64,000 nt of DNA, from contig NZ_LRMM01000001.1 of assembly GCF_001647275.1 (NCBI RefSeq), positions 186,001 through 250,000 of the forward strand. Direction: 5' to 3'. Numbering within the stretch: the stretch's first letter is position 1; each line of letters opens with the position of its first letter. The stretch is from Rufibacter ruber. Its GTDB lineage: Bacteria; Bacteroidota; Bacteroidia; Cytophagales; Hymenobacteraceae. The notes beneath the pieces were generated by a model. The model had not been told where the DNA came from. It saw only the letters and a program-made list of their open reading frames with translations, and did no database searches. A program made the position numbers and the translations under genes. Positions 1 through 64,000 of the stretch are shown here, piece after piece.

Positions 1-1239
1 AACTAAGCCAATACCACCTTCCGCAGACGGGCAGCGTGGACTATGAGCAGGCCAAGCGGGTGAAAGACGAGCTGCTGGAGAAGGCGTGGCAGACGTTTAA
101 GAACGGTGATTTTACGGCGCTGCAACAGCAGTTTGTGGACTATTGCGGCACCGAGGCGGGCTGGCTCCATGACTTCGCGCTGTACGTGTTGCTCAAAGAC
201 CAGAACGGCGGCAGCGCGTGGTTCCAGTGGGAAGACCAATACAAACAGCGTGACCCCGAAGCGCTGGAACAATTGGTGCAGGACCACGCCGAAGCCATTG
301 AGAAAACCAAATGGGTGCAGTTCATCTTCAACAAGCAATGGAAGCGCCTGCGCACCTACTGCAACAACCGCGGCATCCAGATGTTCGGAGATATGCCGTT
401 CTACATCAGCTATGACAGCGTAGATGTGTGGGGCAACCGCGAGATTTTCGCCGTGGACGAGGAAGGCAACATGACCGGCGTGGCGGGAGTACCACCCGAT
501 TCTTTCTCGGAGGACGGTCAGCTCTGGGGCATGCCCGTGTTCAAGTGGGACGTGCTAAAGGAGCAGGGCTACGACTGGTGGATGGGTCGTCTGCGCAAGA
601 ACATGGAGCTCTATGACCTGGTGCGGCTAGACCACTTTAGGGCCTTCGCCGATTACTGGGAAGTGCCCGCGGGCGAGGAAACCGCCAAGAACGGCGATTG
701 GAAACTAGGCCCGGGCCGATTTCTTCACCTATGTGGAGAAGGAACTGGGCAGCCTTCCGTTCATTGCCGAGGACCTGGGCGAAATCAACGACCTGGTGCT
801 CAAGCTGCGCGATGATTTCAATCTGCCGGGCATGAAGATTCTGCAGTTCGCGTGGGGCGATGAAATGCCGCAGAACGACTACATGCCCCACAACTACGCC
901 CGTAACTTCATTGCCTACACGGGCACCCATGACAACAACACCACGCTGGGCTGGTACCGCCAGGAAGGCAAACCGCACCACCAGCAGATTGAGCACTACG
1001 TGGGCCGTGAACTGAGCGAGCACGACATCTGGTGGGTGATGGCGCGCCTGGCCTACGCCTCAGTAGCTAAAACCGCCATCCTGCCCATGCAAGACGTGCT
1101 GGGCATTGACGAACAAGGCCGCATGAACACCCCTGGCCAAGGCCAAGGCAACTGGGGCTGGCGCTTGGTGCCAGGGCAGATTACCAAAGAAACCGAGAAC
1201 CAGTTGAAGGAGTGGACTTGGTTGTATAATAGAGATTAG
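1..1239 (+). pseudogene. malQ: 4-alpha-glucanotransferase (GH77), 5'-truncated by window, frameshifted
   Basis: The gene enters from the left edge. It is read from base 3 in one frame to about base 720 and then continues in another frame to the stop at 1237-1239. The first part carries the GH77 motifs GDMPFYIS, GVPPDSFSEDGQLWG and LVRLDHFRAF, whose Asp is the expected nucleophile. The second part carries LPFIAEDLG (acid/base Glu) and THDNNTTLGWY (third acid). Continuity breaks near 705-722, where GPG-A-DFFTYVEKEL would be expected. Two bases appear to be missing there, or one added. The enzyme family transfers alpha-1,4-glucan chains in maltodextrin and glycogen metabolism. This is either a true frameshift or a sequence error; the remaining codons look well conserved, which fits a recent event or an error. 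A bidirectional hairpin follows the stop. Confidence 0.88.
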
Positions 1240-1256
1240 AAGGAAGAGGAGAGAGG

Positions 1257-1289
1257 AAAAAGGCCATAGAAGATTCTATGGCCTTTTTT
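1257..1289. terminator. Bidirectional rho-independent terminator between malQ and herA
   Basis: A 10 bp stem (GGCCATAGAA/TTCTATGGCC, 1262-1283) is flanked by an A run on the left and a T run on the right. It can therefore end transcription of malQ (+) and of the convergent herA gene (-). Confidence 0.85.
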
Positions 1290-1294
1290 AAGGC

Positions 1295-3499
1295 CTAAAA
1301 TGGCAGGTCCACTTCTCCGCCTTCGTCGGTCTTTGGATTAGACTCACCTTCAGGTAAAAATTCTTCAACTTCAATATTATTTTGCCATTCATTAGCAATT
1401 AGTTGCCAATCAATTTCTCTTTGTTCATTACCTACCCAAACATCCCAGAATTTTGGATCGTTAGATTGTGGTCTATGCTCTTCTTTAAGTTCTCTTAAAT
1501 CTACTAAGATAGGAATAGGCGATGCCCACCCAAGTAATATTGCTTTTCTAGTTGGCAGAATTGGTAATTCTTTTAACAGTCCACCTATATTATCAGGAAC
1601 TAGTTTTTTAACAAGGTCTTGATCTCGGTCGTTAACAATTCTATGCAGTAAGAATGTATTACATTGAGACAAAACAGTAGGAGATAATTCAGACGGTCTC
1701 TGTGAGGATAAAACCATACTTAAACCAAACTTTCTGCCCTCTCTTGCAATTTTCTCAAACACCTCAACACACAATTGAGAATATTTTGAATCATCATTTT
1801 TACTATCCCTAATAAAAGTATGTGCTTCTTCTAATACAATTACTGTAGGCAACTCTCTTTGATAAAATCTTCTATAGCGTTGAATTGCTTCAAAAGTTAA
1901 TCTAGATAGAACAGCAACAATAGTATGAGTTACATCTGATGGAACTAAGGATAAATCAATAATTGATATTTGTCCGTTTTCTGAGTTGTTTGTTCCTATA
2001 TATTCATTTAACCATTCAACTAGAGAAATTTCAGTTTCTGGGTTTACCGTTCCGTTTAATCTAGAATCAGATACTAAAAATTTCATTCTTAGTGAGAGCA
2101 TGTGGCTAAATTGTACCACATTTCCCCCTTCAGCTTCTGCTAACTGTTGCAAAAAAGGAATTAGGTCATCTAAATTGAATTTAATTGGTGTATCTGGGTT
2201 TATTTTATTGTACTTTGTTAAATTATCAATTGATTTAAATGAAACAATAATAGCATTCAAAGAATTTATTATGGTTTCTAAATCTTGATTCATAAAAGCG
2301 CTATAAAAATAATTTCCTGTTTTTGGGTCTTTTCTATATTTACCTTCAGCATCTTTTGAAATTCTCTCTTTTAATATTTTTGAAATAATTAAATATAAAT
2401 TTTCTAATTCGTTAAAGTAATAATCAGTAGGCTTAATTAGGCTTTTGTAATAAGTGACATCTTTTGCGAATTTTTGTAATGAATCAGTAAAACCTAAAAA
2501 CCTTCCATAATTAATAGATGCATTGGGTAAGTCTTGAAGGAAAGTCTGTAATAATACTTTTCTAGAAGTTAAGAATGATTGGATTCTTATTTTTATTGAA
2601 CTGTCTATAGTATTGCCTCTTTTAAGATCAACTAGAGCCTGTAAAAGTAGAGGGCGTTGTGCACCCGGTGCTGCTTGTGAAAAGTTTATCCATTCATGGC
2701 TGTTCCACATCCAGGCTGGCACCTTGAGCTGACTTGTATCTTCGTCTTGAGCAGAGTCTTCAATTTTAATTTTGAATTTTCTTACTGGTTTATCAATTCC
2801 ATCAAAGGATTTAGAATATTCCCCATTGGGATCAAGTATCAAAAACCTTGCGTTTAAAGCTTTACAGTTTTTGTCAGCTTTCTCTTTTGCTGCTTCTAAG
2901 GACCACCTTATTAAACCAGATACAGAACAAGATTTACCGCTACCTGTATTACCAAGAATGGCCAAATGTCGTCCAAAGAGCTTATCAGGATTGATTTTTA
3001 CGGTAAAGTTTCCAGCCAGGGCTGCTTTTCCTATAACTACTGTTGCATTGTCATCATTATTCTCTACAATTGCCTGAAGCTGATATTCTGAAGGTAAGAT
3101 TACATTGTCCCCGACAGAAGGAAAGGTATAAACACCTCTTTCTAGAACATAAGATTTGTTTTCAACTTTCCCTCTTTGTTTTAGTGTTCCTATTGGGTTT
3201 ATGGACATCTTCCTTATAGGAAAGGGAAGATCTATGAGATCGTAATCTTTGAATCCTTTTCTCACAGGATATTGAGAATGTTCAACACCTACCCAACTTA
3301 TCATACCCACTAGTGCTCCTATTTCATTCGGTATAATTACAAAACCATTCAATCTAGGGAATAGACTAGGAATTCCAGTATTTAATGCAGTATTTTGAGG
3401 TGCATCTAAGTCTAAAATCACTCTTATTTCTGTAGGTGTAACATACTCTACCGTTCCAATTGATAAATGTCTTAAGTAATCAAATCCAAATGAATCCAT
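1295..3499 (-). CDS. herA: HerA-like ATPase of a SIR2-HerA anti-phage system
   Basis: 734 aa. The N-terminal ~120 residues look like a HAS-barrel, followed by a HerA/DUF87 P-loop ATPase. Walker A is GNTGSGKS near residues 183-190 and Walker B is VIVLEEAH near 553-560. SSQRPSELSPTVLSQCNTF downstream is typical of the HerA/FtsK group. It begins 11 bp after the stop of the SIR2 gene on the same strand, so the two are almost certainly co-transcribed. HerA proteins form hexameric DNA translocases. In the defence pairing described by Garb and colleagues (2022), SIR2 acts with HerA to deplete NAD+ on infection. The gene is visibly AT-rich against its GC-rich neighbours, which suggests acquisition by transfer. 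That this copy is active is inferred. Confidence 0.9.
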   Translation of the reverse strand: MDSFGFDYLRHLSIGTVEYVTPTEIRVILDLDAPQNTALNTGIPSLFPRLNGFVIIPNEIGALVGMISWVGVEHSQYPVRKGFKDYDLIDLPFPIRKMSINPIGTLKQRGKVENKSYVLERGVYTFPSVGDNVILPSEYQLQAIVENNDDNATVVIGKAALAGNFTVKINPDKLFGRHLAILGNTGSGKSCSVSGLIRWSLEAAKEKADKNCKALNARFLILDPNGEYSKSFDGIDKPVRKFKIKIEDSAQDEDTSQLKVPAWMWNSHEWINFSQAAPGAQRPLLLQALVDLKRGNTIDSSIKIRIQSFLTSRKVLLQTFLQDLPNASINYGRFLGFTDSLQKFAKDVTYYKSLIKPTDYYFNELENLYLIISKILKERISKDAEGKYRKDPKTGNYFYSAFMNQDLETIINSLNAIIVSFKSIDNLTKYNKINPDTPIKFNLDDLIPFLQQLAEAEGGNVVQFSHMLSLRMKFLVSDSRLNGTVNPETEISLVEWLNEYIGTNNSENGQISIIDLSLVPSDVTHTIVAVLSRLTFEAIQRYRRFYQRELPTVIVLEEAHTFIRDSKNDDSKYSQLCVEVFEKIAREGRKFGLSMVLSSQRPSELSPTVLSQCNTFLLHRIVNDRDQDLVKKLVPDNIGGLLKELPILPTRKAILLGWASPIPILVDLRELKEEHRPQSNDPKFWDVWVGNEQREIDWQLIANEWQNNIEVEEFLPEGESNPKTDEGGEVDLPF

Positions 3500-3510
3500 T
3501 TTAATATATT

Positions 3511-4896
3511 TTAATCTTCTTTGTTGTCTAACTTGTTGGAATTATCTGGTTCGCCTCTATCATTTTGTATCTTATGTTTGGCTTTTGTGATTTTATCTAT
3601 TGCAGATTTAGGTAAATAGTAATCCACTAGATTCGAAATATCACCAAAGTGCCCGCCAATCAAAAGAGTAAACTGAGCAGGGTTCCCAATTTTTTCATAA
3701 AAACGTCTAATTCTATCTCTTGCACCTCCAAAGGTTCCTTCTTCATTCTTTTTATCCCAGGCTATTATGACTAAATGTGTAGATGGGATAGTAAGCATAT
3801 CTTCAATAATCCTATTTATATGTGAATCTCCAAATCCATAACCAAAGGTTACAAGAATAGAATTAGGCCGACATATTGAAGAAGAAAAGTCTCTAAATAA
3901 TTCTGAATAAGGATATAAAGCTGTTTCAATATCTTTTGAAGAATTTGGATAAATAACTACTTGATCAGAAACTGAATCTGGAGATAAACATAATTCACTG
4001 CCTTGCCCTTCTGTTTTATTATACTGTGGAACTTCTGGGTGATTATTGTTCGCTCCAAAAGGTAATAAGCATCTTAATATCCTGTCACTTTCGTAACGCC
4101 AGTCAATAGATCCATGTAATTTACATATTCTCACTACTCCCTCAACATATCGTGGTTCACCCCTAATGCCGGGAGGGTTGTAATGAAAGTCAAGTTCTAA
4201 TCTTGTATTCCGAAATATTGGAGTTATTTTCCCCTTGAATCTATCAAGCAGTATTATTCCAGATTCGTCACAACCTAGTTCAATAAATCTATCATAATTT
4301 GTTGTAAATATATTTAATCTTTCTCTTGATGCTGCCCTACTTGAGAAACTTAACAGAAAAGTCTTTAATACATTAAAGCTTCTTAATGATTTACTATATT
4401 TTCCGTTTTCTACTTTATTTCTTAATTGTTTGATATAGGTTTCTTCTGTTTTTAGCACAGTTGATATAAAATTATATAACTTTTCATCGAGTTCCTCTTT
4501 TAATAAATTTGCTTCTAATGGATCAATTATTTGGAGACCAGAAATAAGTTCATTAGTAACTCTTATATCATCTTCAATATTAGCTTCCCCTCTTTCCATC
4601 TTTAATGCTGTCTCTTCAGCTCGTTTTTTTATAAGTTCAGCATATTTTGTTTTTAGATCTAGTCTTCCCATTCCTTGAGAATATAAACCTGCTAAAGCAC
4701 ATACAGCTGTAGTTAAACCAGAGCCAGCTAATAAAGAAAGATGTTCACTTTGAAAAATTGCAGCAAGCCATGGTTCAATTTCTTTTCTTTTATTAAATGC
4801 TTCTTCTTCAGATAAATCCTCATCTGTACAGAAGATTTTATAGCTGTTAGTTTTAAGAATGTGTTTTTTACCCCAATCAAGATCTATAGTATTCAT
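3511..4896 (-). CDS. SIR2-family NADase-like effector of a SIR2-HerA anti-phage system
   Basis: 461 aa, SIR2-like fold. Visible motifs are LLAGSGLTTAV near residues 57-67 (nucleotide-binding loop), TTNYD near 200-204, KLHGSIDW near 263 with the catalytic-type His, and TFGYGFGDSHIN near 350-361. In defence systems such SIR2 domains hydrolyse NAD+ rather than deacetylate. Between the first two motifs lies a long charged, largely helical insertion. It is the first gene of the pair, and herA follows after 11 bp. The AT-rich region upstream (4897-5146) must hold the promoter, but no box could be assigned with confidence. No signal peptide or membrane segment is visible, so it should act in the cytoplasm. 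Confidence 0.88.
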   Translation of the reverse strand: MNTIDLDWGKKHILKTNSYKIFCTDEDLSEEEAFNKRKEIEPWLAAIFQSEHLSLLAGSGLTTAVCALAGLYSQGMGRLDLKTKYAELIKKRAEETALKMERGEANIEDDIRVTNELISGLQIIDPLEANLLKEELDEKLYNFISTVLKTEETYIKQLRNKVENGKYSKSLRSFNVLKTFLLSFSSRAASRERLNIFTTNYDRFIELGCDESGIILLDRFKGKITPIFRNTRLELDFHYNPPGIRGEPRYVEGVVRICKLHGSIDWRYESDRILRCLLPFGANNNHPEVPQYNKTEGQGSELCLSPDSVSDQVVIYPNSSKDIETALYPYSELFRDFSSSICRPNSILVTFGYGFGDSHINRIIEDMLTIPSTHLVIIAWDKKNEEGTFGGARDRIRRFYEKIGNPAQFTLLIGGHFGDISNLVDYYLPKSAIDKITKAKHKIQNDRGEPDNSNKLDNKED

Positions 4897-5146
4897 GTAA
4901 AGTACAATTTACTAATGTTTTAACTTATGTTTTAAACTAGAGAAAATAATTTTGTTTTTCCTGAAAAAGCCATAAAAGTAATACGTTGGTCCGTAAGTAG
5001 TAATTTCAATAGTGAAGTATTTATAAATGGAGGGAGTTATAAATATATTGATTAAAAATCCATTATTTAAAATTTTAACTGCAGTTTAGCGTTGTTGCAG
5101 AAACATTTCTTTGAACCCGAAAATCCTTTACATTTAACCCTACAAT

Positions 5147-5701
5147 ATGATTGTTAGAACTATGAACACACCAACCAAAAACATCTTCCTCCTCACCGTC
5201 CTGTTCCTGTTCACCATGACCGCCTCGGTTTTTGCCCAGGACGCACCGAAGCCGAAGGCCAGTCCGGCGCAGACGGCTACCGGAAAAGTAGGGGCCGCCA
5301 ACATCACCATCGCGTACAGCAGCCCTGCGGTGAAAGGGCGTACCATTTGGGGTGAGCTGGTGCCGTACGGCAAAGCCTGGAGAGCGGGCGCCAATAAGGC
5401 CACCCTCTTCACCACCGACAAAGACATTAAAGTAGAAGGCAAAGCCTTGAAAGCCGGAACGTACAGCGTGTTCATGGTGCCGGGTGAGAAAGAATGGCAA
5501 ATCATCTTCAACTCTGAGACGGGCCAAGGGGGCATCAAAGCAGGCGGAGTAGCCAACTTTGACCCGGCCAATAATGTGCTCACTGTGAACGTGAAGCCTA
5601 AAAAGTCTGCCCAGATGAATGAGCGCCTGACCTATGACATCACCAACAAAGGCTTCTCATTAAAGTGGGAAAACCTGGAAGTGCCGGTGGCCATTAAGTA
5701 A
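5147..5701 (+). CDS. DUF2911 domain-containing exported protein
   Basis: 184 aa. An N-terminal signal peptide (hydrophobic LLTVLFLFTMTASVFA, cleavage likely after VFAQ) precedes a DUF2911 domain. Recognisable blocks are SSPAVKGRTIWGELVPYGK, WRAGANKATLFTTDKD and GTYSVFMVPGEKEW. DUF2911 proteins are common in Bacteroidota, predicted periplasmic or outer-membrane associated, and have no established reaction. An alternative in-frame ATG lies at 5162. It is a single gene on the GC-rich side of the SIR2-HerA junction, followed by a large hairpin. Confidence 0.88.
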   Translation: MIVRTMNTPTKNIFLLTVLFLFTMTASVFAQDAPKPKASPAQTATGKVGAANITIAYSSPAVKGRTIWGELVPYGKAWRAGANKATLFTTDKDIKVEGKALKAGTYSVFMVPGEKEWQIIFNSETGQGGIKAGGVANFDPANNVLTVNVKPKKSAQMNERLTYDITNKGFSLKWENLEVPVAIK

Positions 5702-5727
5702 CCACCCCACTAATCCGGTAAAAAAAG

Positions 5728-5781
5728 AGAGCGTCTGTTTTCGGCTTGTTTTACATAAAACAGCCCAAAAACAGACGCTCT
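5728..5781. repeat. CTGTTTT palindrome copy 1, extended into a terminator-like hairpin
   Basis: The arms are extended by AGAGCG/CGCTCT, giving a 14 bp outer stem between the convergent DUF2911 and antiporter genes. An A run precedes it, so it may terminate both. Confidence 0.8.
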
Positions 5782-5895
5782 TTCTATGTCAAATTTTAAG
5801 ATCCGGAAGGGCCTTAACAACAGGCAGAAACCTCTGAAGTACATGGCCTCAACGGTACTTTCCTTCCAATTGCCTTGGCCAGGGCGGGAGCAGCC

Positions 5896-6852
5896 TTACT
5901 CCTGATTGATCAATACCCCCAGATACGCCAGGTAGAAAATCAGCAGAACCAAGCCTTCCCACCGGGCCAGCTGCCGCCCGCGGCCAATAAAGATGAAGAG
6001 GAACAGCAGGAGCCCCGCCACTATGTTCACTGCTATATCTGTAAACGAGTTGGCATTGACCGGAAGGGGAGTGACCACCGTAGAAATGCCCAGAATCAGG
6101 AAGATGTTGAAGATATTGGAGCCTACCACGTTCCCAATGGCAATGTCTACGTTCCGTTTCCGGACCGCCACAATAGACGTGGCCAATTCCGGCAGGGAGG
6201 TACCCACTGACACCACCGTCAAACCTATGATCCGCTCAGACAACCCAAAGGCCTGAGCCATGCTGGTGGCGCTGGTCACAATCAACCGGCCGCCAATGAT
6301 GAGCCCGGCCAAACCCAGCGCCATGAACAGAATAGCCTTGAGGTAAGAGTAATTCAGCGTCTCGGTCTGTTCATCACCGGGGTTGTTCTGGGCGAGCTTG
6401 AGGTTGTACACCAGAAAAATCCCGAAGAACAGCAGCAGTAGTAATCCCTCGCCGCGGGTGATCACGTTGTCGGCGCTGCCGTCCAGGTACACATCATTGG
6501 CAATAATGAGCACCGCCACCGCCGCCAGCAAACTCAACGGGATCTCCAGCCACGTGGTATTAGTTTTCACGGTCAGCGGATAAATTATGGAGCTCACCCC
6601 CAGAATGGCCAGCACGTTAAAGATGTTACTCCCCAGCACGTTGCCCAGCACCATCTCGGTATTGTTGTTGAGGGCGGCAAAAAGGTTCACCACCAGTTCA
6701 GGGGCTGAGGTGCCAAACGCCACAATGGTCAGGCCAATGACAATGTTCGGGATACCCAGTTTCGCCGCCAGGCTAGACGCGGAGTCCACCAGTTTGTCGG
6801 CACCAAAGATGAGGGCTAGAAAGCCAGCCAGCAGCAAAAGAATGTTAATCAT
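5896..6852 (-). CDS. Calcium/sodium antiporter (CaCA family, YrbG-like)
   Basis: 318 aa integral membrane protein with about ten hydrophobic segments in two homologous halves. The duplicated alpha repeats are clear: GTSAPELVVN...GNVLGSNIFN near residues 47-80 and GTSLPELATS...GNVVGSNIFN near 215-250, each with the ion-binding Glu and Asn. The family exchanges Ca2+ for Na+ or H+ across the inner membrane. It stands alone on the minus strand, converging with the DUF2911 gene. Length matches the bacterial family. Confidence 0.93.
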   Translation of the reverse strand: MINILLLLAGFLALIFGADKLVDSASSLAAKLGIPNIVIGLTIVAFGTSAPELVVNLFAALNNNTEMVLGNVLGSNIFNVLAILGVSSIIYPLTVKTNTTWLEIPLSLLAAVAVLIIANDVYLDGSADNVITRGEGLLLLLFFGIFLVYNLKLAQNNPGDEQTETLNYSYLKAILFMALGLAGLIIGGRLIVTSATSMAQAFGLSERIIGLTVVSVGTSLPELATSIVAVRKRNVDIAIGNVVGSNIFNIFLILGISTVVTPLPVNANSFTDIAVNIVAGLLLFLFIFIGRGRQLARWEGLVLLIFYLAYLGVLINQE

Positions 6853-7505
6853 GGCTACACCATTAGGGTGGTTTCAGGAGGGACAGAAGATGTGTTTCCT
6901 GCGTACGTGTCTGAATCTAGGCAAACTTACCCTAAAAAAAGCAGCCTCCAAGCGCTTTTTGAAGTGAAGCGGTAGACCCTGGAGAGTTGTGGTGGAAAAT
7001 TCCTTTCGGCCGCTGGCCGAAAACCCGGATTGGTACATGGCTGCAAAGGGAGGCGGCGCAGTGCACAGGAAACGGCAACTACCTCAGTACCCGCTGCTGA
7101 TCACAATTCCTGAAGCGCGCCAAAACCTATGGTGAAAGCGTCTGCTTGTGCCTTTGCGCGCCTCCTGTTTTCGGCCTGTTTTTGAAAAGTAGCCCCAAAA
7201 CGCGGGCACCACTGCACGTCTTAGCCATCGCTACGCCGTACCTTTAGAATCCCTGCCCCTATTTCTATGTGGTAAGGAGGGGAGTGAATTGACCCCTACA
7301 ACTGCCCCTGGAATACAAATCTAAAAGGGAGCCATGAGATAAAATGTGAAGAACCTCCTTTATCATCATCCCATTTCCCCTCCATACAGAGAATTTCCCC
7401 TCTAGGGGGTAGGGGTGGGTTCAACAGCTAATGACTTTCCTCTGGCCCCATTCAGAGTGAACTGCTTAGGCGGCCAAAGGCACCAGCTTCAGAGACGCAG
7501 CCAAA
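6853..7505. other. Intergenic stretch with degenerate repeats
   Basis: No coding potential recognised. It holds palindrome copy 2 (7163-7203). At about 7385-7420 there is a decayed relative of the CCCCCTACCCCCTT-type repeat also found inside hsdR and in the composite elements. Confidence 0.5.
7163..7203. repeat. CTGTTTT palindrome copy 2 (asymmetric form)
   Basis: Left arm CTGTTTTCGGCCTGTTTTT is standard. The right arm has drifted to AAAAGTAGCCCCAAAACG, the same altered arm seen in copy 19. Confidence 0.6.
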
Positions 7506-7970
7506 CTAGAGACTCTTCCAGCCCAGGTTGCCGTAATAGGAGCCCACCGCCATGATGATGCAGGAAACAATCACGCCCAGGCTGGTGGCCAGAAATGCTT
7601 TTCTGCGCTCAATCTTAAGCACGTAGGCGGCAATGGTGCCCATGTACGCGCCGGTGCCGGGCAAGGGGATCATCACAAAGACCATCAGCCCCCAGAAGCC
7701 GTATTTCTCCACTTCGGCCCCCACGCCTTTCTTGGCCCGGCGCGAGAAATGCACCACGCCTTTGCGGTAGCGGCGGTTAGGCCACAGCTTGGCGCTGAAG
7801 GTGTCAATGAGCCACATGAGCAGCGGGAACACTAGCAGGTTGCCTGTCAGCCCCACCAGAAACGCCCAGCCCACGTGCAGGTCGTTCAGAACGGCATACG
7901 GAATGCCCGCCCTCGCCTCCCCAATGGGGGAAATACTCAGCAGAAAGGTATAAAGAATGATATCAAACAT
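7506..7970 (-). CDS. Small multidrug export protein family (COG2426) membrane protein
   Basis: 154 aa, four hydrophobic segments. The N-terminal block SPIGEARAGIPYAVL and the later PLPGTGAYMGTIAAYVL are characteristic of the small multi-drug export family (Pfam Sm_multidrug_ex, COG2426). The transported substrate is not known; the family name is historical. It starts 120 bp from the divergent mgtC-like gene, so the two share a promoter region. Confidence 0.82.
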   Translation of the reverse strand: MFDIILYTFLLSISPIGEARAGIPYAVLNDLHVGWAFLVGLTGNLLVFPLLMWLIDTFSAKLWPNRRYRKGVVHFSRRAKKGVGAEVEKYGFWGLMVFVMIPLPGTGAYMGTIAAYVLKIERRKAFLATSLGVIVSCIIMAVGSYYGNLGWKSL

Positions 7971-8090
7971 GGACGTGAAAACCGAAACCCAAAGTTCGGA
8001 AATTGCTTGATCTGTTGGTTACCGCAAGGCCAACTTTTCGCACAAGTTTCAGTAAGGGGAAGGTACTCACCCCAACCACAAGACGCGCCT

Positions 8091-8792
8091 ATGGATTTTC
8101 TGTTACTCACCACCACTGAAATCAACCTTCAGACCATTCTGTCACGCCTGTTGATCAGCACCGTGCTGGGCGGGTTGTTGGGCTGGGAGCGGGAGTCGCG
8201 GCGGCAACACGCCGGCCTGCGCACGCACATCATCATTTCAGTGGGGGCCTGTTTGCTCATGCTCATCTCGGTCTATATTCCGCAGACCTTCTCTAACTAC
8301 ACCAACGTTGACCCCGGCCGAATTGCCGCGCAGGTAGTCTCCGGCATTGGTTTTCTGGGGGCGGGGGCCATCTTCCGGTTAGGCACCAACACCCACGGCC
8401 TTACCACGGCGGCCACTATCTGGGCGGTGGCGGCGGTGGGGCTGAGTGTAGGGGTGGGCATGTATGAGGCCGCTGCCCTGGTAACGCTGCTGCTGCTCTT
8501 TGTGCTGGCTATCCTGGACAAGGTTGGGAAGCGGTTTTTTCTCAGCGGCTCCCTCAAAACCCTCAAGATCAGTTTCCAGTCGGCTAAGATTGAGACGGGC
8601 AAAGTGTTCTCAATTCTGGAGAAGTACAAGATTACTACCAAGAACATCAGCCTGGTGCAGTCGCAGAACAAGCAGAACGCCAAGCTCCAGCTCTACGTCT
8701 TCGTGCCAGACAACCTCAACCTGAAAGACTTCTACAAAGACCTGAACGAACTCAAGAACGTAAACCAGATCTCGCTGGGCCACGCCACCTGA
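8091..8792 (+). CDS. MgtC/SapB family membrane protein
   Basis: 233 aa from the ATG at 8091. A longer in-frame reading begins at 7875, but it overlaps the divergent gene and looks non-native, so the shorter form is preferred. The N-terminal MgtC domain has LLGWERE, HAGLRTHIIISVGACL, GIGFLGAGAIFR and GLTTAATIWAVAAVG, and four to five membrane segments. A soluble C-terminal ACT-like domain (about residues 150-233) follows. MgtC proteins are linked to Mg2+ limitation and membrane potential. A role in Mg2+ homeostasis is inferred. Confidence 0.92.
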   Translation: MDFLLLTTTEINLQTILSRLLISTVLGGLLGWERESRRQHAGLRTHIIISVGACLLMLISVYIPQTFSNYTNVDPGRIAAQVVSGIGFLGAGAIFRLGTNTHGLTTAATIWAVAAVGLSVGVGMYEAAALVTLLLLFVLAILDKVGKRFFLSGSLKTLKISFQSAKIETGKVFSILEKYKITTKNISLVQSQNKQNAKLQLYVFVPDNLNLKDFYKDLNELKNVNQISLGHAT

Positions 8793-9041
8793 TGCTACTG
8801 CAGGTGCGGCGCTGCCCTTGCCACTTCCCCTGCAAAAAAAGCCCAGCCGCCGGGCCTCGACAGTTCTTCCGGCTTCAGGGCAGGGTGCAGGAAAACCATG
8901 TAGGCTGCTGAAGGCAGAAAGTGGAAGGATGCTTTTGCTAAGTAAATGATCGTTAGCGAATGAGGCTGTTGAGCTTTTTCCGGTTTCTATGGTGACGGCC
9001 CCTGTCTGACTTGGGCAGGACGCAACCAAGGGCGTGTGTTT

Positions 9042-9084
9042 GCGTTTTGGGGCTACTTTCCCAAAAACAGCCCGGAAACAGAAG
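9042..9084. repeat. CTGTTTT palindrome copy 3 (asymmetric, inverted orientation)
   Basis: Right arm AAAAACAGCCCGGAAACAG is standard. The left arm is the drifted CGTTTTGGGGCTACTTT, so this is the mirror image of copies 2 and 19. Confidence 0.65.
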
Positions 9085-9292
9085 TGCAAATAGCTGAAAG
9101 CATAAGCAAACGTTTACGCCATCACCTGAACCTAAAAACTCTAATTAGCTACCCATACTAAAATGCTGTTGTAAAGTAAGATGCATGTATAGATCTGCCT
9201 TTTTACGAGAGGGGATGCCGGCCGCTGGAGTTTACGTTTCAAAAGGCAGGAGGCTGGGCGCGCATTGGGGAGTTTTCCTGAGATACCGGTGG

Positions 9293-9333
9293 GCGTTTTT
9301 GGCCTGTTTTTCCAAAATTAGCCCGAAAACAGG
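9293..9333. repeat. CTGTTTT palindrome copy 4 (degenerate)
   Basis: CGTTTTTGGCCTGTTTTT / AAAATTAGCCCGAAAACAGG with a short loop; both arms carry substitutions. Confidence 0.6.
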
Positions 9334-9416
9334 AGCTGACTTCCCCAAAGAGACAACAGGCAGCACTGCCTAAGCGGGTAACTTTCGTATGGAAAGGGAC
9401 GATTAACCTTTTGGCC

Positions 9417-9971
9417 ATGATGCAAGAAACCCTTCGGCTCTTTGTAGCGGCGGCTTTGCCCCAAGATTTAAAAGAATACCTGGTGCAGGCGCGGCAGGCG
9501 TATGACGAGCCGGGCATACGGGCGGTGCCCACAGAGAACCTGCACCTCACGCTTTTCTTCCTGGGAAATGTAGCAGGGAGTGCCTTGGCAGACATCCGCC
9601 AGACCTTGACGCAAGTGGCGCAACGCTATGAACCGTTTGTCCTGACCTTAGAGCAGGTAGAGCCAGGCCCGAAGCGAACAGTTCCGCGCCTCATCTGGGC
9701 CCGCTTTGAACCTCACCCGGGTTTTACTCAGTTAAGCAGGGAACTCACGCAATTGCTTTCGGCCACGCCGCCCAAACAGGAAAAGTTCATCCCGCACATC
9801 ACCCTGTGCCGGTTCCGGAAAGACTTGCCAGTTCCTGCCCATCTGCCTTTGGTGACCCCAGACCAGAAAATGGTTTTCCCGGTGAACACTCTGGCGCTGT
9901 GGCAATCACAGCTCGCCTCGCCGCACCCGGTGTACACCATCATGGAGACGTTCGGGTTGGGAGGGACGTAA
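9417..9971 (+). CDS. thpR: RNA 2',3'-cyclic phosphodiesterase (2H superfamily)
   Basis: 184 aa from ATG 9417; a TTG two codons upstream is less likely. The two HxTx catalytic motifs are visible as HLTLFFLG near residue 39 and HITLCRF near 127. The opening ETLRLFVAAALPQDL and the RLIWARFEP segment also match the LigT/ThpR family. These enzymes hydrolyse 2',3'-cyclic phosphate ends of RNA to 2'-phosphates. It is a single gene followed by palindrome copy 5. Confidence 0.92.
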   Translation: MMQETLRLFVAAALPQDLKEYLVQARQAYDEPGIRAVPTENLHLTLFFLGNVAGSALADIRQTLTQVAQRYEPFVLTLEQVEPGPKRTVPRLIWARFEPHPGFTQLSRELTQLLSATPPKQEKFIPHITLCRFRKDLPVPAHLPLVTPDQKMVFPVNTLALWQSQLASPHPVYTIMETFGLGGT

Positions 9972-9981
9972 CAGGGTGATT

Positions 9982-10023
9982 CCTGTTTCTGGGCTGTTTT
10001 TGGGAAAACAGCCCGGAAACAGG
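9982..10023. repeat. CTGTTTT palindrome copy 5
   Basis: CCTGTTTCTGGGCTGTTTT / AAAACAGCCCGGAAACAGG, a near-perfect dyad just after thpR; a possible terminator. Confidence 0.75.
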
Positions 10024-10141
10024 TACAACCGCAAACACCCGCAGGTCCTCCAGTCGCTTTCATCCATTGCTGATTGGCAGTGGCGGATTGTTAGAGGAAC
10101 TGGCACTAGCTTACGTTTCGCCGGGAGCTGTAAAGAGTAAG

Positions 10142-11400
10142 CCATGCGTGCGACCCACCCCTTCCCCCCCAAGAGGGGAGTATCAGGAATGCGTGGGGGC
10201 AAGTGGCGTGTGACCGTACATCTGGCGCATGCGTGGATCTGAACGTGTCAACACCCGGACCTGCTACCTGCGGATGTGCCATCCGCGGCGCCTGCAGATC
10301 AAACGTGCCGCCGCGGATTGAACATCCCCGTGTACCAGCTTCCGGATTGCAAATCCGGAAGAGCGCAATGCTTGTCAGGGCTCAACGATATGTGCCGCCA
10401 TGGGAATTAGTCTGGAATGCGTTCCCTCCTGTGTAAACATCCCCCTTCGCCCCCTTCAAAGGGGGAGTATCAGAGTGAGTTCTGAGTTATGAGTCTTGAG
10501 TTCTGAGTCCTTCCTTTTTTCCTTAGGCAATTCAGTACGAATGAAGCAGCAATGGCTGCCCTCGCAGCTGCGCCGGCAGCCGGAGAATACCCATCATCTG
10601 TAGGCACGCGTCTGGAGACCCGTGCCAGCGCGGGAGTATCAGCTGGAGTTAGAAGGCACGGAAGTAACTTCCGCGCCATAGGGGGGCAGAAGAGGGAGCT
10701 ATAGAGGGCAGAAGTAATGTGAGGCGGCCGCCTCATGGAAGCTGAAAGCTTCCTCCATTACAGGTCCAAGTTGGAAACTTGAACCAGAGATTGTGACAAA
10801 CAAGCAGCAATAAGTAAGCAAACAAACAACAATGAACAATGAACAATGAACAACCAACACTTCTGCTGGTGGCACCTCTGTTAATTAGCACTTCTGCCTC
10901 TGGCTGATGTGCGCAGCACGGGCTCGTCTCAGGCTAGCGGATCAGCAACGGTTACCTGCAGAGGCAGAATGAGCAAGTAAGGAAGTAGCAGGAGAGGAAC
11001 CTAAACCAGTCCTGGGGGTGAGCGCCTCTGTTAATACGGTGCCGCTTCAGCGGCAAGGCCGGAGGGCCTAGTTTTAACAGCAGTGCTCACCGCCAGGACG
11101 GGGCCCCGCGGCCGTGAGCGCTTACCGGAAAAGATGAAACAACTCATTGAGTGAGGCGCTGTTAACAGCAGACCAGCCAAGGGAGCAGCGGACTACGCAT
11201 TCCTAAAACAACGGCATTGCAGCAAGCAGCCCAGCCAAGGGAACAGCAGATTATGCATTGCTACAGGCAGAAGCGGCAAAATGAAACAGTTGCTCCATTG
11301 AGACACAGCATCCAACAGCCAACGGAACCATCAAACCACGCATTCCTGCAACAGCAAAGAAAACATGAGACTCCAGGGTAAGAACAGGCTTCTGCAAGAC
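10142..11400 (+). repeat. Composite multi-copy element, copy A
   Basis: Non-coding block of about 1.26 kb with long stretches of identity to copies B (46165) and C (58900), all in the same orientation. In order it holds a GGGGAGTATCAG / GCGTGG leader, GGATTGCAAATCC-type palindromes (10270-10286 and 10339-10361), a CCCCCTTCGCCCCCTTCAAA hairpin near 10440, and short tandem TGAGTTCT units near 10473-10507. A structured core (10644-11145) follows, then a tail of degenerate CCAAGGGAACAGCAGACTAC units. A tandem CAATGAA run at about 10829-10853 is private to this copy. No reading frame explains it. End points are approximate. Confidence 0.8.
10644..11145 (+). ncRNA. Structured core of element copy A (candidate RNA)
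   Basis: Paired segments are: hairpin 10655-10677 (CGGAAG/CTTCCG); three-way junction 10714-10761 closed by GTAATG/CATTAC and holding GAGGC/GCCTC and GGAAGCT/AGCTTCC; hairpin 10763-10785 (CAAGTT/AACTTG); long-range stem 10892-10902 with 10959-10969 (TTCTGCCTCTG/CAGAGGCAGAA) around a GCTGAT/ATCAGC stem; compound stem 11009-11099 (GTCCTGG/CCAGGAC, GGTGAGC/GCTCACC, CTGTTAA/TTAACAG) capped by two small hairpins. Several pairs change in a compensated way in copies B and C. Transcription is not shown by the sequence; strand follows the best-folding reading and remains an inference. Confidence 0.45.
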
Positions 11401-11448
11401 CGGCCCTGTGCCTTGCCTTCCTCATAGTAGAAAAGGCAGAACCGCAAA

Positions 11449-11491
11449 TTTCTGTTTTTAACCTGTTTTCCGGAAATTAGCGCCAAAACAC
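11449..11491. repeat. CTGTTTT palindrome copy 6 (degenerate)
   Basis: TTTCTGTTTTTAACCTGTTTT followed by a decayed right arm AAATTAGCGCCAAAACACG, just upstream of the pseudouridine synthase gene. Confidence 0.55.
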
Positions 11492-11502
11492 GCATTAATC
11501 CT

Positions 11503-12090
11503 TTGGCTGAAGCATCCTTACCCCACCGTCACTTCATTGTGCACAAGCCATTCGGCTACCTCAGCCAGTTCATAGGCAACCCCAAAAACAAGAAGCTGCT
11601 GGGAGATCTGCATGCCTTCCCGGCGGGCACCATGGCCATTGGCCGACTGGACCAAGACAGCGAAGGGCTGCTGCTGCTCACCACAGACGGCAAAATGAGC
11701 GAGTACGTGCGCAGCCGGAAAGTAGAGAAAGAGTACTACGCGCAGGTAGACGGCCGCATCACCCCAGAGGCCATTGAGCAACTGCAACAGGGGGGACTTT
11801 TGATTACCCATGAGAAGCAGCCGTACCAAACGCTGCCTTGCCAGGCAAGGGCGCTTACCCCCGCCCCGGCGTTTCCGGAACGGAGCCGCCGGGTGCGCGA
11901 TGACCGCCACGGCCCCACCAGCTGGGTCTCCATCACCCTCACCGAAGGCAAAAACCGGCAAGTCCGGAAAATGACCGCGGCCGTGGGGTTTCCCACCCTC
12001 AGACTGGTCAGGGTGCGCATTGGGAACCTGCATCTAGGCAATCTGGCATCTGGGGAAGTGCGGGAAGTGGAGAGCTTTGAACTGGCCTAG
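11503..12090 (+). CDS. rluE: 23S rRNA pseudouridine synthase, RsuA/RluE family
   Basis: 195 aa. The motif AIGRLDQDSEGLLLLTTDG near residues 47-65 carries the catalytic Asp. HFIVHKPFGYLSQF at the N-terminus and GKNRQVRKMTAAVGFPTLRLVR near 147-168 are typical of the RluE/RsuA group without an S4 domain. It isomerises a specific uridine in rRNA; E. coli RluE modifies U2457, and that target is assumed here from similarity only. No ATG lies near the conserved start, so TTG at 11503 is taken. It immediately follows composite element A and palindrome copy 6. Confidence 0.87.
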   Translation: MAEASLPHRHFIVHKPFGYLSQFIGNPKNKKLLGDLHAFPAGTMAIGRLDQDSEGLLLLTTDGKMSEYVRSRKVEKEYYAQVDGRITPEAIEQLQQGGLLITHEKQPYQTLPCQARALTPAPAFPERSRRVRDDRHGPTSWVSITLTEGKNRQVRKMTAAVGFPTLRLVRVRIGNLHLGNLASGEVREVESFELA

Positions 12091-12211
12091 AATAAAAGGA
12101 AGCTTTCATGCTCCTTAAAGGAGTGTTGAACTGAAAAACACAACGCCTGTGTGAAACAGCACCTTGTTCTGCGCACCGGCGCAAGCCACACAAACTTGCT
12201 CTGTCAGTGCA

Positions 12212-12254
12212 AGCTGTTTTAGCGCTGTTTTCCTGAAAACAGGTCAAAAACAGA
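12212..12254. repeat. CTGTTTT palindrome copy 7
   Basis: GCTGTTTTAGCGCTGTTTTCC / GAAAACAGGTCAAAAACAG with several mismatches, in the gap after the pseudouridine synthase gene. Confidence 0.6.
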
Positions 12255-12363
12255 GAGGCTATTTGGGGCATTCCCCACCGTCGGCCACTGCCTGTTACCG
12301 CCTGTAACACTTGGCGTTAATCCGCGTTAAGCATAGCATTTCCACCTGTAATTCCTTGCTAGT

Positions 12364-13215
12364 ATGGATATGAACATGCGCCAGAGCGAAGACAATAAAT
12401 TTATTCCCATGACCTCGGTTTCTTCAGGAATGATCAAACAGGTCTGTCCGGATGTGTACTACTACACAAACCAGATTGTGAACTTTGCGCTGGTGGGCAC
12501 TGCTGACCATTGGGTGCTGGTAGACGCGGGTATGCCCAAGTCGTCGCAGGAAATCATGGATGTGGCAAAGGGTGTGTTTGGGACCCTGGCCCGTCCGGCC
12601 GCCATTGTCCTGACGCACGGCCACTTTGACCATGTGGGCGGCCTGGTGGGACTGCTGGAGGCGTGGCACGTTCCTGTGTACGCCCACCCGCTGGAGTTTC
12701 CGTTCCTGACCGGGCAACAGGCCTATCCGGAACCAGACACCACCGTAGAAGGAGGCTTGAACGCCAAGATTTCCTCTTATTTCCCGCATGAGCCCATAGA
12801 CATCAGCCAGGCCCGTCTGCTGCCTTTGCCTGCAGACGGCACCGTACCGGCCATGCCCGGGTGGCACTGGGTGTTCACCCCCGGCCATTCGCCCGGGCAT
12901 GTGTCCCTGTTCAGGGAAGCAGACCGGGTATTGATTTCAGGGGATGCGGTGATCACCGTGAAGCAGGATTCCCTATACAAGGTACTGGTGCAAAAAGAGG
13001 AGGTGCAAGGCCCGCCCCGCTACCTCACCACTGACTGGAATGCCGCTTATGAATCTGTGAAGAAGCTGCACGCGTTACAGCCGCAAATTATTGTGCCGGG
13101 GCACGGGCAGGTCATGCACGGCGCAGCCTTAGAAGAGGGCTTGCACCAGCTGGTCACCAATTTTGCCACCATAGCCGTGCCGGAGTATGGCCGTTTTGTA
13201 AAAGGGAAGGATTAA
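12364..13215 (+). CDS. MBL-fold metallo-hydrolase
   Basis: 283 aa. The metallo-beta-lactamase signature LTHGHFDHVGG near residues 83-93 supplies the HxHxDH metal ligands. Further metal-site residues are in FTPGHSPGHVS near 171 and in the SGDAV segment near 193, and the last is PGHGQ near 245. Members hydrolyse thioesters, lactones or similar bonds; the substrate cannot be told from the sequence. No signal peptide. It is a single gene with a hairpin terminator about 185 bp downstream. Confidence 0.88.
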   Translation: MDMNMRQSEDNKFIPMTSVSSGMIKQVCPDVYYYTNQIVNFALVGTADHWVLVDAGMPKSSQEIMDVAKGVFGTLARPAAIVLTHGHFDHVGGLVGLLEAWHVPVYAHPLEFPFLTGQQAYPEPDTTVEGGLNAKISSYFPHEPIDISQARLLPLPADGTVPAMPGWHWVFTPGHSPGHVSLFREADRVLISGDAVITVKQDSLYKVLVQKEEVQGPPRYLTTDWNAAYESVKKLHALQPQIIVPGHGQVMHGAALEEGLHQLVTNFATIAVPEYGRFVKGKD

Positions 13216-13274
13216 TAAATCCTGGAACTGCAGTAGAAGCTGTCTCTCACAGGGCGTATGGCCATCTTCCATTT

Positions 13275-13317
13275 ATGTTTTTGGCCTACTTTCCCAAAAA
13301 CAGCCCGGAAACAGAAG
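13275..13317. repeat. CTGTTTT palindrome copy 8 (asymmetric, inverted orientation)
   Basis: Drifted left arm TGTTTTTGGCCTACTTTCCC and standard right arm AAAAACAGCCCGGAAACAG, the same form as copies 3 and 17. Confidence 0.65.
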
Positions 13318-13400
13318 CTTGCCACCTTATGAGGGCAGAAGCAAACGCGTGCGCCAGGGACCAATGAAACCTCTGAACAACTGCAATTTCATGCCACCGT

Positions 13401-13448
13401 AAAACAGCCTTTTCCGCAGAAAACCATATTTGCGGGAAAGGCTGTTTT
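13401..13448. terminator. Hairpin terminator downstream of the MBL hydrolase
   Basis: An 18 bp stem with one mismatch (13401-13418 with 13431-13448, AAAACAGCC...GGCTGTTTT) around a 12-base loop, ending in T-rich sequence on the + strand. Confidence 0.7.
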
Positions 13449-13623
13449 GTTATAGAACCCTAAGAGGAAGCAGGAATAAGTGCGTGTGTCAATGGCCACC
13501 CCTGCCCGGTATGATTCTATAAAAAAAGCCTGAGAAATGGCAGAAGCGTAGACAAAGAGGGGCCAATGGCATGATATTTTCTTCTAATTGTTTACCTTAC
13601 TGCATTAAGAAGTGAACAACGGC

Positions 13624-15489
13624 ATGAACAGAACCTTTTCTCAACCCTTCTACCTATTTCTTTTCCTTTGCCTGGTGCTGGCAATTGGTTTTGCCGGAAC
13701 TACGTCTGTAGAGACGCCTCCCAGAAAAAACCAGACCTGGCTGCAGCAGCACAGAGAGGCGGCCAAAACCACGGTACTGCTGAACAACCAGCAGGGGCTG
13801 GTGCCCGTCAAAGATCTTGAGCAGCAGATTGCCAGCGTCACCATAGGGGCAGCCCATGCCGCTGTTTTTGACAGCCTCCTGAACAAATACACCGCCGTAA
13901 GTAGTTTTTCGGCGCCCGCCGTACTCACAGATTCCTCCCTCAACAGCCTCAATGATGATCTGAAATTCTACAAAACAGTGCTGGTGCAACTGCCGGCTGC
14001 CCAACTGCAGCAGCAGAAGGTGGTAGGTTTCCTGCAAGACCTGCAGAAAGACAAACAACTGGTGGTGGCCGTTTATGGCAAGCCGGCCTTGTTGGCCAAC
14101 GCAGAAACGTTAACGGCCCCCCTTATCTGGTCTGAGAAAGAAACGGCGTCCACCGCAGATTTTGTCGCCCAGCTTATTTTTGGAGGGGTAGCGGCTACCG
14201 CCGAACTGGACAAAACCTACAGTGCCAAATATGCCAAAGGGGCGGGGCACAAGACCCAGGCCATCCGGTTGAAATATACGGTGCCAGAGGAAGTGGGTAT
14301 CTCTACCAATGACCTGCAGAGGCCCATTGACTCTATTGCCGCTGAAATGATCAGGGAGCAGGCAGCCCCCGGGGCCGTTGTCTTAGTGGCCAAAGACGGC
14401 AAGGTCATCTTCAACAAAGCCTATGGCTCCCACACGTATGACAAAAGCCGGCCTACCCGCATCACAGATATTTTTGACCTGGCCTCGGTGACCAAGGTTT
14501 CTGCCACCACCATGGCCGTAATGGAGTTGTATGAGCAGCAGAAGGTGAGCTTAGACGCCCCGTTCAGCACGTTCATCCCCTCGGCGGAGGGCACCAGTAA
14601 AGCAAATATTTCCCTCAGGGACATCTTGTTGCATCAGGCGGGGCTACCGGCCGGGGTGGGGCTGCCCCTGCGGGCCGAAGACCAGCGCCGCACCCCCGCG
14701 CCCGGCTACTCCATCAAGGCGGGCGACAGCACCTTTATGCGGGATACCTATTTCAAAGAAGTGGTCTGGCCCAGAATGCTCAGTGCCAAAATGGGAACGG
14801 CGGGGCAGTACATCTACTCAGACCTGACCATGTATTTCCTGAAAGAAGTGGTAGAGCGGCAGACATTGACGCCTCTGAACGAGCTGGTCCAGTCAAACCT
14901 CTACCACCCGTTGGGTATGCAGACGGCCGGTTTCCTGCCTTTGAGCCGCTTTGAGAAATCCCGCATAGTGCCCACTGAAGTTGACCATGGGTTCAGAAAA
15001 GAGCTGCTGCAAGGGTATGTGCATGATGGGGGAGCAGCGCGTCTGGGCGGGGTTTCCGGGCATGCGGGTTTATTTTCCACGGCAAATGACCTGGCCATCT
15101 TGTACCAGATGATGTTGAACCGGGGCACCTACGGCGGGGTGCAGTATTTCCAACCGGAAACTGTGCAGCTCTTCACCTCCAAACAGTCGGCGGTAAGCCG
15201 CCGGGGGCTGGGTTTTGACCGCTGGGATCCAGACACCACCAAAGGGTATCCGTCTAAGTTGGCTTCCCCGCAAACCTACGGGCATACCGGCTATACCGGC
15301 ACCTGCGTCTGGGTAGACCCCAGGCACAACCTGGTGTATGTGTTCCTGTCTAACAGGGTGCACCCCAAAGTATCAAATAAACTCCTGAGCCTGAACATCA
15401 GGCCGCGCATTCAAGACGCTATTTACAAAGCCATTGAGAAGGGTGCCACGGCCGGGAAAAACGCGGGGGCCAAACCGGCCCAACCTTAA
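13624..15489 (+). CDS. Exported serine hydrolase (beta-lactamase/class C fold) with N-terminal GH3 C-domain remnant
   Basis: About 621 aa from ATG 13624; a GTG four codons upstream is also in frame. A signal peptide (FYLFLFLCLVLAIGFA) is followed by about 180 residues resembling the C-terminal domain of GH3 enzymes (KTTVLLNNQQGLVPVKDL). From about residue 220 there is a serine beta-lactamase-like domain: SVTK (SxxK nucleophile, in DLASVTKVSATT), YSD as the YxN equivalent, and HTGYTG as the KTG-like motif. Bacteroidota often fuse a NagZ-like GH3 hexosaminidase to such a hydrolase; here the catalytic GH3 barrel is absent. A role in peptidoglycan or peptide hydrolysis in the periplasm is inferred. 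Confidence 0.85.
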   Translation: MNRTFSQPFYLFLFLCLVLAIGFAGTTSVETPPRKNQTWLQQHREAAKTTVLLNNQQGLVPVKDLEQQIASVTIGAAHAAVFDSLLNKYTAVSSFSAPAVLTDSSLNSLNDDLKFYKTVLVQLPAAQLQQQKVVGFLQDLQKDKQLVVAVYGKPALLANAETLTAPLIWSEKETASTADFVAQLIFGGVAATAELDKTYSAKYAKGAGHKTQAIRLKYTVPEEVGISTNDLQRPIDSIAAEMIREQAAPGAVVLVAKDGKVIFNKAYGSHTYDKSRPTRITDIFDLASVTKVSATTMAVMELYEQQKVSLDAPFSTFIPSAEGTSKANISLRDILLHQAGLPAGVGLPLRAEDQRRTPAPGYSIKAGDSTFMRDTYFKEVVWPRMLSAKMGTAGQYIYSDLTMYFLKEVVERQTLTPLNELVQSNLYHPLGMQTAGFLPLSRFEKSRIVPTEVDHGFRKELLQGYVHDGGAARLGGVSGHAGLFSTANDLAILYQMMLNRGTYGGVQYFQPETVQLFTSKQSAVSRRGLGFDRWDPDTTKGYPSKLASPQTYGHTGYTGTCVWVDPRHNLVYVFLSNRVHPKVSNKLLSLNIRPRIQDAIYKAIEKGATAGKNAGAKPAQP

Positions 15490-15826
15490 CAGAAAGCTGG
15501 TGAATTTTACCTGAAAAGTAGTGGGTAGGGTGGCAGTGATCTGGAAACTCCGGTTATCTTTTGGCACGTATCAGGTGACTTGCGCCAGTGGTTAGGGAAT
15601 AAATTTGCCAGACTTTACTGAGCGGCGGTGTCCTGCTGCTCTCCTGTATCCTGCCTTTCCCGTTTTCTGGAAGGATAAGGTTCATTGTAAGGGCAAGTCT
15701 GTACCTCTGGCGCAAGACGTCTGTCTCGGGACAAGGGATCAGGTAAGTCTCCAGACCCGCTGGCGGCAAAGGAAGCCACTTCCCTGCCATTTTTTTCCTG
15801 TTCAGACAACACCTGCTCAAGAAAAC

Positions 15827-15865
15827 CAAACAGAAAGGCCGCTCCTGGAGCGGCCTTTCTGTTTG
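15827..15865. terminator. Perfect 19 bp inverted repeat, probable bidirectional terminator
   Basis: Arms CAAACAGAAAGGCCGCTCC and its exact complement are separated by a single base. It lies between the convergent serine hydrolase (+) and the small exported protein (-). It is unrelated in sequence to the CTGTTTT family apart from the AAACAG end. Confidence 0.65.
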
Positions 15866-15932
15866 CCTGGAGGCATATTCTTGTTCTTTTGGGTGTACCT
15901 GGCACAAACGACTGCGGGCGGTTTTTGTCTTA

Positions 15933-15975
15933 CTTCTGTTTTGAGCTTGTTTTCAGAAAAGGAGCCCGAAAACAG
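15933..15975. repeat. CTGTTTT palindrome copy 9
   Basis: CTTCTGTTTTGAGCTTGTTTT / AAAAGGAGCCCGAAAACAG with a few mismatches. Confidence 0.6.
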
Positions 15976-16089
15976 CCGTACAGGCAAGCGCATCTCCCTA
16001 CCTTGGTCTACTTCCAGGGAAACCGGGTAAACTGCTTGACCCTTTCCCAGAGCGCCAGCCCTGCTTGGTTGTGGATAGCCTGTCGCAGG

Positions 16090-16134
16090 TTTCTGTTTTG
16101 GAGCCGTTTTGGCTAAAACGGCTCCAAAACAGAA
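16090..16134. repeat. CTGTTTT palindrome copy 10 (perfect arms)
   Basis: TTTCTGTTTTGGAGCCGTTTT pairs fully with its complement around a 3-base loop. It lies just past the stop of the minus-strand gene at 16171 and could serve as its terminator. Confidence 0.8.
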
Positions 16135-16170
16135 AAACTGTTTCTGGGCTTCAGGCTTTGGCAGGGAGGG

Positions 16171-16518
16171 TTACTTCACCACCGCCTCTGAGGTAAAGGT
16201 GTTTCTGCTGTTCCGTTTCTCCTGGCGTCGCAGGGCCTTGGCTTCCAGTTTGGCCATGCGCTGGGCTATTTGGGCGGCTTCATGGGCCTCATCGCGCTGG
16301 TAGCGGGCCTCCCGGGCGGCGGCTTTGGCTTCGCGGGCTTCGGCGCGGGCTTCCATTCTGGCTACCACTTTCTCTTCATACGCCCGTTGGCGGGCTTCTA
16401 TTTCCAGCTTGCGCTGGTCAGAGACCGCCTCTGTCTTTTCTGTGGTCTGCGCAATGCTTTGGTTTGACAGCAGAAGGAAGGCGCCGAAGGCAAAAGCGAG
16501 GGTAAAAGATTTTTTCAT
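16171..16518 (-). CDS. Small exported Ala/Glu/Arg-rich coiled-coil protein
   Basis: 115 aa from ATG 16518. A signal peptide (KKSFTLAFAFGAFLLLSNQSIA) is followed by about 85 residues made mainly of Ala, Glu, Arg, Lys and Gln with heptad character (EARAEAREAKAAAREARY), predicted to be one long helix. No family recognised. Such small periplasmic helical proteins are common in this phylum and of unknown role. The repetitive composition fits a real protein, and the signal peptide supports the frame. Confidence 0.65.
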   Translation of the reverse strand: MKKSFTLAFAFGAFLLLSNQSIAQTTEKTEAVSDQRKLEIEARQRAYEEKVVARMEARAEAREAKAAAREARYQRDEAHEAAQIAQRMAKLEAKALRRQEKRNSRNTFTSEAVVK

Positions 16519-16699
16519 ACACAAGTGGGGGTATAGTGGATACAGCCTTATACGCAGGTGCCTCAGAGTTGATCATCTCGCTGAGCCTCTTCTTTTGTGA
16601 GACAGACGGGGCGCGTGCCTGAGGGGGAGACAGCCGCATTTTTCGCCATCTTCTGCGGTCTGCCTGCGTATAGAAAGCATCCGTATAAACCCGGTACAG

Positions 16700-16745
16700 G
16701 TTTCTGTTTTGGGTCTGTTTTTCCAAAAACAGGCTAAAAACGAAC
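16700..16745. repeat. CTGTTTT palindrome copy 11
   Basis: GTTTCTGTTTTGGGTCTGTTTTT / AAAAACAGGCTAAAAACGAAC in the divergent gap between the coiled-coil gene and the GH13 gene. Confidence 0.65.
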
Positions 16746-16799
16746 CTGGTTTCCCCTTACCTGTTTTCGGCCAGGGCCGAAAGAAGAAATTTGATACTC

Positions 16800-18449
16800 A
16801 TGATTGAAGACCTCTGGTACAAGAATGCCATCATCTACAGCCTTGACTTAGAAACGTTCATGGACCTGAACGGTGATGGCGTAGGTGATTTTGAAGGCCT
16901 TTCCCGCCGGTTAGATTACCTGCAGGCAATGGGCGTGGACACGGTGTGGCTGGCGCCTTTTCAACCCACCCCCAACAAAGACAACGGCTATGACATCAAA
17001 GACTACTATGGGGTAGACCCCCGGCACGGGACCAGCGGTAATTTTGTGGAGTTCATGCACCAGGCCAACAAGCGGGGCATCAAAGTCATCATTGACCTGG
17101 TGGTGAACCATACCTCAGACGAGCACCCGTGGTTCCAGAACGCCAGGTCTGGTGAGAATGCCAAACTGCGGGACTGGTACGTCTGGTCCAGGAAGAAACC
17201 AAGGAACTGGAACAAGGGCATGGTGTTTCCGGGGGTACAGAAAGCCACCTGGACCTATGACGCCAAAGCCAAAGCCTATTATTTTCACCGGTTCTACAAG
17301 TTTCAGCCAGACCTTAACATTGAAAACCGAGAGGTGCGTGAGGAGATTCACCGCATCATGGGCTATTGGCTGGAGCTGGGGGTGGCGGGGTTCAGGGTAG
17401 ATGCGGTGCCGTTTATTCTGGAAACCCAGGGCGCCGGGAAGTTGGGCAGCGAGCTTAAGTTTGACTACCTCAAAGAAATGCGCCGGTTTGTGCAGTGGCG
17501 CAGGGGCAATGCCGTTCTCCTGGGCGAAGCCAACGTGGAGCCCCGGGAAAGCATAAAATTCTTTGGGGAAGAGGGAGAGGGGCTGCACCTCATGTTTAAC
17601 TTTTACGTGAACCAGTACCTGTTTTACAGTCTGGCAACGGCAGACGTGAGACCTTTGGCCAAGGCGCTGGAGGAAACCAGAACAAAAGTTCCGTCGGCAC
17701 AGTGGGCTAACTTTCTCAGAAACCATGATGAACTGGACATTGACCGGCTCAAAGAGGAGGAGAAGCAAAAGGTATTTGAGAAGTTTGGCCCCCAGAAGAA
17801 GATGCAGCTGTATGACCGCGGCATCAGGCGGAGGCTGGCCCCCATGCTGGGTAACCGGCAGCAGCTGGAACTGGCGTACAGTGTCATGTTCTCCCTGCCC
17901 GGCACGCCCGTCATGCGCTATGGAGATGAGCTGGGCATGGGCGAGAACCTGAGCCTGGAGGAACGCGATGCGGTGAGAACCCCCATGCAATGGTCTGGTG
18001 ACGCCCAGGCCGGGTTCTCTGAGGCCAACCACTTGGTGCACCCGCTCATTGACGAAGGCCCCTACGCCTACCAGCGGGTAAACGTGGAGGCCCAGCGCCG
18101 CGATCCCGGTTCGCTGCTGAACTGGATGACGGCACTGATCAGGCTGCGGCAGGAGTGTCCGGAAATAGGCTGGGGCGATTGGGAGATTCTGGAGACAGAT
18201 TCCCCCCAGATTCTGGTCATGCACTACCGCTGGCAGAACAGCTGCCTGGTGATCCTGCACAACTTTGACAGCCATGCCCACGTGGCCTCGTTTACTCTGC
18301 AGGAGGAGTATGAGCAAACCCTTGTCAACCTCTGCAAAAACGGGGAAAGCAAAGCAGATGAAAACCGGCAGCACCACATCACGCTCAACGCCTATGGGTA
18401 CGCCTGGTACCGGGCCGGCGGCCTCAGCCACTTTATGCGGAAGGCATAA
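16800..18449 (+). CDS. GH13 alpha-amylase family protein, trehalose synthase-like
   Basis: 549 aa from ATG 16800. The GH13 regions are visible: VVNHTSDEHPW near residue 100, GFRVDAVPF near 195 with the nucleophile Asp, LLGEANVEP near 238 with the acid Glu, and FLRNHDELD near 302 with the third Asp. The N-terminal LWYKNAIIYSLDLETFMD and the DGVGDFEGL block resemble maltose alpha-D-glucosyltransferase (trehalose synthase, TreS), which interconverts maltose and trehalose. A hydrolytic alpha-glucosidase activity cannot be excluded. A small C-terminal beta domain follows the barrel. It is a single gene. Confidence 0.86.
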   Translation: MIEDLWYKNAIIYSLDLETFMDLNGDGVGDFEGLSRRLDYLQAMGVDTVWLAPFQPTPNKDNGYDIKDYYGVDPRHGTSGNFVEFMHQANKRGIKVIIDLVVNHTSDEHPWFQNARSGENAKLRDWYVWSRKKPRNWNKGMVFPGVQKATWTYDAKAKAYYFHRFYKFQPDLNIENREVREEIHRIMGYWLELGVAGFRVDAVPFILETQGAGKLGSELKFDYLKEMRRFVQWRRGNAVLLGEANVEPRESIKFFGEEGEGLHLMFNFYVNQYLFYSLATADVRPLAKALEETRTKVPSAQWANFLRNHDELDIDRLKEEEKQKVFEKFGPQKKMQLYDRGIRRRLAPMLGNRQQLELAYSVMFSLPGTPVMRYGDELGMGENLSLEERDAVRTPMQWSGDAQAGFSEANHLVHPLIDEGPYAYQRVNVEAQRRDPGSLLNWMTALIRLRQECPEIGWGDWEILETDSPQILVMHYRWQNSCLVILHNFDSHAHVASFTLQEEYEQTLVNLCKNGESKADENRQHHITLNAYGYAWYRAGGLSHFMRKA

Positions 18450-18682
18450 GGTGGCAAAACCATGCAAGGGTAGGGCTGTTTGATCTTTCAGGCAAGAAAA
18501 CCGTAATTTAGAGTTGCCCCTGCTGAAACGGCCGCATTGGGAAGGGTTTGGCATAAGGGGAAACCCCGCTTGTATGAACTTCTCTTAATGGGCCACTCTT
18601 TTTTAGAGGAACACAGGCGGGCTGCTAAGTTAATAACGAAGGGAATCAGGCATACAGACGAAGATATTTTTGTCACAGAACT

Positions 18683-19234
18683 ATGGAAAACACAGAGCAA
18701 GAGAACAAGCAGTATGAGAAAGCCACCTTTGCCGGGGGGTGCTTCTGGTGCATGGTAAAACCGTTCCATAAATATGACGGCGTACTAGAAGTGGTGTCTG
18801 GGTACACCGGCGGGCATGTGCCCAACCCCACGTATGAGCAGGTCTGCTCAGAAACCACCGGCCACTATGAGGCGGTACAGGTGACCTTTGACCCCACCGT
18901 GATCAGCTACAAAGAACTCCTGGAGGTTTTCTGGCAGTCTGTTGACCCCACAGACGCCGGCGGACAGTTTGGAGACCGCGGCTCTTCTTACCAGACGGCT
19001 ATCTTCTTTCACTCAGAGGAGCAGCGGGAGCAGGCAGAGGCCTCTAAGAAGGAGATGGAGAAGCAGGGGCCGTTTGACCTGCCCATTGTCACTCCTATTC
19101 TGCCAGCCGTGCCTTTTTACCGCGCTGAGGAGTACCACCAGGACTATTATAAAAAGAACCCCAGCCACTACGGCCGCTACTTTGTAGGCTCTGGCCGCTC
19201 TGGTTTCTTAGACAGACACTGGAAAAAGGATTAA
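18683..19234 (+). CDS. msrA: Peptide-methionine (S)-S-oxide reductase
   Basis: 183 aa, the usual length for a single-domain MsrA. The active-site motif GGCFWC is near residues 18-23; [18 protein letters not shown] and the [15 protein letters not shown] segment are also typical. It reduces methionine-S-sulfoxide in proteins, using thioredoxin. No fused MsrB domain and no signal peptide, so it should be cytoplasmic. It is a single gene followed by palindrome copy 12. Confidence 0.96.
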
Positions 19235-19241
19235 CCCGTAT

Positions 19242-19287
19242 TTTCTGTTTTCGGGCTGTTTTTACAAAAGCAGCCCGAAAACAGAAA
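19242..19287. repeat. CTGTTTT palindrome copy 12
   Basis: TTTCTGTTTTCGGGCTGTTTTT / AAAAGCAGCCCGAAAACAGAAA, near-perfect, seven bases after the msrA stop; a probable terminator. Confidence 0.8.
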
Positions 19288-19413
19288 CACGGCCTTGTTG
19301 TGCTGCCGGTCAGTTTAACTGTCCCGTGTTCTTGCTCACCATTGCGGTGGTGGCAGAGGCGGGAGTGCCTTGTGCATCCTGAAAAGATGCTTACCTTAGC
19401 CTCCTGTAATTGG

Positions 19414-20130
19414 ATGACCATGACCACGAAACATTTACTGGCGGCTTTCTTTCTTTTTTCCGCAGTCATTTTTTCAGCGCAGGCCCAGGAGGTGACAGAA
19501 GAGGAGGAGGAAGGGTATGTGTACGAGCAGTATTTTGATAAAAAGAGCGACGTGTACACCCGGGTGGGCCTTAGTTGGGCTGGGGCGGTGGGCTGGGACT
19601 CTCATTCTTACAAAACAAAGAGAATCCTGTCTTACAGCTTCGGGATTGGCTATACCCACTCCCTGACCTACAAAGGGGATGTCAACGTGAACGCCGAGGT
19701 CAATTTATCCCGGGTAGGCTTCAGGGTGACCAATCCGGGAGGGGCTATGGACCTGGAGGAGCTGACCATGAACTACATTCAGATCCCGGTCATAGTACGG
19801 TATTACCCTATAAAGGAATTCAAAGCCGCTTACGTGGGCGCCGGGCCTCAGATTGCGTTCAAGTCTGGTGACGTGCAGATCAAAACCCAGGGGAGCGGCC
19901 AGTTCCTGCTCATGGACAATGCCGTAAACAGCCCAGACCTGGCCCTGGTGGGCGTGGCGGGCGTGCATTTCGCCAAAAAACTGGACCTGGGGTTGGAGCT
20001 ACGGTACCAGCACAGCCTGAACAAATTCCTGAACCCGTTTCCAGAGGCCCGTCATTCTGTGTTTCAGGTGAGTTTCTTCTTTCCCGCCGAAGCCCTGTTG
20101 AACATAGGGTTGTACTTCCCCATTTTCTAG
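19414..20130 (+). CDS. Outer membrane beta-barrel protein (PorT/OmpW-like)
   Basis: 238 aa from the ATG at 19414 (a second ATG is at 19420). This start gives a clean signal peptide (KHLLAAFFLFSAVIFSAQA); a longer in-frame extension back to 19300 does not. The mature part alternates polar and hydrophobic residues in strand-length blocks (SYSFGIGYTHSL, NYIQIPVIVRYYP, KLDLGLELRYQHSL) and resembles the porin-family outer membrane barrels common in Bacteroidota. No specific substrate can be assigned. It converges on the DUF2254 gene with a 21 bp gap. Confidence 0.78.
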   Translation: MTMTTKHLLAAFFLFSAVIFSAQAQEVTEEEEEGYVYEQYFDKKSDVYTRVGLSWAGAVGWDSHSYKTKRILSYSFGIGYTHSLTYKGDVNVNAEVNLSRVGFRVTNPGGAMDLEELTMNYIQIPVIVRYYPIKEFKAAYVGAGPQIAFKSGDVQIKTQGSGQFLLMDNAVNSPDLALVGVAGVHFAKKLDLGLELRYQHSLNKFLNPFPEARHSVFQVSFFFPAEALLNIGLYFPIF

Positions 20131-20151
20131 GGGCAGTGCCAAAAGAGTTTT

Positions 20152-21396
20152 TTAAAGGGCGTCTTTCTGCCGTTCCTGGTTTTTGACGGTTTGCAGCAGG
20201 TGTTCAATGCATTGCTGTTGAGCGGGGGGGTGGGCTTTTGCTTTTAGCAGAAGGAGAAGATGGTGCAGGGCCTGTCTCAGGGTCCGGTCTTCCTTCCCGT
20301 AATCCCAGATGGGGTAGAGGGTGTCAGTGAAGAGTTCGGCAAAGGTGGTTTCCTTCTTTAAAACCCGTACCGCGCCCTGCTGGTCCTTCTCCTGTTCCCG
20401 GGGGAAATGCTCCATTCTAAAAGCGAAAAGATCTGCCAGGGCCTGCAGGCTCAGTACCGCCGTGCCGGGATCATTGATGCCGGGGCTCAACGCTTTTAAA
20501 GCCACTTCCCTCAGTTGTTTAAAGCCATAGTACGCATTCTGCGCAACGGGCTCCCCCCGGTAAAATAACACCAGCCGCTGTACCTCCTGCAGAAATTCTT
20601 TTGAAAGAGGCTGCTGGGCGTAAACGGTGAGAAAAGGGGTGCCCGCCAGCAAAAAGGTGCCGGTAGGGTGGTGGAAGCGAATCTGGCACTGGTTGTGCTG
20701 GCAGAACCGCAGCAGCCCTTTTTCATTGACGGCCTGCAGGGTAGAAGACGCCTGCAGGGTGACTTCTTGCACGTGCGGGGCCGTGAAGGAGACGCTTTCA
20801 ACCTGTTCGCGCAGCGGGCACAGCTTCTCCAGGGAGTTCTTGGTCTGCCGGTGTATGCGCTCTATAATCGTGTCATATTTTACAGACTGGGTGATGTAGT
20901 GCAGGAAGTAAATAAACAGGAAGATGTCTACCACCGTCAGGAAAATAAGGAGGTAGACGCTGAGCGCCGGCACGTGCACCCCTGAGTCAATGTCTCTGAT
21001 GGTACTGAGCAGGAACAGGGCGTACACAATGGTGCCAATGTAAAAACCCAGGACCCACTGCTGAAACCGGTTCCCGATCATGCTGTCCAGCACCCGGTTG
21101 CTCATGTTAGAAGCCGCCTGGTTCAGCAGAATCATGACCATAGAAAAACTGAAAACGGTCAAGGACAGAATGCCTGCCGCAATGGTGGCGGCAATGGTGC
21201 GGGCGGTACTGGCGTCTTTCAGGCTAATGAAGTCCCACTGCGCTTTGATGCTCTTGCCAAACGGCGAAAAATCAATGGCCAGCAACACATAAGAAAGCAC
21301 CAGAAACCCTACCGCAATAATGGCCGGATAAAAGGCGATGCTATGGATGATCTTGGAATAGTGGCGCTGGATCCAGTTGAGGTAAGAGCTTTTCAT
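20152..21396 (-). CDS. DUF2254 family membrane protein
   Basis: 414 aa from ATG 21396; a TTG four codons upstream is also in frame. Four hydrophobic segments lie in the first ~175 residues, with the DUF2254-typical ARTIAATIAAGILSLTVFSFS and NQAASNMSNRVLDSM. A soluble C-terminal domain follows, including LREVALKALSPGINDPGTA, the best conserved block of the family. Function is not established; a mechanosensing or channel-like role has been suggested only by architecture. Confidence 0.87.
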   Translation of the reverse strand: MKSSYLNWIQRHYSKIIHSIAFYPAIIAVGFLVLSYVLLAIDFSPFGKSIKAQWDFISLKDASTARTIAATIAAGILSLTVFSFSMVMILLNQAASNMSNRVLDSMIGNRFQQWVLGFYIGTIVYALFLLSTIRDIDSGVHVPALSVYLLIFLTVVDIFLFIYFLHYITQSVKYDTIIERIHRQTKNSLEKLCPLREQVESVSFTAPHVQEVTLQASSTLQAVNEKGLLRFCQHNQCQIRFHHPTGTFLLAGTPFLTVYAQQPLSKEFLQEVQRLVLFYRGEPVAQNAYYGFKQLREVALKALSPGINDPGTAVLSLQALADLFAFRMEHFPREQEKDQQGAVRVLKKETTFAELFTDTLYPIWDYGKEDRTLRQALHHLLLLLKAKAHPPAQQQCIEHLLQTVKNQERQKDAL

Positions 21397-21522
21397 AGAG
21401 ACGGGCAAGGTTGCCGTATTTATACGGTGAAACAGAGCAGAAGCCTACCCCTCCCCGCAAAATCCCCGCCTAGGCCACGAGCCAACCCTTACTGCTTAGT
21501 CAGACTCTTCTGATTTTGGGCA

Positions 21523-21568
21523 CTTCTGTTTTGGGGCTGTTTTCTGAAAAACAGCCCCAAAACAGAAA
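21523..21568. repeat. CTGTTTT palindrome copy 13
   Basis: CTTCTGTTTTGGGGCTGTTTT / AAAACAGCCCCAAAACAGAA, perfect arms, 15 bp past the photolyase stop on the minus strand; a probable terminator. Confidence 0.8.
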
Positions 21569-21582
21569 CGTGCCGCTTAACA

Positions 21583-22887
21583 TTAGACGGCAGCCAAAGC
21601 ACTTTTATAGGCCTGTAGCGCCCGGTCTCTGGCAAAGGCATGTTCTACCATGGGAGCCGGATAAGCAGGCGTGCCCACCTCCGGCACCCAGCGCTTGATG
21701 TACTGCTGTTGCTTGTCAAACTTAACGGCTTGGGCGGCGGGGTTAAACACCCTGAAGTAAGGGGCGGCATCACAGCCGGTGCCCGCACACCACTGCCAGT
21801 TGCCGTTGTTGGCGGCTAAGTCAAAGTCCAGGAGTTTCTCTGCAAAATAGGCTTCGCCCCAGCGGTAGTCTATGAGCAGATGCTTCACCAGGAAACTGGC
21901 CGCCACCATGCGCACACGGTTGTGCATGAAGCCGGTGGCGTTGAGTTCGCGCATACCGGCGTCTACCAGCGGGTAGCCGGTGGTACCGGCGCACCAGCGG
22001 GCAAACTGCTCCTGCTGGTTCTGCCACGGCACGTGCTCGTACGCCAAATGAAACGGCCGGGTGGCCACGTGCGGAAAATGGAACAGGATCATCATGAAGA
22101 AGTCCCGCCAGATCAGCTCAGAAAGCCAGACGGCATTCAACTGGTGCGCTTGCCGCGCCACCTCCCTGATGCTGACCGTGCCAAACCGGAGGTGCAGCCC
22201 CAGCCGGGTAGTGCCCGCCAACGCCGGCAGGTCCCGGGTCTGGTCATACGTTCTGATGAGTTGGGTAGGCACCCCTTTTGCCGGGAACACTATCCCATTC
22301 GGTACAAAACCCAGCTCTTGCAGAGAAGGCACAGGCAAAGGCGGGGAGGGTAAGAAATGCTGGAAATACCGGGGGGTGGGGTAAGGCTTCAGATAGAAAG
22401 GGTTCAGCTTCTGGAGCCACTTCTTTTTGTACGCCCCAAACACCTGGTAGGGGGTGCCATTGTCTTTCACCACCTCGTGCTTCTCAAAGATCACCTGGTC
22501 TTTGTACGTGTGGAAGGCAATGCCCCGCCCTTGCAGAAACTCCTGCACCTGCTGATCACGGGAGCGGGCCGCCGGTTCATAGTCATGGTTGGCAAAGACT
22601 TCCCGCACCGGGTACCGCGCTGCCAGCTGCCTCATCATGTCCAGGGGGGTACCATGCAGCACCAGCAGCGAAGAGCCCAACTGCTCCAGCTCACGGCGCA
22701 GCGCCAGTACCGTTTGGTGCAGAAAGCTCACCCGCGGGTCCTCCCTGCTGGGTAAGCGGGAGAGTATGTCTGTGTCAAAGAGAAAGACAGGCAACACAGG
22801 GGTACCTGCCTGGAGCGCATGGTACAGGCCGGCATTGTCCTGCAGACGCAGGTCGCGCCGGAACCAGAAAACAGAGATGGGTGACAA
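21583..22887 (-). CDS. phrB: Deoxyribodipyrimidine photolyase (cryptochrome/photolyase family)
   Basis: 434 aa if translation starts at the TTG at 22887 (MSPISVFWFRRDLRLQDN), the position where the family begins. An upstream extension to 23094 is open but has no family resemblance and overlaps the divergent kinase. The N-terminal antenna-binding Rossmann domain is followed by a helical FAD domain with LIWRDFFMMILFHFP, VDAGMRELNATGFMHNRVRM and the C-terminal FNPAAQAVKFDKQ...YIKRWVPE. The enzyme repairs cyclobutane pyrimidine dimers with blue light. It faces the histidine kinase gene across 192 bp. Confidence 0.92.
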   Translation of the reverse strand: MSPISVFWFRRDLRLQDNAGLYHALQAGTPVLPVFLFDTDILSRLPSREDPRVSFLHQTVLALRRELEQLGSSLLVLHGTPLDMMRQLAARYPVREVFANHDYEPAARSRDQQVQEFLQGRGIAFHTYKDQVIFEKHEVVKDNGTPYQVFGAYKKKWLQKLNPFYLKPYPTPRYFQHFLPSPPLPVPSLQELGFVPNGIVFPAKGVPTQLIRTYDQTRDLPALAGTTRLGLHLRFGTVSIREVARQAHQLNAVWLSELIWRDFFMMILFHFPHVATRPFHLAYEHVPWQNQQEQFARWCAGTTGYPLVDAGMRELNATGFMHNRVRMVAASFLVKHLLIDYRWGEAYFAEKLLDFDLAANNGNWQWCAGTGCDAAPYFRVFNPAAQAVKFDKQQQYIKRWVPEVGTPAYPAPMVEHAFARDRALQAYKSALAAV

Positions 22888-23079
22888 GGGTAAAGCAGCT
22901 AAGAGGTGGTACTGGTAAAGTTTCGCCTGTGAAACAGGAGAAGCCGTGAAAAGTTTGGGTTTTGCCCGTACTATTGCGGTTTTTCCCTCTTGCGTTGGCT
23001 GCCCGGCCTGGGCAGATGTACAAGTGCTGCGAATATTTAGTAATATTAAGAAAAATGAATTTATTTCAGGAATGTACAC

Positions 23080-24450
23080 ATGAACGGGTGGCAACGGTAC
23101 AGGAACTATGTGATGGGCAACACCATTGGCCCCATTGAACCTAACCTGAAAGACCTGTCCTTCTGGAGGGATTATCTGTTCGCCAATGTGTTGCTGTACA
23201 GCATTCCGGTAAGTCTGGTGGCCCTGGTGCCTTGTCTGGTGGCCGCTTACATCAATGGACAGGACGTGCTCGCTTGTATTGAGCTGTTCGCCTTCTGCAC
23301 CATGCTGCTGATCACCTTTACCCGGCGTTTGCGCCTGCAGGTGAAAAAGACGTTTCTGGTGGTGCTGCTCTACCTGCTGGCCGTGAGCCTGACTGTTTTT
23401 CTGGGCACGTTTGGCCCCGGGGTGCTGTACCTGTGGGCGGTGACCATCTTTACCGCCCTCACGTTTTCGCCCAAAAAGGCCTATCTCACGGTGGCGGTGA
23501 ATTGCGTACTCTGCCTGGGCTTTGGCGTGGTCATTCAGTACCGGCTCTTTGACCTGCCTTTGCTGGAACTGTACAGCACCAGTGGCTGGATAGTCTTTTC
23601 TGTGAACCTGCTGTTTTTAAGCCTGATCACGTCTGCCCTGCTAGACCTTGTGTTTACCGGCCTGCAGAAAACCATTGTGCGCGAGGCAAACCTGAAACGG
23701 AGGCTCAAAGAGAAGGGAAAGCACCTGGGCCAGATGCTGATCACCGTGAAAAGCCAGAACGAGGAACTGGAGCGGTTTGCCTACATCGCCTCGCATGACC
23801 TGCAGGAGCCGCTGCGCACCATTTCTTCCCTGGTAGACCATCTGGAGAGCCAGAACCAGGGGCGGTTAGATGAGCCCTCACAGATGTACCTGCGTTTTCT
23901 GAGGCAGTCTGTGCACCGCATGCGGGCCCTCATTACGGGGCTGCTGGAGTACTCGCGCATTGGCAAAGAAAATGCCCTGGAATGGGTCAACTGCCAGACC
24001 CTGCTGGAGACGGTGCTGGCCGACCTGGACACGTTTATCAAAGAAAAGGAGGCTGAGATTCAGGCAGACAACCTGCCGCAGTTGCAGGGGTATGCGCTGG
24101 AGATCAAGCAGTTGTTTCAGAATCTGATCAGCAATGCCCTCAAGTTTCAGCGGCCAGGCACCCAACCATGCCTTCAGATAAAGGTCCAAAAGCTGGACAA
24201 GCACTGGCTTTTTTCTTTTATTGACAACGGAATTGGCATTGAACCTAAGTTTCAGGACAAAGTCTTTGCTATTTTCCAGCGTCTTCACCCAAAGTCAAGG
24301 TATGAGGGTACCGGTATAGGGCTCGCGTACTGCCGTAAGATTGTGGAGCTGCACGGCGGCAAAATCTGGGTGGAACCAAACCCGGAGGGGGGGAGCATTT
24401 TCCGCTTTAGCCTACCGCTTACCAAAGAACAATGCTTACCAGAAGCCTGA
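23080..24450 (+). CDS. Membrane sensor histidine kinase
   Basis: 456 aa. Six or so hydrophobic segments lie in residues 30-205, followed by a short coiled coil (about 205-225) and HisKA with phospho-accepting His in FAYIASHDLQEPLRTISS near residue 240. The HATPase_c domain has NLISNALKFQ (N box), DNGIGIEP (G1) and GTGIGLAYC (G2). The input signal is not evident. The response regulator gene overlaps its 3' end by 19 bp, so the two form one operon and a likely pair. Confidence 0.93.
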   Translation: MNGWQRYRNYVMGNTIGPIEPNLKDLSFWRDYLFANVLLYSIPVSLVALVPCLVAAYINGQDVLACIELFAFCTMLLITFTRRLRLQVKKTFLVVLLYLLAVSLTVFLGTFGPGVLYLWAVTIFTALTFSPKKAYLTVAVNCVLCLGFGVVIQYRLFDLPLLELYSTSGWIVFSVNLLFLSLITSALLDLVFTGLQKTIVREANLKRRLKEKGKHLGQMLITVKSQNEELERFAYIASHDLQEPLRTISSLVDHLESQNQGRLDEPSQMYLRFLRQSVHRMRALITGLLEYSRIGKENALEWVNCQTLLETVLADLDTFIKEKEAEIQADNLPQLQGYALEIKQLFQNLISNALKFQRPGTQPCLQIKVQKLDKHWLFSFIDNGIGIEPKFQDKVFAIFQRLHPKSRYEGTGIGLAYCRKIVELHGGKIWVEPNPEGGSIFRFSLPLTKEQCLPEA

Positions 24451-24854
24451 ATATCTTGTTGGTTGATGATGATGACACCACTAACTTTCTGCACACGCTA
24501 ACCCTGCAGGCGTCTGGCGTGCCCCATACACTCAACGTAGTAGAGACCGTGCCAGACGCTCTGGCCATCTTCCAGGACCAAACCATCCCAGCCACGCAAC
24601 TGCCCCACCTAGTCTTCCTGGACCTGAACCTGCCCGGCCACACCGGGTTTGACTTCCTGGATGAGTACCGGAAACTAGCAAAAGACACGGCTACCAAGCC
24701 GGTCATTGTGGTCTTGTCAGCCTCTGTGAACCACGAAGACGAAAAAAAAGCCCTCCAGGCCCCGGAGGTGGCTGCGTTCAGGAGCAAACCTTTGTCGGTG
24801 GCCATGGTACACCAGATCATCAGCACCTATTTCCCTGACCTGGGCACAGCCTAG
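24432..24854 (+). CDS. Single-domain response regulator (CheY-like)
   Basis: 140 aa receiver domain with no output domain. Acidic pocket LLVDDDDTT near residues 9-17, phospho-accepting Asp in VFLDLNLPG near 62, Ser/Thr switch in VVLSAS near 97 and the conserved Lys in FRSKPLS near 118. The NFLH... block and insertion-rich loop match the rcp1-like receivers found with Bacteroidota kinases. Overlap with the kinase gene suggests translational coupling. Confidence 0.93.
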   Translation: MLTRSLNILLVDDDDTTNFLHTLTLQASGVPHTLNVVETVPDALAIFQDQTIPATQLPHLVFLDLNLPGHTGFDFLDEYRKLAKDTATKPVIVVLSASVNHEDEKKALQAPEVAAFRSKPLSVAMVHQIISTYFPDLGTA

Positions 24855-24893
24855 GTTGAACGCTTTGCCTCGGTGACAGCCGGCCTCCCGCTA

Positions 24894-24940
24894 TTTTCTG
24901 TTTTAGCGCTGTTTTTTGAAAATCAGGCCTAAAACAGGAA
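24894..24940. repeat. CTGTTTT palindrome copy 14
   Basis: ATTTTCTGTTTTAGCGCTGTTTTT / GAAAATCAGGCCTAAAACAGGAA about 40 bp after the response regulator gene. Confidence 0.7.
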
Positions 24941-25013
24941 GCCACCCTCTTCTACTATCCATTTGGTTCAAGTTCGGCCTAAGAACGTTATAACTTTCTG
25001 AGGGGGCGGCAGT

Positions 25014-25763
25014 ATGTTGGTAACAATGGTGAAGGAGGCGCTTTTTAAATTTCATGGTCCCCTGCGGGACTTCTACCCGCTGAACCGGAAACCGGATTGG
25101 GGAACGTATAGGTTTACCGGATCGCCGGCCGTAAAAGATGCCGTTGAGGCGCTTGGGGTGCCGCACCCTGAGGTGGGTGCCATTCTCCTGAACGGCAAGT
25201 CTGTGCGCTTCAAATAACCTTTGCCTCCAGGTGCCCGCGTAGAAGTCTTTGCCCACGCTGAGGCGCCCCCGGGTACTGAACCCCTGCTGCCCGCAGTTTC
25301 GCCACCGGGCTTACCCGTTTTTGTGGTAGATGTACATCTGGGAACGCTGGCGCGGGCGCTCCGGCTGCTGGGATTTGATACTGTGTACGCCCAGGAGATG
25401 CCAGATGCGGCCATTGCCGCCGTTGCCGAGCGGGAGGAGCGGGTGGTGCTCACCAGAGACGTGGGCCTGTTGAAGCACAGAAAGGTGCAATGGGGCTATT
25501 GGCTCCGGTCCCAGCACACCCGCCCACAGCTGGAGGAAGTAATCAGGCGGTATGATCTAAAGCCGTGGTTCCAGCCATTTACCCGCTGCACCGTCTGCAA
25601 CGGCACCTTAACAGAAGTGCCAAAAGAAGCTGTGCAGGAGCGGCTTCCGCCGAAAACAAAGTTGTACTTCCATGAATTCTTCCAGTGCGCCAGCTGCCGG
25701 CGGGTCTACTGGAAAGGATCCCACTATGACCGCATGCGTACGTTTCTGGGCCAGCTTGAATGA
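25014..25763 (+). pseudogene. Mut7-C RNase domain protein with ubiquitin-like N-terminus, interrupted by an in-frame TAA
   Basis: A single reading frame of 250 codons is broken by TAA at 25215-25217. Before it, about 67 residues match the Mut7-C ubiquitin-like domain (VKDAVEALGVPHPEVGAILLNGKSV). After it, the domain resumes in the same frame (PPGARVEVF) and leads into the Mut7-C RNase domain: FVVDVHLGTLARALRLLGFDT, VVLTRDVGLLKHRKV, and two CxxC pairs (RCTVCNG, QCASCRR) of a zinc ribbon. No good start codon lies near 25221. The gene is either a recent nonsense mutant, a readthrough case or a sequence error. Function of the family is presumed RNA processing by a PIN-like nuclease. Confidence 0.85.
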
Positions 25764-25790
25764 AGTGGGGCGGGTCTTGTAGGGGGAGCG

Positions 25791-25827
25791 TTTATGGCCT
25801 GTTTTTTCCTAAACAGCCTCAAAACAG
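25791..25827. repeat. CTGTTTT palindrome copy 15 (short)
   Basis: TTTATGGCCTGTTTTTTCC / AAACAGCCTCAAAACAG; the outer left arm is lost. It lies 25 bp before copy 16. Confidence 0.55.
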
Positions 25828-25851
25828 CGGGGAGAAAAGTTTTCCCCTGCC

Positions 25852-25893
25852 GTTTGTTTTGGAGCTGATTTCAGCAAAACAGCTCCAAAACAG
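25852..25893. repeat. CTGTTTT palindrome copy 16
   Basis: TTTGTTTTGGAGCTGATTT / AAAACAGCTCCAAAACAGG, second of two copies in tandem between the Mut7-C gene and the membrane protein gene. Confidence 0.65.
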
Positions 25894-25967
25894 GTCGCCA
25901 GCCGCCCCTTTACAAAACGCAGCCCTCCATTTCAAACCTACTGCCTCATAGTTCTGTTTAGGGAAAT

Positions 25968-26630
25968 ATGTTACAGAACCCACAACATCTGAACGAAACC
26001 GTTTCCCACCTGTTGATGATTGGCAGCGGTATCTTCTGGACCATCACCTACCTCCTGATCCTTCGGCGCGGCTTCCTGGACAAAACCTACGGCATGCCCA
26101 TGGCGGCACTCTGCGCCAATGTCTCCTGGGAGTTCATCTTCTCCTTTGTGTTCCCGCACCCGCAGCCCCAGCTCTTCATTGATTACCTGTGGCTTCTCTT
26201 TGACGTGGGCATTCTCTGGCAATACATCAGGTACGGCCGAAGCAGTTTTCCGGAGCAGCTGCCCCAGAACCTGTTTTACCCCGCGTTCCTGTTTTCGCTG
26301 GTGTTCGCCGCCCTTCTCATTGCGGTGATCTCTGTGGAGTTTAACGAGTACATTGGCATTTATGCCGCCTTTGGGCAGAACCTGATGATGTCTATCCTGT
26401 TTGTGCATCTGTTCCTGAAACGGAAGGGCGTGCAGGGGCAGTCGGTCTACATTGCCCTGGCGAAGATGGTGGGGACCATCTTTCCGTCGGTGCTGTTTTA
26501 CCTTTATTTTCCGGGGTCTTATCTGCTGCTGCTGCTGTACGGCGGCATCTTTGTCTTTGACCTTGTTTATTTTCTGCTGCTCTACTTCCAGCTCAGGCGG
26601 GAAGGGGAGAACCCCTGGGCCAGGCTGTAG
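25968..26630 (+). CDS. Seven-helix membrane protein, transmembrane terpene cyclase-like
   Basis: 220 aa with about seven hydrophobic helices covering almost the whole length. NVSWEFIFSFVFP near residues 46-58 and WLLFDVGILWQYIRYG near 72-87 resemble the conserved acidic motifs of the small integral-membrane terpene cyclases (PaxB/AndB type), in which Glu and Asp protonate the substrate. Function by similarity only. Many bacterial members of this fold have no known substrate, and no prenyltransferase or other terpenoid gene lies nearby. Confidence 0.55.
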   Translation: MLQNPQHLNETVSHLLMIGSGIFWTITYLLILRRGFLDKTYGMPMAALCANVSWEFIFSFVFPHPQPQLFIDYLWLLFDVGILWQYIRYGRSSFPEQLPQNLFYPAFLFSLVFAALLIAVISVEFNEYIGIYAAFGQNLMMSILFVHLFLKRKGVQGQSVYIALAKMVGTIFPSVLFYLYFPGSYLLLLLYGGIFVFDLVYFLLLYFQLRREGENPWARL

Positions 26631-27031
26631 ACTTACCCGCCGTATACTTGCCTTGTGCCGGTAGCCCTCATTGCAGAACTTGCGTTAAAAGCATGTTTAC
26701 CGGTTGGGTTTAACAGGCAAAATGTGCCAGACAAAGGTTCTACGGAAGCCGTTCTTAAACCACGTAAAAGTGTTACGGGGCGGGAAACGGGTGAGCGCAG
26801 GTTCCTGTAGGGCGTTTTACCGCGTAAAAGACAGGTGTAAACATAGAAGCTGTTTAGAGTTTTCCGGTTTCAGCATCCAGCGGCTTGTGCCTACGTTTTA
26901 GGGCTACTTTTAAAAAACAGCCCGGAAACAGAAGCTTCTAACAGGGCACCGGTGTACGCTGGTGCCCGGGGCTGACCAGCAGACGCTACACAACTTCAAG
27001 AAGGAAAGAACAGCCAAAAACAGACGCGAAC
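26631..27031. other. Intergenic stretch with one palindrome
   Basis: No gene recognised. It contains palindrome copy 17 and probably the promoter of the aldo/keto reductase gene; no box could be assigned. Confidence 0.45.
26892..26934. repeat. CTGTTTT palindrome copy 17 (asymmetric, inverted orientation)
   Basis: Drifted left arm ACGTTTTAGGGCTACTTTT and standard right arm AAAACAGCCCGGAAACAGAAG, the same form as copies 3 and 8. Confidence 0.65.
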
Positions 27032-27928
27032 ATGGAGTATCACCAATTGGGCACCTCAGACCTGCACGTCAGCACCCTCAGCTTTGGGTGCATGTCTTTG
27101 AAAGGAACCCCTTCAGAAAACGCCACACTGCTGCGGCAGGCCCTGGCGGGCGGCATCAACTTCTTTGACACCGCCGACCTATATGACCAGGGCGGGAACG
27201 AAGAAACCGTGGGCAAAGCCTTCAAAGGCGTGCGGGACCAGGTGATACTGGCCACCAAAGTAGGAAACCAGTGGCGCCCAGACGGCAGCGGCTGGGACTG
27301 GAACCCCGGCAAAGCCTACATTCTGCAGGCGGTAGAGCAGAGCCTGCGGCGGCTGCAAACAGACTACATTGACCTGTACCAGTTACACGGCGGCACCCTG
27401 GAAGATCCCATAGAGGAGACCATTGAGGCTTTTGAACTGCTGCAGCAGCAGGGCAAGATCAGGTACTACGGTATTTCCTCCATCAGGCCCAATGTGATCA
27501 GGGAGTATGTGCGGCGGGCCAACCTGGTGAGCCTGATGATGCAGTACAGCCTGCTGGACCGCAGACCCGAGGAAGAAGTGCTGGATCTGCTCCAGCAGCA
27601 CCAGATCAGCGTTTTAGCCCGCGGAAGCCTGGCCCAGGGATTGCTGCTCGGGAAGCCCGCAAAAGCATATTTGGACCTTTCTGCCGGGCAGGTGGCAAAA
27701 ATGGCCTCGGCCGTTCAGGCCCTGGCAACCCAAGATGCTTCAGAGCTCGCCCTGGCGGTACAGTATGTGCTGCAGGCGCCAGCGGTGGCTACAGCCGTTC
27801 TGGGAGTGCGAACCCGGGAGCAGTTGGCGCAGCTGCTGGCGGCAGCCAGGGCGGCACCGCTTGCCCCCCAACAGGTAGCAATGCTGCAACAACTTCTGCC
27901 TGCGGCCACCTATGCGCAGCACCGTTAA
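27032..27928 (+). CDS. Aldo/keto reductase
   Basis: 298 aa TIM-barrel oxidoreductase. The catalytic tetrad is visible as Asp and Tyr in NFFDTADLYDQGGNE near residues 45-58, Lys in ILATKVG near 76 and His in YQLHGG near 115. The NADPH-binding C-terminal part includes VLARGSLAQGLL. The physiological substrate is unknown. It resembles the following reductase gene only at family level, from which it is separated by palindrome copy 18. Confidence 0.92.
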   Translation: MEYHQLGTSDLHVSTLSFGCMSLKGTPSENATLLRQALAGGINFFDTADLYDQGGNEETVGKAFKGVRDQVILATKVGNQWRPDGSGWDWNPGKAYILQAVEQSLRRLQTDYIDLYQLHGGTLEDPIEETIEAFELLQQQGKIRYYGISSIRPNVIREYVRRANLVSLMMQYSLLDRRPEEEVLDLLQQHQISVLARGSLAQGLLLGKPAKAYLDLSAGQVAKMASAVQALATQDASELALAVQYVLQAPAVATAVLGVRTREQLAQLLAAARAAPLAPQQVAMLQQLLPAATYAQHR

Positions 27929-28000
27929 CAGTGGCAGGCCGTAAAGGCATATCTTAGATCCAGTTTTACAGTATATACTAGTAGCCCGTCTGCAAAGGAG

Positions 28001-28046
28001 CTTCTGTTTTAGGGCTGTTTTTCTGAAAACAGCCCTAAAACAGAAG
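28001..28046. repeat. CTGTTTT palindrome copy 18 (perfect arms)
   Basis: CTTCTGTTTTAGGGCTGTTTT pairs exactly with AAAACAGCCCTAAAACAGAAG. It separates the two aldo/keto reductase genes. Confidence 0.85.
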
Positions 28047-28097
28047 GCGCACGTTTGGCTGGATTGGTTAGTAAGTGAACTTTTAAGAAGCAGCAAT

Positions 28098-29084
28098 ATG
28101 AACTATAGAACATTAGGCAAAACCGGCTTTCAAATTTCTGAGGTATCCTTGGGCACGTGGCAGGTGGGGGGCCGTTGGGGAGAGCCTTTCAAAGAGGCCA
28201 CGGCGGCAGAAATTATCAATGCCGCCATTGACGGCGGGGTCAACTTCATTGATACCGCAGACGTGTACAGTGACGGGTTAAGTGAGGCGGCCGTGGCCAA
28301 AGTGGTCAAGGGCAGAAGCGAGGAGGTCTTTATTGCCACCAAGTGCGGAAGGCAGATTCAGCCGCACACCGCCGAGGGGTACACTCCGGAGCGCCTGCAG
28401 CAATACGTAGAGGAGAGCCTCCGGAACATGGGCGTTGAAACCCTGGACCTGATCCAGTTGCACTGTCCGCCTACAGAAGTGTACCGGCGGCCTGAGATCT
28501 TTGAGACCTTTGCCAAATTGAAGGAACAGGGCAAGATCAGGAACCTGGGCGTGAGTGTGGAGCTGGTAGAGGAGGCGTTGCTTGCCATGGACTACGGGAA
28601 CGTGGCCACCATCCAGGTGATTTTCAATATGTTTCGGCTCAAGCCCAGTGAGCAGTTATTCACTAAAGCCCAGGAAAACAATGTGGGGCTGATTGTGCGG
28701 GTTCCGCTGGCCAGCGGCTTGTTAACCGGTAAGTTCACCCATGCCACCTCGTTCAGCCCGGAAGACCACCGCAACTTCAACCGGAACGGCGAAGCGTTTG
28801 ACAAAGGGGAGACGTTCTCTGGGGTTGACTATGATTTAGGGGTTGAGGCGGCCGAAGAACTGAAGAAGCTGTTCCCGGGGCAGGCGCCGCTGGCGGCGTG
28901 GGCGCTGCGGTGGGTGTTGATGTTCCCGGAGGTGAGTACCGTGATTCCCGGGGCCTCCCGGCCGGAGCAGGTGACCACCAACCTGCAGGCGGCGGCCCTG
29001 CCTGCGCTCTCACCTGAGCAGATGCAAGGGGTGGAGGCTGTTTATAACCAGTACATCAAGCCTACGGTGCACGAGCAGTGGTAG
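28098..29084 (+). CDS. Aldo/keto reductase
   Basis: 328 aa. Tetrad: Asp and Tyr in NFIDTADVYSDGLSE near residues 50-63, Lys in FIATKCG near 81 and His in IQLHCPP near 119. The N-terminal MNYRTLGKTGFQISEVSLG and the C-terminal VSTVIPGASRPEQV are typical of NADPH-dependent reductases of this superfamily. The substrate cannot be deduced. Single gene followed by a terminator. Confidence 0.93.
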   Translation: MNYRTLGKTGFQISEVSLGTWQVGGRWGEPFKEATAAEIINAAIDGGVNFIDTADVYSDGLSEAAVAKVVKGRSEEVFIATKCGRQIQPHTAEGYTPERLQQYVEESLRNMGVETLDLIQLHCPPTEVYRRPEIFETFAKLKEQGKIRNLGVSVELVEEALLAMDYGNVATIQVIFNMFRLKPSEQLFTKAQENNVGLIVRVPLASGLLTGKFTHATSFSPEDHRNFNRNGEAFDKGETFSGVDYDLGVEAAEELKKLFPGQAPLAAWALRWVLMFPEVSTVIPGASRPEQVTTNLQAAALPALSPEQMQGVEAVYNQYIKPTVHEQW

Positions 29085-29566
29085 CGCTCACACCTGGAGA
29101 AGACGCAGTAGGGCAGCTGCTGCCCCTAAAGCTAAAAAGGGGGATATCCCCCGATTCCCCCTTTTTATAAACAAAAACAAAAAACCCAATGGAATCATCA
29201 ACGGATTGCTTTCCACTGGTGGCAAAGTACCCGCTAAAAGTTGAGGAAAAGAATACCTAAAAGTTGGTATTTATTCAACGGGCCTGCCCAGGGGAAGGAG
29301 GCACACTGAAGGGGCAAAATGACAGAGGTAGTGGTGTAGCGTCTTCTTTTACAGCAGGTTGTGCTTGTCTGGAGCGGGTTCAGGCGCCTTTTCGCCTTCA
29401 GCTGACTAAATAAAAAGATGGAAGAGGGGGTTGGGCACACCCCTAGCAACAAGAAAGTACTAAGGAGCGGTGGCGGGTGCCAACAGGGGGAGTTTGGGAA
29501 AGCGCGGCCAAGGAGGCAACCCAAGCCGCCAGACCTTACCTTTGTGGCCGCTCTTTCTATTTGACT
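29085..29566. other. Intergenic stretch after the second aldo/keto reductase
   Basis: Contains the terminator hairpin at 29134-29166. The remaining ~400 bases show no credible gene; a long open frame leading into the DUF4268 gene from 29477 lacks family support. Confidence 0.45.
29134..29166 (+). terminator. Rho-independent terminator after the aldo/keto reductase
   Basis: An 11 bp perfect stem (AAAAAGGGGGA/TCCCCCTTTTT) around an 11-base loop, ending in a T run on the + strand. Confidence 0.75.
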
Positions 29567-30028
29567 ATGTATACAAGAGAACAAGCTTCACAGATGCGGC
29601 AGGCCTTCTGGACTACGTTTGGCCAGTACATGGCCCCTATCCCGTCGGCCGAGGGGATGAGGATCAACTGGTCTAACTATAAAACCGGGCTGAAGAACGT
29701 GTACTTCCGGATGCGGGCAGAAAAAAAAGCCGCCTCCATCGGGATTGAGATGACCCACCGTGACCTGGAGATTCAACAGATGTTCTTTGAGCAGTTTCAG
29801 GCCCTGAAACTTGTTTTGCATGAAACGCTGGGCGAAACCTGGGAATGGGAGCTTCACGCCCAGGACGAACTGGGGGAGACCATTAGCCGCATCTACACAG
29901 AACTGCCGGCGGTGAATGTGTTCAACAAAGATGACTGGGGAACGCTCATCACCTTCTTCAAACCGCGCATCATAGCCTTAGATGAATTCTGGACCGATGC
30001 CCAGTACGCCTTTGATTCCCTGAAATAA
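29567..30028 (+). CDS. DUF4268 domain-containing protein
   Basis: 153 aa from the ATG at 29567 (MYTREQASQMRQAFWTTFG). It aligns by eye with DUF4268 proteins: NWSNYKTGLKNVYFRM, IGIEMTHRDLEIQQMFFEQF and DEFWTDAQYAF at the C-terminus. The fold resembles restriction-endonuclease-like domains in some family members, but stand-alone copies have no known role. It is a housekeeping-context single gene, GC-rich like its neighbours. Confidence 0.82.
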   Translation: MYTREQASQMRQAFWTTFGQYMAPIPSAEGMRINWSNYKTGLKNVYFRMRAEKKAASIGIEMTHRDLEIQQMFFEQFQALKLVLHETLGETWEWELHAQDELGETISRIYTELPAVNVFNKDDWGTLITFFKPRIIALDEFWTDAQYAFDSLK

Positions 30029-30139
30029 GGCGTTTCTTTTGGGCAATGCGCTGGTTGGTTGTCTGGCATAAACGTGGTTGAGCGTTTTCTTTTGAGCCCC
30101 GGGCGTAAGCATCTGCTTGGGCGTTTGTAAGCAGGCAAG

Positions 30140-30182
30140 TTTCTGTTTCCGGGCTGTTTTTAGGAAAGTAGACCCAAAACGT
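30140..30182. repeat. CTGTTTT palindrome copy 19 (asymmetric form)
   Basis: Standard left arm TTTCTGTTTCCGGGCTGTTTTT and drifted right arm GGAAAGTAGACCCAAAACG, the same form as copy 2. Confidence 0.65.
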
Positions 30183-30267
30183 GGCCACAGCCTTCGCCAG
30201 CCAAAAGCCTCTGAATGCCGAATCCTGAAATCTCACATCAGCTTCTTTATCTAAGAACCGGAATACC

Positions 30268-30310
30268 TTCTGTTTTTGGCCTGTTTTCTGAAAAACAGCA
30301 AAAACAGAAA
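30268..30310. repeat. CTGTTTT palindrome copy 20
   Basis: CTTCTGTTTTTGGCCTGTTTT / AAAAACAGCAAAAACAGAAA; three bases of the right arm are missing. It abuts the stop of the minus-strand amidotransferase gene. Confidence 0.7.
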
Positions 30311-30311
30311 C

Positions 30312-31253
30312 TCAGACATTACCAGAGCGGGGTTGGAGGTTCATTTCCTGCTGCTCAATTGCCTCCAGCGCCCTGCTTCTGGGCGAAGAGATGGCCTGCT
30401 GCATATCAGGCTCCTCAATCTGTGCCTGTACCAACCGCGCGTGCTGCACCAGACTTTTAAAAATGCGCCGCTGCTCCTGGTGCTGCGGCAGGTACTCTGG
30501 GTGCCACTGCACGCCAAGCATAAAAGGCGCCAGTGTGTTCTCAATAGCCTGCACCACCTGGTTTTTCTCCCTCGCCACAATCTGGATTCCCCGGCCAGGA
30601 ACATGTACCGCCTGGTGGTGCAACGCGTTCACCTTCAGTTTCTCCACCCCCAGCACCTGTTGCAGTTTGCTCCCCGGGGCAATGCGCACCTTCTTCACCG
30701 GGAAAATGCTGGAGGGGTTGGGCTCCTCTTTGTAGAACGTTTGGATGTCCTGGTAGAGCGTGCCGCCAAAATAGACGTTCATGAGTTGGGAGCCCCGGCA
30801 GATGCCCAGTACCGGTAACCGCTTGGTGAAGGCCTGGTGAATGAGTTGGAACTCCAGATGGTCGCGCTCCCGGTCAACAGACCACTGGGGCTTCCGGCTG
30901 AATAACTTCCGGAGGAAAAACAGGAGCGGGTAGTACGTCCACCGGATGAACCGGCCAACTCTGGTGAGGAAACTTTTGCGGGGGTGCTGCAACGTGCGCT
31001 GCAGGTACTCGTTGATGAGGTTTTCCTGCTGAAACACCTGCGGGTCAATATCGGCGCCGCCGCCAATGATGAGCCCCTGCAAACCGTCTGAGGTGCGGGG
31101 GGAGGAGGGCGTGATCCGGACGGGTTTGCCCCCCGCCAGCCGTACCCCCAGGGCGGCAAAAAGCCACGCCACCTCGCCGCCCTTGTCTGGCCCCGTGACT
31201 CCAATGGTGGGGCGGTTGCGGTTGATTTTGTTTCTGTTTTCTAAGAATGCCAC
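30312..31253 (-). CDS. Class I glutamine amidotransferase-like protein (peptidase C26)
   Basis: 313 aa. Nucleophile motif PVLGICRGSQLMNV near residues 150-163 with the catalytic Cys, and GVQWHPEYLP near 255 with His and Glu of the triad. GLIIGGGADIDPQVF near 57 is typical of gamma-glutamyl-gamma-aminobutyrate hydrolase (PuuD-like) proteins. It starts with GTG inside the end of the amidoligase gene (13 bp overlap), so the two are translationally coupled. Pairs of amidoligase and C26-type hydrolase have been noted by comparative genomics. It would cleave a gamma-glutamyl-type bond, possibly one made by its partner. Confidence 0.87.
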   Translation of the reverse strand: MAFLENRNKINRNRPTIGVTGPDKGGEVAWLFAALGVRLAGGKPVRITPSSPRTSDGLQGLIIGGGADIDPQVFQQENLINEYLQRTLQHPRKSFLTRVGRFIRWTYYPLLFFLRKLFSRKPQWSVDRERDHLEFQLIHQAFTKRLPVLGICRGSQLMNVYFGGTLYQDIQTFYKEEPNPSSIFPVKKVRIAPGSKLQQVLGVEKLKVNALHHQAVHVPGRGIQIVAREKNQVVQAIENTLAPFMLGVQWHPEYLPQHQEQRRIFKSLVQHARLVQAQIEEPDMQQAISSPRSRALEAIEQQEMNLQPRSGNV

Positions 31254-32248
31254 TCGTTTATGCGTTTAACCCATTTCTCCTCAAAGCCCAGCAGGGTGTC
31301 TTTCTTAAGACGCAGGTATTCCTGGCTCAGTTGCGCTATTTGCCCGGGCTGTGCGGCCAGCTCTTCAATGACCACCCACAGGTTCCATTCCTGGGCCAGG
31401 GTCCAGTTGGGGTCTGAGACGCGGCTGTTGGGGAGCCGGTAATGGAACGTGTTTCTGGCTTTCACACTGCCCAGGTTGGTGTAGCTGTTGACCAGCTCTT
31501 CCTGCAGATGGGCAAAAAGCGGGTACAGGTCCAGCGGACGGTTGCGGTCTGGGTTGTAGTGGTGGTAGTCTTCAATGAGCTGCGGCAGGTCCGGCTGGTA
31601 GGAGGGGGGCAGCACCAGGGCTATGTACTCTGCCGGATACGGGTTGATAAACGTGGTCATGTGCCGGCGGGCGAAATCAGTTTGCCCTTTCTCCACCAGC
31701 CAGGGGTACAGCAGCAGAAACGCGCGCAGGTAACGGAGAATGGTAGCCGGGTCTGAGGCGGGCAGCTCTGTGTTGATGTGGGTGCCGAAGGCGTTGGTGA
31801 AAAACGCCTCAGTGCCCTGGGCGTGGTGCTCCAGCAGCGCCCTCCGGAGCGGCTCTAACTGGTGCAGCTGCGAATAAGGAATGGGCGGCGCGCCCACCTC
31901 ATAGGGGATCACCTTCTGGATCATGCTCTCCAGCGTATCTTCTACCTTTTCCTCCAGGGTGCTGCCGCCCACCTGAATGTGCTCCAGGTCTATGTTCAGC
32001 TTATCAAAGATGTATTTGTATTTCTTCTCAGTGAGGAGTTTCAGGTCAATTTCCACAGAAAAATCACCCAGGCGGGTGTTCACCACCTTCTGCGAGAACC
32101 GGTGTTCCTTCTGGCAGGTGCCGCCGTACAAGTCTATGATAAGTTGTACGCTCTCGTCTACGCCCACCTGCGCAAACTCCAGTTCGAAGCCCACTTTTCT
32201 TTCCTCCCCGCTGGCATTCACTTTGATGGGTAGCTCCTTAAATTCCAT
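31241..32248 (-). CDS. Putative amidoligase (COOH-NH2 ligase, GCS superfamily)
   Basis: 335 aa. The N-terminal KVGFELEFAQVG with its paired acidic residues is the ATP-metal signature of the amidoligase family (Pfam Amidoligase_2). FFTNAFGTHINTELP near residue 150 and FINPYPAEYIALVLP near 208 follow the same fold. It should join a carboxylate to an amine with ATP. The product is unknown. It is the first gene of a two-gene operon with the C26 amidotransferase-like gene. Confidence 0.83.
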   Translation of the reverse strand: MEFKELPIKVNASGEERKVGFELEFAQVGVDESVQLIIDLYGGTCQKEHRFSQKVVNTRLGDFSVEIDLKLLTEKKYKYIFDKLNIDLEHIQVGGSTLEEKVEDTLESMIQKVIPYEVGAPPIPYSQLHQLEPLRRALLEHHAQGTEAFFTNAFGTHINTELPASDPATILRYLRAFLLLYPWLVEKGQTDFARRHMTTFINPYPAEYIALVLPPSYQPDLPQLIEDYHHYNPDRNRPLDLYPLFAHLQEELVNSYTNLGSVKARNTFHYRLPNSRVSDPNWTLAQEWNLWVVIEELAAQPGQIAQLSQEYLRLKKDTLLGFEEKWVKRINEWHS

Positions 32249-32373
32249 AGTATGAAAGAATTAAACAGAACTATCTGAACGGGAAAATTAAGCGGGCGTT
32301 GCGGTACTGGCCGCTTTTAGCAGGAGAAAGGGCCTGTATTTTACTCATGGTGGGGCCACCACCTGGTTCAGAG

Positions 32374-32418
32374 TTTCTGTTTTAGGGCTGTTTTTCTAAA
32401 AACAGCCCTAAAACAGAA
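32374..32418. repeat. CTGTTTT palindrome copy 21 (perfect arms)
   Basis: TTCTGTTTTAGGGCTGTTTTT / AAAAACAGCCCTAAAACAGAA between the amidoligase gene and the small hypothetical gene. Confidence 0.85.
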
Positions 32419-32444
32419 CGCACGCCAGAAGACAGGCGCCCGGC

Positions 32445-32771
32445 CTACCAATGGGAGGCGGTGTCATCTGGGTTCCGGTACCGCTGAATGAAACGGTTCT
32501 GAAAGTCTGTGGGGGAGCCTTTGCCCTCCAGGTAATTCTGCATGTCCAGGTGCATCTTGAGCTGGTCCAGCTCCAGAAACTCCTGCCAGAGCAGTTGGTC
32601 ATGGAGGGGCAGGCTGTCAATGATTTCCGCCAGCTGCAGGTTTCTCCGGTCTGTTTCCGGCTGTTGCAGGTCTGGGTGTTCGTCCAGCTGTTTCCTGATT
32701 CTCTCCCTAAAGTACGCATTCAGCTCACTGTACCGGTCTTCATTCCAATTTTTGCTATCCAGATTTTCCAT
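32445..32771 (-). CDS. Small hypothetical protein
   Basis: 108 aa, acidic and helix-rich, rich in Leu, Gln, Glu and Asp (LPLHDQLLWQEFLELDQLKMHLDMQN). No signal peptide, membrane segment or recognised family. It lies upstream of the amidoligase pair on the same strand, but a palindrome and about 196 bp separate them, so co-transcription is uncertain. The ATG and composition fit a real cytoplasmic protein. Confidence 0.55.
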   Translation of the reverse strand: MENLDSKNWNEDRYSELNAYFRERIRKQLDEHPDLQQPETDRRNLQLAEIIDSLPLHDQLLWQEFLELDQLKMHLDMQNYLEGKGSPTDFQNRFIQRYRNPDDTASHW

Positions 32772-33089
32772 GGGGTGGGCAACTAGTAGAGGTTCTTGTA
32801 CGGGAAATTAAGGAAAGAAATGGAGCAGCGCTACCAGAAACCGCAGAACGGGTGGGAACAGTACCTTAAAGAGGGTTGAATCTGGGGTCAAACCTGTTCA
32901 GGCAGAAGGATTTACCTGAAAGTCAGTATTGCTTGCCCTGCTTTATCACATCAACTTTAATCATTGCAACGCGACCCTGCGCCTCTAAGAAAGGCTCAGG
33001 ACTTGTACAGGAAAATTTGATCTGTCATACTCCCCTGGTGTGAAGGCCGCTTAGGTTGATTAGGGCTAAAATGTTAAATCTAAAATTCA
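32772..33089. other. Intergenic stretch at the left edge of the second accessory island
   Basis: Base composition shifts here from GC-rich to AT-richer. No gene or repeat recognised; the divergent promoters of the flanking genes must lie within it. Confidence 0.4.
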
Positions 33090-34748
33090 ATGAGAACACC
33101 ACCGTTTCTTTATCTCATTTTCTGTTTGCTGGTAGTTTCCCCTGCGGTGGGGCAGACAGATGAAATTCTAAAATCCAGGGTAGTAAGAAAAAATATTGGG
33201 TTAGGTTTTGACCCGAACAATAACGGTCATTTGAAATATGTGATTGATGAAGATTATAGAAAAGCGAATTCGCTTCCTGTGTTTAAGAAAGCCAGCACCT
33301 TGCCTTTAAACCTGGCGGCGGCAAACGGGAGTTTTAATTTAATGATGGAATTTGTAAACCCGTTACAATATAACATCACCCTTACGCAAGAGTCAGAAAA
33401 AGACCCAGTCATCACCAAGACCAATGAGTTTTTGACTTCCGCTATTTCTATGTTAAATGAGGTAAGCGGCGGAAAGTATGCTGGGCAAACACCTGCTCCC
33501 CAACAAGCAGAGGCAAAACTTGACAACATTATTCAGGATTATAAATTAAATAAGGCAAACGCTGAATTAAATAAGGCAAACGCTCAATTAAAAAGTATGA
33601 ACCCCAGGACCGGAAAAATTACCGCAGTGCAACCAGCGGTAGAGGTTCCTCTTTTGGTTAATAATGAAAAAAGAATCACTAATGCAATCAAGAAGATAAA
33701 GTCTCCAGAACTCTTGTCACTGATCTTATGGCTTTCTAACGCTGATACTATATGTCTTGATAATAAAAAATCACTTGAATTTATAGAAGGATTGGCCAGA
33801 ATAGAGGAAAAATCAATCCAGTTCAAAGACAGCGCTAGGGAACTCCTGGAGACTATGTACAATATCCCAGATGCTCAAACTTTACGATCAGAGACGGCTA
33901 ATTTCAGGAAGAGCATCAAAGCATTAGAGGCAACCATGGAGGAAATGTCTAAAGAACTTACCCAATTAAATGATTATAACAAGATGGTGAGCCGCACAAC
34001 CAATGGTTGTATAGCCCTGGGTGCTGTGATGCAACAGAATACCCTTAATTTCTCTACTGCCGTGAAGAATCAGCTAAATAAACGGAGCCTGGTTATTGAG
34101 GAGCTGAAGAAGCTTGTAAAGTCAATAGAAAATGTATTGTTTCTCTCTGATGGCAATAGCTTTCTTGTTGACAACATTCAGGTGGAACCGGGTATGCTGA
34201 ATGAGGTGAGCATAAAGGTGGCTAAAAGAAATTTGATTTTTAATGACAGCGAAGAAAGAATCATTATTGAGGAGAAAGATGAGCGTACTGCCAAATTGCG
34301 GGTACGGGAGCATTCTTTAATTGTGACAGAAGTGGGGGTAGGGGTGCTGTTTACCAATATATCGTATTCTAAGTATGGCACTGAGGAAAGGGATGGAGAG
34401 ACAGTGGTAGTAAGTGCGGGTAAAGAGAACATCAGGTACGTAGCGGGTGCCATGTTAAACCTGTACCCTAAACTTGTGAATTCACATGTTGTGCCATTGT
34501 ACCAGATAGGAATTGGAACTGGCGAGGACCGGCCCACCCTCTTTACAGGCATTGGGCTCAGGTTCCTGAAACCTCTCAACCACATTGCGTTTTCGGCAGG
34601 CCCTATCTGGTCCTGGGAACGGGTGCTGGATGAGTCTATGCTGAAAGTGGGCGACAAGGTCTCTGGAACAGCCGAAATTGAGAATGCCCTGAAATTAGAG
34701 TTCAGAGATAAGCCTAAGTTTTACTTTGGGGTGCAGTACAGCTTTTAA
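33090..34748 (+). CDS. Hypothetical exported protein, helical middle and beta-rich C-terminus
   Basis: 552 aa, family not recognised. A signal peptide (FLYLIFCLLVVSPAVG) leads to a unique N-terminal part and a tandem LNKANAE/LNKANAQ repeat at about residues 153-166, encoded by a 21 bp DNA duplication at 33546-33588. A long helical or coiled-coil stretch follows (about 230-350). The final ~150 residues look like beta strands and end in Phe (FYFGVQYSF), as outer membrane barrels do. It is AT-richer than the core genes and starts the second accessory island. A small lipoprotein-like gene follows after 28 bp. Confidence 0.7.
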   Translation: MRTPPFLYLIFCLLVVSPAVGQTDEILKSRVVRKNIGLGFDPNNNGHLKYVIDEDYRKANSLPVFKKASTLPLNLAAANGSFNLMMEFVNPLQYNITLTQESEKDPVITKTNEFLTSAISMLNEVSGGKYAGQTPAPQQAEAKLDNIIQDYKLNKANAELNKANAQLKSMNPRTGKITAVQPAVEVPLLVNNEKRITNAIKKIKSPELLSLILWLSNADTICLDNKKSLEFIEGLARIEEKSIQFKDSARELLETMYNIPDAQTLRSETANFRKSIKALEATMEEMSKELTQLNDYNKMVSRTTNGCIALGAVMQQNTLNFSTAVKNQLNKRSLVIEELKKLVKSIENVLFLSDGNSFLVDNIQVEPGMLNEVSIKVAKRNLIFNDSEERIIIEEKDERTAKLRVREHSLIVTEVGVGVLFTNISYSKYGTEERDGETVVVSAGKENIRYVAGAMLNLYPKLVNSHVVPLYQIGIGTGEDRPTLFTGIGLRFLKPLNHIAFSAGPIWSWERVLDESMLKVGDKVSGTAEIENALKLEFRDKPKFYFGVQYSF

Positions 34749-34776
34749 ATGTCAGTTTACCTCTTAGACCTGTGTT

Positions 34777-35016
34777 ATGAAAGCTAAAGCGCCCTACTCC
34801 CTGGTAATCCTTCTCCTTTTTCTTCTTTCATGTGATACCCCCAGCTGCATTTCCTGCATTGCCCAAACCCCTAAAATGGCCATCATTGAACACCAGGTTA
34901 TCTGTGATGAAGATATTTACTTTGTAGAAGGGTTTGAAGCTGGCATGAAAGACAGGTACAAAGACAAGGGAGATACGGTCACCGTGCTTTGTGATTATTT
35001 CTCTATAGAAGATTAA
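34777..35016 (+). CDS. Small Cys-rich putative lipoprotein
   Basis: 79 aa. The N-terminus has a lipoprotein signal (YSLVILLLFLLSC) with the lipobox Cys near residue 19, followed by further cysteines (DTPSCISCIAQ). The rest is short and polar, ending CDYFSIED. No family recognised. It lies 28 bp after the 552 aa exported protein and probably shares its transcript. It converges on hsdR, with only 3 bp between the stops. Confidence 0.55.
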   Translation: MKAKAPYSLVILLLFLLSCDTPSCISCIAQTPKMAIIEHQVICDEDIYFVEGFEAGMKDRYKDKGDTVTVLCDYFSIED

Positions 35017-35019
35017 CCC

Positions 35020-38000
35020 CTAGGCCGCCCCAAACGCCCACACCTTATACCGCTCCTCGGCCTGCTCCAGTATTTCGTCCAGAATCTCCTGCAGGTCTGC
35101 CTGTACTTTAAACCGTAGCACCTTCTTCACTGCCAGCTGTAGCTGGGCTTTGGTGTCATCCTTCTTGTACCAGTCGGGTTGGGAGGCGCTCTTCTTGACC
35201 TCGGCCAGAATCTTTTTCACCAGATCCTTCATCTGGTCAACCTCCTGCACGGCGTGGGGGTGGTTGGCCAGGATCTGGTAGAAGGCTTCTTCCTCTTCAG
35301 TGAGGCCCAGTTGCTGGCGCAGTTGGTCTTCCTCCTGCATCTGCCTGGCCACGGCCCGCAATTTCTCCATGGCCACCAGGCTGTCAAAGAAATGGGCGTG
35401 GTAGTCTGCAATGATCTTTTCTACCTCTTCTTTAAGCTTGCGGGACTTGATCAGGTTTTTGGTGGAGCGGAGCCTGATCTCATCGTTCATGATCTGGCGC
35501 AGGAGCTCCAGCTTGAGTTCATTGCCGGTTTTCTGCTCTTTGGCGGTGGCCAGAAAGGCATCATTGATGATGGAGATGTCAAAGCGCTCTATGCCAGCCA
35601 TCTGGAAAACGTCTACCACGTCTTCAGATTCAATGCTGCGGTGGATGAGGTCTTTGATCTGGCCCTGCGTTTTCTTGCTGTTGGTGGTGGGGTATTTCAC
35701 CTTGCGCACCGCTGCGCCCACATGCTGCAGGTACACAATATCAGCGGCCAGTTCATGAATACGCTCGTGGCTTTTGACAATAGGGGCCAGGCTGCTGAGT
35801 TTCTTCTCATTCAGCATAAACGTTTTGCACAGGTCATCATCTGCCACAAGGGCGTTGGTGGCAAAACCCACCAGTTTCAGGCGTGCTGTTTTGGGCAGGC
35901 TGGAGAAGTACGGGATGGCCGCGTGCACCGACGGGAAGGTAGATACTCCCCCTTTGAAGGGGGTAGGGGGATGTTCACTCGTGCTGAAGTGCTCATTGAC
36001 TAGGTACGCATTTCGTCCCCCTTTGGAGGGGGTAGGGGGAGGATTACTCGTGCTGAGCCACGCATTGCCGGTGGTTTCTGTTTCTGTTTTTTGCTTCGTG
36101 GTGTAAGGTTCTGCGTCTTCGGCGGCCATGGTCATCCCCCTACCCCCTTCAAAGGGGGACGGAATGCGTATTTCGCTCTTTTCGCGCTTCTGAATTTGGC
36201 CTTCGCCGTTACTCCCTCCGCTATTGTCGCCTTCGCTATCGCTCTTCCGGATTTGTAATCCGGATGTATCTACTTCGGGGATTTGTAATCCCCTTTCTGG
36301 CGCTTGATGTGGAGCGGATTGTAAATCCGCAGGTACGGTGGTATGTGATGGCAAATCCCGAACAGCAGTTGCAGCAATTGGTGTTTGAAGTGTTACCTTA
36401 CCGCCAGGCAAGGCTTCGCGCAGCTGCTGAATCAGCTCTTTGGTCAATTCAAACGCCTCTTCAATGTCTACAGCCACAGCCCCAGAACCACCGGCACCAG
36501 TGTATTTCTTGGTGGCGTCGCGCAGGCGGTCACCAATGCCGATGTAGTCCACGATGAGGCCGCTGGGCTTGTCACGGAAGACGGTGGCGACGCGGTTCAC
36601 GGCCTGGATGAGGTTGTGGCCGGTCATCACTTTGTCTACGTAGAGCGTGTGCATGGCGGGGTTGTCGAAGCCGGTGAGCCACATGTCACGCACTATGACC
36701 AGTTGCAGCGGGTCATCGGGGTCTTTGAAGCGGGTCTTGATGGCTTCCATGGCTTCTTTGGTGCGCACGTGCGGGTTCCAGGCCACGGGGTCTTTGGCGA
36801 TGTTGGTGGTCATGATCACGGCTACCTCGGGGCAGTTGGGTAGGGCGGTGAGGGCGTCATAGAGCTTCACGCAATTGCGGCGGCTCATGCACACAATCAT
36901 GGCTTTACCGCTCAGGCTGGCGTTGCGGGCGGTATAGTGCTGCAGAATGTCACGGGCAATGGCGGCCACGCGTTCCTGAGAACCGGCGGCGTCTTCCATG
37001 GCAGCCCACAGAATCTTGTTCTTGTCGTTCTCGTCCAAGCCGCCGGTGATTTCCTCAGCTTCTTCCTCTAGGTGGGCGTTGCCCAGATGCAGTTTGGCTA
37101 GGCGCGGCTCGTAGTAAATGGGCACCACGGCTTTGTCCTCGGTAGCCTGCTTTATGTCATAGGTATGGATGATGTCCCCGAACACCGCCACGGTATCGGC
37201 GTCTTTGCTGTCTACGGGCGTGCCGGTGAAGCCAATGAAACTTGCCTGCGGCAGGGCGCGGCGCAGGTTGTTGGCGAAGCCCTGCACCAGGCCGTATTGG
37301 GTGCGGTGGCACTCATCGGCAATCACAATGATGTTGTCGCGGGAACTCAGGACGGGGTGCTCCAGTTCGCGGCCGGTGGAGGTGTCTTTGAGGTTGAACT
37401 TCTGCACGGTGCTGAACACCACGCCGCCGCCCTCGCCGCTGAGCAGGGTGCGCAGCTCGTCGGTGGTGTTGGCGATGGTCACGTCGCCTACCAGGTCTTT
37501 GGCGGCCACAAAATCCTCGAAGAGCTGGCGGTTCAGGTCAAAGCGGTCTACCTGCACCACAATAGTGGGGTTCCGGAGCTGGGGCAGCTGGCGCAGGATG
37601 CCAGTGTAAATGGCCATGGTGATGCTCTTGCCGGAGCGGGTGGTGTGCCAGATAACGCCAATACGGCCGTCGCCGTAGGGGCGCACGCTTTTGAGAGTTT
37701 CCTGCAGGGCGTACTGAATGCCGAAGAACTGGTGGTACTTAGCGCCTTTCTTGATGAGCTCGCCTTTGTCCAGTTCATGGAAGATGTAGTGGCGCACGTA
37801 CTGGAGCAGGCGGTGCGGCACCAGCAGTCCTTTGATGAGGGTTTCCAGCGCGAAGCCGTTGTCTACTACCTCGCGGCCGTCTATGCTTTTCCAGGCGGCG
37901 TACCACTCCAAGCCGCTGCTGAACATGCCGTGCAGGGTGGTCTGGCCGTCTGAGACCACGGTGAGGGCGTTGTACTCAAACACCGCCGGAATGTCAAGGG

Positions 38001-38403
38001 TATAGTGCTGCACCTGGTTGAAGGCGGCCTCTACGGTGGCGTCTTGGTTGAACAGGTTCTTGAACTCAAAGAGCACCAGCGGCAGGCCGTTCACAAAAAT
38101 AATAAGGTCTGGGCGGCGTTTGCCTTTGCCCACAATGGTGAACTGGTTGACTACCCTGAACTCATTATTCTGCAGGGTGTCATAGTCTACGGGGTAGAAG
38201 TGGCCGAACTGGGGTTGGCCGTGCGCGTCTTTCCAGGTTTTGCTGAGGCCTTTGCTGAGCTTTAGGTGGAAGGCGTGGTTGCGCTGGGGCAGGTCTGTGC
38301 CTTTGTTGAAGAGGAACTCCTGCTTCAGCTCCTGGCGTACCTTGTCTGGCACCTGCGGGTAGCGACGCTGCAGGTAGGCGGCAAACGCGTCTTCCAGCAC
38401 CAC
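35020..38403 (-). CDS. hsdR: Type I restriction enzyme R subunit, 5'-truncated and repeat-invaded
   Basis: 1127 aa from GTG 38403. The nuclease site RPDLIIFVNGLP...FEFKN is near residues 96-114. Helicase motifs are TTRSGKS near 252 (Walker A), ADECHRTQYG near 364 (motif II) and FIGFTGTP near 390. Motif VI reads QAVNRVATVF near 604, whereas the family usually has an Arg where this has Thr. In-frame homology continues about 24 codons upstream (WLLEQAPYTYQHGAEIKRDQ) to a TAG at about 38473, so the true N-terminus has been cut off. Residues ~678-824 are repeat-derived. No hsdS lies beside it. The protein would cut DNA with HsdM and HsdS; activity is doubtful. Confidence 0.88.
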   Translation of the reverse strand: MVLEDAFAAYLQRRYPQVPDKVRQELKQEFLFNKGTDLPQRNHAFHLKLSKGLSKTWKDAHGQPQFGHFYPVDYDTLQNNEFRVVNQFTIVGKGKRRPDLIIFVNGLPLVLFEFKNLFNQDATVEAAFNQVQHYTLDIPAVFEYNALTVVSDGQTTLHGMFSSGLEWYAAWKSIDGREVVDNGFALETLIKGLLVPHRLLQYVRHYIFHELDKGELIKKGAKYHQFFGIQYALQETLKSVRPYGDGRIGVIWHTTRSGKSITMAIYTGILRQLPQLRNPTIVVQVDRFDLNRQLFEDFVAAKDLVGDVTIANTTDELRTLLSGEGGGVVFSTVQKFNLKDTSTGRELEHPVLSSRDNIIVIADECHRTQYGLVQGFANNLRRALPQASFIGFTGTPVDSKDADTVAVFGDIIHTYDIKQATEDKAVVPIYYEPRLAKLHLGNAHLEEEAEEITGGLDENDKNKILWAAMEDAAGSQERVAAIARDILQHYTARNASLSGKAMIVCMSRRNCVKLYDALTALPNCPEVAVIMTTNIAKDPVAWNPHVRTKEAMEAIKTRFKDPDDPLQLVIVRDMWLTGFDNPAMHTLYVDKVMTGHNLIQAVNRVATVFRDKPSGLIVDYIGIGDRLRDATKKYTGAGGSGAVAVDIEEAFELTKELIQQLREALPGGKVTLQTPIAATAVRDLPSHTTVPADLQSAPHQAPERGLQIPEVDTSGLQIRKSDSEGDNSGGSNGEGQIQKREKSEIRIPSPFEGGRGMTMAAEDAEPYTTKQKTETETTGNAWLSTSNPPPTPSKGGRNAYLVNEHFSTSEHPPTPFKGGVSTFPSVHAAIPYFSSLPKTARLKLVGFATNALVADDDLCKTFMLNEKKLSSLAPIVKSHERIHELAADIVYLQHVGAAVRKVKYPTTNSKKTQGQIKDLIHRSIESEDVVDVFQMAGIERFDISIINDAFLATAKEQKTGNELKLELLRQIMNDEIRLRSTKNLIKSRKLKEEVEKIIADYHAHFFDSLVAMEKLRAVARQMQEEDQLRQQLGLTEEEEAFYQILANHPHAVQEVDQMKDLVKKILAEVKKSASQPDWYKKDDTKAQLQLAVKKVLRFKVQADLQEILDEILEQAEERYKVWAFGAA
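35935..36335. repeat. Cluster of mobile-type short repeats inside hsdR, in frame
   Basis: Three copies of a CCCCCTACCCCCTTCAAAGG-type hairpin repeat lie at about 35941-35973, 36019-36050 and 36131-36163, the middle one diverged. Three GGATTTGTAATCC-core palindromes have different outer arms: CCGG (36246-36264), GGGG (36277-36293) and GCGG (36314-36330). Read on the minus strand they add no stop and give PSPFEGGRG, PPTPSKGGR, PPTPFKGGV, ADLQSAP, RGLQIP and SGLQIRKS. The same two repeat families occur in composite elements A, B and C. Confidence 0.85.
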
Positions 38404-38588
38404 CTTGCTCTGGTCGCGCTTTATCTCGGCGCCGTGCTGGTAGGTGTAGGGCGCCTGCTCCAGCAGCCAGGACTACAAACTTTATCTGATTTCTTAGCCA
38501 CAAGTATATATGTATATTAATTTGTGGCTAAATTTCATTCCTGTGCAAGGATCAAGCGAAAAATAAATTAGAGTGTAACTAATCATCT
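38404..38588. other. Junction between truncated hsdR and AT-rich insert
   Basis: Bases 38404-38475 are still hsdR coding sequence without a start codon. Beyond about 38475 the sequence turns abruptly AT-rich (TATATATGTATATT near 38506-38519), marking the presumed replacement breakpoint that removed the hsdR 5' end. Confidence 0.6.
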
Positions 38589-40619
38589 TTAATTTATCTT
38601 AATCAAATTAGAACCAACCAATTTTAGTTGTATCTCTCTTTTAAGTGACGGACAGCAATTTGGATCAGTAGGAGCGTACTCAACTTCCTCTCCATAAAGT
38701 ATTCCCGTGTAAATCTTATTAGGAATAAAATTTCTAAACTTCTCCTCCCAGCCGACTATTTTATACTGATTATCTTTATTTATAAAGATGGCCTCTCCAG
38801 ATCCAGTGCTAGCATTTCCCATACTTCCTTTGATACCACATGAATAATGTGCAACAACATCACTAGAACCATCTCCATTGAGATCTCCTGAGACTATATT
38901 AACTATCCAGCAGTCTCTTTCTTGACCTTCAATTTTACTTAAACTTTTTGAAAATTCATTCTCGATTATTGTAGTTAATTCTTCAGGTTGTAATCCTGTA
39001 TCAGATTTTGTCTGCAGTTCTGCCTCTTCTGGACGTTCTATTGTAATTCTTATATTATCGTCAAAGACTGCAACATCAATCAAAAATGAAGAAGAGATTG
39101 CTTCGAAATATTCTTCATAACTATTCAAGCCTGGCTCAACTGGTAATATTTTAAAACCATTACTGTTAAAATATTCCCTTAATGATTTAATTATTTTATT
39201 TTTAATTTGTTCATTTCTTTTACTGTAAGATACTTTGTATTCAAAGTATCTAGGTAAATTGTCGGGAATAAAGAAGTATTCATCTCTGCTATAATAAATA
39301 TTGTATTTGCGTAACCATGTAGTTATATTTAGAGATAACGAAACTGATGCATGTTTTGAAATCTTTTCGTCCGAAACTAAAGTATGAAAATGAGTGTCTT
39401 TATTAAACTTATATTCTCCAAACCTTTCCTTAAATTCTGATGATGTTGTGTTGAAATTGAGACCCATAACTGTATGATCTTTAATGTCTTTTTTGATTCT
39501 TTCAAATATAGCATCTGTATTAAAATAATCTGACTCAACAGTTTCGTAAGGACTGTTTAATGAATAATCAGACAATAAATAATAAAATATGTCATTAGAA
39601 GCACCTTCATATTGTGGATTAATAATATATTTTCCTTCTTTGTCTATAACTCCTATCATGTTACTCGCTTTAATTAAAGCTTTATTTCCAGTGTAAGGGA
39701 AAGCAAGTTCAAATTGAGGATTAATGATTATTTTACCATCCCTATTAATATAGCCAAAACTTTCACCTATTTTAACTGCTGCTAGTTCACCGCTGGTGAA
39801 GGGGAAGGCTTCTGAGAATTGAGGGTTAATAATAATTTTACCTTCATCATCACACCATCCCCATTTATCATCTTGCTTAATTAAAAAAAGATCACCATCT
39901 TTTTTTAATTCTTGAAACTGAGGGTTAATAATATAATTGCCCTTTGTATTTATAACACCGAACTTGTTGTCTGTAGCAACCACAGCAACTCCATCCAAAA
40001 AATTACCAGCCTGTTTAAATTGAAAGTTGATAATAACCTTTCCTGTTTTATCTATATACCCCCACTTGCCACTATCATTCTCAACAGCACATATTCCATT
40101 GCTGTAATTTAAAGAACTTCTAAACTGAGGTGTAATTATCACTTTGCCTTCTTTATCAATAAAACCCCATTTAAGTTCATCATCTTTTTTAATACTGAAA
40201 GCAGCAAACCCCTCTTTAAAAATCCTTACACTATTAGCATCCTTAATACTAGCCAATATTTTGCCTTTATCATTTATTGCTGTAGGAAATGAATTTTCAG
40301 TTACTACCCAAGCTATTCCCTCGCTAAAAATAGTAGCTTCTTTATAGTTTGCAGGTATAATATATTTCCCTTCATTATTTATGTATCCCCACTTTTGGTT
40401 TTCACCTAAAGTCTTGACTAAGGCAATACCCTCTCTGAAAACACTTGCGTCACTGAATTGTGGCGGTATTGCTATGTTGCCTTCTTTATCAATATACGAA
40501 AACTCTTGCTTGTTCCTGACTGGAATTAGATTCAAATCTAATATTGTTGTTTCAGAATTACATGAAACCGCAGACATTAAGATAAGAGTAATCTTTATTA
40601 AGTGTAAAAAGTGTCTCAT
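38589..40619 (-). CDS. WG-repeat lipoprotein
   Basis: 676 aa. A lipoprotein signal (LIKITLILMSAVSC, Cys near residue 20) is followed by about ten WG repeats (KWGYIDKEGKVIINPQF type) over residues 40-360, a surface beta-repeat domain. The C-terminal ~300 residues are unassigned; they include EGQERDCWIVNIVSGDLNGDGSSDVV, resembling an FG-GAP-like Asp-rich loop. It is strongly AT-rich, unlike the flanking hsdR and hsdM. Its role beside restriction and Abi genes is unknown. It may be passenger DNA that replaced hsdS. Confidence 0.82.
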   Translation of the reverse strand: MRHFLHLIKITLILMSAVSCNSETTILDLNLIPVRNKQEFSYIDKEGNIAIPPQFSDASVFREGIALVKTLGENQKWGYINNEGKYIIPANYKEATIFSEGIAWVVTENSFPTAINDKGKILASIKDANSVRIFKEGFAAFSIKKDDELKWGFIDKEGKVIITPQFRSSLNYSNGICAVENDSGKWGYIDKTGKVIINFQFKQAGNFLDGVAVVATDNKFGVINTKGNYIINPQFQELKKDGDLFLIKQDDKWGWCDDEGKIIINPQFSEAFPFTSGELAAVKIGESFGYINRDGKIIINPQFELAFPYTGNKALIKASNMIGVIDKEGKYIINPQYEGASNDIFYYLLSDYSLNSPYETVESDYFNTDAIFERIKKDIKDHTVMGLNFNTTSSEFKERFGEYKFNKDTHFHTLVSDEKISKHASVSLSLNITTWLRKYNIYYSRDEYFFIPDNLPRYFEYKVSYSKRNEQIKNKIIKSLREYFNSNGFKILPVEPGLNSYEEYFEAISSSFLIDVAVFDDNIRITIERPEEAELQTKSDTGLQPEELTTIIENEFSKSLSKIEGQERDCWIVNIVSGDLNGDGSSDVVAHYSCGIKGSMGNASTGSGEAIFINKDNQYKIVGWEEKFRNFIPNKIYTGILYGEEVEYAPTDPNCCPSLKREIQLKLVGSNLIKIN

Positions 40620-40888
40620 TGTTTTTTTGTTGAAGGATATACTAACGGTTTATTACTGTTCTAGTAGGTTTTAAAATTGTAGCACAAAGTTAAGTTTACA
40701 ATAATAGCCAAGGATGTAAAAATTTTTATTATAATTAAAATTTAATTATATCTTGAATCAAGATTGCTTTGTAGTGATTAAGTGAAAGTCTTTTATATAT
40801 TCAAGATACAATAAAACAAATTTTAAAGGTTAATCAGCTTTTTCTTTACCTCTTGCAAGACTGCGCCAAACCGGTCAATTGCCTTTAC

Positions 40889-41479
40889 CTATTTAGGCAA
40901 ATCCTTATGGAGCCAAGTCATTATCAGTATGATTTCTTTGTGGGCATTTTCTAAATTTTGAAAGCTCCAACAGATTGGTTCGTTATGAAATATGCGATTT
41001 CGCAGATTCCTAAAATGGTTAAGAGGTGCAGAAACCGTTTTGCGTTTACGTATTGACTTTGGTAAGTTAGGAAAAGCTTTGCGTAAATCTTTCCATAGTA
41101 TTAATTCATACTCCGTGTTAAATAAACGCACCCAAAAACCCAACGTTAATTCTGCCACAACTTTTGAAGGTGTGACAATTTCGCCGCGGGTTACAATGAA
41201 TTGCTGTGCCCTGGATATTTCTTTGGTTAAGTTGGTTAAGCCAGGAGTGGTAGGGAAATGCGTATACCAATCTGGTGTGCCAAACTTTTTTGTTAATTGT
41301 TCGTTCACGGCATTGCGCAAGGCAACTTCCAATACTGAAAGACTTGGATAAAAAGCCTCTGATATTTGCAAATTGCATTGATAATGAAGAATTGCCTTGG
41401 CTTCGTTCCCAGGATGCGCGTTGAAATACTTTTGCATCCTACTGGCAGAAAAAACTTTTTCTAAATATTGCTTGTTCAT
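40889..41479 (-). CDS. Abi-family (HEPN-like) abortive infection protein
   Basis: 196 aa. The block SEAFYPSLSVLEVALRNAVNEQL near residues 38-60 and the C-terminal LNHFRNLRNRIFHNEPI near 152-168 are typical of Abi_2/AbiD-type proteins. RNRIFH fits the R-x4-H motif of HEPN ribonucleases. Members abort phage infection, probably by RNA cleavage. It lies 54 bp downstream of hsdM on the same strand, in the position hsdS would normally occupy, and is AT-richer than hsdM. It could be a transferred defence gene co-expressed with hsdM. Confidence 0.8.
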   Translation of the reverse strand: MNKQYLEKVFSASRMQKYFNAHPGNEAKAILHYQCNLQISEAFYPSLSVLEVALRNAVNEQLTKKFGTPDWYTHFPTTPGLTNLTKEISRAQQFIVTRGEIVTPSKVVAELTLGFWVRLFNTEYELILWKDLRKAFPNLPKSIRKRKTVSAPLNHFRNLRNRIFHNEPICWSFQNLENAHKEIILIMTWLHKDLPK

Positions 41480-41533
41480 ATAATAGCTTGCATCTTTGCA
41501 ATAGCAGTCCCGGTACTTCCTCTCCCAGATATT

Positions 41534-43186
41534 CTATGCTGGTGATGAAGCCGGGTTTTTTCTTTTATAGCGGTGTGTAATAAACCCCGCTAGACTCTCC
41601 TTGATCCTTTCCTCCAGCACTGCACCTTCCACAAACTGCTGCATCAACTCTTCCGTCAGCTTTTGCATCTTCTCTTCAAAAGGAACACCATCATCTTCCT
41701 CTGCTCCGGAACCCACGTAGCGGCCCGGTGAGAGCCCGTAGTTGTTGGCAGCCACTTCGTCTAGCGTAGCGGCCTTACAGTAGCCCTCAATATCTGCGTA
41801 GTCGCCGCCTAGGTTGCGCCATTGGTGGTAGGTATCGGCAATGCGGGCTACGTCTGCGTCTTCAAACACGCGCAGGCGGCGGCTGGCCATGGTGCCTAGT
41901 TTGCGGGCGTCTATGAACAGGATTTCGTTTTTGCGTTCGCGGTGCTCGCCGTCGCGGCCGTCGCGGTTCTTGCTCAATAGAAAGATACAGGCGGGTATGC
42001 CGGTGGTCAGGAACAGCTTGTCGGGCATCTGCACAATGCAGTCTACAATGCCCTGGGTAATCATATGCTCGCGCACGTTCTTTTCGCCGGCGCTGCCGGT
42101 GGTCATGGCGCCGTTGGCCATCACTACGCCGGCCGTGCCACGGTCAGAGAGGTGGTGCCACAGCGTCTGGAACCACATGTAATTGGCGTTGCCGGGGGTG
42201 GTAAAGGTGTCTTTGGCCCCGAAGAGGCGCGGGTCGTTGTCGGGCAGCAGTTCGGGGTGCCAGTTGGAGATGTTGAACGGCGGGTTCATGAGGGCGTAGT
42301 CGGCCTTCAGGCCCTGGAAGCGGTCGTGTAGCAGGGAGTCGCCCAGCTTCACGTCAAAGGAGAGGTTGCGCAGCAGCAGGTTCATCTTGCAGAGGCGCAG
42401 CGTGCCCTCGTAGCGCTCCTGCCCGTAAATGGAGATGTCGTTTTTGTCGCCGCCGTGCGCCTGCAAAAACTTGAGGCTCTGCACGAACATGCCGCCGCTG
42501 CCGCAGGCTAAATCCATGATGCGGCCCTTGAGCGGCTCCAGCATCTCCACCAGCAGGCGCACCACGCTGCCCGGCGTGAAGAACTGCCCCGCACCGGAGC
42601 CCTCGGCCATGGCGAACTTGCCAATGTAGTATTCATACACGCGGCCGTAGATGTCGCTCTCGGGGTTGTTTATCTCAGAGAACTTCTCTTTGGAGAACAG
42701 GTTAATGAGCCCCGCCACCTGCGTAGGCGAGAGCTGGCTCTTCATGAAGATAGGCTCCAGCACGCCTTTATAATCTGGGTTGCGCTTGGCCAGCAGCTCG
42801 TCTATCAGCACGAAGGCCTGGTCTACTTTTACCTTGATGTCGTCCTGCTCGGCGTTCTCGCGCAGGTAGTCCCAGGTGGCTTGCTGGGGCAAGCGGTAGG
42901 CGTTCTTGACCTGGTATTCCAGCTCGTCTTCCAGCACCTCGCTCTGCTGGTGCGCTTCTATGTTGTAGTACTCAGAGCCGGGCTCCAGAAAGGAAAGCTG
43001 AATTTCCTGCTTGCGCACCTCAAAGCGCTCAGAGAGGTGCTTCACAAACAGCAGGGAGAGCACGTAGTCTTTGTACTGGTTTTCGGCCACGGCCCCGCGC
43101 AACTCATTGGCTACGTCCCAGAGTTCTTTCTCAAAATCTATATCGCCTTTGGCCGCGGGTGCCGCCTTGGGGTTCTTCTTCGCCAT
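41534..43186 (-). CDS. hsdM: Type I restriction-modification system methyltransferase subunit
   Basis: 550 aa, full length. The N-terminal HsdM_N domain (FEKELWDVANELRGAVAENQYKDYVLSLLFVK) is followed by the N6-adenine methyltransferase domain with motif I DLACGSGGMF near residue 229 and catalytic NPPF near 302. It methylates adenine in the sequence chosen by HsdS. No hsdS is present in the window, so its target is unknown. Its 5' end is present twice, the second copy lying upstream of the higBA genes. Confidence 0.94.
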   Translation of the reverse strand: MAKKNPKAAPAAKGDIDFEKELWDVANELRGAVAENQYKDYVLSLLFVKHLSERFEVRKQEIQLSFLEPGSEYYNIEAHQQSEVLEDELEYQVKNAYRLPQQATWDYLRENAEQDDIKVKVDQAFVLIDELLAKRNPDYKGVLEPIFMKSQLSPTQVAGLINLFSKEKFSEINNPESDIYGRVYEYYIGKFAMAEGSGAGQFFTPGSVVRLLVEMLEPLKGRIMDLACGSGGMFVQSLKFLQAHGGDKNDISIYGQERYEGTLRLCKMNLLLRNLSFDVKLGDSLLHDRFQGLKADYALMNPPFNISNWHPELLPDNDPRLFGAKDTFTTPGNANYMWFQTLWHHLSDRGTAGVVMANGAMTTGSAGEKNVREHMITQGIVDCIVQMPDKLFLTTGIPACIFLLSKNRDGRDGEHRERKNEILFIDARKLGTMASRRLRVFEDADVARIADTYHQWRNLGGDYADIEGYCKAATLDEVAANNYGLSPGRYVGSGAEEDDGVPFEEKMQKLTEELMQQFVEGAVLEERIKESLAGFITHRYKRKNPASSPA

Positions 43187-43238
43187 GTAGGGTAATAAAG
43201 GGTGGTGGTCTTTTTAGGTTCGGTACGTTGAAGCAAGC

Positions 43239-43535
43239 CTAAGCCGCAGAGTTTAGGAAGTGCGTTATGTTAGAAGTATCTACTTTTTGCCGTACCTGCC
43301 ACAGGTCATAGCTCTTTTGGAAGTTCAGCCAGAAGTCAGGGGTAGTGTCAAAGGCGACCGAGAGTTTCAGGGCCATCTCTGCGCTAATGCCGGTGTGCCC
43401 GTTCAAAATAAGGGAGAGATGTTTGCGGCTGGTGGCTAGACCTTGGGCTACCTCGGTTATTGTTTTGCCCACGCCGTTAATGTATTCACGTAGTATTTCG
43501 CCGGGGTGGGGCGGGTTGAACATTTCCATTGTCAT
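43239..43535 (-). CDS. higA: HigA-family antitoxin
   Basis: 98 aa, helix-turn-helix XRE-type domain. FNPPHPGEILREYINGVGKTITEVAQ and the HTH VAQGLATSRKHLSLILNG are typical of HigA (VapI-like) antitoxins. It follows higB with a 12 bp gap, the usual toxin-first order. It would bind HigB and repress the operon through the palindrome at 43850-43866. It stops 52 bp before hsdM, so transcripts may read into hsdM. Confidence 0.92.
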   Translation of the reverse strand: MTMEMFNPPHPGEILREYINGVGKTITEVAQGLATSRKHLSLILNGHTGISAEMALKLSVAFDTTPDFWLNFQKSYDLWQVRQKVDTSNITHFLNSAA

Positions 43536-43547
43536 ACGCTTACTATT

Positions 43548-43832
43548 TTAGTGGTAATCAAGGTAATTCACGTCCAGCACTTCTACTTTCTCGTCTATAA
43601 ACCGGAACGTGATGCGCCAATTACCATTTACTTTTACTGACCAAAGGTCTTTCAGATTTCCCTTTAAAGGGTGTAGGTTCCAGCCGGGTACATCCACATC
43701 CTGTATTTTGGTGGCAGCATGAAGCGTTGCCAGTATTAACCTTATTTTTCCCAAATGCGCCTGTTGCAGCTTTGAGCCATCGCCTTTTAGAAAGAACCGC
43801 TCCAGACCCTTGTGTTTAAAGCTGACAATCAT
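43548..43832 (-). CDS. higB: HigB-family (RelE/ParE superfamily) toxin
   Basis: 94 aa. The C-terminal core GWNLHPLKGNLKDLWSVKVNGNWRITFRF is the HigB/RelE signature, with basic residues expected at the RNA-cleaving site. The family cuts mRNA on the ribosome. It is the first gene of the module. The promoter and operator lie directly upstream, with the -7-like box only about 6 bp from the ATG, which suggests a very short or absent leader. Confidence 0.92.
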   Translation of the reverse strand: MIVSFKHKGLERFFLKGDGSKLQQAHLGKIRLILATLHAATKIQDVDVPGWNLHPLKGNLKDLWSVKVNGNWRITFRFIDEKVEVLDVNYLDYH

Positions 43833-43837
43833 GCTGG

Positions 43838-43868
43838 TAAATATAATACGTTACCTAGTAGGTAACAA
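43838..43868 (-). promoter_or_regulatory. higBA promoter and operator
   Basis: On the minus strand, TTG (43866-43868) and TATATTTA (43838-43845), 20 bp apart, fit the Bacteroidota -33/-7 pattern. A 17 bp perfect palindrome GTTACCTAGTAGGTAAC (43850-43866) fills the spacer, as expected for an autorepressor site. Confidence 0.6.
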
Positions 43869-43943
43869 GTTCTTATTTCAACTTATTACTCAAACCTCTC
43901 AGCTAAATCCTGAGGCATTCGTCACTTAACTACAGCAACGCTA

Positions 43944-44066
43944 GCCACGGGGCCGCGCAGCTCATTGGCCACGTCCCAGAGTTCTTTCTCAAAATCTATA
44001 TCGCCTTTGGCAGCGGGTGCCGCCTTGGGGTTCTTCTTCGCCATGTAGGGTAATAAAGGGGGTAGT
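43944..44066 (-). pseudogene. Duplicated 5' fragment of hsdM
   Basis: About 120 bp nearly identical to 43087-43209 (start codon, first ~33 codons and the upstream GTAGGGTAATAAAGGG of hsdM). The ATG is at 44041-44043 on the minus strand. The reading diverges after the ELRG segment. Together the two copies flank the higBA module as direct repeats. Confidence 0.85.
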
Positions 44067-44160
44067 GTCTGGTCTTTGATTCTTGGGGGAACCGAAGATA
44101 TAGAATTTTTGAATATTTTCTAGGACAGGGATTGACCTGTGGGAAAATTTTAGATTCACC

Positions 44161-44202
44161 CGCTGTTTTTCGCTGTTTTCGGAAATCAAGCCCGCAAACA
44201 AG
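44161..44202. repeat. CTGTTTT palindrome copy 22 (highly degenerate)
   Basis: GCTGTTTTTCGCTGTTTTC / GGAAATCAAGCCCGCAAACA; this marks the return to GC-rich core sequence after the second accessory island. Confidence 0.45.
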
Positions 44203-44212
44203 GATGGCTGCC

Positions 44213-45622
44213 TTATTGGGTGATGACTAATCTTCTGGAACTGGTGAAGCGGTCATTGTGCAATTGCACCAGGTAAAGCCCTGCCGGAAGAAAAGACAGG
44301 TCCAGCTGCTGTTGGGCGGTTTGGCGGAGCACGTTGAACCGCCCCAGTTCCTGACCAGTCAGGTTGGTCACCGTCAAGACCAGATCAGGTTGCGCGGTGG
44401 CTGCTTGTAAAATCACCGCGCCCGTGGTAGGGTTGGGGAAGAGCCGCAGCTGCGCCAACGGACCTTCTTCGGCGGCGCCGGATACCGTGATTTGAAAGGC
44501 CTCAGAAAAAGGGGAGGAGCAACTGTTTTTGTTTATCGCGCTGACATAATACTTGCCCGGGGCGGTTGCCGTGATGGTTTGCGTAGTGGCCGGGAGGGTC
44601 TGGTTATCCAGCTTCCATTGATACCTCTCAGCAGCTATGCTGGCGGTTAAGGTGGTGCCGTCTTGGGAAATAGTGGGAGTAGGCGGGATAGGCTGAACCT
44701 CTATTTGGATCACGTTTGAAATGGAAGGCCCACAGCTGCCGGAAAAAACGAGCCGCCGGAAATAGGTGGTGACAGAAAGATAACCGGGGGCATAATCATT
44801 CCCATTTCCGTTGGAAACTGTCACGAAATCACTGTTGCTACCGGTGGTGCTTCGTTCCCATTGATAGCTGTAAATTCCTGTTCCTCCTGCGGCAGGTGCA
44901 CCCGTTAACCCGGGGTGAGGCTGGCCCTGGCAAACAGATTGTTCCCCGGTAATGGAATTGTTGGTTACTGCAGGCGTTACCGTCACCCTCACCGCCGTCC
45001 GGGTAGAGCTGGTGCAACCACTTTCAGACTTGCTTTCAGCGTAGAAGGTGGTGGTTTGAAGGAGCGTTGGGGTGGTGTAGGTTTCCCCAGTATGTAAAGG
45101 CGTACCTCCCTGAGAAGTGGCATACCAACTGAAGGAATGGGCAACGCTCGAAGCTTGAAGGGTGGCAGATGAGCCGGAACAAATTGCTTGATTCGCCACT
45201 ATGGGCGCAGGCGGCACAGGTAAAATAGTGACTTGAAGAGCGTTGCTATAACTATGACTCGTTGCCGAAATTACCCGCCGCCGAAACCAGGTGGTACTGA
45301 TAAGCACAGGAGAGGTGTAATTGATGCTATTGTTAGTACCCGGAGCCATAATAAAATCTGCCGTAGCACTGGTGGTACTCATTTCCCATTGGTACGAAAA
45401 CATCCCGTTTCCACCCGTAGGAGTGGAGCCATTAATAAGGCCTGGCGTTGTTCCTAGGCAGATTTGCTGATTGGTTAATGTGATGGTGTTGTTAGAGATT
45501 TCTTCGTCAAACCTCTTTATAGAAGTGCTTTTTGCAGCGGTATAGCCCGCCGAAGCCATGAACAGAAGAAAGAGCAAGCTAAGGAGTAAAGGAAATTGTA
45601 CGTTTGGGTAGCGTTTCGGCAT
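44213..45622 (-). CDS. T9SS-secreted Ig-like domain protein
   Basis: 469 aa. A signal peptide (LLLSLLFLLFMASAGYTAA) is followed by repeated Ig/PKD-like modules marked by ICLGTTPG, ICSGSSATLQASS and VCQGQPHPGL, and by TTWFRRRV/TTYFRRLV strands. The last ~75 residues are a type IX secretion C-terminal domain (RLFPNPTTGAVILQ...LPAGLYLVQLHND). It should be exported through the outer membrane by T9SS and anchored or released. The domain repeats suggest an adhesin-like or surface function. Single gene. Confidence 0.88.
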   Translation of the reverse strand: MPKRYPNVQFPLLLSLLFLLFMASAGYTAAKSTSIKRFDEEISNNTITLTNQQICLGTTPGLINGSTPTGGNGMFSYQWEMSTTSATADFIMAPGTNNSINYTSPVLISTTWFRRRVISATSHSYSNALQVTILPVPPAPIVANQAICSGSSATLQASSVAHSFSWYATSQGGTPLHTGETYTTPTLLQTTTFYAESKSESGCTSSTRTAVRVTVTPAVTNNSITGEQSVCQGQPHPGLTGAPAAGGTGIYSYQWERSTTGSNSDFVTVSNGNGNDYAPGYLSVTTYFRRLVFSGSCGPSISNVIQIEVQPIPPTPTISQDGTTLTASIAAERYQWKLDNQTLPATTQTITATAPGKYYVSAINKNSCSSPFSEAFQITVSGAAEEGPLAQLRLFPNPTTGAVILQAATAQPDLVLTVTNLTGQELGRFNVLRQTAQQQLDLSFLPAGLYLVQLHNDRFTSSRRLVITQ

Positions 45623-46003
45623 ATAATGTTTGATAGATGTTTCTCAAATATAGCAATTCCTGCTTTGGGAAGAAGGTAGTAGGGGTGAAGGGGGCTGTTT
45701 CTAAGAACCGGAGAAACGGGAGCGTAAAAGAAAGGAACATCCACTACAACAGAAGGTCTTATTTATTGCCGAAATTAGAACCTGATGATGCGTACCTGGG
45801 CCCACCCCCACCTCCTCCCAGGTGGGAAAATAATCTGCACCTGTACCTCCTCTCCGTGGTTTTGCTGTTCAAAAGAGCAGGAAGCGGGATTTCAAATCCT
45901 ATCAGTACCCGCTTCCGGATGGCAAATCTGGGAGCGCAACGCTTATAAAGAGAAAGTAAGGGTTTCCTTTTCAGGAGAAGAGGTATGAGCCCAGATCAGA
46001 GCG

Positions 46004-46047
46004 GTTTCTGTTTTTGGGCTATTTTTGAGAAAACAGGCCAAAAACGC
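46004..46047. repeat. CTGTTTT palindrome copy 23
   Basis: GTTTCTGTTTTTGGGCTATTTTT / AAAACAGGCCAAAAACG, moderately degenerate, upstream of composite element B. Confidence 0.65.
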
Positions 46048-46164
46048 AGCTGCGGCATTGACGCGCGCAAGTCTGGAAGACGCTGCGAGATCCGGTACTA
46101 GTCCCGAGTTCTGAATCAAGCATGTGATTCTGGCATATTTTGGCAAACAATTTGGCATGCGTGA

Positions 46165-47560
46165 TACCCACTAGCCCCTCCCGGGAGGGGAGTGATCTGG
46201 TATGCGTGTCCCTCGGCTGTCCGGGATTTGCCATCCCGGACCAAGTACCTGCGGATTTGCAATCCGCGGCGCATGCAGATCAAACGTGCCGCCGCGGGGA
46301 CTGCAAATCCCCGTGTACCAGCTTCCGGATTGCACATCCGGAAGAGCGCGAGAGCACTGTGATTGGCAGGGCTCAACTAGCTGGGGCGAGAAGAGGTTGA
46401 TCAGCAATGCGTGCCCTCCTGTGTCAACATCCCCCTTCGCCCCCTTCAAAGGGGGAGCATCAGAGTGAGTTATGAGTCTTGAGTTCTGAGTCCTTTCATT
46501 TTTTCCTTACGCAAATCAGCACGAATGAAGCAGCAATGCCTGGTTTCGCTGCCGCGCCGCGGGGGCAGCCAGAGACCGCCCATCAGCTATAGGCACGAGT
46601 CTGGAGGTTCGCGCAAGCGGGAATATCATCTGGAGTTAGAAGGCACGGAAGTAACTTCCGCGCCATAGAGGGGCAGAAGAGGTAGCTATAGAGGGCAGAG
46701 GTCATGTGAGGCTGCCGCCTCATGGAAGCTGAAAGCTTCCGCCATTATAGGTCCAAGTTAGAAACTTGAACCAGAGATTGTGACAAACAAGCAGCAATAA
46801 GTAAACCAACAATCAACACTTCTGCTGGTGGCACCTGGGTAAATTAGCACTTCTGCCCTGACTGATGTGCGCAGCACGGGCTCGCCTCAGGCTAGCGGAT
46901 CAGCAACGGTTACCTGCAGAGGCAGACAAAACAGCACAAGCAGTTTTATAGGAGGGGAACCCAAACCAGTCCTGGGGGTGAGCGCCTCTGTTAATACGGT
47001 GCCGAAGGCAACGCCAAAGGCGTAGTTTTAACAGCAGTGCTCACCCCCAGGACGGGGCCCCGCGGCCGTGAGCGCTTACCGGAAAAGATGAAACAACTCA
47101 GTGAGTGAGGCACCGCGTCAACCACCAAAGCCAGGGGAAACAGCGGATTACGCATTCCTGCCGCAGCAATTGGCTGTCACCAAATACAGCATCAAGCGCC
47201 ACCGCCAAGGGAGCAGCAGACTACGCATACCTGCCCCAGCCAGAGGAGCAGCAGACTCCGCATTGCAACTGCAGCAGTGAACTGTGCATTGCCACTGCAA
47301 CAACAGGGTCTTTGAAAAGAGTGTATCACTTAGGGCACTACTGCACCAACCACCCCAGCCAGAAAAACAGCCAACTACACACTGCCCCTGCCGCAGCGGC
47401 AAAAAAGAAACATTTGCTTCATGGAGAGCTTGCATTCAACCGCTCAACCAAGGGGAGAGCATACCGTGCCTACCTGCACCAACTACCACCCAGCCAAGGG
47501 AAGAGCAAACTATCCATTCCAGCAGAAGAGAAAACGTAATTCTAAACCTAAAGTACCGCT
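46165..47560 (+). repeat. Composite multi-copy element, copy B
   Basis: Same order of parts as copy A. GGATTTGCAATCC-type palindromes lie at 46220-46240, 46251-46267, 46296-46313 and 46322-46344, followed by the CCCCCTTCGCCCCCTTCAAA hairpin near 46431, short TGAGTTCT-like tandem units and the structured core. The tail (about 47100-47560) is the longest of the three, with five or more degenerate CCAAGGGAACAGCAGACTAC units. Open frames in the tail arise only because the repeats lack stops. Confidence 0.8.
46633..47100 (+). ncRNA. Structured core of element copy B (candidate RNA)
   Basis: Hairpin 46642-46664 is identical to copy A. The junction 46701-46748 keeps both inner hairpins but has a weakened closing stem. 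Hairpin 46750-46772 is kept with one loop change. The compound stem 46969-47053 keeps GTCCTGG/CCAGGAC, GGTGAGC/GCTCACC and CTGTTAA/TTAACAG. Its apical hairpins differ from copy A: the first is shortened to GCC-GAA-GGC and the second is ACGCC-AAA-GGCGT, both still paired. Confidence 0.45.
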
Positions 47561-47734
47561 GACAAAAACAAACTATAGAACAGCCGCTGATGTGAGATTT
47601 CTGCATTCAGAGGCGCTCCCAAACAGAAGCTTCCTATCTTAAAAAGCCACAAACCAACGCTTGCGGCAGGCCCCCAAAAGTAAACAGACCACAGCATCAA
47701 CTACCAAAGACGGAAGTGCAGGCAACTCAGACAA

Positions 47735-47779
47735 TTCTGTTTTGGGGCTGTTTTTCAAAAAGAAGCCCCAAAACAGAAA
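47735..47779. repeat. CTGTTTT palindrome copy 24
   Basis: TTCTGTTTTGGGGCTGTTTTT / AAAAAGAAGCCCCAAAACAGAA, near-perfect, beside the cspA terminator. Confidence 0.75.
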
Positions 47780-47783
47780 CAAA

Positions 47784-47813
47784 AAAAAGCCTTACCAAAC
47801 GGTAAGGCTTTTT
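47784..47813 (-). terminator. Rho-independent terminator of the cold shock gene
   Basis: Stem AAAGCCTTACC/GGTAAGGCTTT with a 4-base loop. On the minus strand it is followed by an uninterrupted T run (complement of the A run at 47781-47788). Confidence 0.88.
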
Positions 47814-47834
47814 CAATGTCTTTATAGCAAAAGA

Positions 47835-48026
47835 CTAAGCGAGTTTTACGTTGACAGCGTTTAGTCCTTTCTTTCCTTCTTTGAGGTCAAAAGTAACATC
47901 GTCGTTTTCTCTGATTTCGTCTACCAGGCCCGTAACGTGCACGAAGTACTCCTGATTTGAATTGGCATCTTTAATAAAACCGAATCCCTTTTCGGTATTA
48001 AAGAATTTTACTTTTCCTTGATTCAT
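47835..48026 (-). CDS. cspA: Cold shock protein (CspA family)
   Basis: 63 aa single cold-shock domain. RNA-binding motifs RNP1 KGFGFI near residues 14-19 and RNP2-like YFVHV near 28-32 are intact. It binds single-stranded RNA or DNA and acts as an RNA chaperone. The AT-rich upstream region contains a hairpin (48056-48079) in the likely 5' leader, and a terminator follows. Single gene. Confidence 0.95.
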   Translation of the reverse strand: MNQGKVKFFNTEKGFGFIKDANSNQEYFVHVTGLVDEIRENDDVTFDLKEGKKGLNAVNVKLA

Positions 48027-48055
48027 TGTGATAGTTGATTAATGCCTTGAATACG

Positions 48056-48079
48056 TTTGAACCCAGATAAGAGTTCAAA
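48056..48079 (-). promoter_or_regulatory. Leader hairpin upstream of cspA
   Basis: TTTGAAC/GTTCAAA pair around a 10-base loop, about 30-55 bp before the cspA ATG. TACCTTTT at 48089-48096 (minus strand) resembles a -7 box, so the hairpin would lie in the leader. A temperature-dependent role is only a guess. Confidence 0.4.
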
Positions 48080-48220
48080 CTTTCACTGAAAAGGTATAAC
48101 TTTTTTTCGAACCAACCTAATCACCATTCCCTAAAAGATTAGAGGCAGCCGCAAAAAAATAAATCAGGAAGGAACCGCCTCTGCGTAACCACGTTTGCTG
48201 CCCTGCCATGGGCCCTCCCT

Positions 48221-49261
48221 TTAAGCCGTTTGCAGAGCGGGCGCGGCCCGGAAGCGGTACACCAGCAGCAGGGCCACTGAGAAGAGGAGCACCGCCACCA
48301 ACTGGTGCAGAACCCCCAGTGCCACCGGCACCTGGTACAGCAGCGTGACAATGCCCAGCGCCACTTGCACACCCGTGAGGGCGAACAGGAGGTGAACCAG
48401 GCCCAAGGTGCCAGAGGCCAGGCCGACTTGTCTGCTTTTGAGCCAGAGGCGCAGCACCAGCACCACCACCACCAAGGCTACCCAGCGGTGCAGGAACTGC
48501 ACAAAGGAACCGTTCTCCAGAAAATTGTCCCAGGTGAGGGTCTCCTGCAGGAGCCTGGGGAAGAACTCGCCGTTCATAAGCGGAAAGGTATTGTAGTATA
48601 GCCCCGCTTTTAAGCCTGCCACAAAGGCCCCCAGAATAATCTGCCCCAGCACAGCGATCAGCACCCCCTTAGAACCCTTCCGGAGGGTCGGTAGGTGTTT
48701 GGGCGTGGCCGAAGGGGCAGCGGTAAGGTCTGCCACCGTCCAGAGAATAGTGCCTATGAGGGCCAGGGCCAGGCAGAGGTGGGCCGCCAGCCGGAAATGA
48801 CTCACATGCGGATTATCTACCAAGCCGCTTTTCACCATCAGCCAACCCATGGCGCCCTGTGCCATGCCCAAGACCAAAATGAGCAGGATGCGCCGCAGCA
48901 GCCAGCCTTTGAGGTACCCCCGCCCCAGAAATAGGAGAAACGGGAGGAAAAAGACCAGGCCAATCACCCTGCCCAGCAGGCGGTGCAGGTACTCCCACCA
49001 GAAAATCTGCTTAAACGCCTGCAGGTCCATGCTGAAATTAATTTTCTGGTACTCCGGGAACTGCTGGTATTTCTGGAAAACCACCTGCCATTCGGCCTCA
49101 GAGAGAGGAGGGATGGTGCCCGAAATCACATTCCATTCTACCATGGAGAGGCCGGAGTTGGTCAGGCGGGTGATGCCGCCAATGATGACCATCAACAGAA
49201 TTAAAAAAGCACCTGTGAGCAGCCATAGCACCACCCCTTTGGGCGCAGCAGTCTTGTTCAT
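48221..49261 (-). CDS. ctaA: Heme A synthase (COX15/CtaA family)
   Basis: 346 aa with eight predicted membrane helices. IGGITRLTNSGLSMVEWNVISG near residues 26-47, WWEYLHRLLGR near 88 and the second half QFLHRWVALVVV near 260 and HQL near 325 supply the heme-ligand His residues. The enzyme oxidises the C8 methyl of heme O to make heme A for cytochrome oxidase. COX15-type rather than the short Bacillus form by length and motifs. Single gene here. Confidence 0.93.
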   Translation of the reverse strand: MNKTAAPKGVVLWLLTGAFLILLMVIIGGITRLTNSGLSMVEWNVISGTIPPLSEAEWQVVFQKYQQFPEYQKINFSMDLQAFKQIFWWEYLHRLLGRVIGLVFFLPFLLFLGRGYLKGWLLRRILLILVLGMAQGAMGWLMVKSGLVDNPHVSHFRLAAHLCLALALIGTILWTVADLTAAPSATPKHLPTLRKGSKGVLIAVLGQIILGAFVAGLKAGLYYNTFPLMNGEFFPRLLQETLTWDNFLENGSFVQFLHRWVALVVVVLVLRLWLKSRQVGLASGTLGLVHLLFALTGVQVALGIVTLLYQVPVALGVLHQLVAVLLFSVALLLVYRFRAAPALQTA

Positions 49262-49473
49262 ATACCTCCTTTAAAAAGGCAAAGCTCCTCAGGCCTGTCT
49301 CAGCTTTTGATGATGCATCTCTGGCCCAAAACTGATAAAAATCATTCTTATACAAGAAACCTTCCCGGGCAAGGGCCAAACGCCTGGGAGGCCGTGTACC
49401 CAGGAAGGCGCCAGGTTAGAGGACCTGCTCTGCTTGGTAAAAGTAGTGGTACCCTGGCTTGAACGTCTGCAAA

Positions 49474-49516
49474 TTCTGTTTTAGGGCTGTTTTCAGGAAA
49501 TCAGCCCCAAAACAGA
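49474..49516. repeat. CTGTTTT palindrome copy 25
   Basis: TTCTGTTTTAGGGCTGTTTTC / GGAAATCAGCCCCAAAACAGA in the 421 bp gap between ctaA and the CheB/CheR kinase. Confidence 0.7.
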
Positions 49517-49625
49517 GTGGGTTTTCTAAGCGGTAAAGGGAGGAGACGGTCAACCGGCAGAAGTTGGAAAGGGAAAAGGAAAAGGAAGGTCTGGTGGTCA
49601 GGTGTTCTCACCAGAAGAGAAATGA

Positions 49626-49671
49626 TTTCTGTTTCGGGGCTGTTTTCAGAAAAACAGCCCAGAAACAGAAA
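49626..49671. repeat. CTGTTTT palindrome copy 26
   Basis: TTTCTGTTTCGGGGCTGTTTT / AAAACAGCCCAGAAACAGAAA, near-perfect, 11 bp past the stop of the CheB/CheR kinase; a probable terminator. Confidence 0.78.
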
Positions 49672-49682
49672 CCTGAAGCGCC

Positions 49683-52600
49683 TTAGCTCTTGAGGTAGAT
49701 TTTAAAGGTGGTGCCTTCGCCCAATCTGGTGGAAACCTGAATTTTGCCGCCTGCGTTGTGCACTATCTTTCGTACCATGTAAAGCCCAATGCCAGAGCCT
49801 TCTACGTGGTCATGAAAACGCCGGAACATGGTAAAGAGCTGGTCTTCCTGTTCCCCGGTCATGCCCAGTCCATTGTCTTTCACGGTCAGAACCAGGTCGT
49901 CTTTCTCCTTCCGGCACGTTAAAGAGACTTTGGTGTCCTTTTCCGGGTCCCGGTATTTGATGGCGTTAGACAGCAGGTTGTACACAATGCTCCTGAAGTT
50001 CTTCTTGGAGAACAAAATGGTAGGGCACTCGCGCACATCTACTTTCACGTGGGCCTGTGCTTCCTGTATCATTGGTTCCAGGTCCAGCAGTACGTCCTGC
50101 ACCACTTCGTTCAGGTTCACGCTGGAGATTTCAGGCACGTTGTCATTCTGCAGCTTGGTCACCTCTGTGAGGTTGGCAATGGTATGCTTGAACCGCTCCA
50201 CGGCCCCTTGCATCATGGCCATGATCTGCTGCACATCTACCTGCATGAACTCCTCTTCAGGCAGTTCTAATTTAAGCTCGCGCAGCAGGGCCTCAATGTT
50301 ATGGATGGGGGTTTTCAGGTCATGCGAGGCCGTGTACACAAAGTTGTCCAGGTCATCAATGACCCGGAGCAGGTGGGCGTTCGTTTCCTTGAGCTTTACC
50401 TGGGTGTCTTTCAAGTCTGACAAATCAATGAACGAGCCCAGCATGCGGTGGGGCATCTGGTACTCGTTGTGCAGAATGTACGCCCGGTTATAGATGTAGG
50501 CGTACGTGCCGTTGGCCCTTATGATTTTAAACTCGTCGGTCCATTGGTCACTGCCCAGGTTGATGGCATCATTGATGCCTTTCATGACCCGCTCCTTGTC
50601 ATCTGGGTGAATCTTGTCAAACCAGGAGTTGATGCCTTTGCTCATGTGGCTGGGGTCATACCCCAGAATGGTCTGCAGGGAGTCGCTCCACCAGAGCTCG
50701 TTGGTGATCAGGTTCCAGTCCCAGACCACGTCATTGGTGGCTTTGGAGACCAGTTTAAACCGCTCCTGGCTGGCCAGGAGCTCCTGGGTTCTGTCAGTGA
50801 CACGCTTTTCCAGCAGGGTGTTGAGCTTGATAAGGTTTTCCTCTGCCCGTTTGAGGTCTTCATAGGCCAGCAGAATGCGCTCCTCACTTATTTTCTTTTC
50901 AGTGATGTCTGCCATGGTGAGGGTGAGGCCGTCGCCCATTTTGGCGGCGGCAATCTCAAACCAGGATTTTTTCCCCTTCACCTCCAGGTACTGCTCCGCA
51001 TGCAGCGGACTGCCCGTCTCAATGACGTGCACAAACTTTTTGAAGAGCCCGCTCTTGCGCAGAAACGTCAGCTCCTGCTGTACGCTCTGCCCCAGCAGCT
51101 GCTCCTGCGGTTTCCCAATCATCTGCTCTGCCTGTCTGTTCAGCAGGCTCCAGGTGAACTCTATGATGGCACTCTCCTCATTGCGCACCGCCTTAAAGGC
51201 CATGATGTTGTTCAGGGAGCTGTTGAGCACCCCCTGCACCACGTTGCTCAGGGCTTTGAGGGTGGTGACCTCCACAAAACTGAGCACCACGCCGTCTTTG
51301 TTGCCGTCATATTTCAGGTAAGGGATGATGCGCATCAAAAAGAATTTGCCATCCTGGGTTTCCACTTCCTGCTCCACCTCAGCCGAGGTATGATTTACTT
51401 TCTTAATGTCTTCCAGCCAGTTCTTGTACTTGAGGTTGTGTGACAGGTGGTGGATGGGCCGGCCCACGTCTATCTCAATGATGTTGATCAGCTCCTTCAC
51501 AGAAGGGGTGAATTTTCTGATCACCAGGTGGTGGTCCAGGAACAGCTGCCCAATGTTGGAGCTCCTGATGTAGTTGTCCAGGTCCTCGTTCAGTTCCTGA
51601 AGTTCCTTGATCTTGAGTTGGTGCTCTGAGTTCACGGTGTGCAGCTCCTCATTCAGTGACTGCATCTCCTCATTCAGTGACTGCATCTCCTCATTGGAAC
51701 TCTGCAGTTCCTCGTTAGAAGACATGAGCTCCTCATTGGTAGACTGCAGCTCCTCATTGGCGGTGCTCAGGTCCTGAACCGTCATGTGCAGGCTCTCGCG
51801 GGCATCTTTCAGTTCAGACTCTAACAGGGTGAGCTGCTGGAAGTACCCGGTGTCTGCCTCAGACAGCATAGGCTCCAGGGTTTTGAGCGAAAGATTCTGC
51901 GTGTTTTCCTGCAGCAGCACCAGGGTCACTTTGGGCATGTCCGGCTCTGCCGAATACAACTTCACTAAAAGGTGTACCAGCTGGTTCCCGTTGCCCGATT
52001 TGATCATGATCTGCCTGCTGACAGGCTGCTCGGTTTTCAGAACCTTTCTGATGTCTACACTAAGCGTAACCGCCAGTTCTTTAGACACCATTTTAAGCAG
52101 GTTCAGGTGCAGACGCTTCTCCGGCAGTTTCAAATAGCGGCTAAAGTCGCCAATGCCGTGCAGGAGCTGGAAATTCTCATCTACAAACAGACCCGCCACT
52201 TTCAGGTCCTCGGCCACGGTGTCCAGAAAGGCCTCATTGTACTGGTCAGAGGTGGCGTTGCTCTTCCGGTGGCTGGGGGGGTACTCAGGGGAGAACGTCT
52301 GGGTGAGGGGGGTAACCCCGTACTGCTGCTGAAAGCTCTTGTTGTCTTTTATCTTCTTGTAGAGCTTCCACTTACGGTTCTTCTCTGAAAAGAAAGATTT
52401 AAGGTCGCCAATGCTCTCACTGGGGCCCAGCAGCAGATAGCCTTTCAGCTTGAGCGCATACGGGAACACAGACATCACCTTCTTCTGCAGCTCAGGGTTC
52501 AGGTAGATGAGCATGTTGCGGCAGGTGATCAGGTCCATGCGGCTGAACGGCGGGTCTTTCTGCAGGTCATGCTGGGCAAAGATGATCAGCTTTCTGATGT

Positions 52601-53792
52601 CTTCTTTGATGGTGTACCGGTTGTTTTTGAAGAGGAAGAAATTCTTCAGCCTCTCTTCTGAGACATCATGGGCAATGGCAGCGGGAAACACGCCCTTAGA
52701 CGCCTGCCGGATGGCCCGCTGGTCAATGTCAGTGGCGAAGAGCTTGACATTGGGCTCCCGCCCCAGCCGGTCATAGCACTCTTTGAACAAGATGGCCAAG
52801 GAATACACTTCCTCCCCGGTGCTGCAGGCGGTCACCCACACTTTAACGTTCTCCTCTTCTGGGGTGCGGGAGATAATCTCCGGGATGACCTCCTGGGCCA
52901 TGATCTCAAACGGCTCCCCGTCCCGGAAAAAGCGGGTGACCCCAATCAGGAATTCCTGGCAAAGCTGCTTGATCTCAGCCGGGTTCTCCTGCATGAACGC
53001 CAGGTACGCGGCCATGGTGGCCACTTTGATTGTGTCCATGCGCTTTCTGATGCGCCGGTAGATGGTGGGCTGCTTGTAGTTCTTGAAATTGGTCTGGGTA
53101 TGGGTGCACACCAGGTCCAGAATCTCTGCCAAGATCTCCTCTTCGTTTTCCTCTTCCTCGGTCTGCCGGTTGATCAACGTCTTGACCAACGGGATCTGCC
53201 GCGTGTAATCTATGATTTCGCGGGGCATCTGCTCTGGCGGGAACACGTAATCTACCGCGCCTGACTCAATGGCGCTCCTGGGCATACCGTCAAACTTAGC
53301 GGTCTCCGGGTCCTGCACCATGACCATTCCGCCGGCCGCCTTTATCTTCTTTACGCCCTTGGTCCCGTCTGTTCCGGTACCGGACAGCACAATGCCAATG
53401 GCATACCGGCCCCGGTCCTGGGCCAGGGACTCAAAGAAGACATCAATGGCGAAGTTGGGTTCCCGGTTCCTGATCTGGTTGACCAGCTGCAGCCGGCCGT
53501 GTTTGAGCGTTAGCTGCTTGCCGCTGGGCAGCACGTACACGCAGTTGGGCTGGGTGTACATATTGTCTTCGGCCTCCCGCACCTGCATCTGGGTGTGCTT
53601 GGTCAGGAGTTCTGCCATCAGGCTTTTATGGTCTGGTGACAGGTGCTGAATGATGACGAACGAAAAACTGGAATTACTGGGAAAGTGGTCAAATAACCTA
53701 TGAATAGCCTCCAGGCCACCCGCAGAGGCACCTATGCCAATGAGGTAGTGATCAGTTTTAGGGGGAGTATCTTGCTGATGCGAACTCTTCAT
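49683..53792 (-). CDS. CheB-CheR-PAS hybrid sensor histidine kinase
   Basis: 1369 aa. In order: CheB-like methylesterase (residues ~10-200; GIGASAGG Ser, QHLSPDH His, GTGTDG Asp), CheR N-terminal and methyltransferase domains (~215-480; VTACSTGEEVYSLA), a linker, a long coiled coil (~674-740) built of ELQSTNEELMSSNEE-type heptads from a 21 bp DNA repeat, PAS domains (~745-1000), a further PAS with PAC (~1010-1130), HisKA with His in TASHDLKTPIHN near 1152, and HATPase_c (DNGLGMT, GSGIGLYM) to the end. No membrane segment, so it is cytoplasmic. It starts 99 bp after the output-less phytochrome gene on the same strand, suggesting joint expression and a shared signal path. Confidence 0.93.
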   Translation of the reverse strand: MKSSHQQDTPPKTDHYLIGIGASAGGLEAIHRLFDHFPSNSSFSFVIIQHLSPDHKSLMAELLTKHTQMQVREAEDNMYTQPNCVYVLPSGKQLTLKHGRLQLVNQIRNREPNFAIDVFFESLAQDRGRYAIGIVLSGTGTDGTKGVKKIKAAGGMVMVQDPETAKFDGMPRSAIESGAVDYVFPPEQMPREIIDYTRQIPLVKTLINRQTEEEENEEEILAEILDLVCTHTQTNFKNYKQPTIYRRIRKRMDTIKVATMAAYLAFMQENPAEIKQLCQEFLIGVTRFFRDGEPFEIMAQEVIPEIISRTPEEENVKVWVTACSTGEEVYSLAILFKECYDRLGREPNVKLFATDIDQRAIRQASKGVFPAAIAHDVSEERLKNFFLFKNNRYTIKEDIRKLIIFAQHDLQKDPPFSRMDLITCRNMLIYLNPELQKKVMSVFPYALKLKGYLLLGPSESIGDLKSFFSEKNRKWKLYKKIKDNKSFQQQYGVTPLTQTFSPEYPPSHRKSNATSDQYNEAFLDTVAEDLKVAGLFVDENFQLLHGIGDFSRYLKLPEKRLHLNLLKMVSKELAVTLSVDIRKVLKTEQPVSRQIMIKSGNGNQLVHLLVKLYSAEPDMPKVTLVLLQENTQNLSLKTLEPMLSEADTGYFQQLTLLESELKDARESLHMTVQDLSTANEELQSTNEELMSSNEELQSSNEEMQSLNEEMQSLNEELHTVNSEHQLKIKELQELNEDLDNYIRSSNIGQLFLDHHLVIRKFTPSVKELINIIEIDVGRPIHHLSHNLKYKNWLEDIKKVNHTSAEVEQEVETQDGKFFLMRIIPYLKYDGNKDGVVLSFVEVTTLKALSNVVQGVLNSSLNNIMAFKAVRNEESAIIEFTWSLLNRQAEQMIGKPQEQLLGQSVQQELTFLRKSGLFKKFVHVIETGSPLHAEQYLEVKGKKSWFEIAAAKMGDGLTLTMADITEKKISEERILLAYEDLKRAEENLIKLNTLLEKRVTDRTQELLASQERFKLVSKATNDVVWDWNLITNELWWSDSLQTILGYDPSHMSKGINSWFDKIHPDDKERVMKGINDAINLGSDQWTDEFKIIRANGTYAYIYNRAYILHNEYQMPHRMLGSFIDLSDLKDTQVKLKETNAHLLRVIDDLDNFVYTASHDLKTPIHNIEALLRELKLELPEEEFMQVDVQQIMAMMQGAVERFKHTIANLTEVTKLQNDNVPEISSVNLNEVVQDVLLDLEPMIQEAQAHVKVDVRECPTILFSKKNFRSIVYNLLSNAIKYRDPEKDTKVSLTCRKEKDDLVLTVKDNGLGMTGEQEDQLFTMFRRFHDHVEGSGIGLYMVRKIVHNAGGKIQVSTRLGEGTTFKIYLKS

Positions 53793-53891
53793 TTATGTGC
53801 TTAGGGTTGGGGCAAATCTTACCTGTTGGGTTGGTGTTTAATTGATCTGCCTCTCTTCGTTTTCAACTTCAATTCTACCAAAGAAACGGGT

Positions 53892-55448
53892 CTAATAGCG
53901 TTCTTTAATAATTTTCTCCAGCACCGCGCTTCTAAGTACCTCTGCCGCGTTGAGCTCTTCTGCCAGCCACGGCAGCGAAGTGTTTTTCACTACTTCCTGA
54001 TAGGTGGCAAACGAGTTGCGGGGGTGGTAAGACTTACCGTCCGGCTCCATCTGGATGGCCTGGTTAGGGTTGCCGCCCCAGTTTACGGTCTGGAGCACTT
54101 CAGGTCTGAACCCTAAAATATATTCCCCTTGTTCGGCATTGATCTGCAGGACAATGAGGCCGCTGGCCACCTCCTTGAAGTCTTTGGCCCGTACGTACTG
54201 GTGGGGCAGGGTATCTGTGGCGAAGACGTTGCCGCCGTGGTTTCTGCGAATCCAGTACATCATCTCCTTCAGGTCCTGCGGTGAAGGGGTTTTGCCAATG
54301 GTCCAGATGCCGCCCTCATACAACACCGCCGCGCCTGAAAGGTTTAACAGGTCCTGCAGGCTAACGGGGCCATTCAGCAGCCCGTCTACAAAGTTCTGGT
54401 TGTAATAGAGCTGTTCCAGCAGTTGGGCATGTATGCCCCGCAGCCTGGATTTCAGCTCAATGGTGGCTTCTTTTTCTTTGGCCGCCAGTTGCGCTGACAC
54501 AATGCCAGACAGCAGTTCCATCGCCGACCGTATCTCATAGCTGGGGTTCATGGCCTGCTTGTGGTGGCAGGAAATCAGTCCCCAGAGCTTGTTGTCAATG
54601 ATCAGGGGCAACGACATGGAGGCCATGATGTTCAGGTTGGCCAGATACTCCAGGTGCACGCCCGCCACACTGCGCAAATTACATTCAGAGAGGTCTGTGA
54701 ACCGTTGGGTGAGGGGGTTGATGATAGGCAGCAACCGGGCCGGGCGGTAAGATCTGGTGGGGATCAGGCGGTACGGATTTTTAAAGTACAGCTCACGGCT
54801 CTGCTTGGGCACATCTGACGCGGGGAACCGAAGGTCCATGTAATCATCCATGTCTTCCTCTTTGGCCTGGGCAATGACAATACCGTTCCACTGGGGGTCA
54901 AACTGGTAGGCCAGAACCCGGTCAAAGCCCGTGAGTTTCTTTAACTCCTCTACGGCAATCTGCGCCACCTCATGCGTGGTGTTGGCCTTTCTGAGCAGAG
55001 AGGTGATGTATTTGATCTGCTGGTACAGCGCCATGAAAGAGTGCTGCGCCGGCGGGGCCGCATTGGCTTCCAGCTCAATCAGCACGTATTCTTCCTTGGG
55101 GTGCACGAGCGCCGTGAGCGCCAACTCCTTTTCTGCCGTCTGGAACGTGAGGGAGAAGGGGATTTTCTCTTCGGTTACCTGTTTCTGCACCTTTGCCTGA
55201 ATGTCTGTGAACTGCTGCTCCGGCAGAAACAGGGCAATGGGTTGCCCCAGCAGTGCCTCAACGTCTACGCCCAGAAACTCCTGTACGTTCTCGCTTACCT
55301 GAATAATCTTTAACGTGCCCTTTTCCAGGGTAAGCAAGACGCCGTGCGGCTGCACCAGGTTAACCAGGTGCAGCGGAATGCTGCCACAGAAATCTGAATC
55401 GTAGTTTTTTTCCAGGGAGAGGTCAATGGGGGCTTGTTTGTTTTCCAT
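53892..55448 (-). CDS. Bacteriophytochrome photosensory core (PAS-GAF-PHY) without output domain
   Basis: 518 aa from ATG 55448; an in-frame GTG at 55475 is also possible. Cys21 in FCGSIPLHLVNLVQPHGVLL sits where biliverdin-binding Cys is found in bacteriophytochromes. GAF has RFPASDVPKQSRELY (PASDIP-type motif), VHLEYLAN and LISCHH, so the bilin pocket looks complete. PHY carries PRNSF near residue 480. The protein ends soon after the PHY helix (VLEKIIKERY) with no kinase. The CheB/CheR/PAS kinase gene follows after 99 bp, so this could be its light-sensing partner. Red/far-red sensing is inferred. Confidence 0.9.
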   Translation of the reverse strand: MENKQAPIDLSLEKNYDSDFCGSIPLHLVNLVQPHGVLLTLEKGTLKIIQVSENVQEFLGVDVEALLGQPIALFLPEQQFTDIQAKVQKQVTEEKIPFSLTFQTAEKELALTALVHPKEEYVLIELEANAAPPAQHSFMALYQQIKYITSLLRKANTTHEVAQIAVEELKKLTGFDRVLAYQFDPQWNGIVIAQAKEEDMDDYMDLRFPASDVPKQSRELYFKNPYRLIPTRSYRPARLLPIINPLTQRFTDLSECNLRSVAGVHLEYLANLNIMASMSLPLIIDNKLWGLISCHHKQAMNPSYEIRSAMELLSGIVSAQLAAKEKEATIELKSRLRGIHAQLLEQLYYNQNFVDGLLNGPVSLQDLLNLSGAAVLYEGGIWTIGKTPSPQDLKEMMYWIRRNHGGNVFATDTLPHQYVRAKDFKEVASGLIVLQINAEQGEYILGFRPEVLQTVNWGGNPNQAIQMEPDGKSYHPRNSFATYQEVVKNTSLPWLAEELNAAEVLRSAVLEKIIKERY

Positions 55449-55634
55449 CGTGATAAAGAAGCAGTTACGTAACACTGGCTACCAAAGGGAAAACTACTGA
55501 AAGTCTTCTATTCAGAAACGGAGTAAATATAGTGTTAGTATTTTTACGGATAGCCCCTGCACCGGCAAAAGTTTTCCTAAAAAAGCGCCGAGCCCCAGGG
55601 TTCTGAAGAACTGGCACAGAAAAGACAGCGGCTG

Positions 55635-55679
55635 GTTTCTGTTTTTGGTCTCTTTTTCTGAAAACAGCCCGAAAACAGG
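55635..55679. repeat. CTGTTTT palindrome copy 27
   Basis: TTTCTGTTTTTGGTCTCTTTTT / GAAAACAGCCCGAAAACAG in the gap upstream of the phytochrome gene. Confidence 0.65.
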
Positions 55680-55819
55680 CAGCCCACTTCAGGCAAAGCA
55701 GCAGCCTGCGCTCCGGAGAAGGCAGTAACTCCAGAACAGCGCTTCGGCACGTGCGCCAGGGGGGGCCATCATTCATAGAGAGAAAGGGGCTGGGGAACAG
55801 AAAGCTATCCTTCGCCTGC

Positions 55820-56587
55820 TTAGAAGTAGTCAATCACCAGCTTCACCCCAATGTAGAGCACGAACACACCGGTAAGGCCTTTGATGACGTGCGGCTGAAA
55901 GGTATAGAGGCTTAATCTGGTGCCCAATTGACCGCCCACCAACACCGCCAGCAGCAGGGGGGCCAGCAGCGTGAAATTGGCCTGAAACTTACCAGAGGTG
56001 ACCATGCCCAACAACCCGGAGACGGAGTTGACCAATATAAAAAAGCTGGCTAACGCGGCAATAGAGCGGGCTGAGCCCCATTTCAGGAGATGCAGGAGGG
56101 GGGCCAACAGAATTCCGCCGCCTATGCCCACCAGACCCGCCAGAAACCCGGTGGCACCCCCCAACAACAGGTTCAAGTACCAGGAAGGACTCTTCTGCTC
56201 CCCTGTTTCTGGGGTGGGCTTTTGGGCGTACTGCGCCAGCAGCAGCAACCCTGAAAGGGCCAGCACCAGCCCCAGCAGGAAAAAGAACACTTCCTGGCTC
56301 AGCCCCACGGTGGCGCCTAAAAAAGCGGCCGGTACGCTGCTCAGGGTGAGCGGCAGGAATCTCTTCAGGTCTAAATACCCTTCTTTGAGGAAGAGGTACG
56401 TGCCCCCGGAGACCACCACCAGGTTACACAGCAGCGCCGTCTGCTTGATCTCCAGGAAGTTGGGCAGGAACAACGTGAGAATGGCCAGGTAACTGGACCC
56501 GCCGCCAAACCCCACCGAAGAGTACAGCGTGGCCACCAGGAAAAAACAGAGCACCAGCCAGGCCAGATTTGCGTCTATGCCTGCCAT
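55820..56587 (-). CDS. Sulfite exporter TauE/SafE family protein
   Basis: 255 aa, eight hydrophobic helices in two homologous halves, each opening with a glycine-rich loop (SSVGFGGGSSYLA near 22-34 and GLVGIGGGILLAPLL near 155-169) typical of the TauE/SafE (DUF81) family. The family moves sulfite, sulfoacetate or related anions. It overlaps the moeB-rhodanese gene by 13 bp and so is the last gene of that operon. A link to sulfur handling during cofactor synthesis is inferred from context. Confidence 0.88.
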   Translation of the reverse strand: MAGIDANLAWLVLCFFLVATLYSSVGFGGGSSYLAILTLFLPNFLEIKQTALLCNLVVVSGGTYLFLKEGYLDLKRFLPLTLSSVPAAFLGATVGLSQEVFFFLLGLVLALSGLLLLAQYAQKPTPETGEQKSPSWYLNLLLGGATGFLAGLVGIGGGILLAPLLHLLKWGSARSIAALASFFILVNSVSGLLGMVTSGKFQANFTLLAPLLLAVLVGGQLGTRLSLYTFQPHVIKGLTGVFVLYIGVKLVIDYF

Positions 56588-57669
56588 TGCACCAGCTTCA
56601 GGTTGCCAAATTGTTGCCGCCAGTGGTCCATGCCGCCCGCTATGGAATAGACCTCCAATGCTGGGCAGGCCTGGGAGATGAGTTCTGCTGCTTTCTGGCT
56701 ACGGCTTCCTTTCTGGCAGATGGTGAGAAGTATTCCCCGCCGGGGAAGGGAATCCAGCGCGGCGCTCAACCTGGAAAGCGGCAGCAGTTGAGCCCGGGCC
56801 AGATGGCCTTGCTGGTGCTCTTCAGTCTCCCGTACATCCAGCAGCAGAACGTCTTTGCCTTGGGTGACCCATTGGTGCAGCTCCTCCACAGATAGCTGCC
56901 GCACTGTGGCACACCCCGCGAGCGAATAGGACGGGAGCAGTTGGCGCACCGTCTGGTTTTCCTGTTTTGCCTTCAATTTCACCTTGTACTGGCTCTGGTT
57001 CAGGAAATCAAACATGAGCAGGTAACCAGACAAAGGCGCGGCAATGCCCGTGATAACTTTCACCGCCTCCAGGGCCTGGTGGCAGCCTATCAACCCGGGA
57101 ACCACCCCTAACACGCCAGCCGTATTGCAGTCAGGGATCTCCTGCGCCGAGGGTGGGGCGGGGTAGAGGCACCGGTAGGTGGGGCCGCCCAAATAGTTGA
57201 AAACGCTCACCTGCCCTTCAAACTGGTGCAGGGCCCCGTACACAAAGGGTTTGTGCAGCAGTACACACACGTCATTGATCAGGTAGCGGGCTTCAAAGGA
57301 ATCTGTGGCGTCAATGACCAGGTCATATTCCTGAACCAGTTCCACCGCGTTCTCCACCGTCAGGAAGGTGGGGTACGCCGTAAACGCCACCTCCGGGTTT
57401 TGCCCCTGCAGCCGGGTGACCGCCACTTGCACTTTAAGAGATCCCACGTGGGCGTCTGAGAACAGAATCTGGCGGTGCAGGTTGGTAAGGCTCACCGTGT
57501 CCCCGTCTACCACCCCAATGGTGCCAACGCCCATGCCCGTGAGGTACTGCAGCACGGGTACCCCTAATCCGCCAGCGCCCACCACCAAAACCTTCGCCCG
57601 CTGCAGTTTCTCCTGCGCTTCGGCTCCAAATCCCGGGAGCTGTACCTGGCGGGTGTATCTGTTTTCCAT
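56575..57669 (-). CDS. moeB: MoeB/ThiF-type adenylyltransferase fused to rhodanese domain
   Basis: 364 aa. The ThiF/MoeB adenylation domain (~1-245) has the nucleotide loop GAGGLGVPVLQYLTGMG near 31-47, DLVIDATDSFEARY near 117 and DCNTAGVLG near 180. A C-terminal rhodanese domain (~255-360) follows, with active Cys in CQKGSRSQKA near 321. This architecture adenylates the GG end of MoaD-type carriers and can pass sulfur to them. The CxxC zinc pairs usual in E. coli MoeB are not evident. It sits about 150 bp downstream of moaE with palindrome copy 28 between. Confidence 0.9.
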   Translation of the reverse strand: MENRYTRQVQLPGFGAEAQEKLQRAKVLVVGAGGLGVPVLQYLTGMGVGTIGVVDGDTVSLTNLHRQILFSDAHVGSLKVQVAVTRLQGQNPEVAFTAYPTFLTVENAVELVQEYDLVIDATDSFEARYLINDVCVLLHKPFVYGALHQFEGQVSVFNYLGGPTYRCLYPAPPSAQEIPDCNTAGVLGVVPGLIGCHQALEAVKVITGIAAPLSGYLLMFDFLNQSQYKVKLKAKQENQTVRQLLPSYSLAGCATVRQLSVEELHQWVTQGKDVLLLDVRETEEHQQGHLARAQLLPLSRLSAALDSLPRRGILLTICQKGSRSQKAAELISQACPALEVYSIAGGMDHWRQQFGNLKLVQWQA

Positions 57670-57736
57670 GTGGGGTGCTGTTGGTTTTATGAATGTTCAG
57701 GAGGTCTTTTTTTAGGCGGAAAGCGATTAGCCCGGG

Positions 57737-57782
57737 TTTCTGTTTTCGGCCTGTTTTCAGAAAAACAGGCCGAAAACAGAAA
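57737..57782. repeat. CTGTTTT palindrome copy 28 (perfect arms)
   Basis: TTTCTGTTTTCGGCCTGTTTT pairs exactly with AAAACAGGCCGAAAACAGAAA. It sits inside the molybdenum cofactor gene cluster, between moaE and moeB. Confidence 0.85.
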
Positions 57783-57817
57783 TGTTCCTACAGGCAGGGC
57801 AGGCTGACGGAACAAGG

Positions 57818-58228
57818 TTACGGATGCGCATTGACCCAAATGCTGTTGTCCTGGTAATACTCCTTCTTCCAGATGGGAACGGTTTTCTTGAGTTCATCAA
57901 TCAGGAAGCGGGTGGCTTCAAACGCCGCATTACGGTGTGCCGAGGCCACCCCCGTCACCACCACCGGTTCCCCTATCTGCTTTTCGCCCAGCGCATGCAG
58001 GATGAGCAATTTCTCAATGGGCCAGTTCGCCTTCGCCTGGTTCGCTATTTTCTCCAGCTCTTTCAGGGCCATGGGCGCATAGGCTTCAAACACCAGTTTG
58101 ACCACCTGCTTTCCCTGCGCGTGATCGCGAACGGTCCCTATAAAAAGGTTTGTGCCCCCGGCGGCTGGAGTCTGCAAATACTGAAAGGCTTCGTTTAGGT
58201 CAATTTGATTAACTAGTTTGATTAGCAT
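57818..58228 (-). CDS. moaE: Molybdopterin synthase catalytic subunit
   Basis: 136 aa. GGTNLFIGTVRDHAQGKQVVKLVFEAY near residues 25-51, ALGEKQIGEPVVVTGVASAHR near 90-108 and the C-terminal PIWKKEYYQDNSIWV are typical of MoaE, including the catalytic Lys in WKKE. With MoaD it inserts the dithiolene sulfurs into cyclic pyranopterin monophosphate. It starts 11 bp after moaD, so the pair is one operon. Confidence 0.95.
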   Translation of the reverse strand: MLIKLVNQIDLNEAFQYLQTPAAGGTNLFIGTVRDHAQGKQVVKLVFEAYAPMALKELEKIANQAKANWPIEKLLILHALGEKQIGEPVVVTGVASAHRNAAFEATRFLIDELKKTVPIWKKEYYQDNSIWVNAHP

Positions 58229-58239
58229 GTTGTTATGGT

Positions 58240-58479
58240 TTACCCGCCGCTTACCGGCGGAATAAGCGCAATTTCCTGATGAGGCGAAAGGAGCGCGTCA
58301 TCCTCGGCGTACTCACTGTCAACGGCCACCGCCAGGGAGCTAAGGTTCTTCAGCTCCGGGTACTGTCCCGCCAGCCACTGTTTCAGCTGCCCCACCGTCT
58401 TAGGGCGTTCTGCCGGCTCCACCTGAAGATGGGAGGCACCCACTATGTCTCTCGTTATCCCGAAAAGGAGAATGTTCAT
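58240..58479 (-). CDS. moaD: Molybdopterin synthase sulfur carrier subunit
   Basis: 79 aa ubiquitin-fold carrier ending in the required Gly-Gly (IALIPPVSGG), which is adenylated by MoeB and thiocarboxylated. The middle LAVAVDSEYAEDDALL matches MoaD/ThiS carriers. First gene of moaD-moaE; the adenylating enzyme gene lies downstream on the same strand. moaA, moaC and mogA are not in the window. Confidence 0.93.
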   Translation of the reverse strand: MNILLFGITRDIVGASHLQVEPAERPKTVGQLKQWLAGQYPELKNLSSLAVAVDSEYAEDDALLSPHQEIALIPPVSGG

Positions 58480-58587
58480 GAATTTGGTTTTGGTACGGAT
58501 AATAATGGCCTACTCCATTTTATCCGGCTTCGTTGTCTAAAGCTACCGCACTTTCACCTACCCGCCAAAAAAAGCAGGAGGCGCTGT

Positions 58588-58629
58588 TCTGTTTTGGAGC
58601 TGTTTTGGTAAAAACAGGCCAGAAACGGG
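58588..58629. repeat. CTGTTTT palindrome copy 29
   Basis: TTCTGTTTTGGAGCTGTTTTGG / AAAAACAGGCCAGAAACGG with several mismatches, upstream of moaD. Confidence 0.6.
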
Positions 58630-58705
58630 AAAGGTTACAGACGCCCGCAACTCCTCCGGTTGATACGGGGTCTTAGGCGCAGGCGGCACAGCGGGGCAGG
58701 CGTAG

Positions 58706-58748
58706 GTTCTGTTTTTGGGCTATTTTCCGGAAAACGGGCCAAAAACGG
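58706..58748. repeat. CTGTTTT palindrome copy 30
   Basis: GTTCTGTTTTTGGGCTATTTT / AAAACGGGCCAAAAACGGC, degenerate on the right arm, just before composite element C. Confidence 0.6.
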
Positions 58749-58899
58749 CATAGCGGTGTTCCTGCTCCCTGCGGGAGAAGGTCAGGAGAAGGGGAGATGC
58801 GGTTCAGGTTGTTATGGCAGAAGCTGCTGGCACAGACGCTCGCAGGTCTGATAGACGCTACGAGGTCTTATGAGCAGGCGGCACAGCGGAGGCAGGCGT

Positions 58900-60300
58900 A
58901 TCGGGACCCACCCCTACCCCTCCCGGGAGGGGAGTGATCTGGCATGCGTGGGGGCAAATGTAAGGGGCCAGGACTCAGTAATGCGTAGATCTCGGCTTTC
59001 TAAGATTTGCCATTCCGGACAGAGTACCTGCGGATTTGCAATCCGCGGCCCTGCAGATCAAATATGCCGCTGTTGGGATTGATTATGAATGCGTGGGGGC
59101 ATGTGCTGTGTGACATATATCTGGCATGCGCGGACCTGCTGGTGTAAACATCCCCCTTCGCCCCCTTCAAAGGGGGGGGCGAAGTGAGTTCTGAGTCTTG
59201 AGTCCTGAGTCCTGAGTCCTTTCTTTTCCCTTAGGCAATTCAGCACGAATGAAGCAGCTATGCCTGGTTTCGCTGCCGCGCCGCGAGGGCAGCCAGAGAC
59301 CGCCCGTCACGCCGCTCTTCCGGATTTATAATCCGGAAGCAGGTACTGAGGGGATTTGTAATCCCCGTTACGCCGCCTTTGTACAACTATTACTGCGGAT
59401 TGCAAATCCGCGGGGAGTCTTGATTCGGGATTGCAAATCGCGAACAGCGGAGAAAGTAAAAGCCCTCTGCCTCTAAGGGGGGGGCGGGAATGCGTGGGGG
59501 CGTATGCTACACGCCCCTACAGCAATGCGCGTCCTCCTGTGTAAACATCCCCCTTCGCCCCCTTCAAAGGGAGAGTATCAGGCAGCGTTAGAAGGCACGG
59601 AAGTAACTTCCGCGCCATAGAGGAGCTATAGAGGGCAGAGGTAATGTGAGGCTGCCGCCTCATGGAAGCTGAAAGCTTCCGCCATTATAGGTCCAGGTTG
59701 GAAACCTGAACCAGAGAAAGTGACAAACCAGCAGCAATAAAAAAACAATACTTCTGCCCCTGGCTGATGTGCGCAGCACGGGCTCGCCTCAGGCTAGCGG
59801 ATCAGTAACAGTTACCTGCAGAAACAGACAGAGCAGCACAAGCAGTTACAGGAGAGGAACAGCAACCAGTCCTGGGGGTAAGCGCCTCTGTTAATACGGT
59901 GCCGCATCAGCGGCAACGCCAAAGGCGTAGTTTTAACAGCAGTGCTCACCGGCAGGACGGGGCCCCGCGGCCGTGAGCGCTTACCGGAAAAGATGAAACA
60001 TCACAGTGAGTGAGGCACCGGAGCAAACGGTAAAGCCAAGGCAACAGCAGACTCCGCCTTCCTGCAGCAGCCAAGGGAACAGCGAACTACGCATACCTAC
60101 GCCTGCTGCAACAACAATGAAACAGAAACGCTTTTGAAGCCCTGCTTCCAACCGCACACTGCCAAGGCAACAGCAGACTTCGCCTTCCAACCGCAGCCAA
60201 GGGAACAGCGAACTTCACATTCCTGCCACAGCCACAACCTACCAGGCAAACCTGCAGCTGCTGCAACAGCTCCCACCGCCACGGTAACAGAACCCTTACC
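58900..60300 (+). repeat. Composite multi-copy element, copy C
   Basis: Third copy. Palindromes lie at 59030-59046 (GCGG arms), 59317-59339 (CTTCCGG arms), 59350-59366 (GGGG arms) and 59395-59411 (GCGG arms). Hairpins of the CCCCCTTCGCCCCCTTCAAA type occur twice (near 59151 and 59548), tandem TGAGTCCT units at about 59187-59222, then the core and a tail with at least four CCAAGGGAACAGCGAACTAC-like units. The duplicated hairpin suggests a nested or partly duplicated leader in this copy. Confidence 0.8.
59587..60000 (+). ncRNA. Structured core of element copy C (candidate RNA)
   Basis: Hairpin 59594-59616 is identical to copies A and B. The junction 59641-59688 has its closing stem with one G-U pair. 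Hairpin 59690-59712 reads CAGGTT/AACCTG where A has CAAGTT/AACTTG, a compensated A-U to G-C change. The compound stem 59869-59958 keeps GTCCTG/CAGGAC and CTGTTAA/TTAACAG, with apical hairpins GCCGC-ATCA-GCGGC and ACGCC-AAA-GGCGT. The TTCTGCC long-range stem of copy A is mostly lost here. Confidence 0.45.
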
Positions 60301-60326
60301 TCCGCAAAAAAGAAAACTATAAAACC

Positions 60327-60365
60327 ATTTCGGGGCTGTTTTCCCAAAAACAGCCCCGAAACAGC
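60327..60365. repeat. CTGTTTT palindrome copy 31
   Basis: TTTCGGGGCTGTTTTCCC / AAAAACAGCCCCGAAA, perfect inner arms, abutting the stop codon of the molybdenum subunit gene on the minus strand; a probable terminator. Confidence 0.78.
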
Positions 60366-62580
60366 TACAGCAACTTATCTAAGGTGATGGGTAACTCCCT
60401 TACCCGCTTCCCGGTGGCATGAAACACCGCGTTGGCAATAGCGGGAGCCACACTCACTATCCCTATTTCACCCAGCCCTTTCGCGCCCAGGGGGTTCACA
60501 ATGGCATCATGCTCCTCCACAAAAATAACCTCAATCTGCTGCACATCGGCGTTCACCGGTACGTGGTACTTGTCCAGGTCATGCGTCATGAAACGGCCTA
60601 CGCGGCTGTCCATGACCGAATGTTCCTCTAACGCCACGCCAATTCCCCAGACTGCCCCGCCTAAGATCTGGCTGCGGGCGGTTTTGGGGTTGATGATGCG
60701 GCCACCGGCAATGGCGCTGACAATGCGGGTCACCTTGATGGTGCCCAGGTCTTCGTCTACCTGCACTTCCACAAAGGTGGCTGAGTGGGCGTAGGGGGAG
60801 TAGTTCTGCTGTTCTTTGGCCGGTTTCAGAGAAGCCTCTACCTCAAGGGGGGAGCCCTTGGCTTGGGCAAGAACCTCGGCAAGAGAGACAGACTGTGCCG
60901 GGGCCTGGGTGACAAACAGGCGTCCGCCGGAAAAGGTGAGGTCTTCGCGTTTGGCGTTTGAGAAAGGCGAGTTCTCCAGTTTCTGGGCCAGCTTCAGCAA
61001 TTGTTCCTGTACTTGCTCACACACGGCCTTTACCGCAGAACCCACAGATGAAACCGTCCAGGAGCCCCCTTCCAGCGGAGATTTGGGAAGGGTGGAGTCG
61101 CCTAATTTGAACGTAACGTCCTCCAGCGGGAGCCCCAGCGTCTCAGCCGCTATCTGGGCCATGACCGTGTAGGTGCCGGTGCCAATGTCGGCGGTGGCGC
61201 TGCTCACTGTCAGTTTGCCTTCAGGGGTCAGAACGGCTTTGGCGGCCGCCTCCTGCTGCTTGGCCTCCCAGGCACCCTGGGCCACGCCCCACCCAATGAG
61301 CTGGTGGCCTTCCTTCATAGACCGGGGCGCTGGATTTCGCTTTTCCCACCCAAACCTGGCTGCCCCCTGGCGGTACGCCTCCCTGAGCTCCTTGCTGGAG
61401 AAGGGTTTGTCTTTGTTGTAGTCTTTCTCTGAATAGTTTTTTAGCCGGAACTCCATCGGGTCCATGCCCACCTGGTAGGCCATCTCGTCAATGGCGCATT
61501 CCAGGGCGTAAATGCCGGTGGTGCCGCCCGGGGCCCGCATGTCCAGCGGGGTGTACACATCCAGGCCCACCAGTTTGTGGGTCAGTTTCACATTGTCACA
61601 GGCATACAGTACCCCCGGCCAAATGACCACATCCTCAGAGTAGTCTTCAAACCGCGAGGTCTCAGCAAACGCATTTTGCTCCAGTGCCTGCAGCTTGCCG
61701 TCCTGGGTGGCGCCCAGGGCAAAGCGCTGGACCGTTTTCGGCCGGTGGCCGAAGGAAAACATCTGCTGCCGCGTGAGCATGAGGCGCACGCTCCGTTTCA
61801 GTTCCCGCGCCGCCAGCACCGCCAGAAACAGCTGGTACTGCGGCCGCAACCCAGACCCGAAGCCCCCGCCTACATACTCAGACACCACATGCACGTCCTG
61901 CAGGGGAATCCCGAAGGCGTGGCTCAGGTACTTCTGGCTGTTCTGCACCCCCTGAATTTTGTCATACACGGTCAATTTGCCGTCCTGGCCGTAGATGACT
62001 GTGGCGGCGTGCATTTCCATGGGGTTGTGGTGCTCTGCCGGGTGGCTGTAGGCTTGCTCCAGCTTCACCGGGGCGTGGGCCATAGCCTCCTCTGGGTTGC
62101 CCCAGGGTTTAGGCGGCGGACTGGATTTATAGTTGGGCGGCTCGTACGCGTGTATGAGGTTCTTCTCGAAATCAGTCTCCTGTGGCTCCTCCTCATAGGT
62201 TACCTTCACCAGCATACCCGCATAACGGGCCAGTTCAAACGACTCTGCCACCACCAGCGCAATGGGCTGCATACTGAACGTGATTTGGTTGTTGTACAGC
62301 GGCCGGAAGGGGGAACCGGGCGGAGAGTCCTCGTCCTGGTAGTGGGAGTCCAGCCAGGTGTAGCCGGGGCGGTTCTCATGGGTAAAGATATGCAGCACCC
62401 CCGGCAGCTGCTGTGCTTCAGAAAGGTCTATGCCTGTGATCCTGCCTTTGGCAATGGCACTGTTCACCACAAAACCATACACCAGGTCCGGGGCGAAATA
62501 TTCAGCGGCGTATTTGGCCTTTCCGGTTACTTTTTCTCTGCCGTCTTTGCGGTTGGCGGGTGTTCCTATGTGGTGCGTGT

Positions 62581-62584
<4 letters not shown>
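60365..62584 (-). CDS. paoC: Aldehyde/xanthine oxidoreductase, molybdopterin-binding subunit
   Basis: 739 aa. Xanthine-dehydrogenase-type large subunit: N-terminal hammerhead domain (GKAKYAAEYFAPD) followed by the molybdenum-binding domain with GGGFGSGLRPQYQ near residue 240, RAPGGTTGIYALE near 350, and the catalytic base Glu in GAKGLGEIGIVS near 710. Length equals the PaoC/YagR group. The substrate is likely an aldehyde or purine; the neighbouring subunits resemble PaoB and PaoA. It overlaps paoB by 4 bp. Maturation needs the cofactor made by the moa/moe genes just downstream. Confidence 0.9.
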
Positions 62585-63569
<985 letters not shown>

Positions 63570-63573
<4 letters not shown>

Positions 63574-64000
63574 TGGGCGTGCCTCCTTTCCAGCGCTTCC
63601 TGCGCCACCTGCACAATGTTGGTGTATGCGCCACAGCGGCAGATGTTGCCACTCATGAGGTCCCTGATCTCCTCCAGAGTCTTCGCCTTTCCTTCATTTA
63701 CCAGCCCAATCACTGAGCAGATCTGCCCCGGGGTGCAATAGCCGCACTGGAACGCGTCATGGTCTATGAACGCCTGCTGCACGGGGTGCAACTGGTCGCC
63801 CTGAGCCAGGCCCTCAACAGTGGTGATATCTTTGTTTTGCTGCATCACTGCCAGGGTAAGGCAGGAGTTGATGCGTTTGCCGTCAACCAGAATGGTGCAG
63901 GCGCCGCATTGGCCATGGTCACAGCCTTTTTTGGTGCCGGTGAGTTGCAGGTGTTCCCGCAGGGCGTCCAGCAGCGTTGTCCAGGGGGCGAGTTGTAGCT
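63570..64000 (-). CDS. paoA: Aldehyde/xanthine oxidoreductase, [2Fe-2S] subunit (5' end outside window)
   Basis: At least 143 codons, open to the window edge. The plant-type [2Fe-2S] motif GCDHGQCGACTILVDG is followed by the second cluster in FQCGYCTPGQI and GNICRCGAY. The apparent ATG at 63848 lies after the first cluster, so the real start is upstream of the window. E. coli PaoA carries a Tat signal; this part is not visible. First gene of the paoA-paoB-paoC order, overlapping paoB by 4 bp. Confidence 0.9.

Follow-up and report, generated by a model that had tools for sequence, protein, structure and literature searches.

Probable repeated insertion of palindromic mobile repeats of different families into one linker of the HsdR restriction subunit in Hymenobacteraceae

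The window, i.e., the whole analysed stretch of 64,000 nucleotides from Rufibacter ruber (Hymenobacteraceae; contig NZ_LRMM01000001.1, positions 186,001 to 250,000), contains a gene of the type I restriction subunit R, hsdR, and, further along, hsdM (Table 1). The HSDR_N nuclease, the SF2 helicase and the C-terminal domains, which together characterize type I HsdR, are present in one chain. A complete hsdR start and an hsdM-hsdS-hsdR operon, which are also expected of such a gene, are lacking in the window. In the alignment with orthologues, the first ~16-39 residues are missing, the homology begins at WLLEQAP, and GTG is the first common start codon of the frame. In relatives, hsdS and the start of hsdR share 20 nt; here hsdS is absent between hsdM and hsdR, and the closest hsdS genes of the genome are located on other contigs. 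Within 38466-41479, hsdS is lost, and Abi_2-like and WG-repeat genes separate hsdM from hsdR. The HsdR protein of the window is presumably made; its expression is doubtful because the start was lost, and its activity because the first codons were lost and hsdS is gone. This copy of the gene may be decaying.

Table 1. Features of hsdR and the neighbouring genes in the window
Feature	Coordinates	Strand	Remarks
hsdR, type I restriction subunit R, 1127 aa from GTG	35020..38403	-	Pfam HSDR_N, SWI2_SNF2, T1R_D3-like, T1RH-like_C; TIGR00348; orthologue alignment
Expanded linker, 555 nt, joins helicase domain 3 to C-terminal helical domain	35851..36405	-	78 nt in empty orthologues
Three SPF units	35947-35973, 36016-36042, 36133-36159		In frame
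Partial second copy of SPF element tail, translates to FSTSEHPPTPFKGG	35947..35998	-	69-nt in-frame spacing
One complete SPF inverted-repeat element	36005..36170	-	Outer inverted repeat TACGCATTCCG-TCCCCCTTTGAAGGGGG...
Cluster of LQ hairpins, three intact (GGATTTGTAATCC-type cores) and a degenerate fourth	36245..36364	-	
Replaced 5′ end of hsdR: AT-rich, with stops, at orthologue codons 1-16	38466..38588	-	
WG-repeat protein gene, at the expected hsdS place	38589..40619	-	
Abi_2-like gene, between hsdM and WG-repeat gene	40889..41479	-	
hsdM	41534..43186	-	

The interdomain linker of this HsdR exceeds the usual 78 nt by ~477 nt and holds six units from two dispersed repeat families, SPF and LQ, all of them in frame; the repeats occupy residues 667-834. 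All six had been recognized in a preliminary description of this DNA as filling a ~130-codon tract at 35935-36335. Repeats do lie there, while the linker is longer, and the degenerate fourth LQ hairpin had been missed. Most of the expanded linker is made up of a complete SPF element, a 69-nt duplication of its tail and the cluster of four LQ hairpins. The sequence of the SPF element is TCCCCCTTTGAAGGGGGTAGGGGGATG ... CATCCCCCTACCCCCTTCAAAGGGGGA, with the outer inverted repeat ACGCATTCCG, and it translates to RIPSPFEGGRGMTMAAED...PPPTPSKGGRNAY; its 39-nt arms are 92% complementary, and its layout is that of the intergenic copies. The tail copy is a 52-nt direct repeat, 83% identical, with a spacing of 23 codons. 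The intact LQ hairpins have their centres at 36249-36261, 36279-36291 and 36316-36328, and the degenerate one at about 36346-36358. The encoded peptides are SPFEGGRG, PPTPSKGGR and PPTPFKGGV for SPF and ADLQS, GLQIP and GLQIRKS for LQ; GLQIPEVDTSGLQIR and SPFEGGR are among the peptides of the insert. An Rfam scan of the window gave no match. In the AlphaFold model, which is poor overall (mean pLDDT 49.8, 16 sequences) and from which only the contrast between the linker and the neighbouring helices was used, the linker is predicted without structure (pLDDT 22-26), and it is probably disordered in the protein.

The copies of the repeats in the genome were counted by pattern searches. The 26-mer half-repeat of SPF gave 70 matches with no more than 3 mismatches, against 0 for the reversed control, and therefore the SPF repeats are not a product of chance. 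These matches collapse to 36 element sites, only one of which, that in HsdR, lies in a long ORF. The search for the SPF peptide in other proteins, which had been proposed earlier, led to the same gene: among the matches listed for 100 family genomes, hsdR was the only long reading frame containing it. The repeat itself is present in 68 of 200 family genomes belonging to four of six genera, the other two being without it. As only 6 of 28 elements of the window genome are both a multiple of 3 long and open in some frame, survival within a gene needs filtering. No target site duplication was evident in the SPF flanks upon inspection by eye.

The same repeats had been thought to occur as non-coding sequence in the composite elements A-C of the window. 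This is true of LQ (at 10.3, 46.2-46.3 and 59.0-59.4 kb), while the SPF-like unit there is a second subtype, TGTAAACATCCCCCTTCGCCCCCTTCAAAGGGG, found at window positions 10432, 46422, 59143 and 59540 and similar to those that surround DUF559 subfamily B. These elements also contain AAGGCACGGAAGTAACTTCCGCGCCATAG (window 10653, 46640 and 59592), which matches the 31-bp inverted repeat on both sides of a RAYT-like gene of the same genome (L063).

The length of the linker was measured between fixed anchors in HsdR orthologues. In 36 of them it measures exactly 78 nt, and every one of the 26 orthologues taken outside the family (Flavobacteriia, Cesiribacter, Nafulsella and a Chitinophagaceae MAG) belongs to this group. 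In 16 orthologues from Pontibacter, Rufibacter and Adhaeribacter it is 123-555 nt long; the length is divisible by 3 in 15 of these 16 expanded linkers, and the remaining one belongs to a broken gene. The alignment with linker-poor homologues, suggested earlier, thus defines the insertion, and the linker peptide was not met in unrelated genera, where it would have indicated an ancestral part of the protein. An ancestral linker domain is ruled out by the empty orthologues. The SPF linker peptide is confined to the three genera named, all of which carry the SPF repeat.

The contents of the expanded linkers are diverse. SPF was found in them at 11 loci, LQ in the window and in P. arcticus, and TGGTCCCCTCAAGGGGACA at three loci; the last repeat matches the inverted repeat found at a DUF559 gene in Pontibacter (L276). 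In addition, GGACAGGTCGCGACCTGTCC is located in the linker of L037 and also occurs in L214 and L228, and two further palindromic tracts are situated at L065/L070 and L110 (GAGACGCAAAGTATTGCGTCTC; GGGGAGTTCCACTCCCC). Since the contents differ between species, the linker is a recurrent landing site.

It is unlikely that one ancient insertion, made in the ancestor of the family and subsequently lost in some lineages, explains all expanded linkers. The SPF inserts in HsdR of Rufibacter and Pontibacter do share frame and orientation, have inner lengths of 93-96 nt and are up to 77% identical, and the inserted copies of Rufibacter group together as a clade in the tree of the C part, but the palindrome families in the linker differ by species, the inserts of Adhaeribacter differ in length and sequence, and the outer repeats are genus-specific. 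Inside, the inserts of Rufibacter and Pontibacter are 65-77% identical, about as much as, or slightly more than, they are to the intergenic copies, and their outer repeat type differs. One insertion for the whole expanded set is already contradicted; for SPF within the Rufibacter/Pontibacter group, one insertion may have been sufficient.

The dN/dS ratio of the insert only was 0.33-0.44 within Adhaeribacter and 0.54-1.05 in Rufibacter/Pontibacter comparisons, against 0.02-0.14 for the flanking domains in most pairs; for the three pairs with L098, the N part (~50% identity in a fixed-frame comparison) was left out of the flank values because L098 is frameshifted there. The frame of the insert is kept, and its peptide is weakly constrained. 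Values below 1 in all comparisons but one, and the old appearance of some inserts, which have diverged in frame, could be expected if the inserted peptides had been co-opted and gave HsdR a useful extra linker. We consider such a role quite improbable, as the content and length of the insert vary (from 123 to 555 nt), several relatives have none, its dN/dS is well above that of the flanks, the linker is without predicted structure, and copies within one repeat family are alike for reasons besides selection.

The replaced 5′ end, GTG as the first common start and the missing hsdS, as well as the many broken hsdR genes of the family, may also be taken to mean that the gene of the window is a decaying pseudogene in which repeats piled up after selection had ceased. 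This explanation seems doubtful to us. The 1127-aa frame is without a stop, and its insertions total a multiple of 3; dN/dS of the flanking domains between the window and L037 is 0.08-0.09; and orthologues that carry an insert are intact in A. terrigena, P. arcticus, Pontibacter sp. Tf4 and others. Moreover, breakage is not associated with insertion, the intact genes of the family being 6 of 16 with an expanded linker vs 6 of 11 with an empty one; insertion as a cause of breakage is rejected by the same counts. Tolerated insertion and loss of selection can be compatible if insertion came first and decay is recent. The preliminary description had left the choice between a tolerant linker and lost selection. 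Tolerance is favoured because intact HsdRs carry inserts, nearly all expanded linkers keep the frame, and constraint is relaxed; lost selection may also apply to the copy of the window.

In our opinion, it is probable that palindromic mobile repeats of different families, LQ of RAYT type and SPF linked with DUF559, inserted repeatedly into one tolerant linker of HsdR in Hymenobacteraceae. Different short families would enter this linker several times, and only insertions with an open frame and a length divisible by 3 would persist, so that the DNA would be translated passively into a spacer that is disordered and under weak constraint. In the window linker, a nuclease-linked repeat (SPF) and a RAYT-linked one (LQ) would each have inserted.

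The assignment of LQ comes from another Rufibacter genome (G005, L145), in which a 182-aa RAYT gene is bracketed on both sides by LQ hairpins; LQ is therefore a REP of RAYT type. In the window's own genome, which has three RAYT-like genes, LQ hairpins bracketing RAYT genes were not found.

SPF repeats accompany genes of another kind. In L208, an ORF located directly between inverted SPF repeats is 78% identical to the subfamily query taken from L235. This subfamily (A) matches DUF559/PF04480 with 94.9 bits at a cut-off of 20.6, and a solved relative is 3hrl (E 3.9e-17). All 30 subfamily A loci have SPF repeats close by, and at 15 of them one repeat lies upstream of the gene and the inverse of it downstream. 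Most Pontibacter have the succession repeat, ~50 bp, DUF559 gene, ~10 bp and inverse repeat; these cassettes of 436-449 bp have sharp ends (AAAGT-repeat...repeat-ACTTT) and unrelated flanks. The DUF559 gene of Rufibacter is usually followed, after its stop codon, by a complete SPF element. The Rufibacter gene is often located at one chromosomal place after the shared end of an upstream gene (...VVEELLKGVELPREVLR*), as in L216, L218, L222, L228, L231, L235 and L239, and is similar in this respect to a stationary domesticated gene.

SPF repeats were found in 33 of 33 genomes with subfamily A vs 35 of 167 without it (p = 5e-19, for related genomes that are not independent samples), and the co-occurrence within the four repeat-bearing genera has p = 0.008, again for related genomes. 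About half of the SPF-bearing genomes are without subfamily A. The terminal inverted repeats are common to the SPF elements and the coding DUF559 cassette, as is expected of a MITE and its parent. The SPF element would be related, as a non-autonomous form, to the cassette whose inverted palindrome+tail repeats enclose the DUF559 endonuclease gene, and this nuclease most likely would move or copy it. On the basis of this linkage, we are slightly inclined to believe that DUF559 drives the mobility of SPF.

SPF repeats could instead be ordinary REPs moved by RAYT, with DUF559 genes merely adjoining them. The three RAYT-like genes of the genome agree with this, as does GTAG after the palindrome in SPF, which recalls the GTAG REPs (PMC3733652). 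We find it hardly likely, since at the 31 Y1_Tnp loci read SPF never brackets the gene, as opposed to the constant proximity of SPF to subfamily A genes; on these 31 loci, RAYT was rejected as the partner of SPF.

DUF559 as the probable partner of SPF has parallels in other subfamilies with other palindromes: at 18 of 18 Pontibacter and Hymenobacter loci with a recognisable gene, it is bracketed by inverted repeats. Overall, such bracketing was found at 45 of 68 DUF559 loci vs 21 of 374 control genes; a stricter test across the phylum and plasmids gave a weaker result (10 of 25 ORFs, some of which are false). Free-standing DUF559 genes with inverted palindrome+tail repeats were seen at L213-L289 of other genomes, and the window genome has an example of its own (G000:C125:13317-13676). 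In Rufibacter, there are five pairs, each free-standing subfamily having its own inverted palindrome+tail repeat, which brackets or adjoins it. Among plasmid DUF559 genes (L319-L326), 4 of 8 records have bracketing inverted repeats of at least 26 nt; the hosts are Deinococcus, Azospirillum, Sinorhizobium and Pseudanabaena (Deinococcota, Cyanobacteriota and Alphaproteobacteria). No relevant paper tying DUF559 to palindromic or inverted repeats or to transposition was found in the open literature, subscription journals being outside the scope. The chances seem even that free-standing DUF559 proteins are dedicated mobility enzymes of a large palindrome+tail class of repeats, which would make up a second REP-like system alongside RAYT/REPIN.

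One protein linker colonised repeatedly by unrelated mobile palindromes serves as a natural test of the way in which selfish DNA turns into protein sequence. DUF559, annotated as of unknown function, is probably the enzyme that belongs to a common class of palindromic repeats hitherto regarded as orphan; therefore, what moves REP-like repeats devoid of RAYT becomes directly testable.

Several known systems are comparable with that described here. According to a later source (Ogata 2000, via PMC10969869), the Rickettsia palindromic elements (RPEs) are ~150-nt palindromes translated in frame and also present outside genes. The parallel with them, drawn in the preliminary description, holds by description for in-frame capture: the HsdR repeats are palindromic, in frame and absent from the same gene of relatives. 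It does not extend to distribution, since RPEs, in that account, enter many unrelated genes, whereas here one linker of hsdR, the only long gene hit, has received several families.

Intragenic GTAG/CGTC REPs (PMC3733652) are palindromes of 20-40 nt whose dimers and clusters, frequently located in DNA-processing genes, encode up to 82 aa; in one case, recB, the site is the same in X. campestris and X. oryzae, and tolerance of linkers was already proposed there. HsdR does not appear in the passages considered. The present case differs in having at least four dispersed families at one site and in that SPF is not linked with RAYT.

LQ hairpins are similar to the REPIN/RAYT system in bracketing a RAYT gene in a Rufibacter, and SPF is similar to REPINs in forming inverted pairs of high copy number with usually one stationary enzyme gene in Rufibacter. 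Unlike that system, the gene bracketed by SPF is that of a DUF559 nuclease rather than a Y1 (HUH) transposase. SPF elements resemble MITEs in their inverted terminal repeats, length of ~135-170 nt, non-coding character and longer coding relatives with the same ends, but no target duplication was seen by eye, and the presumed parent is a DUF559 nuclease instead of a known transposase. In-frame palindromes were already known, while the hotspot in HsdR and the DUF559 partner look new.
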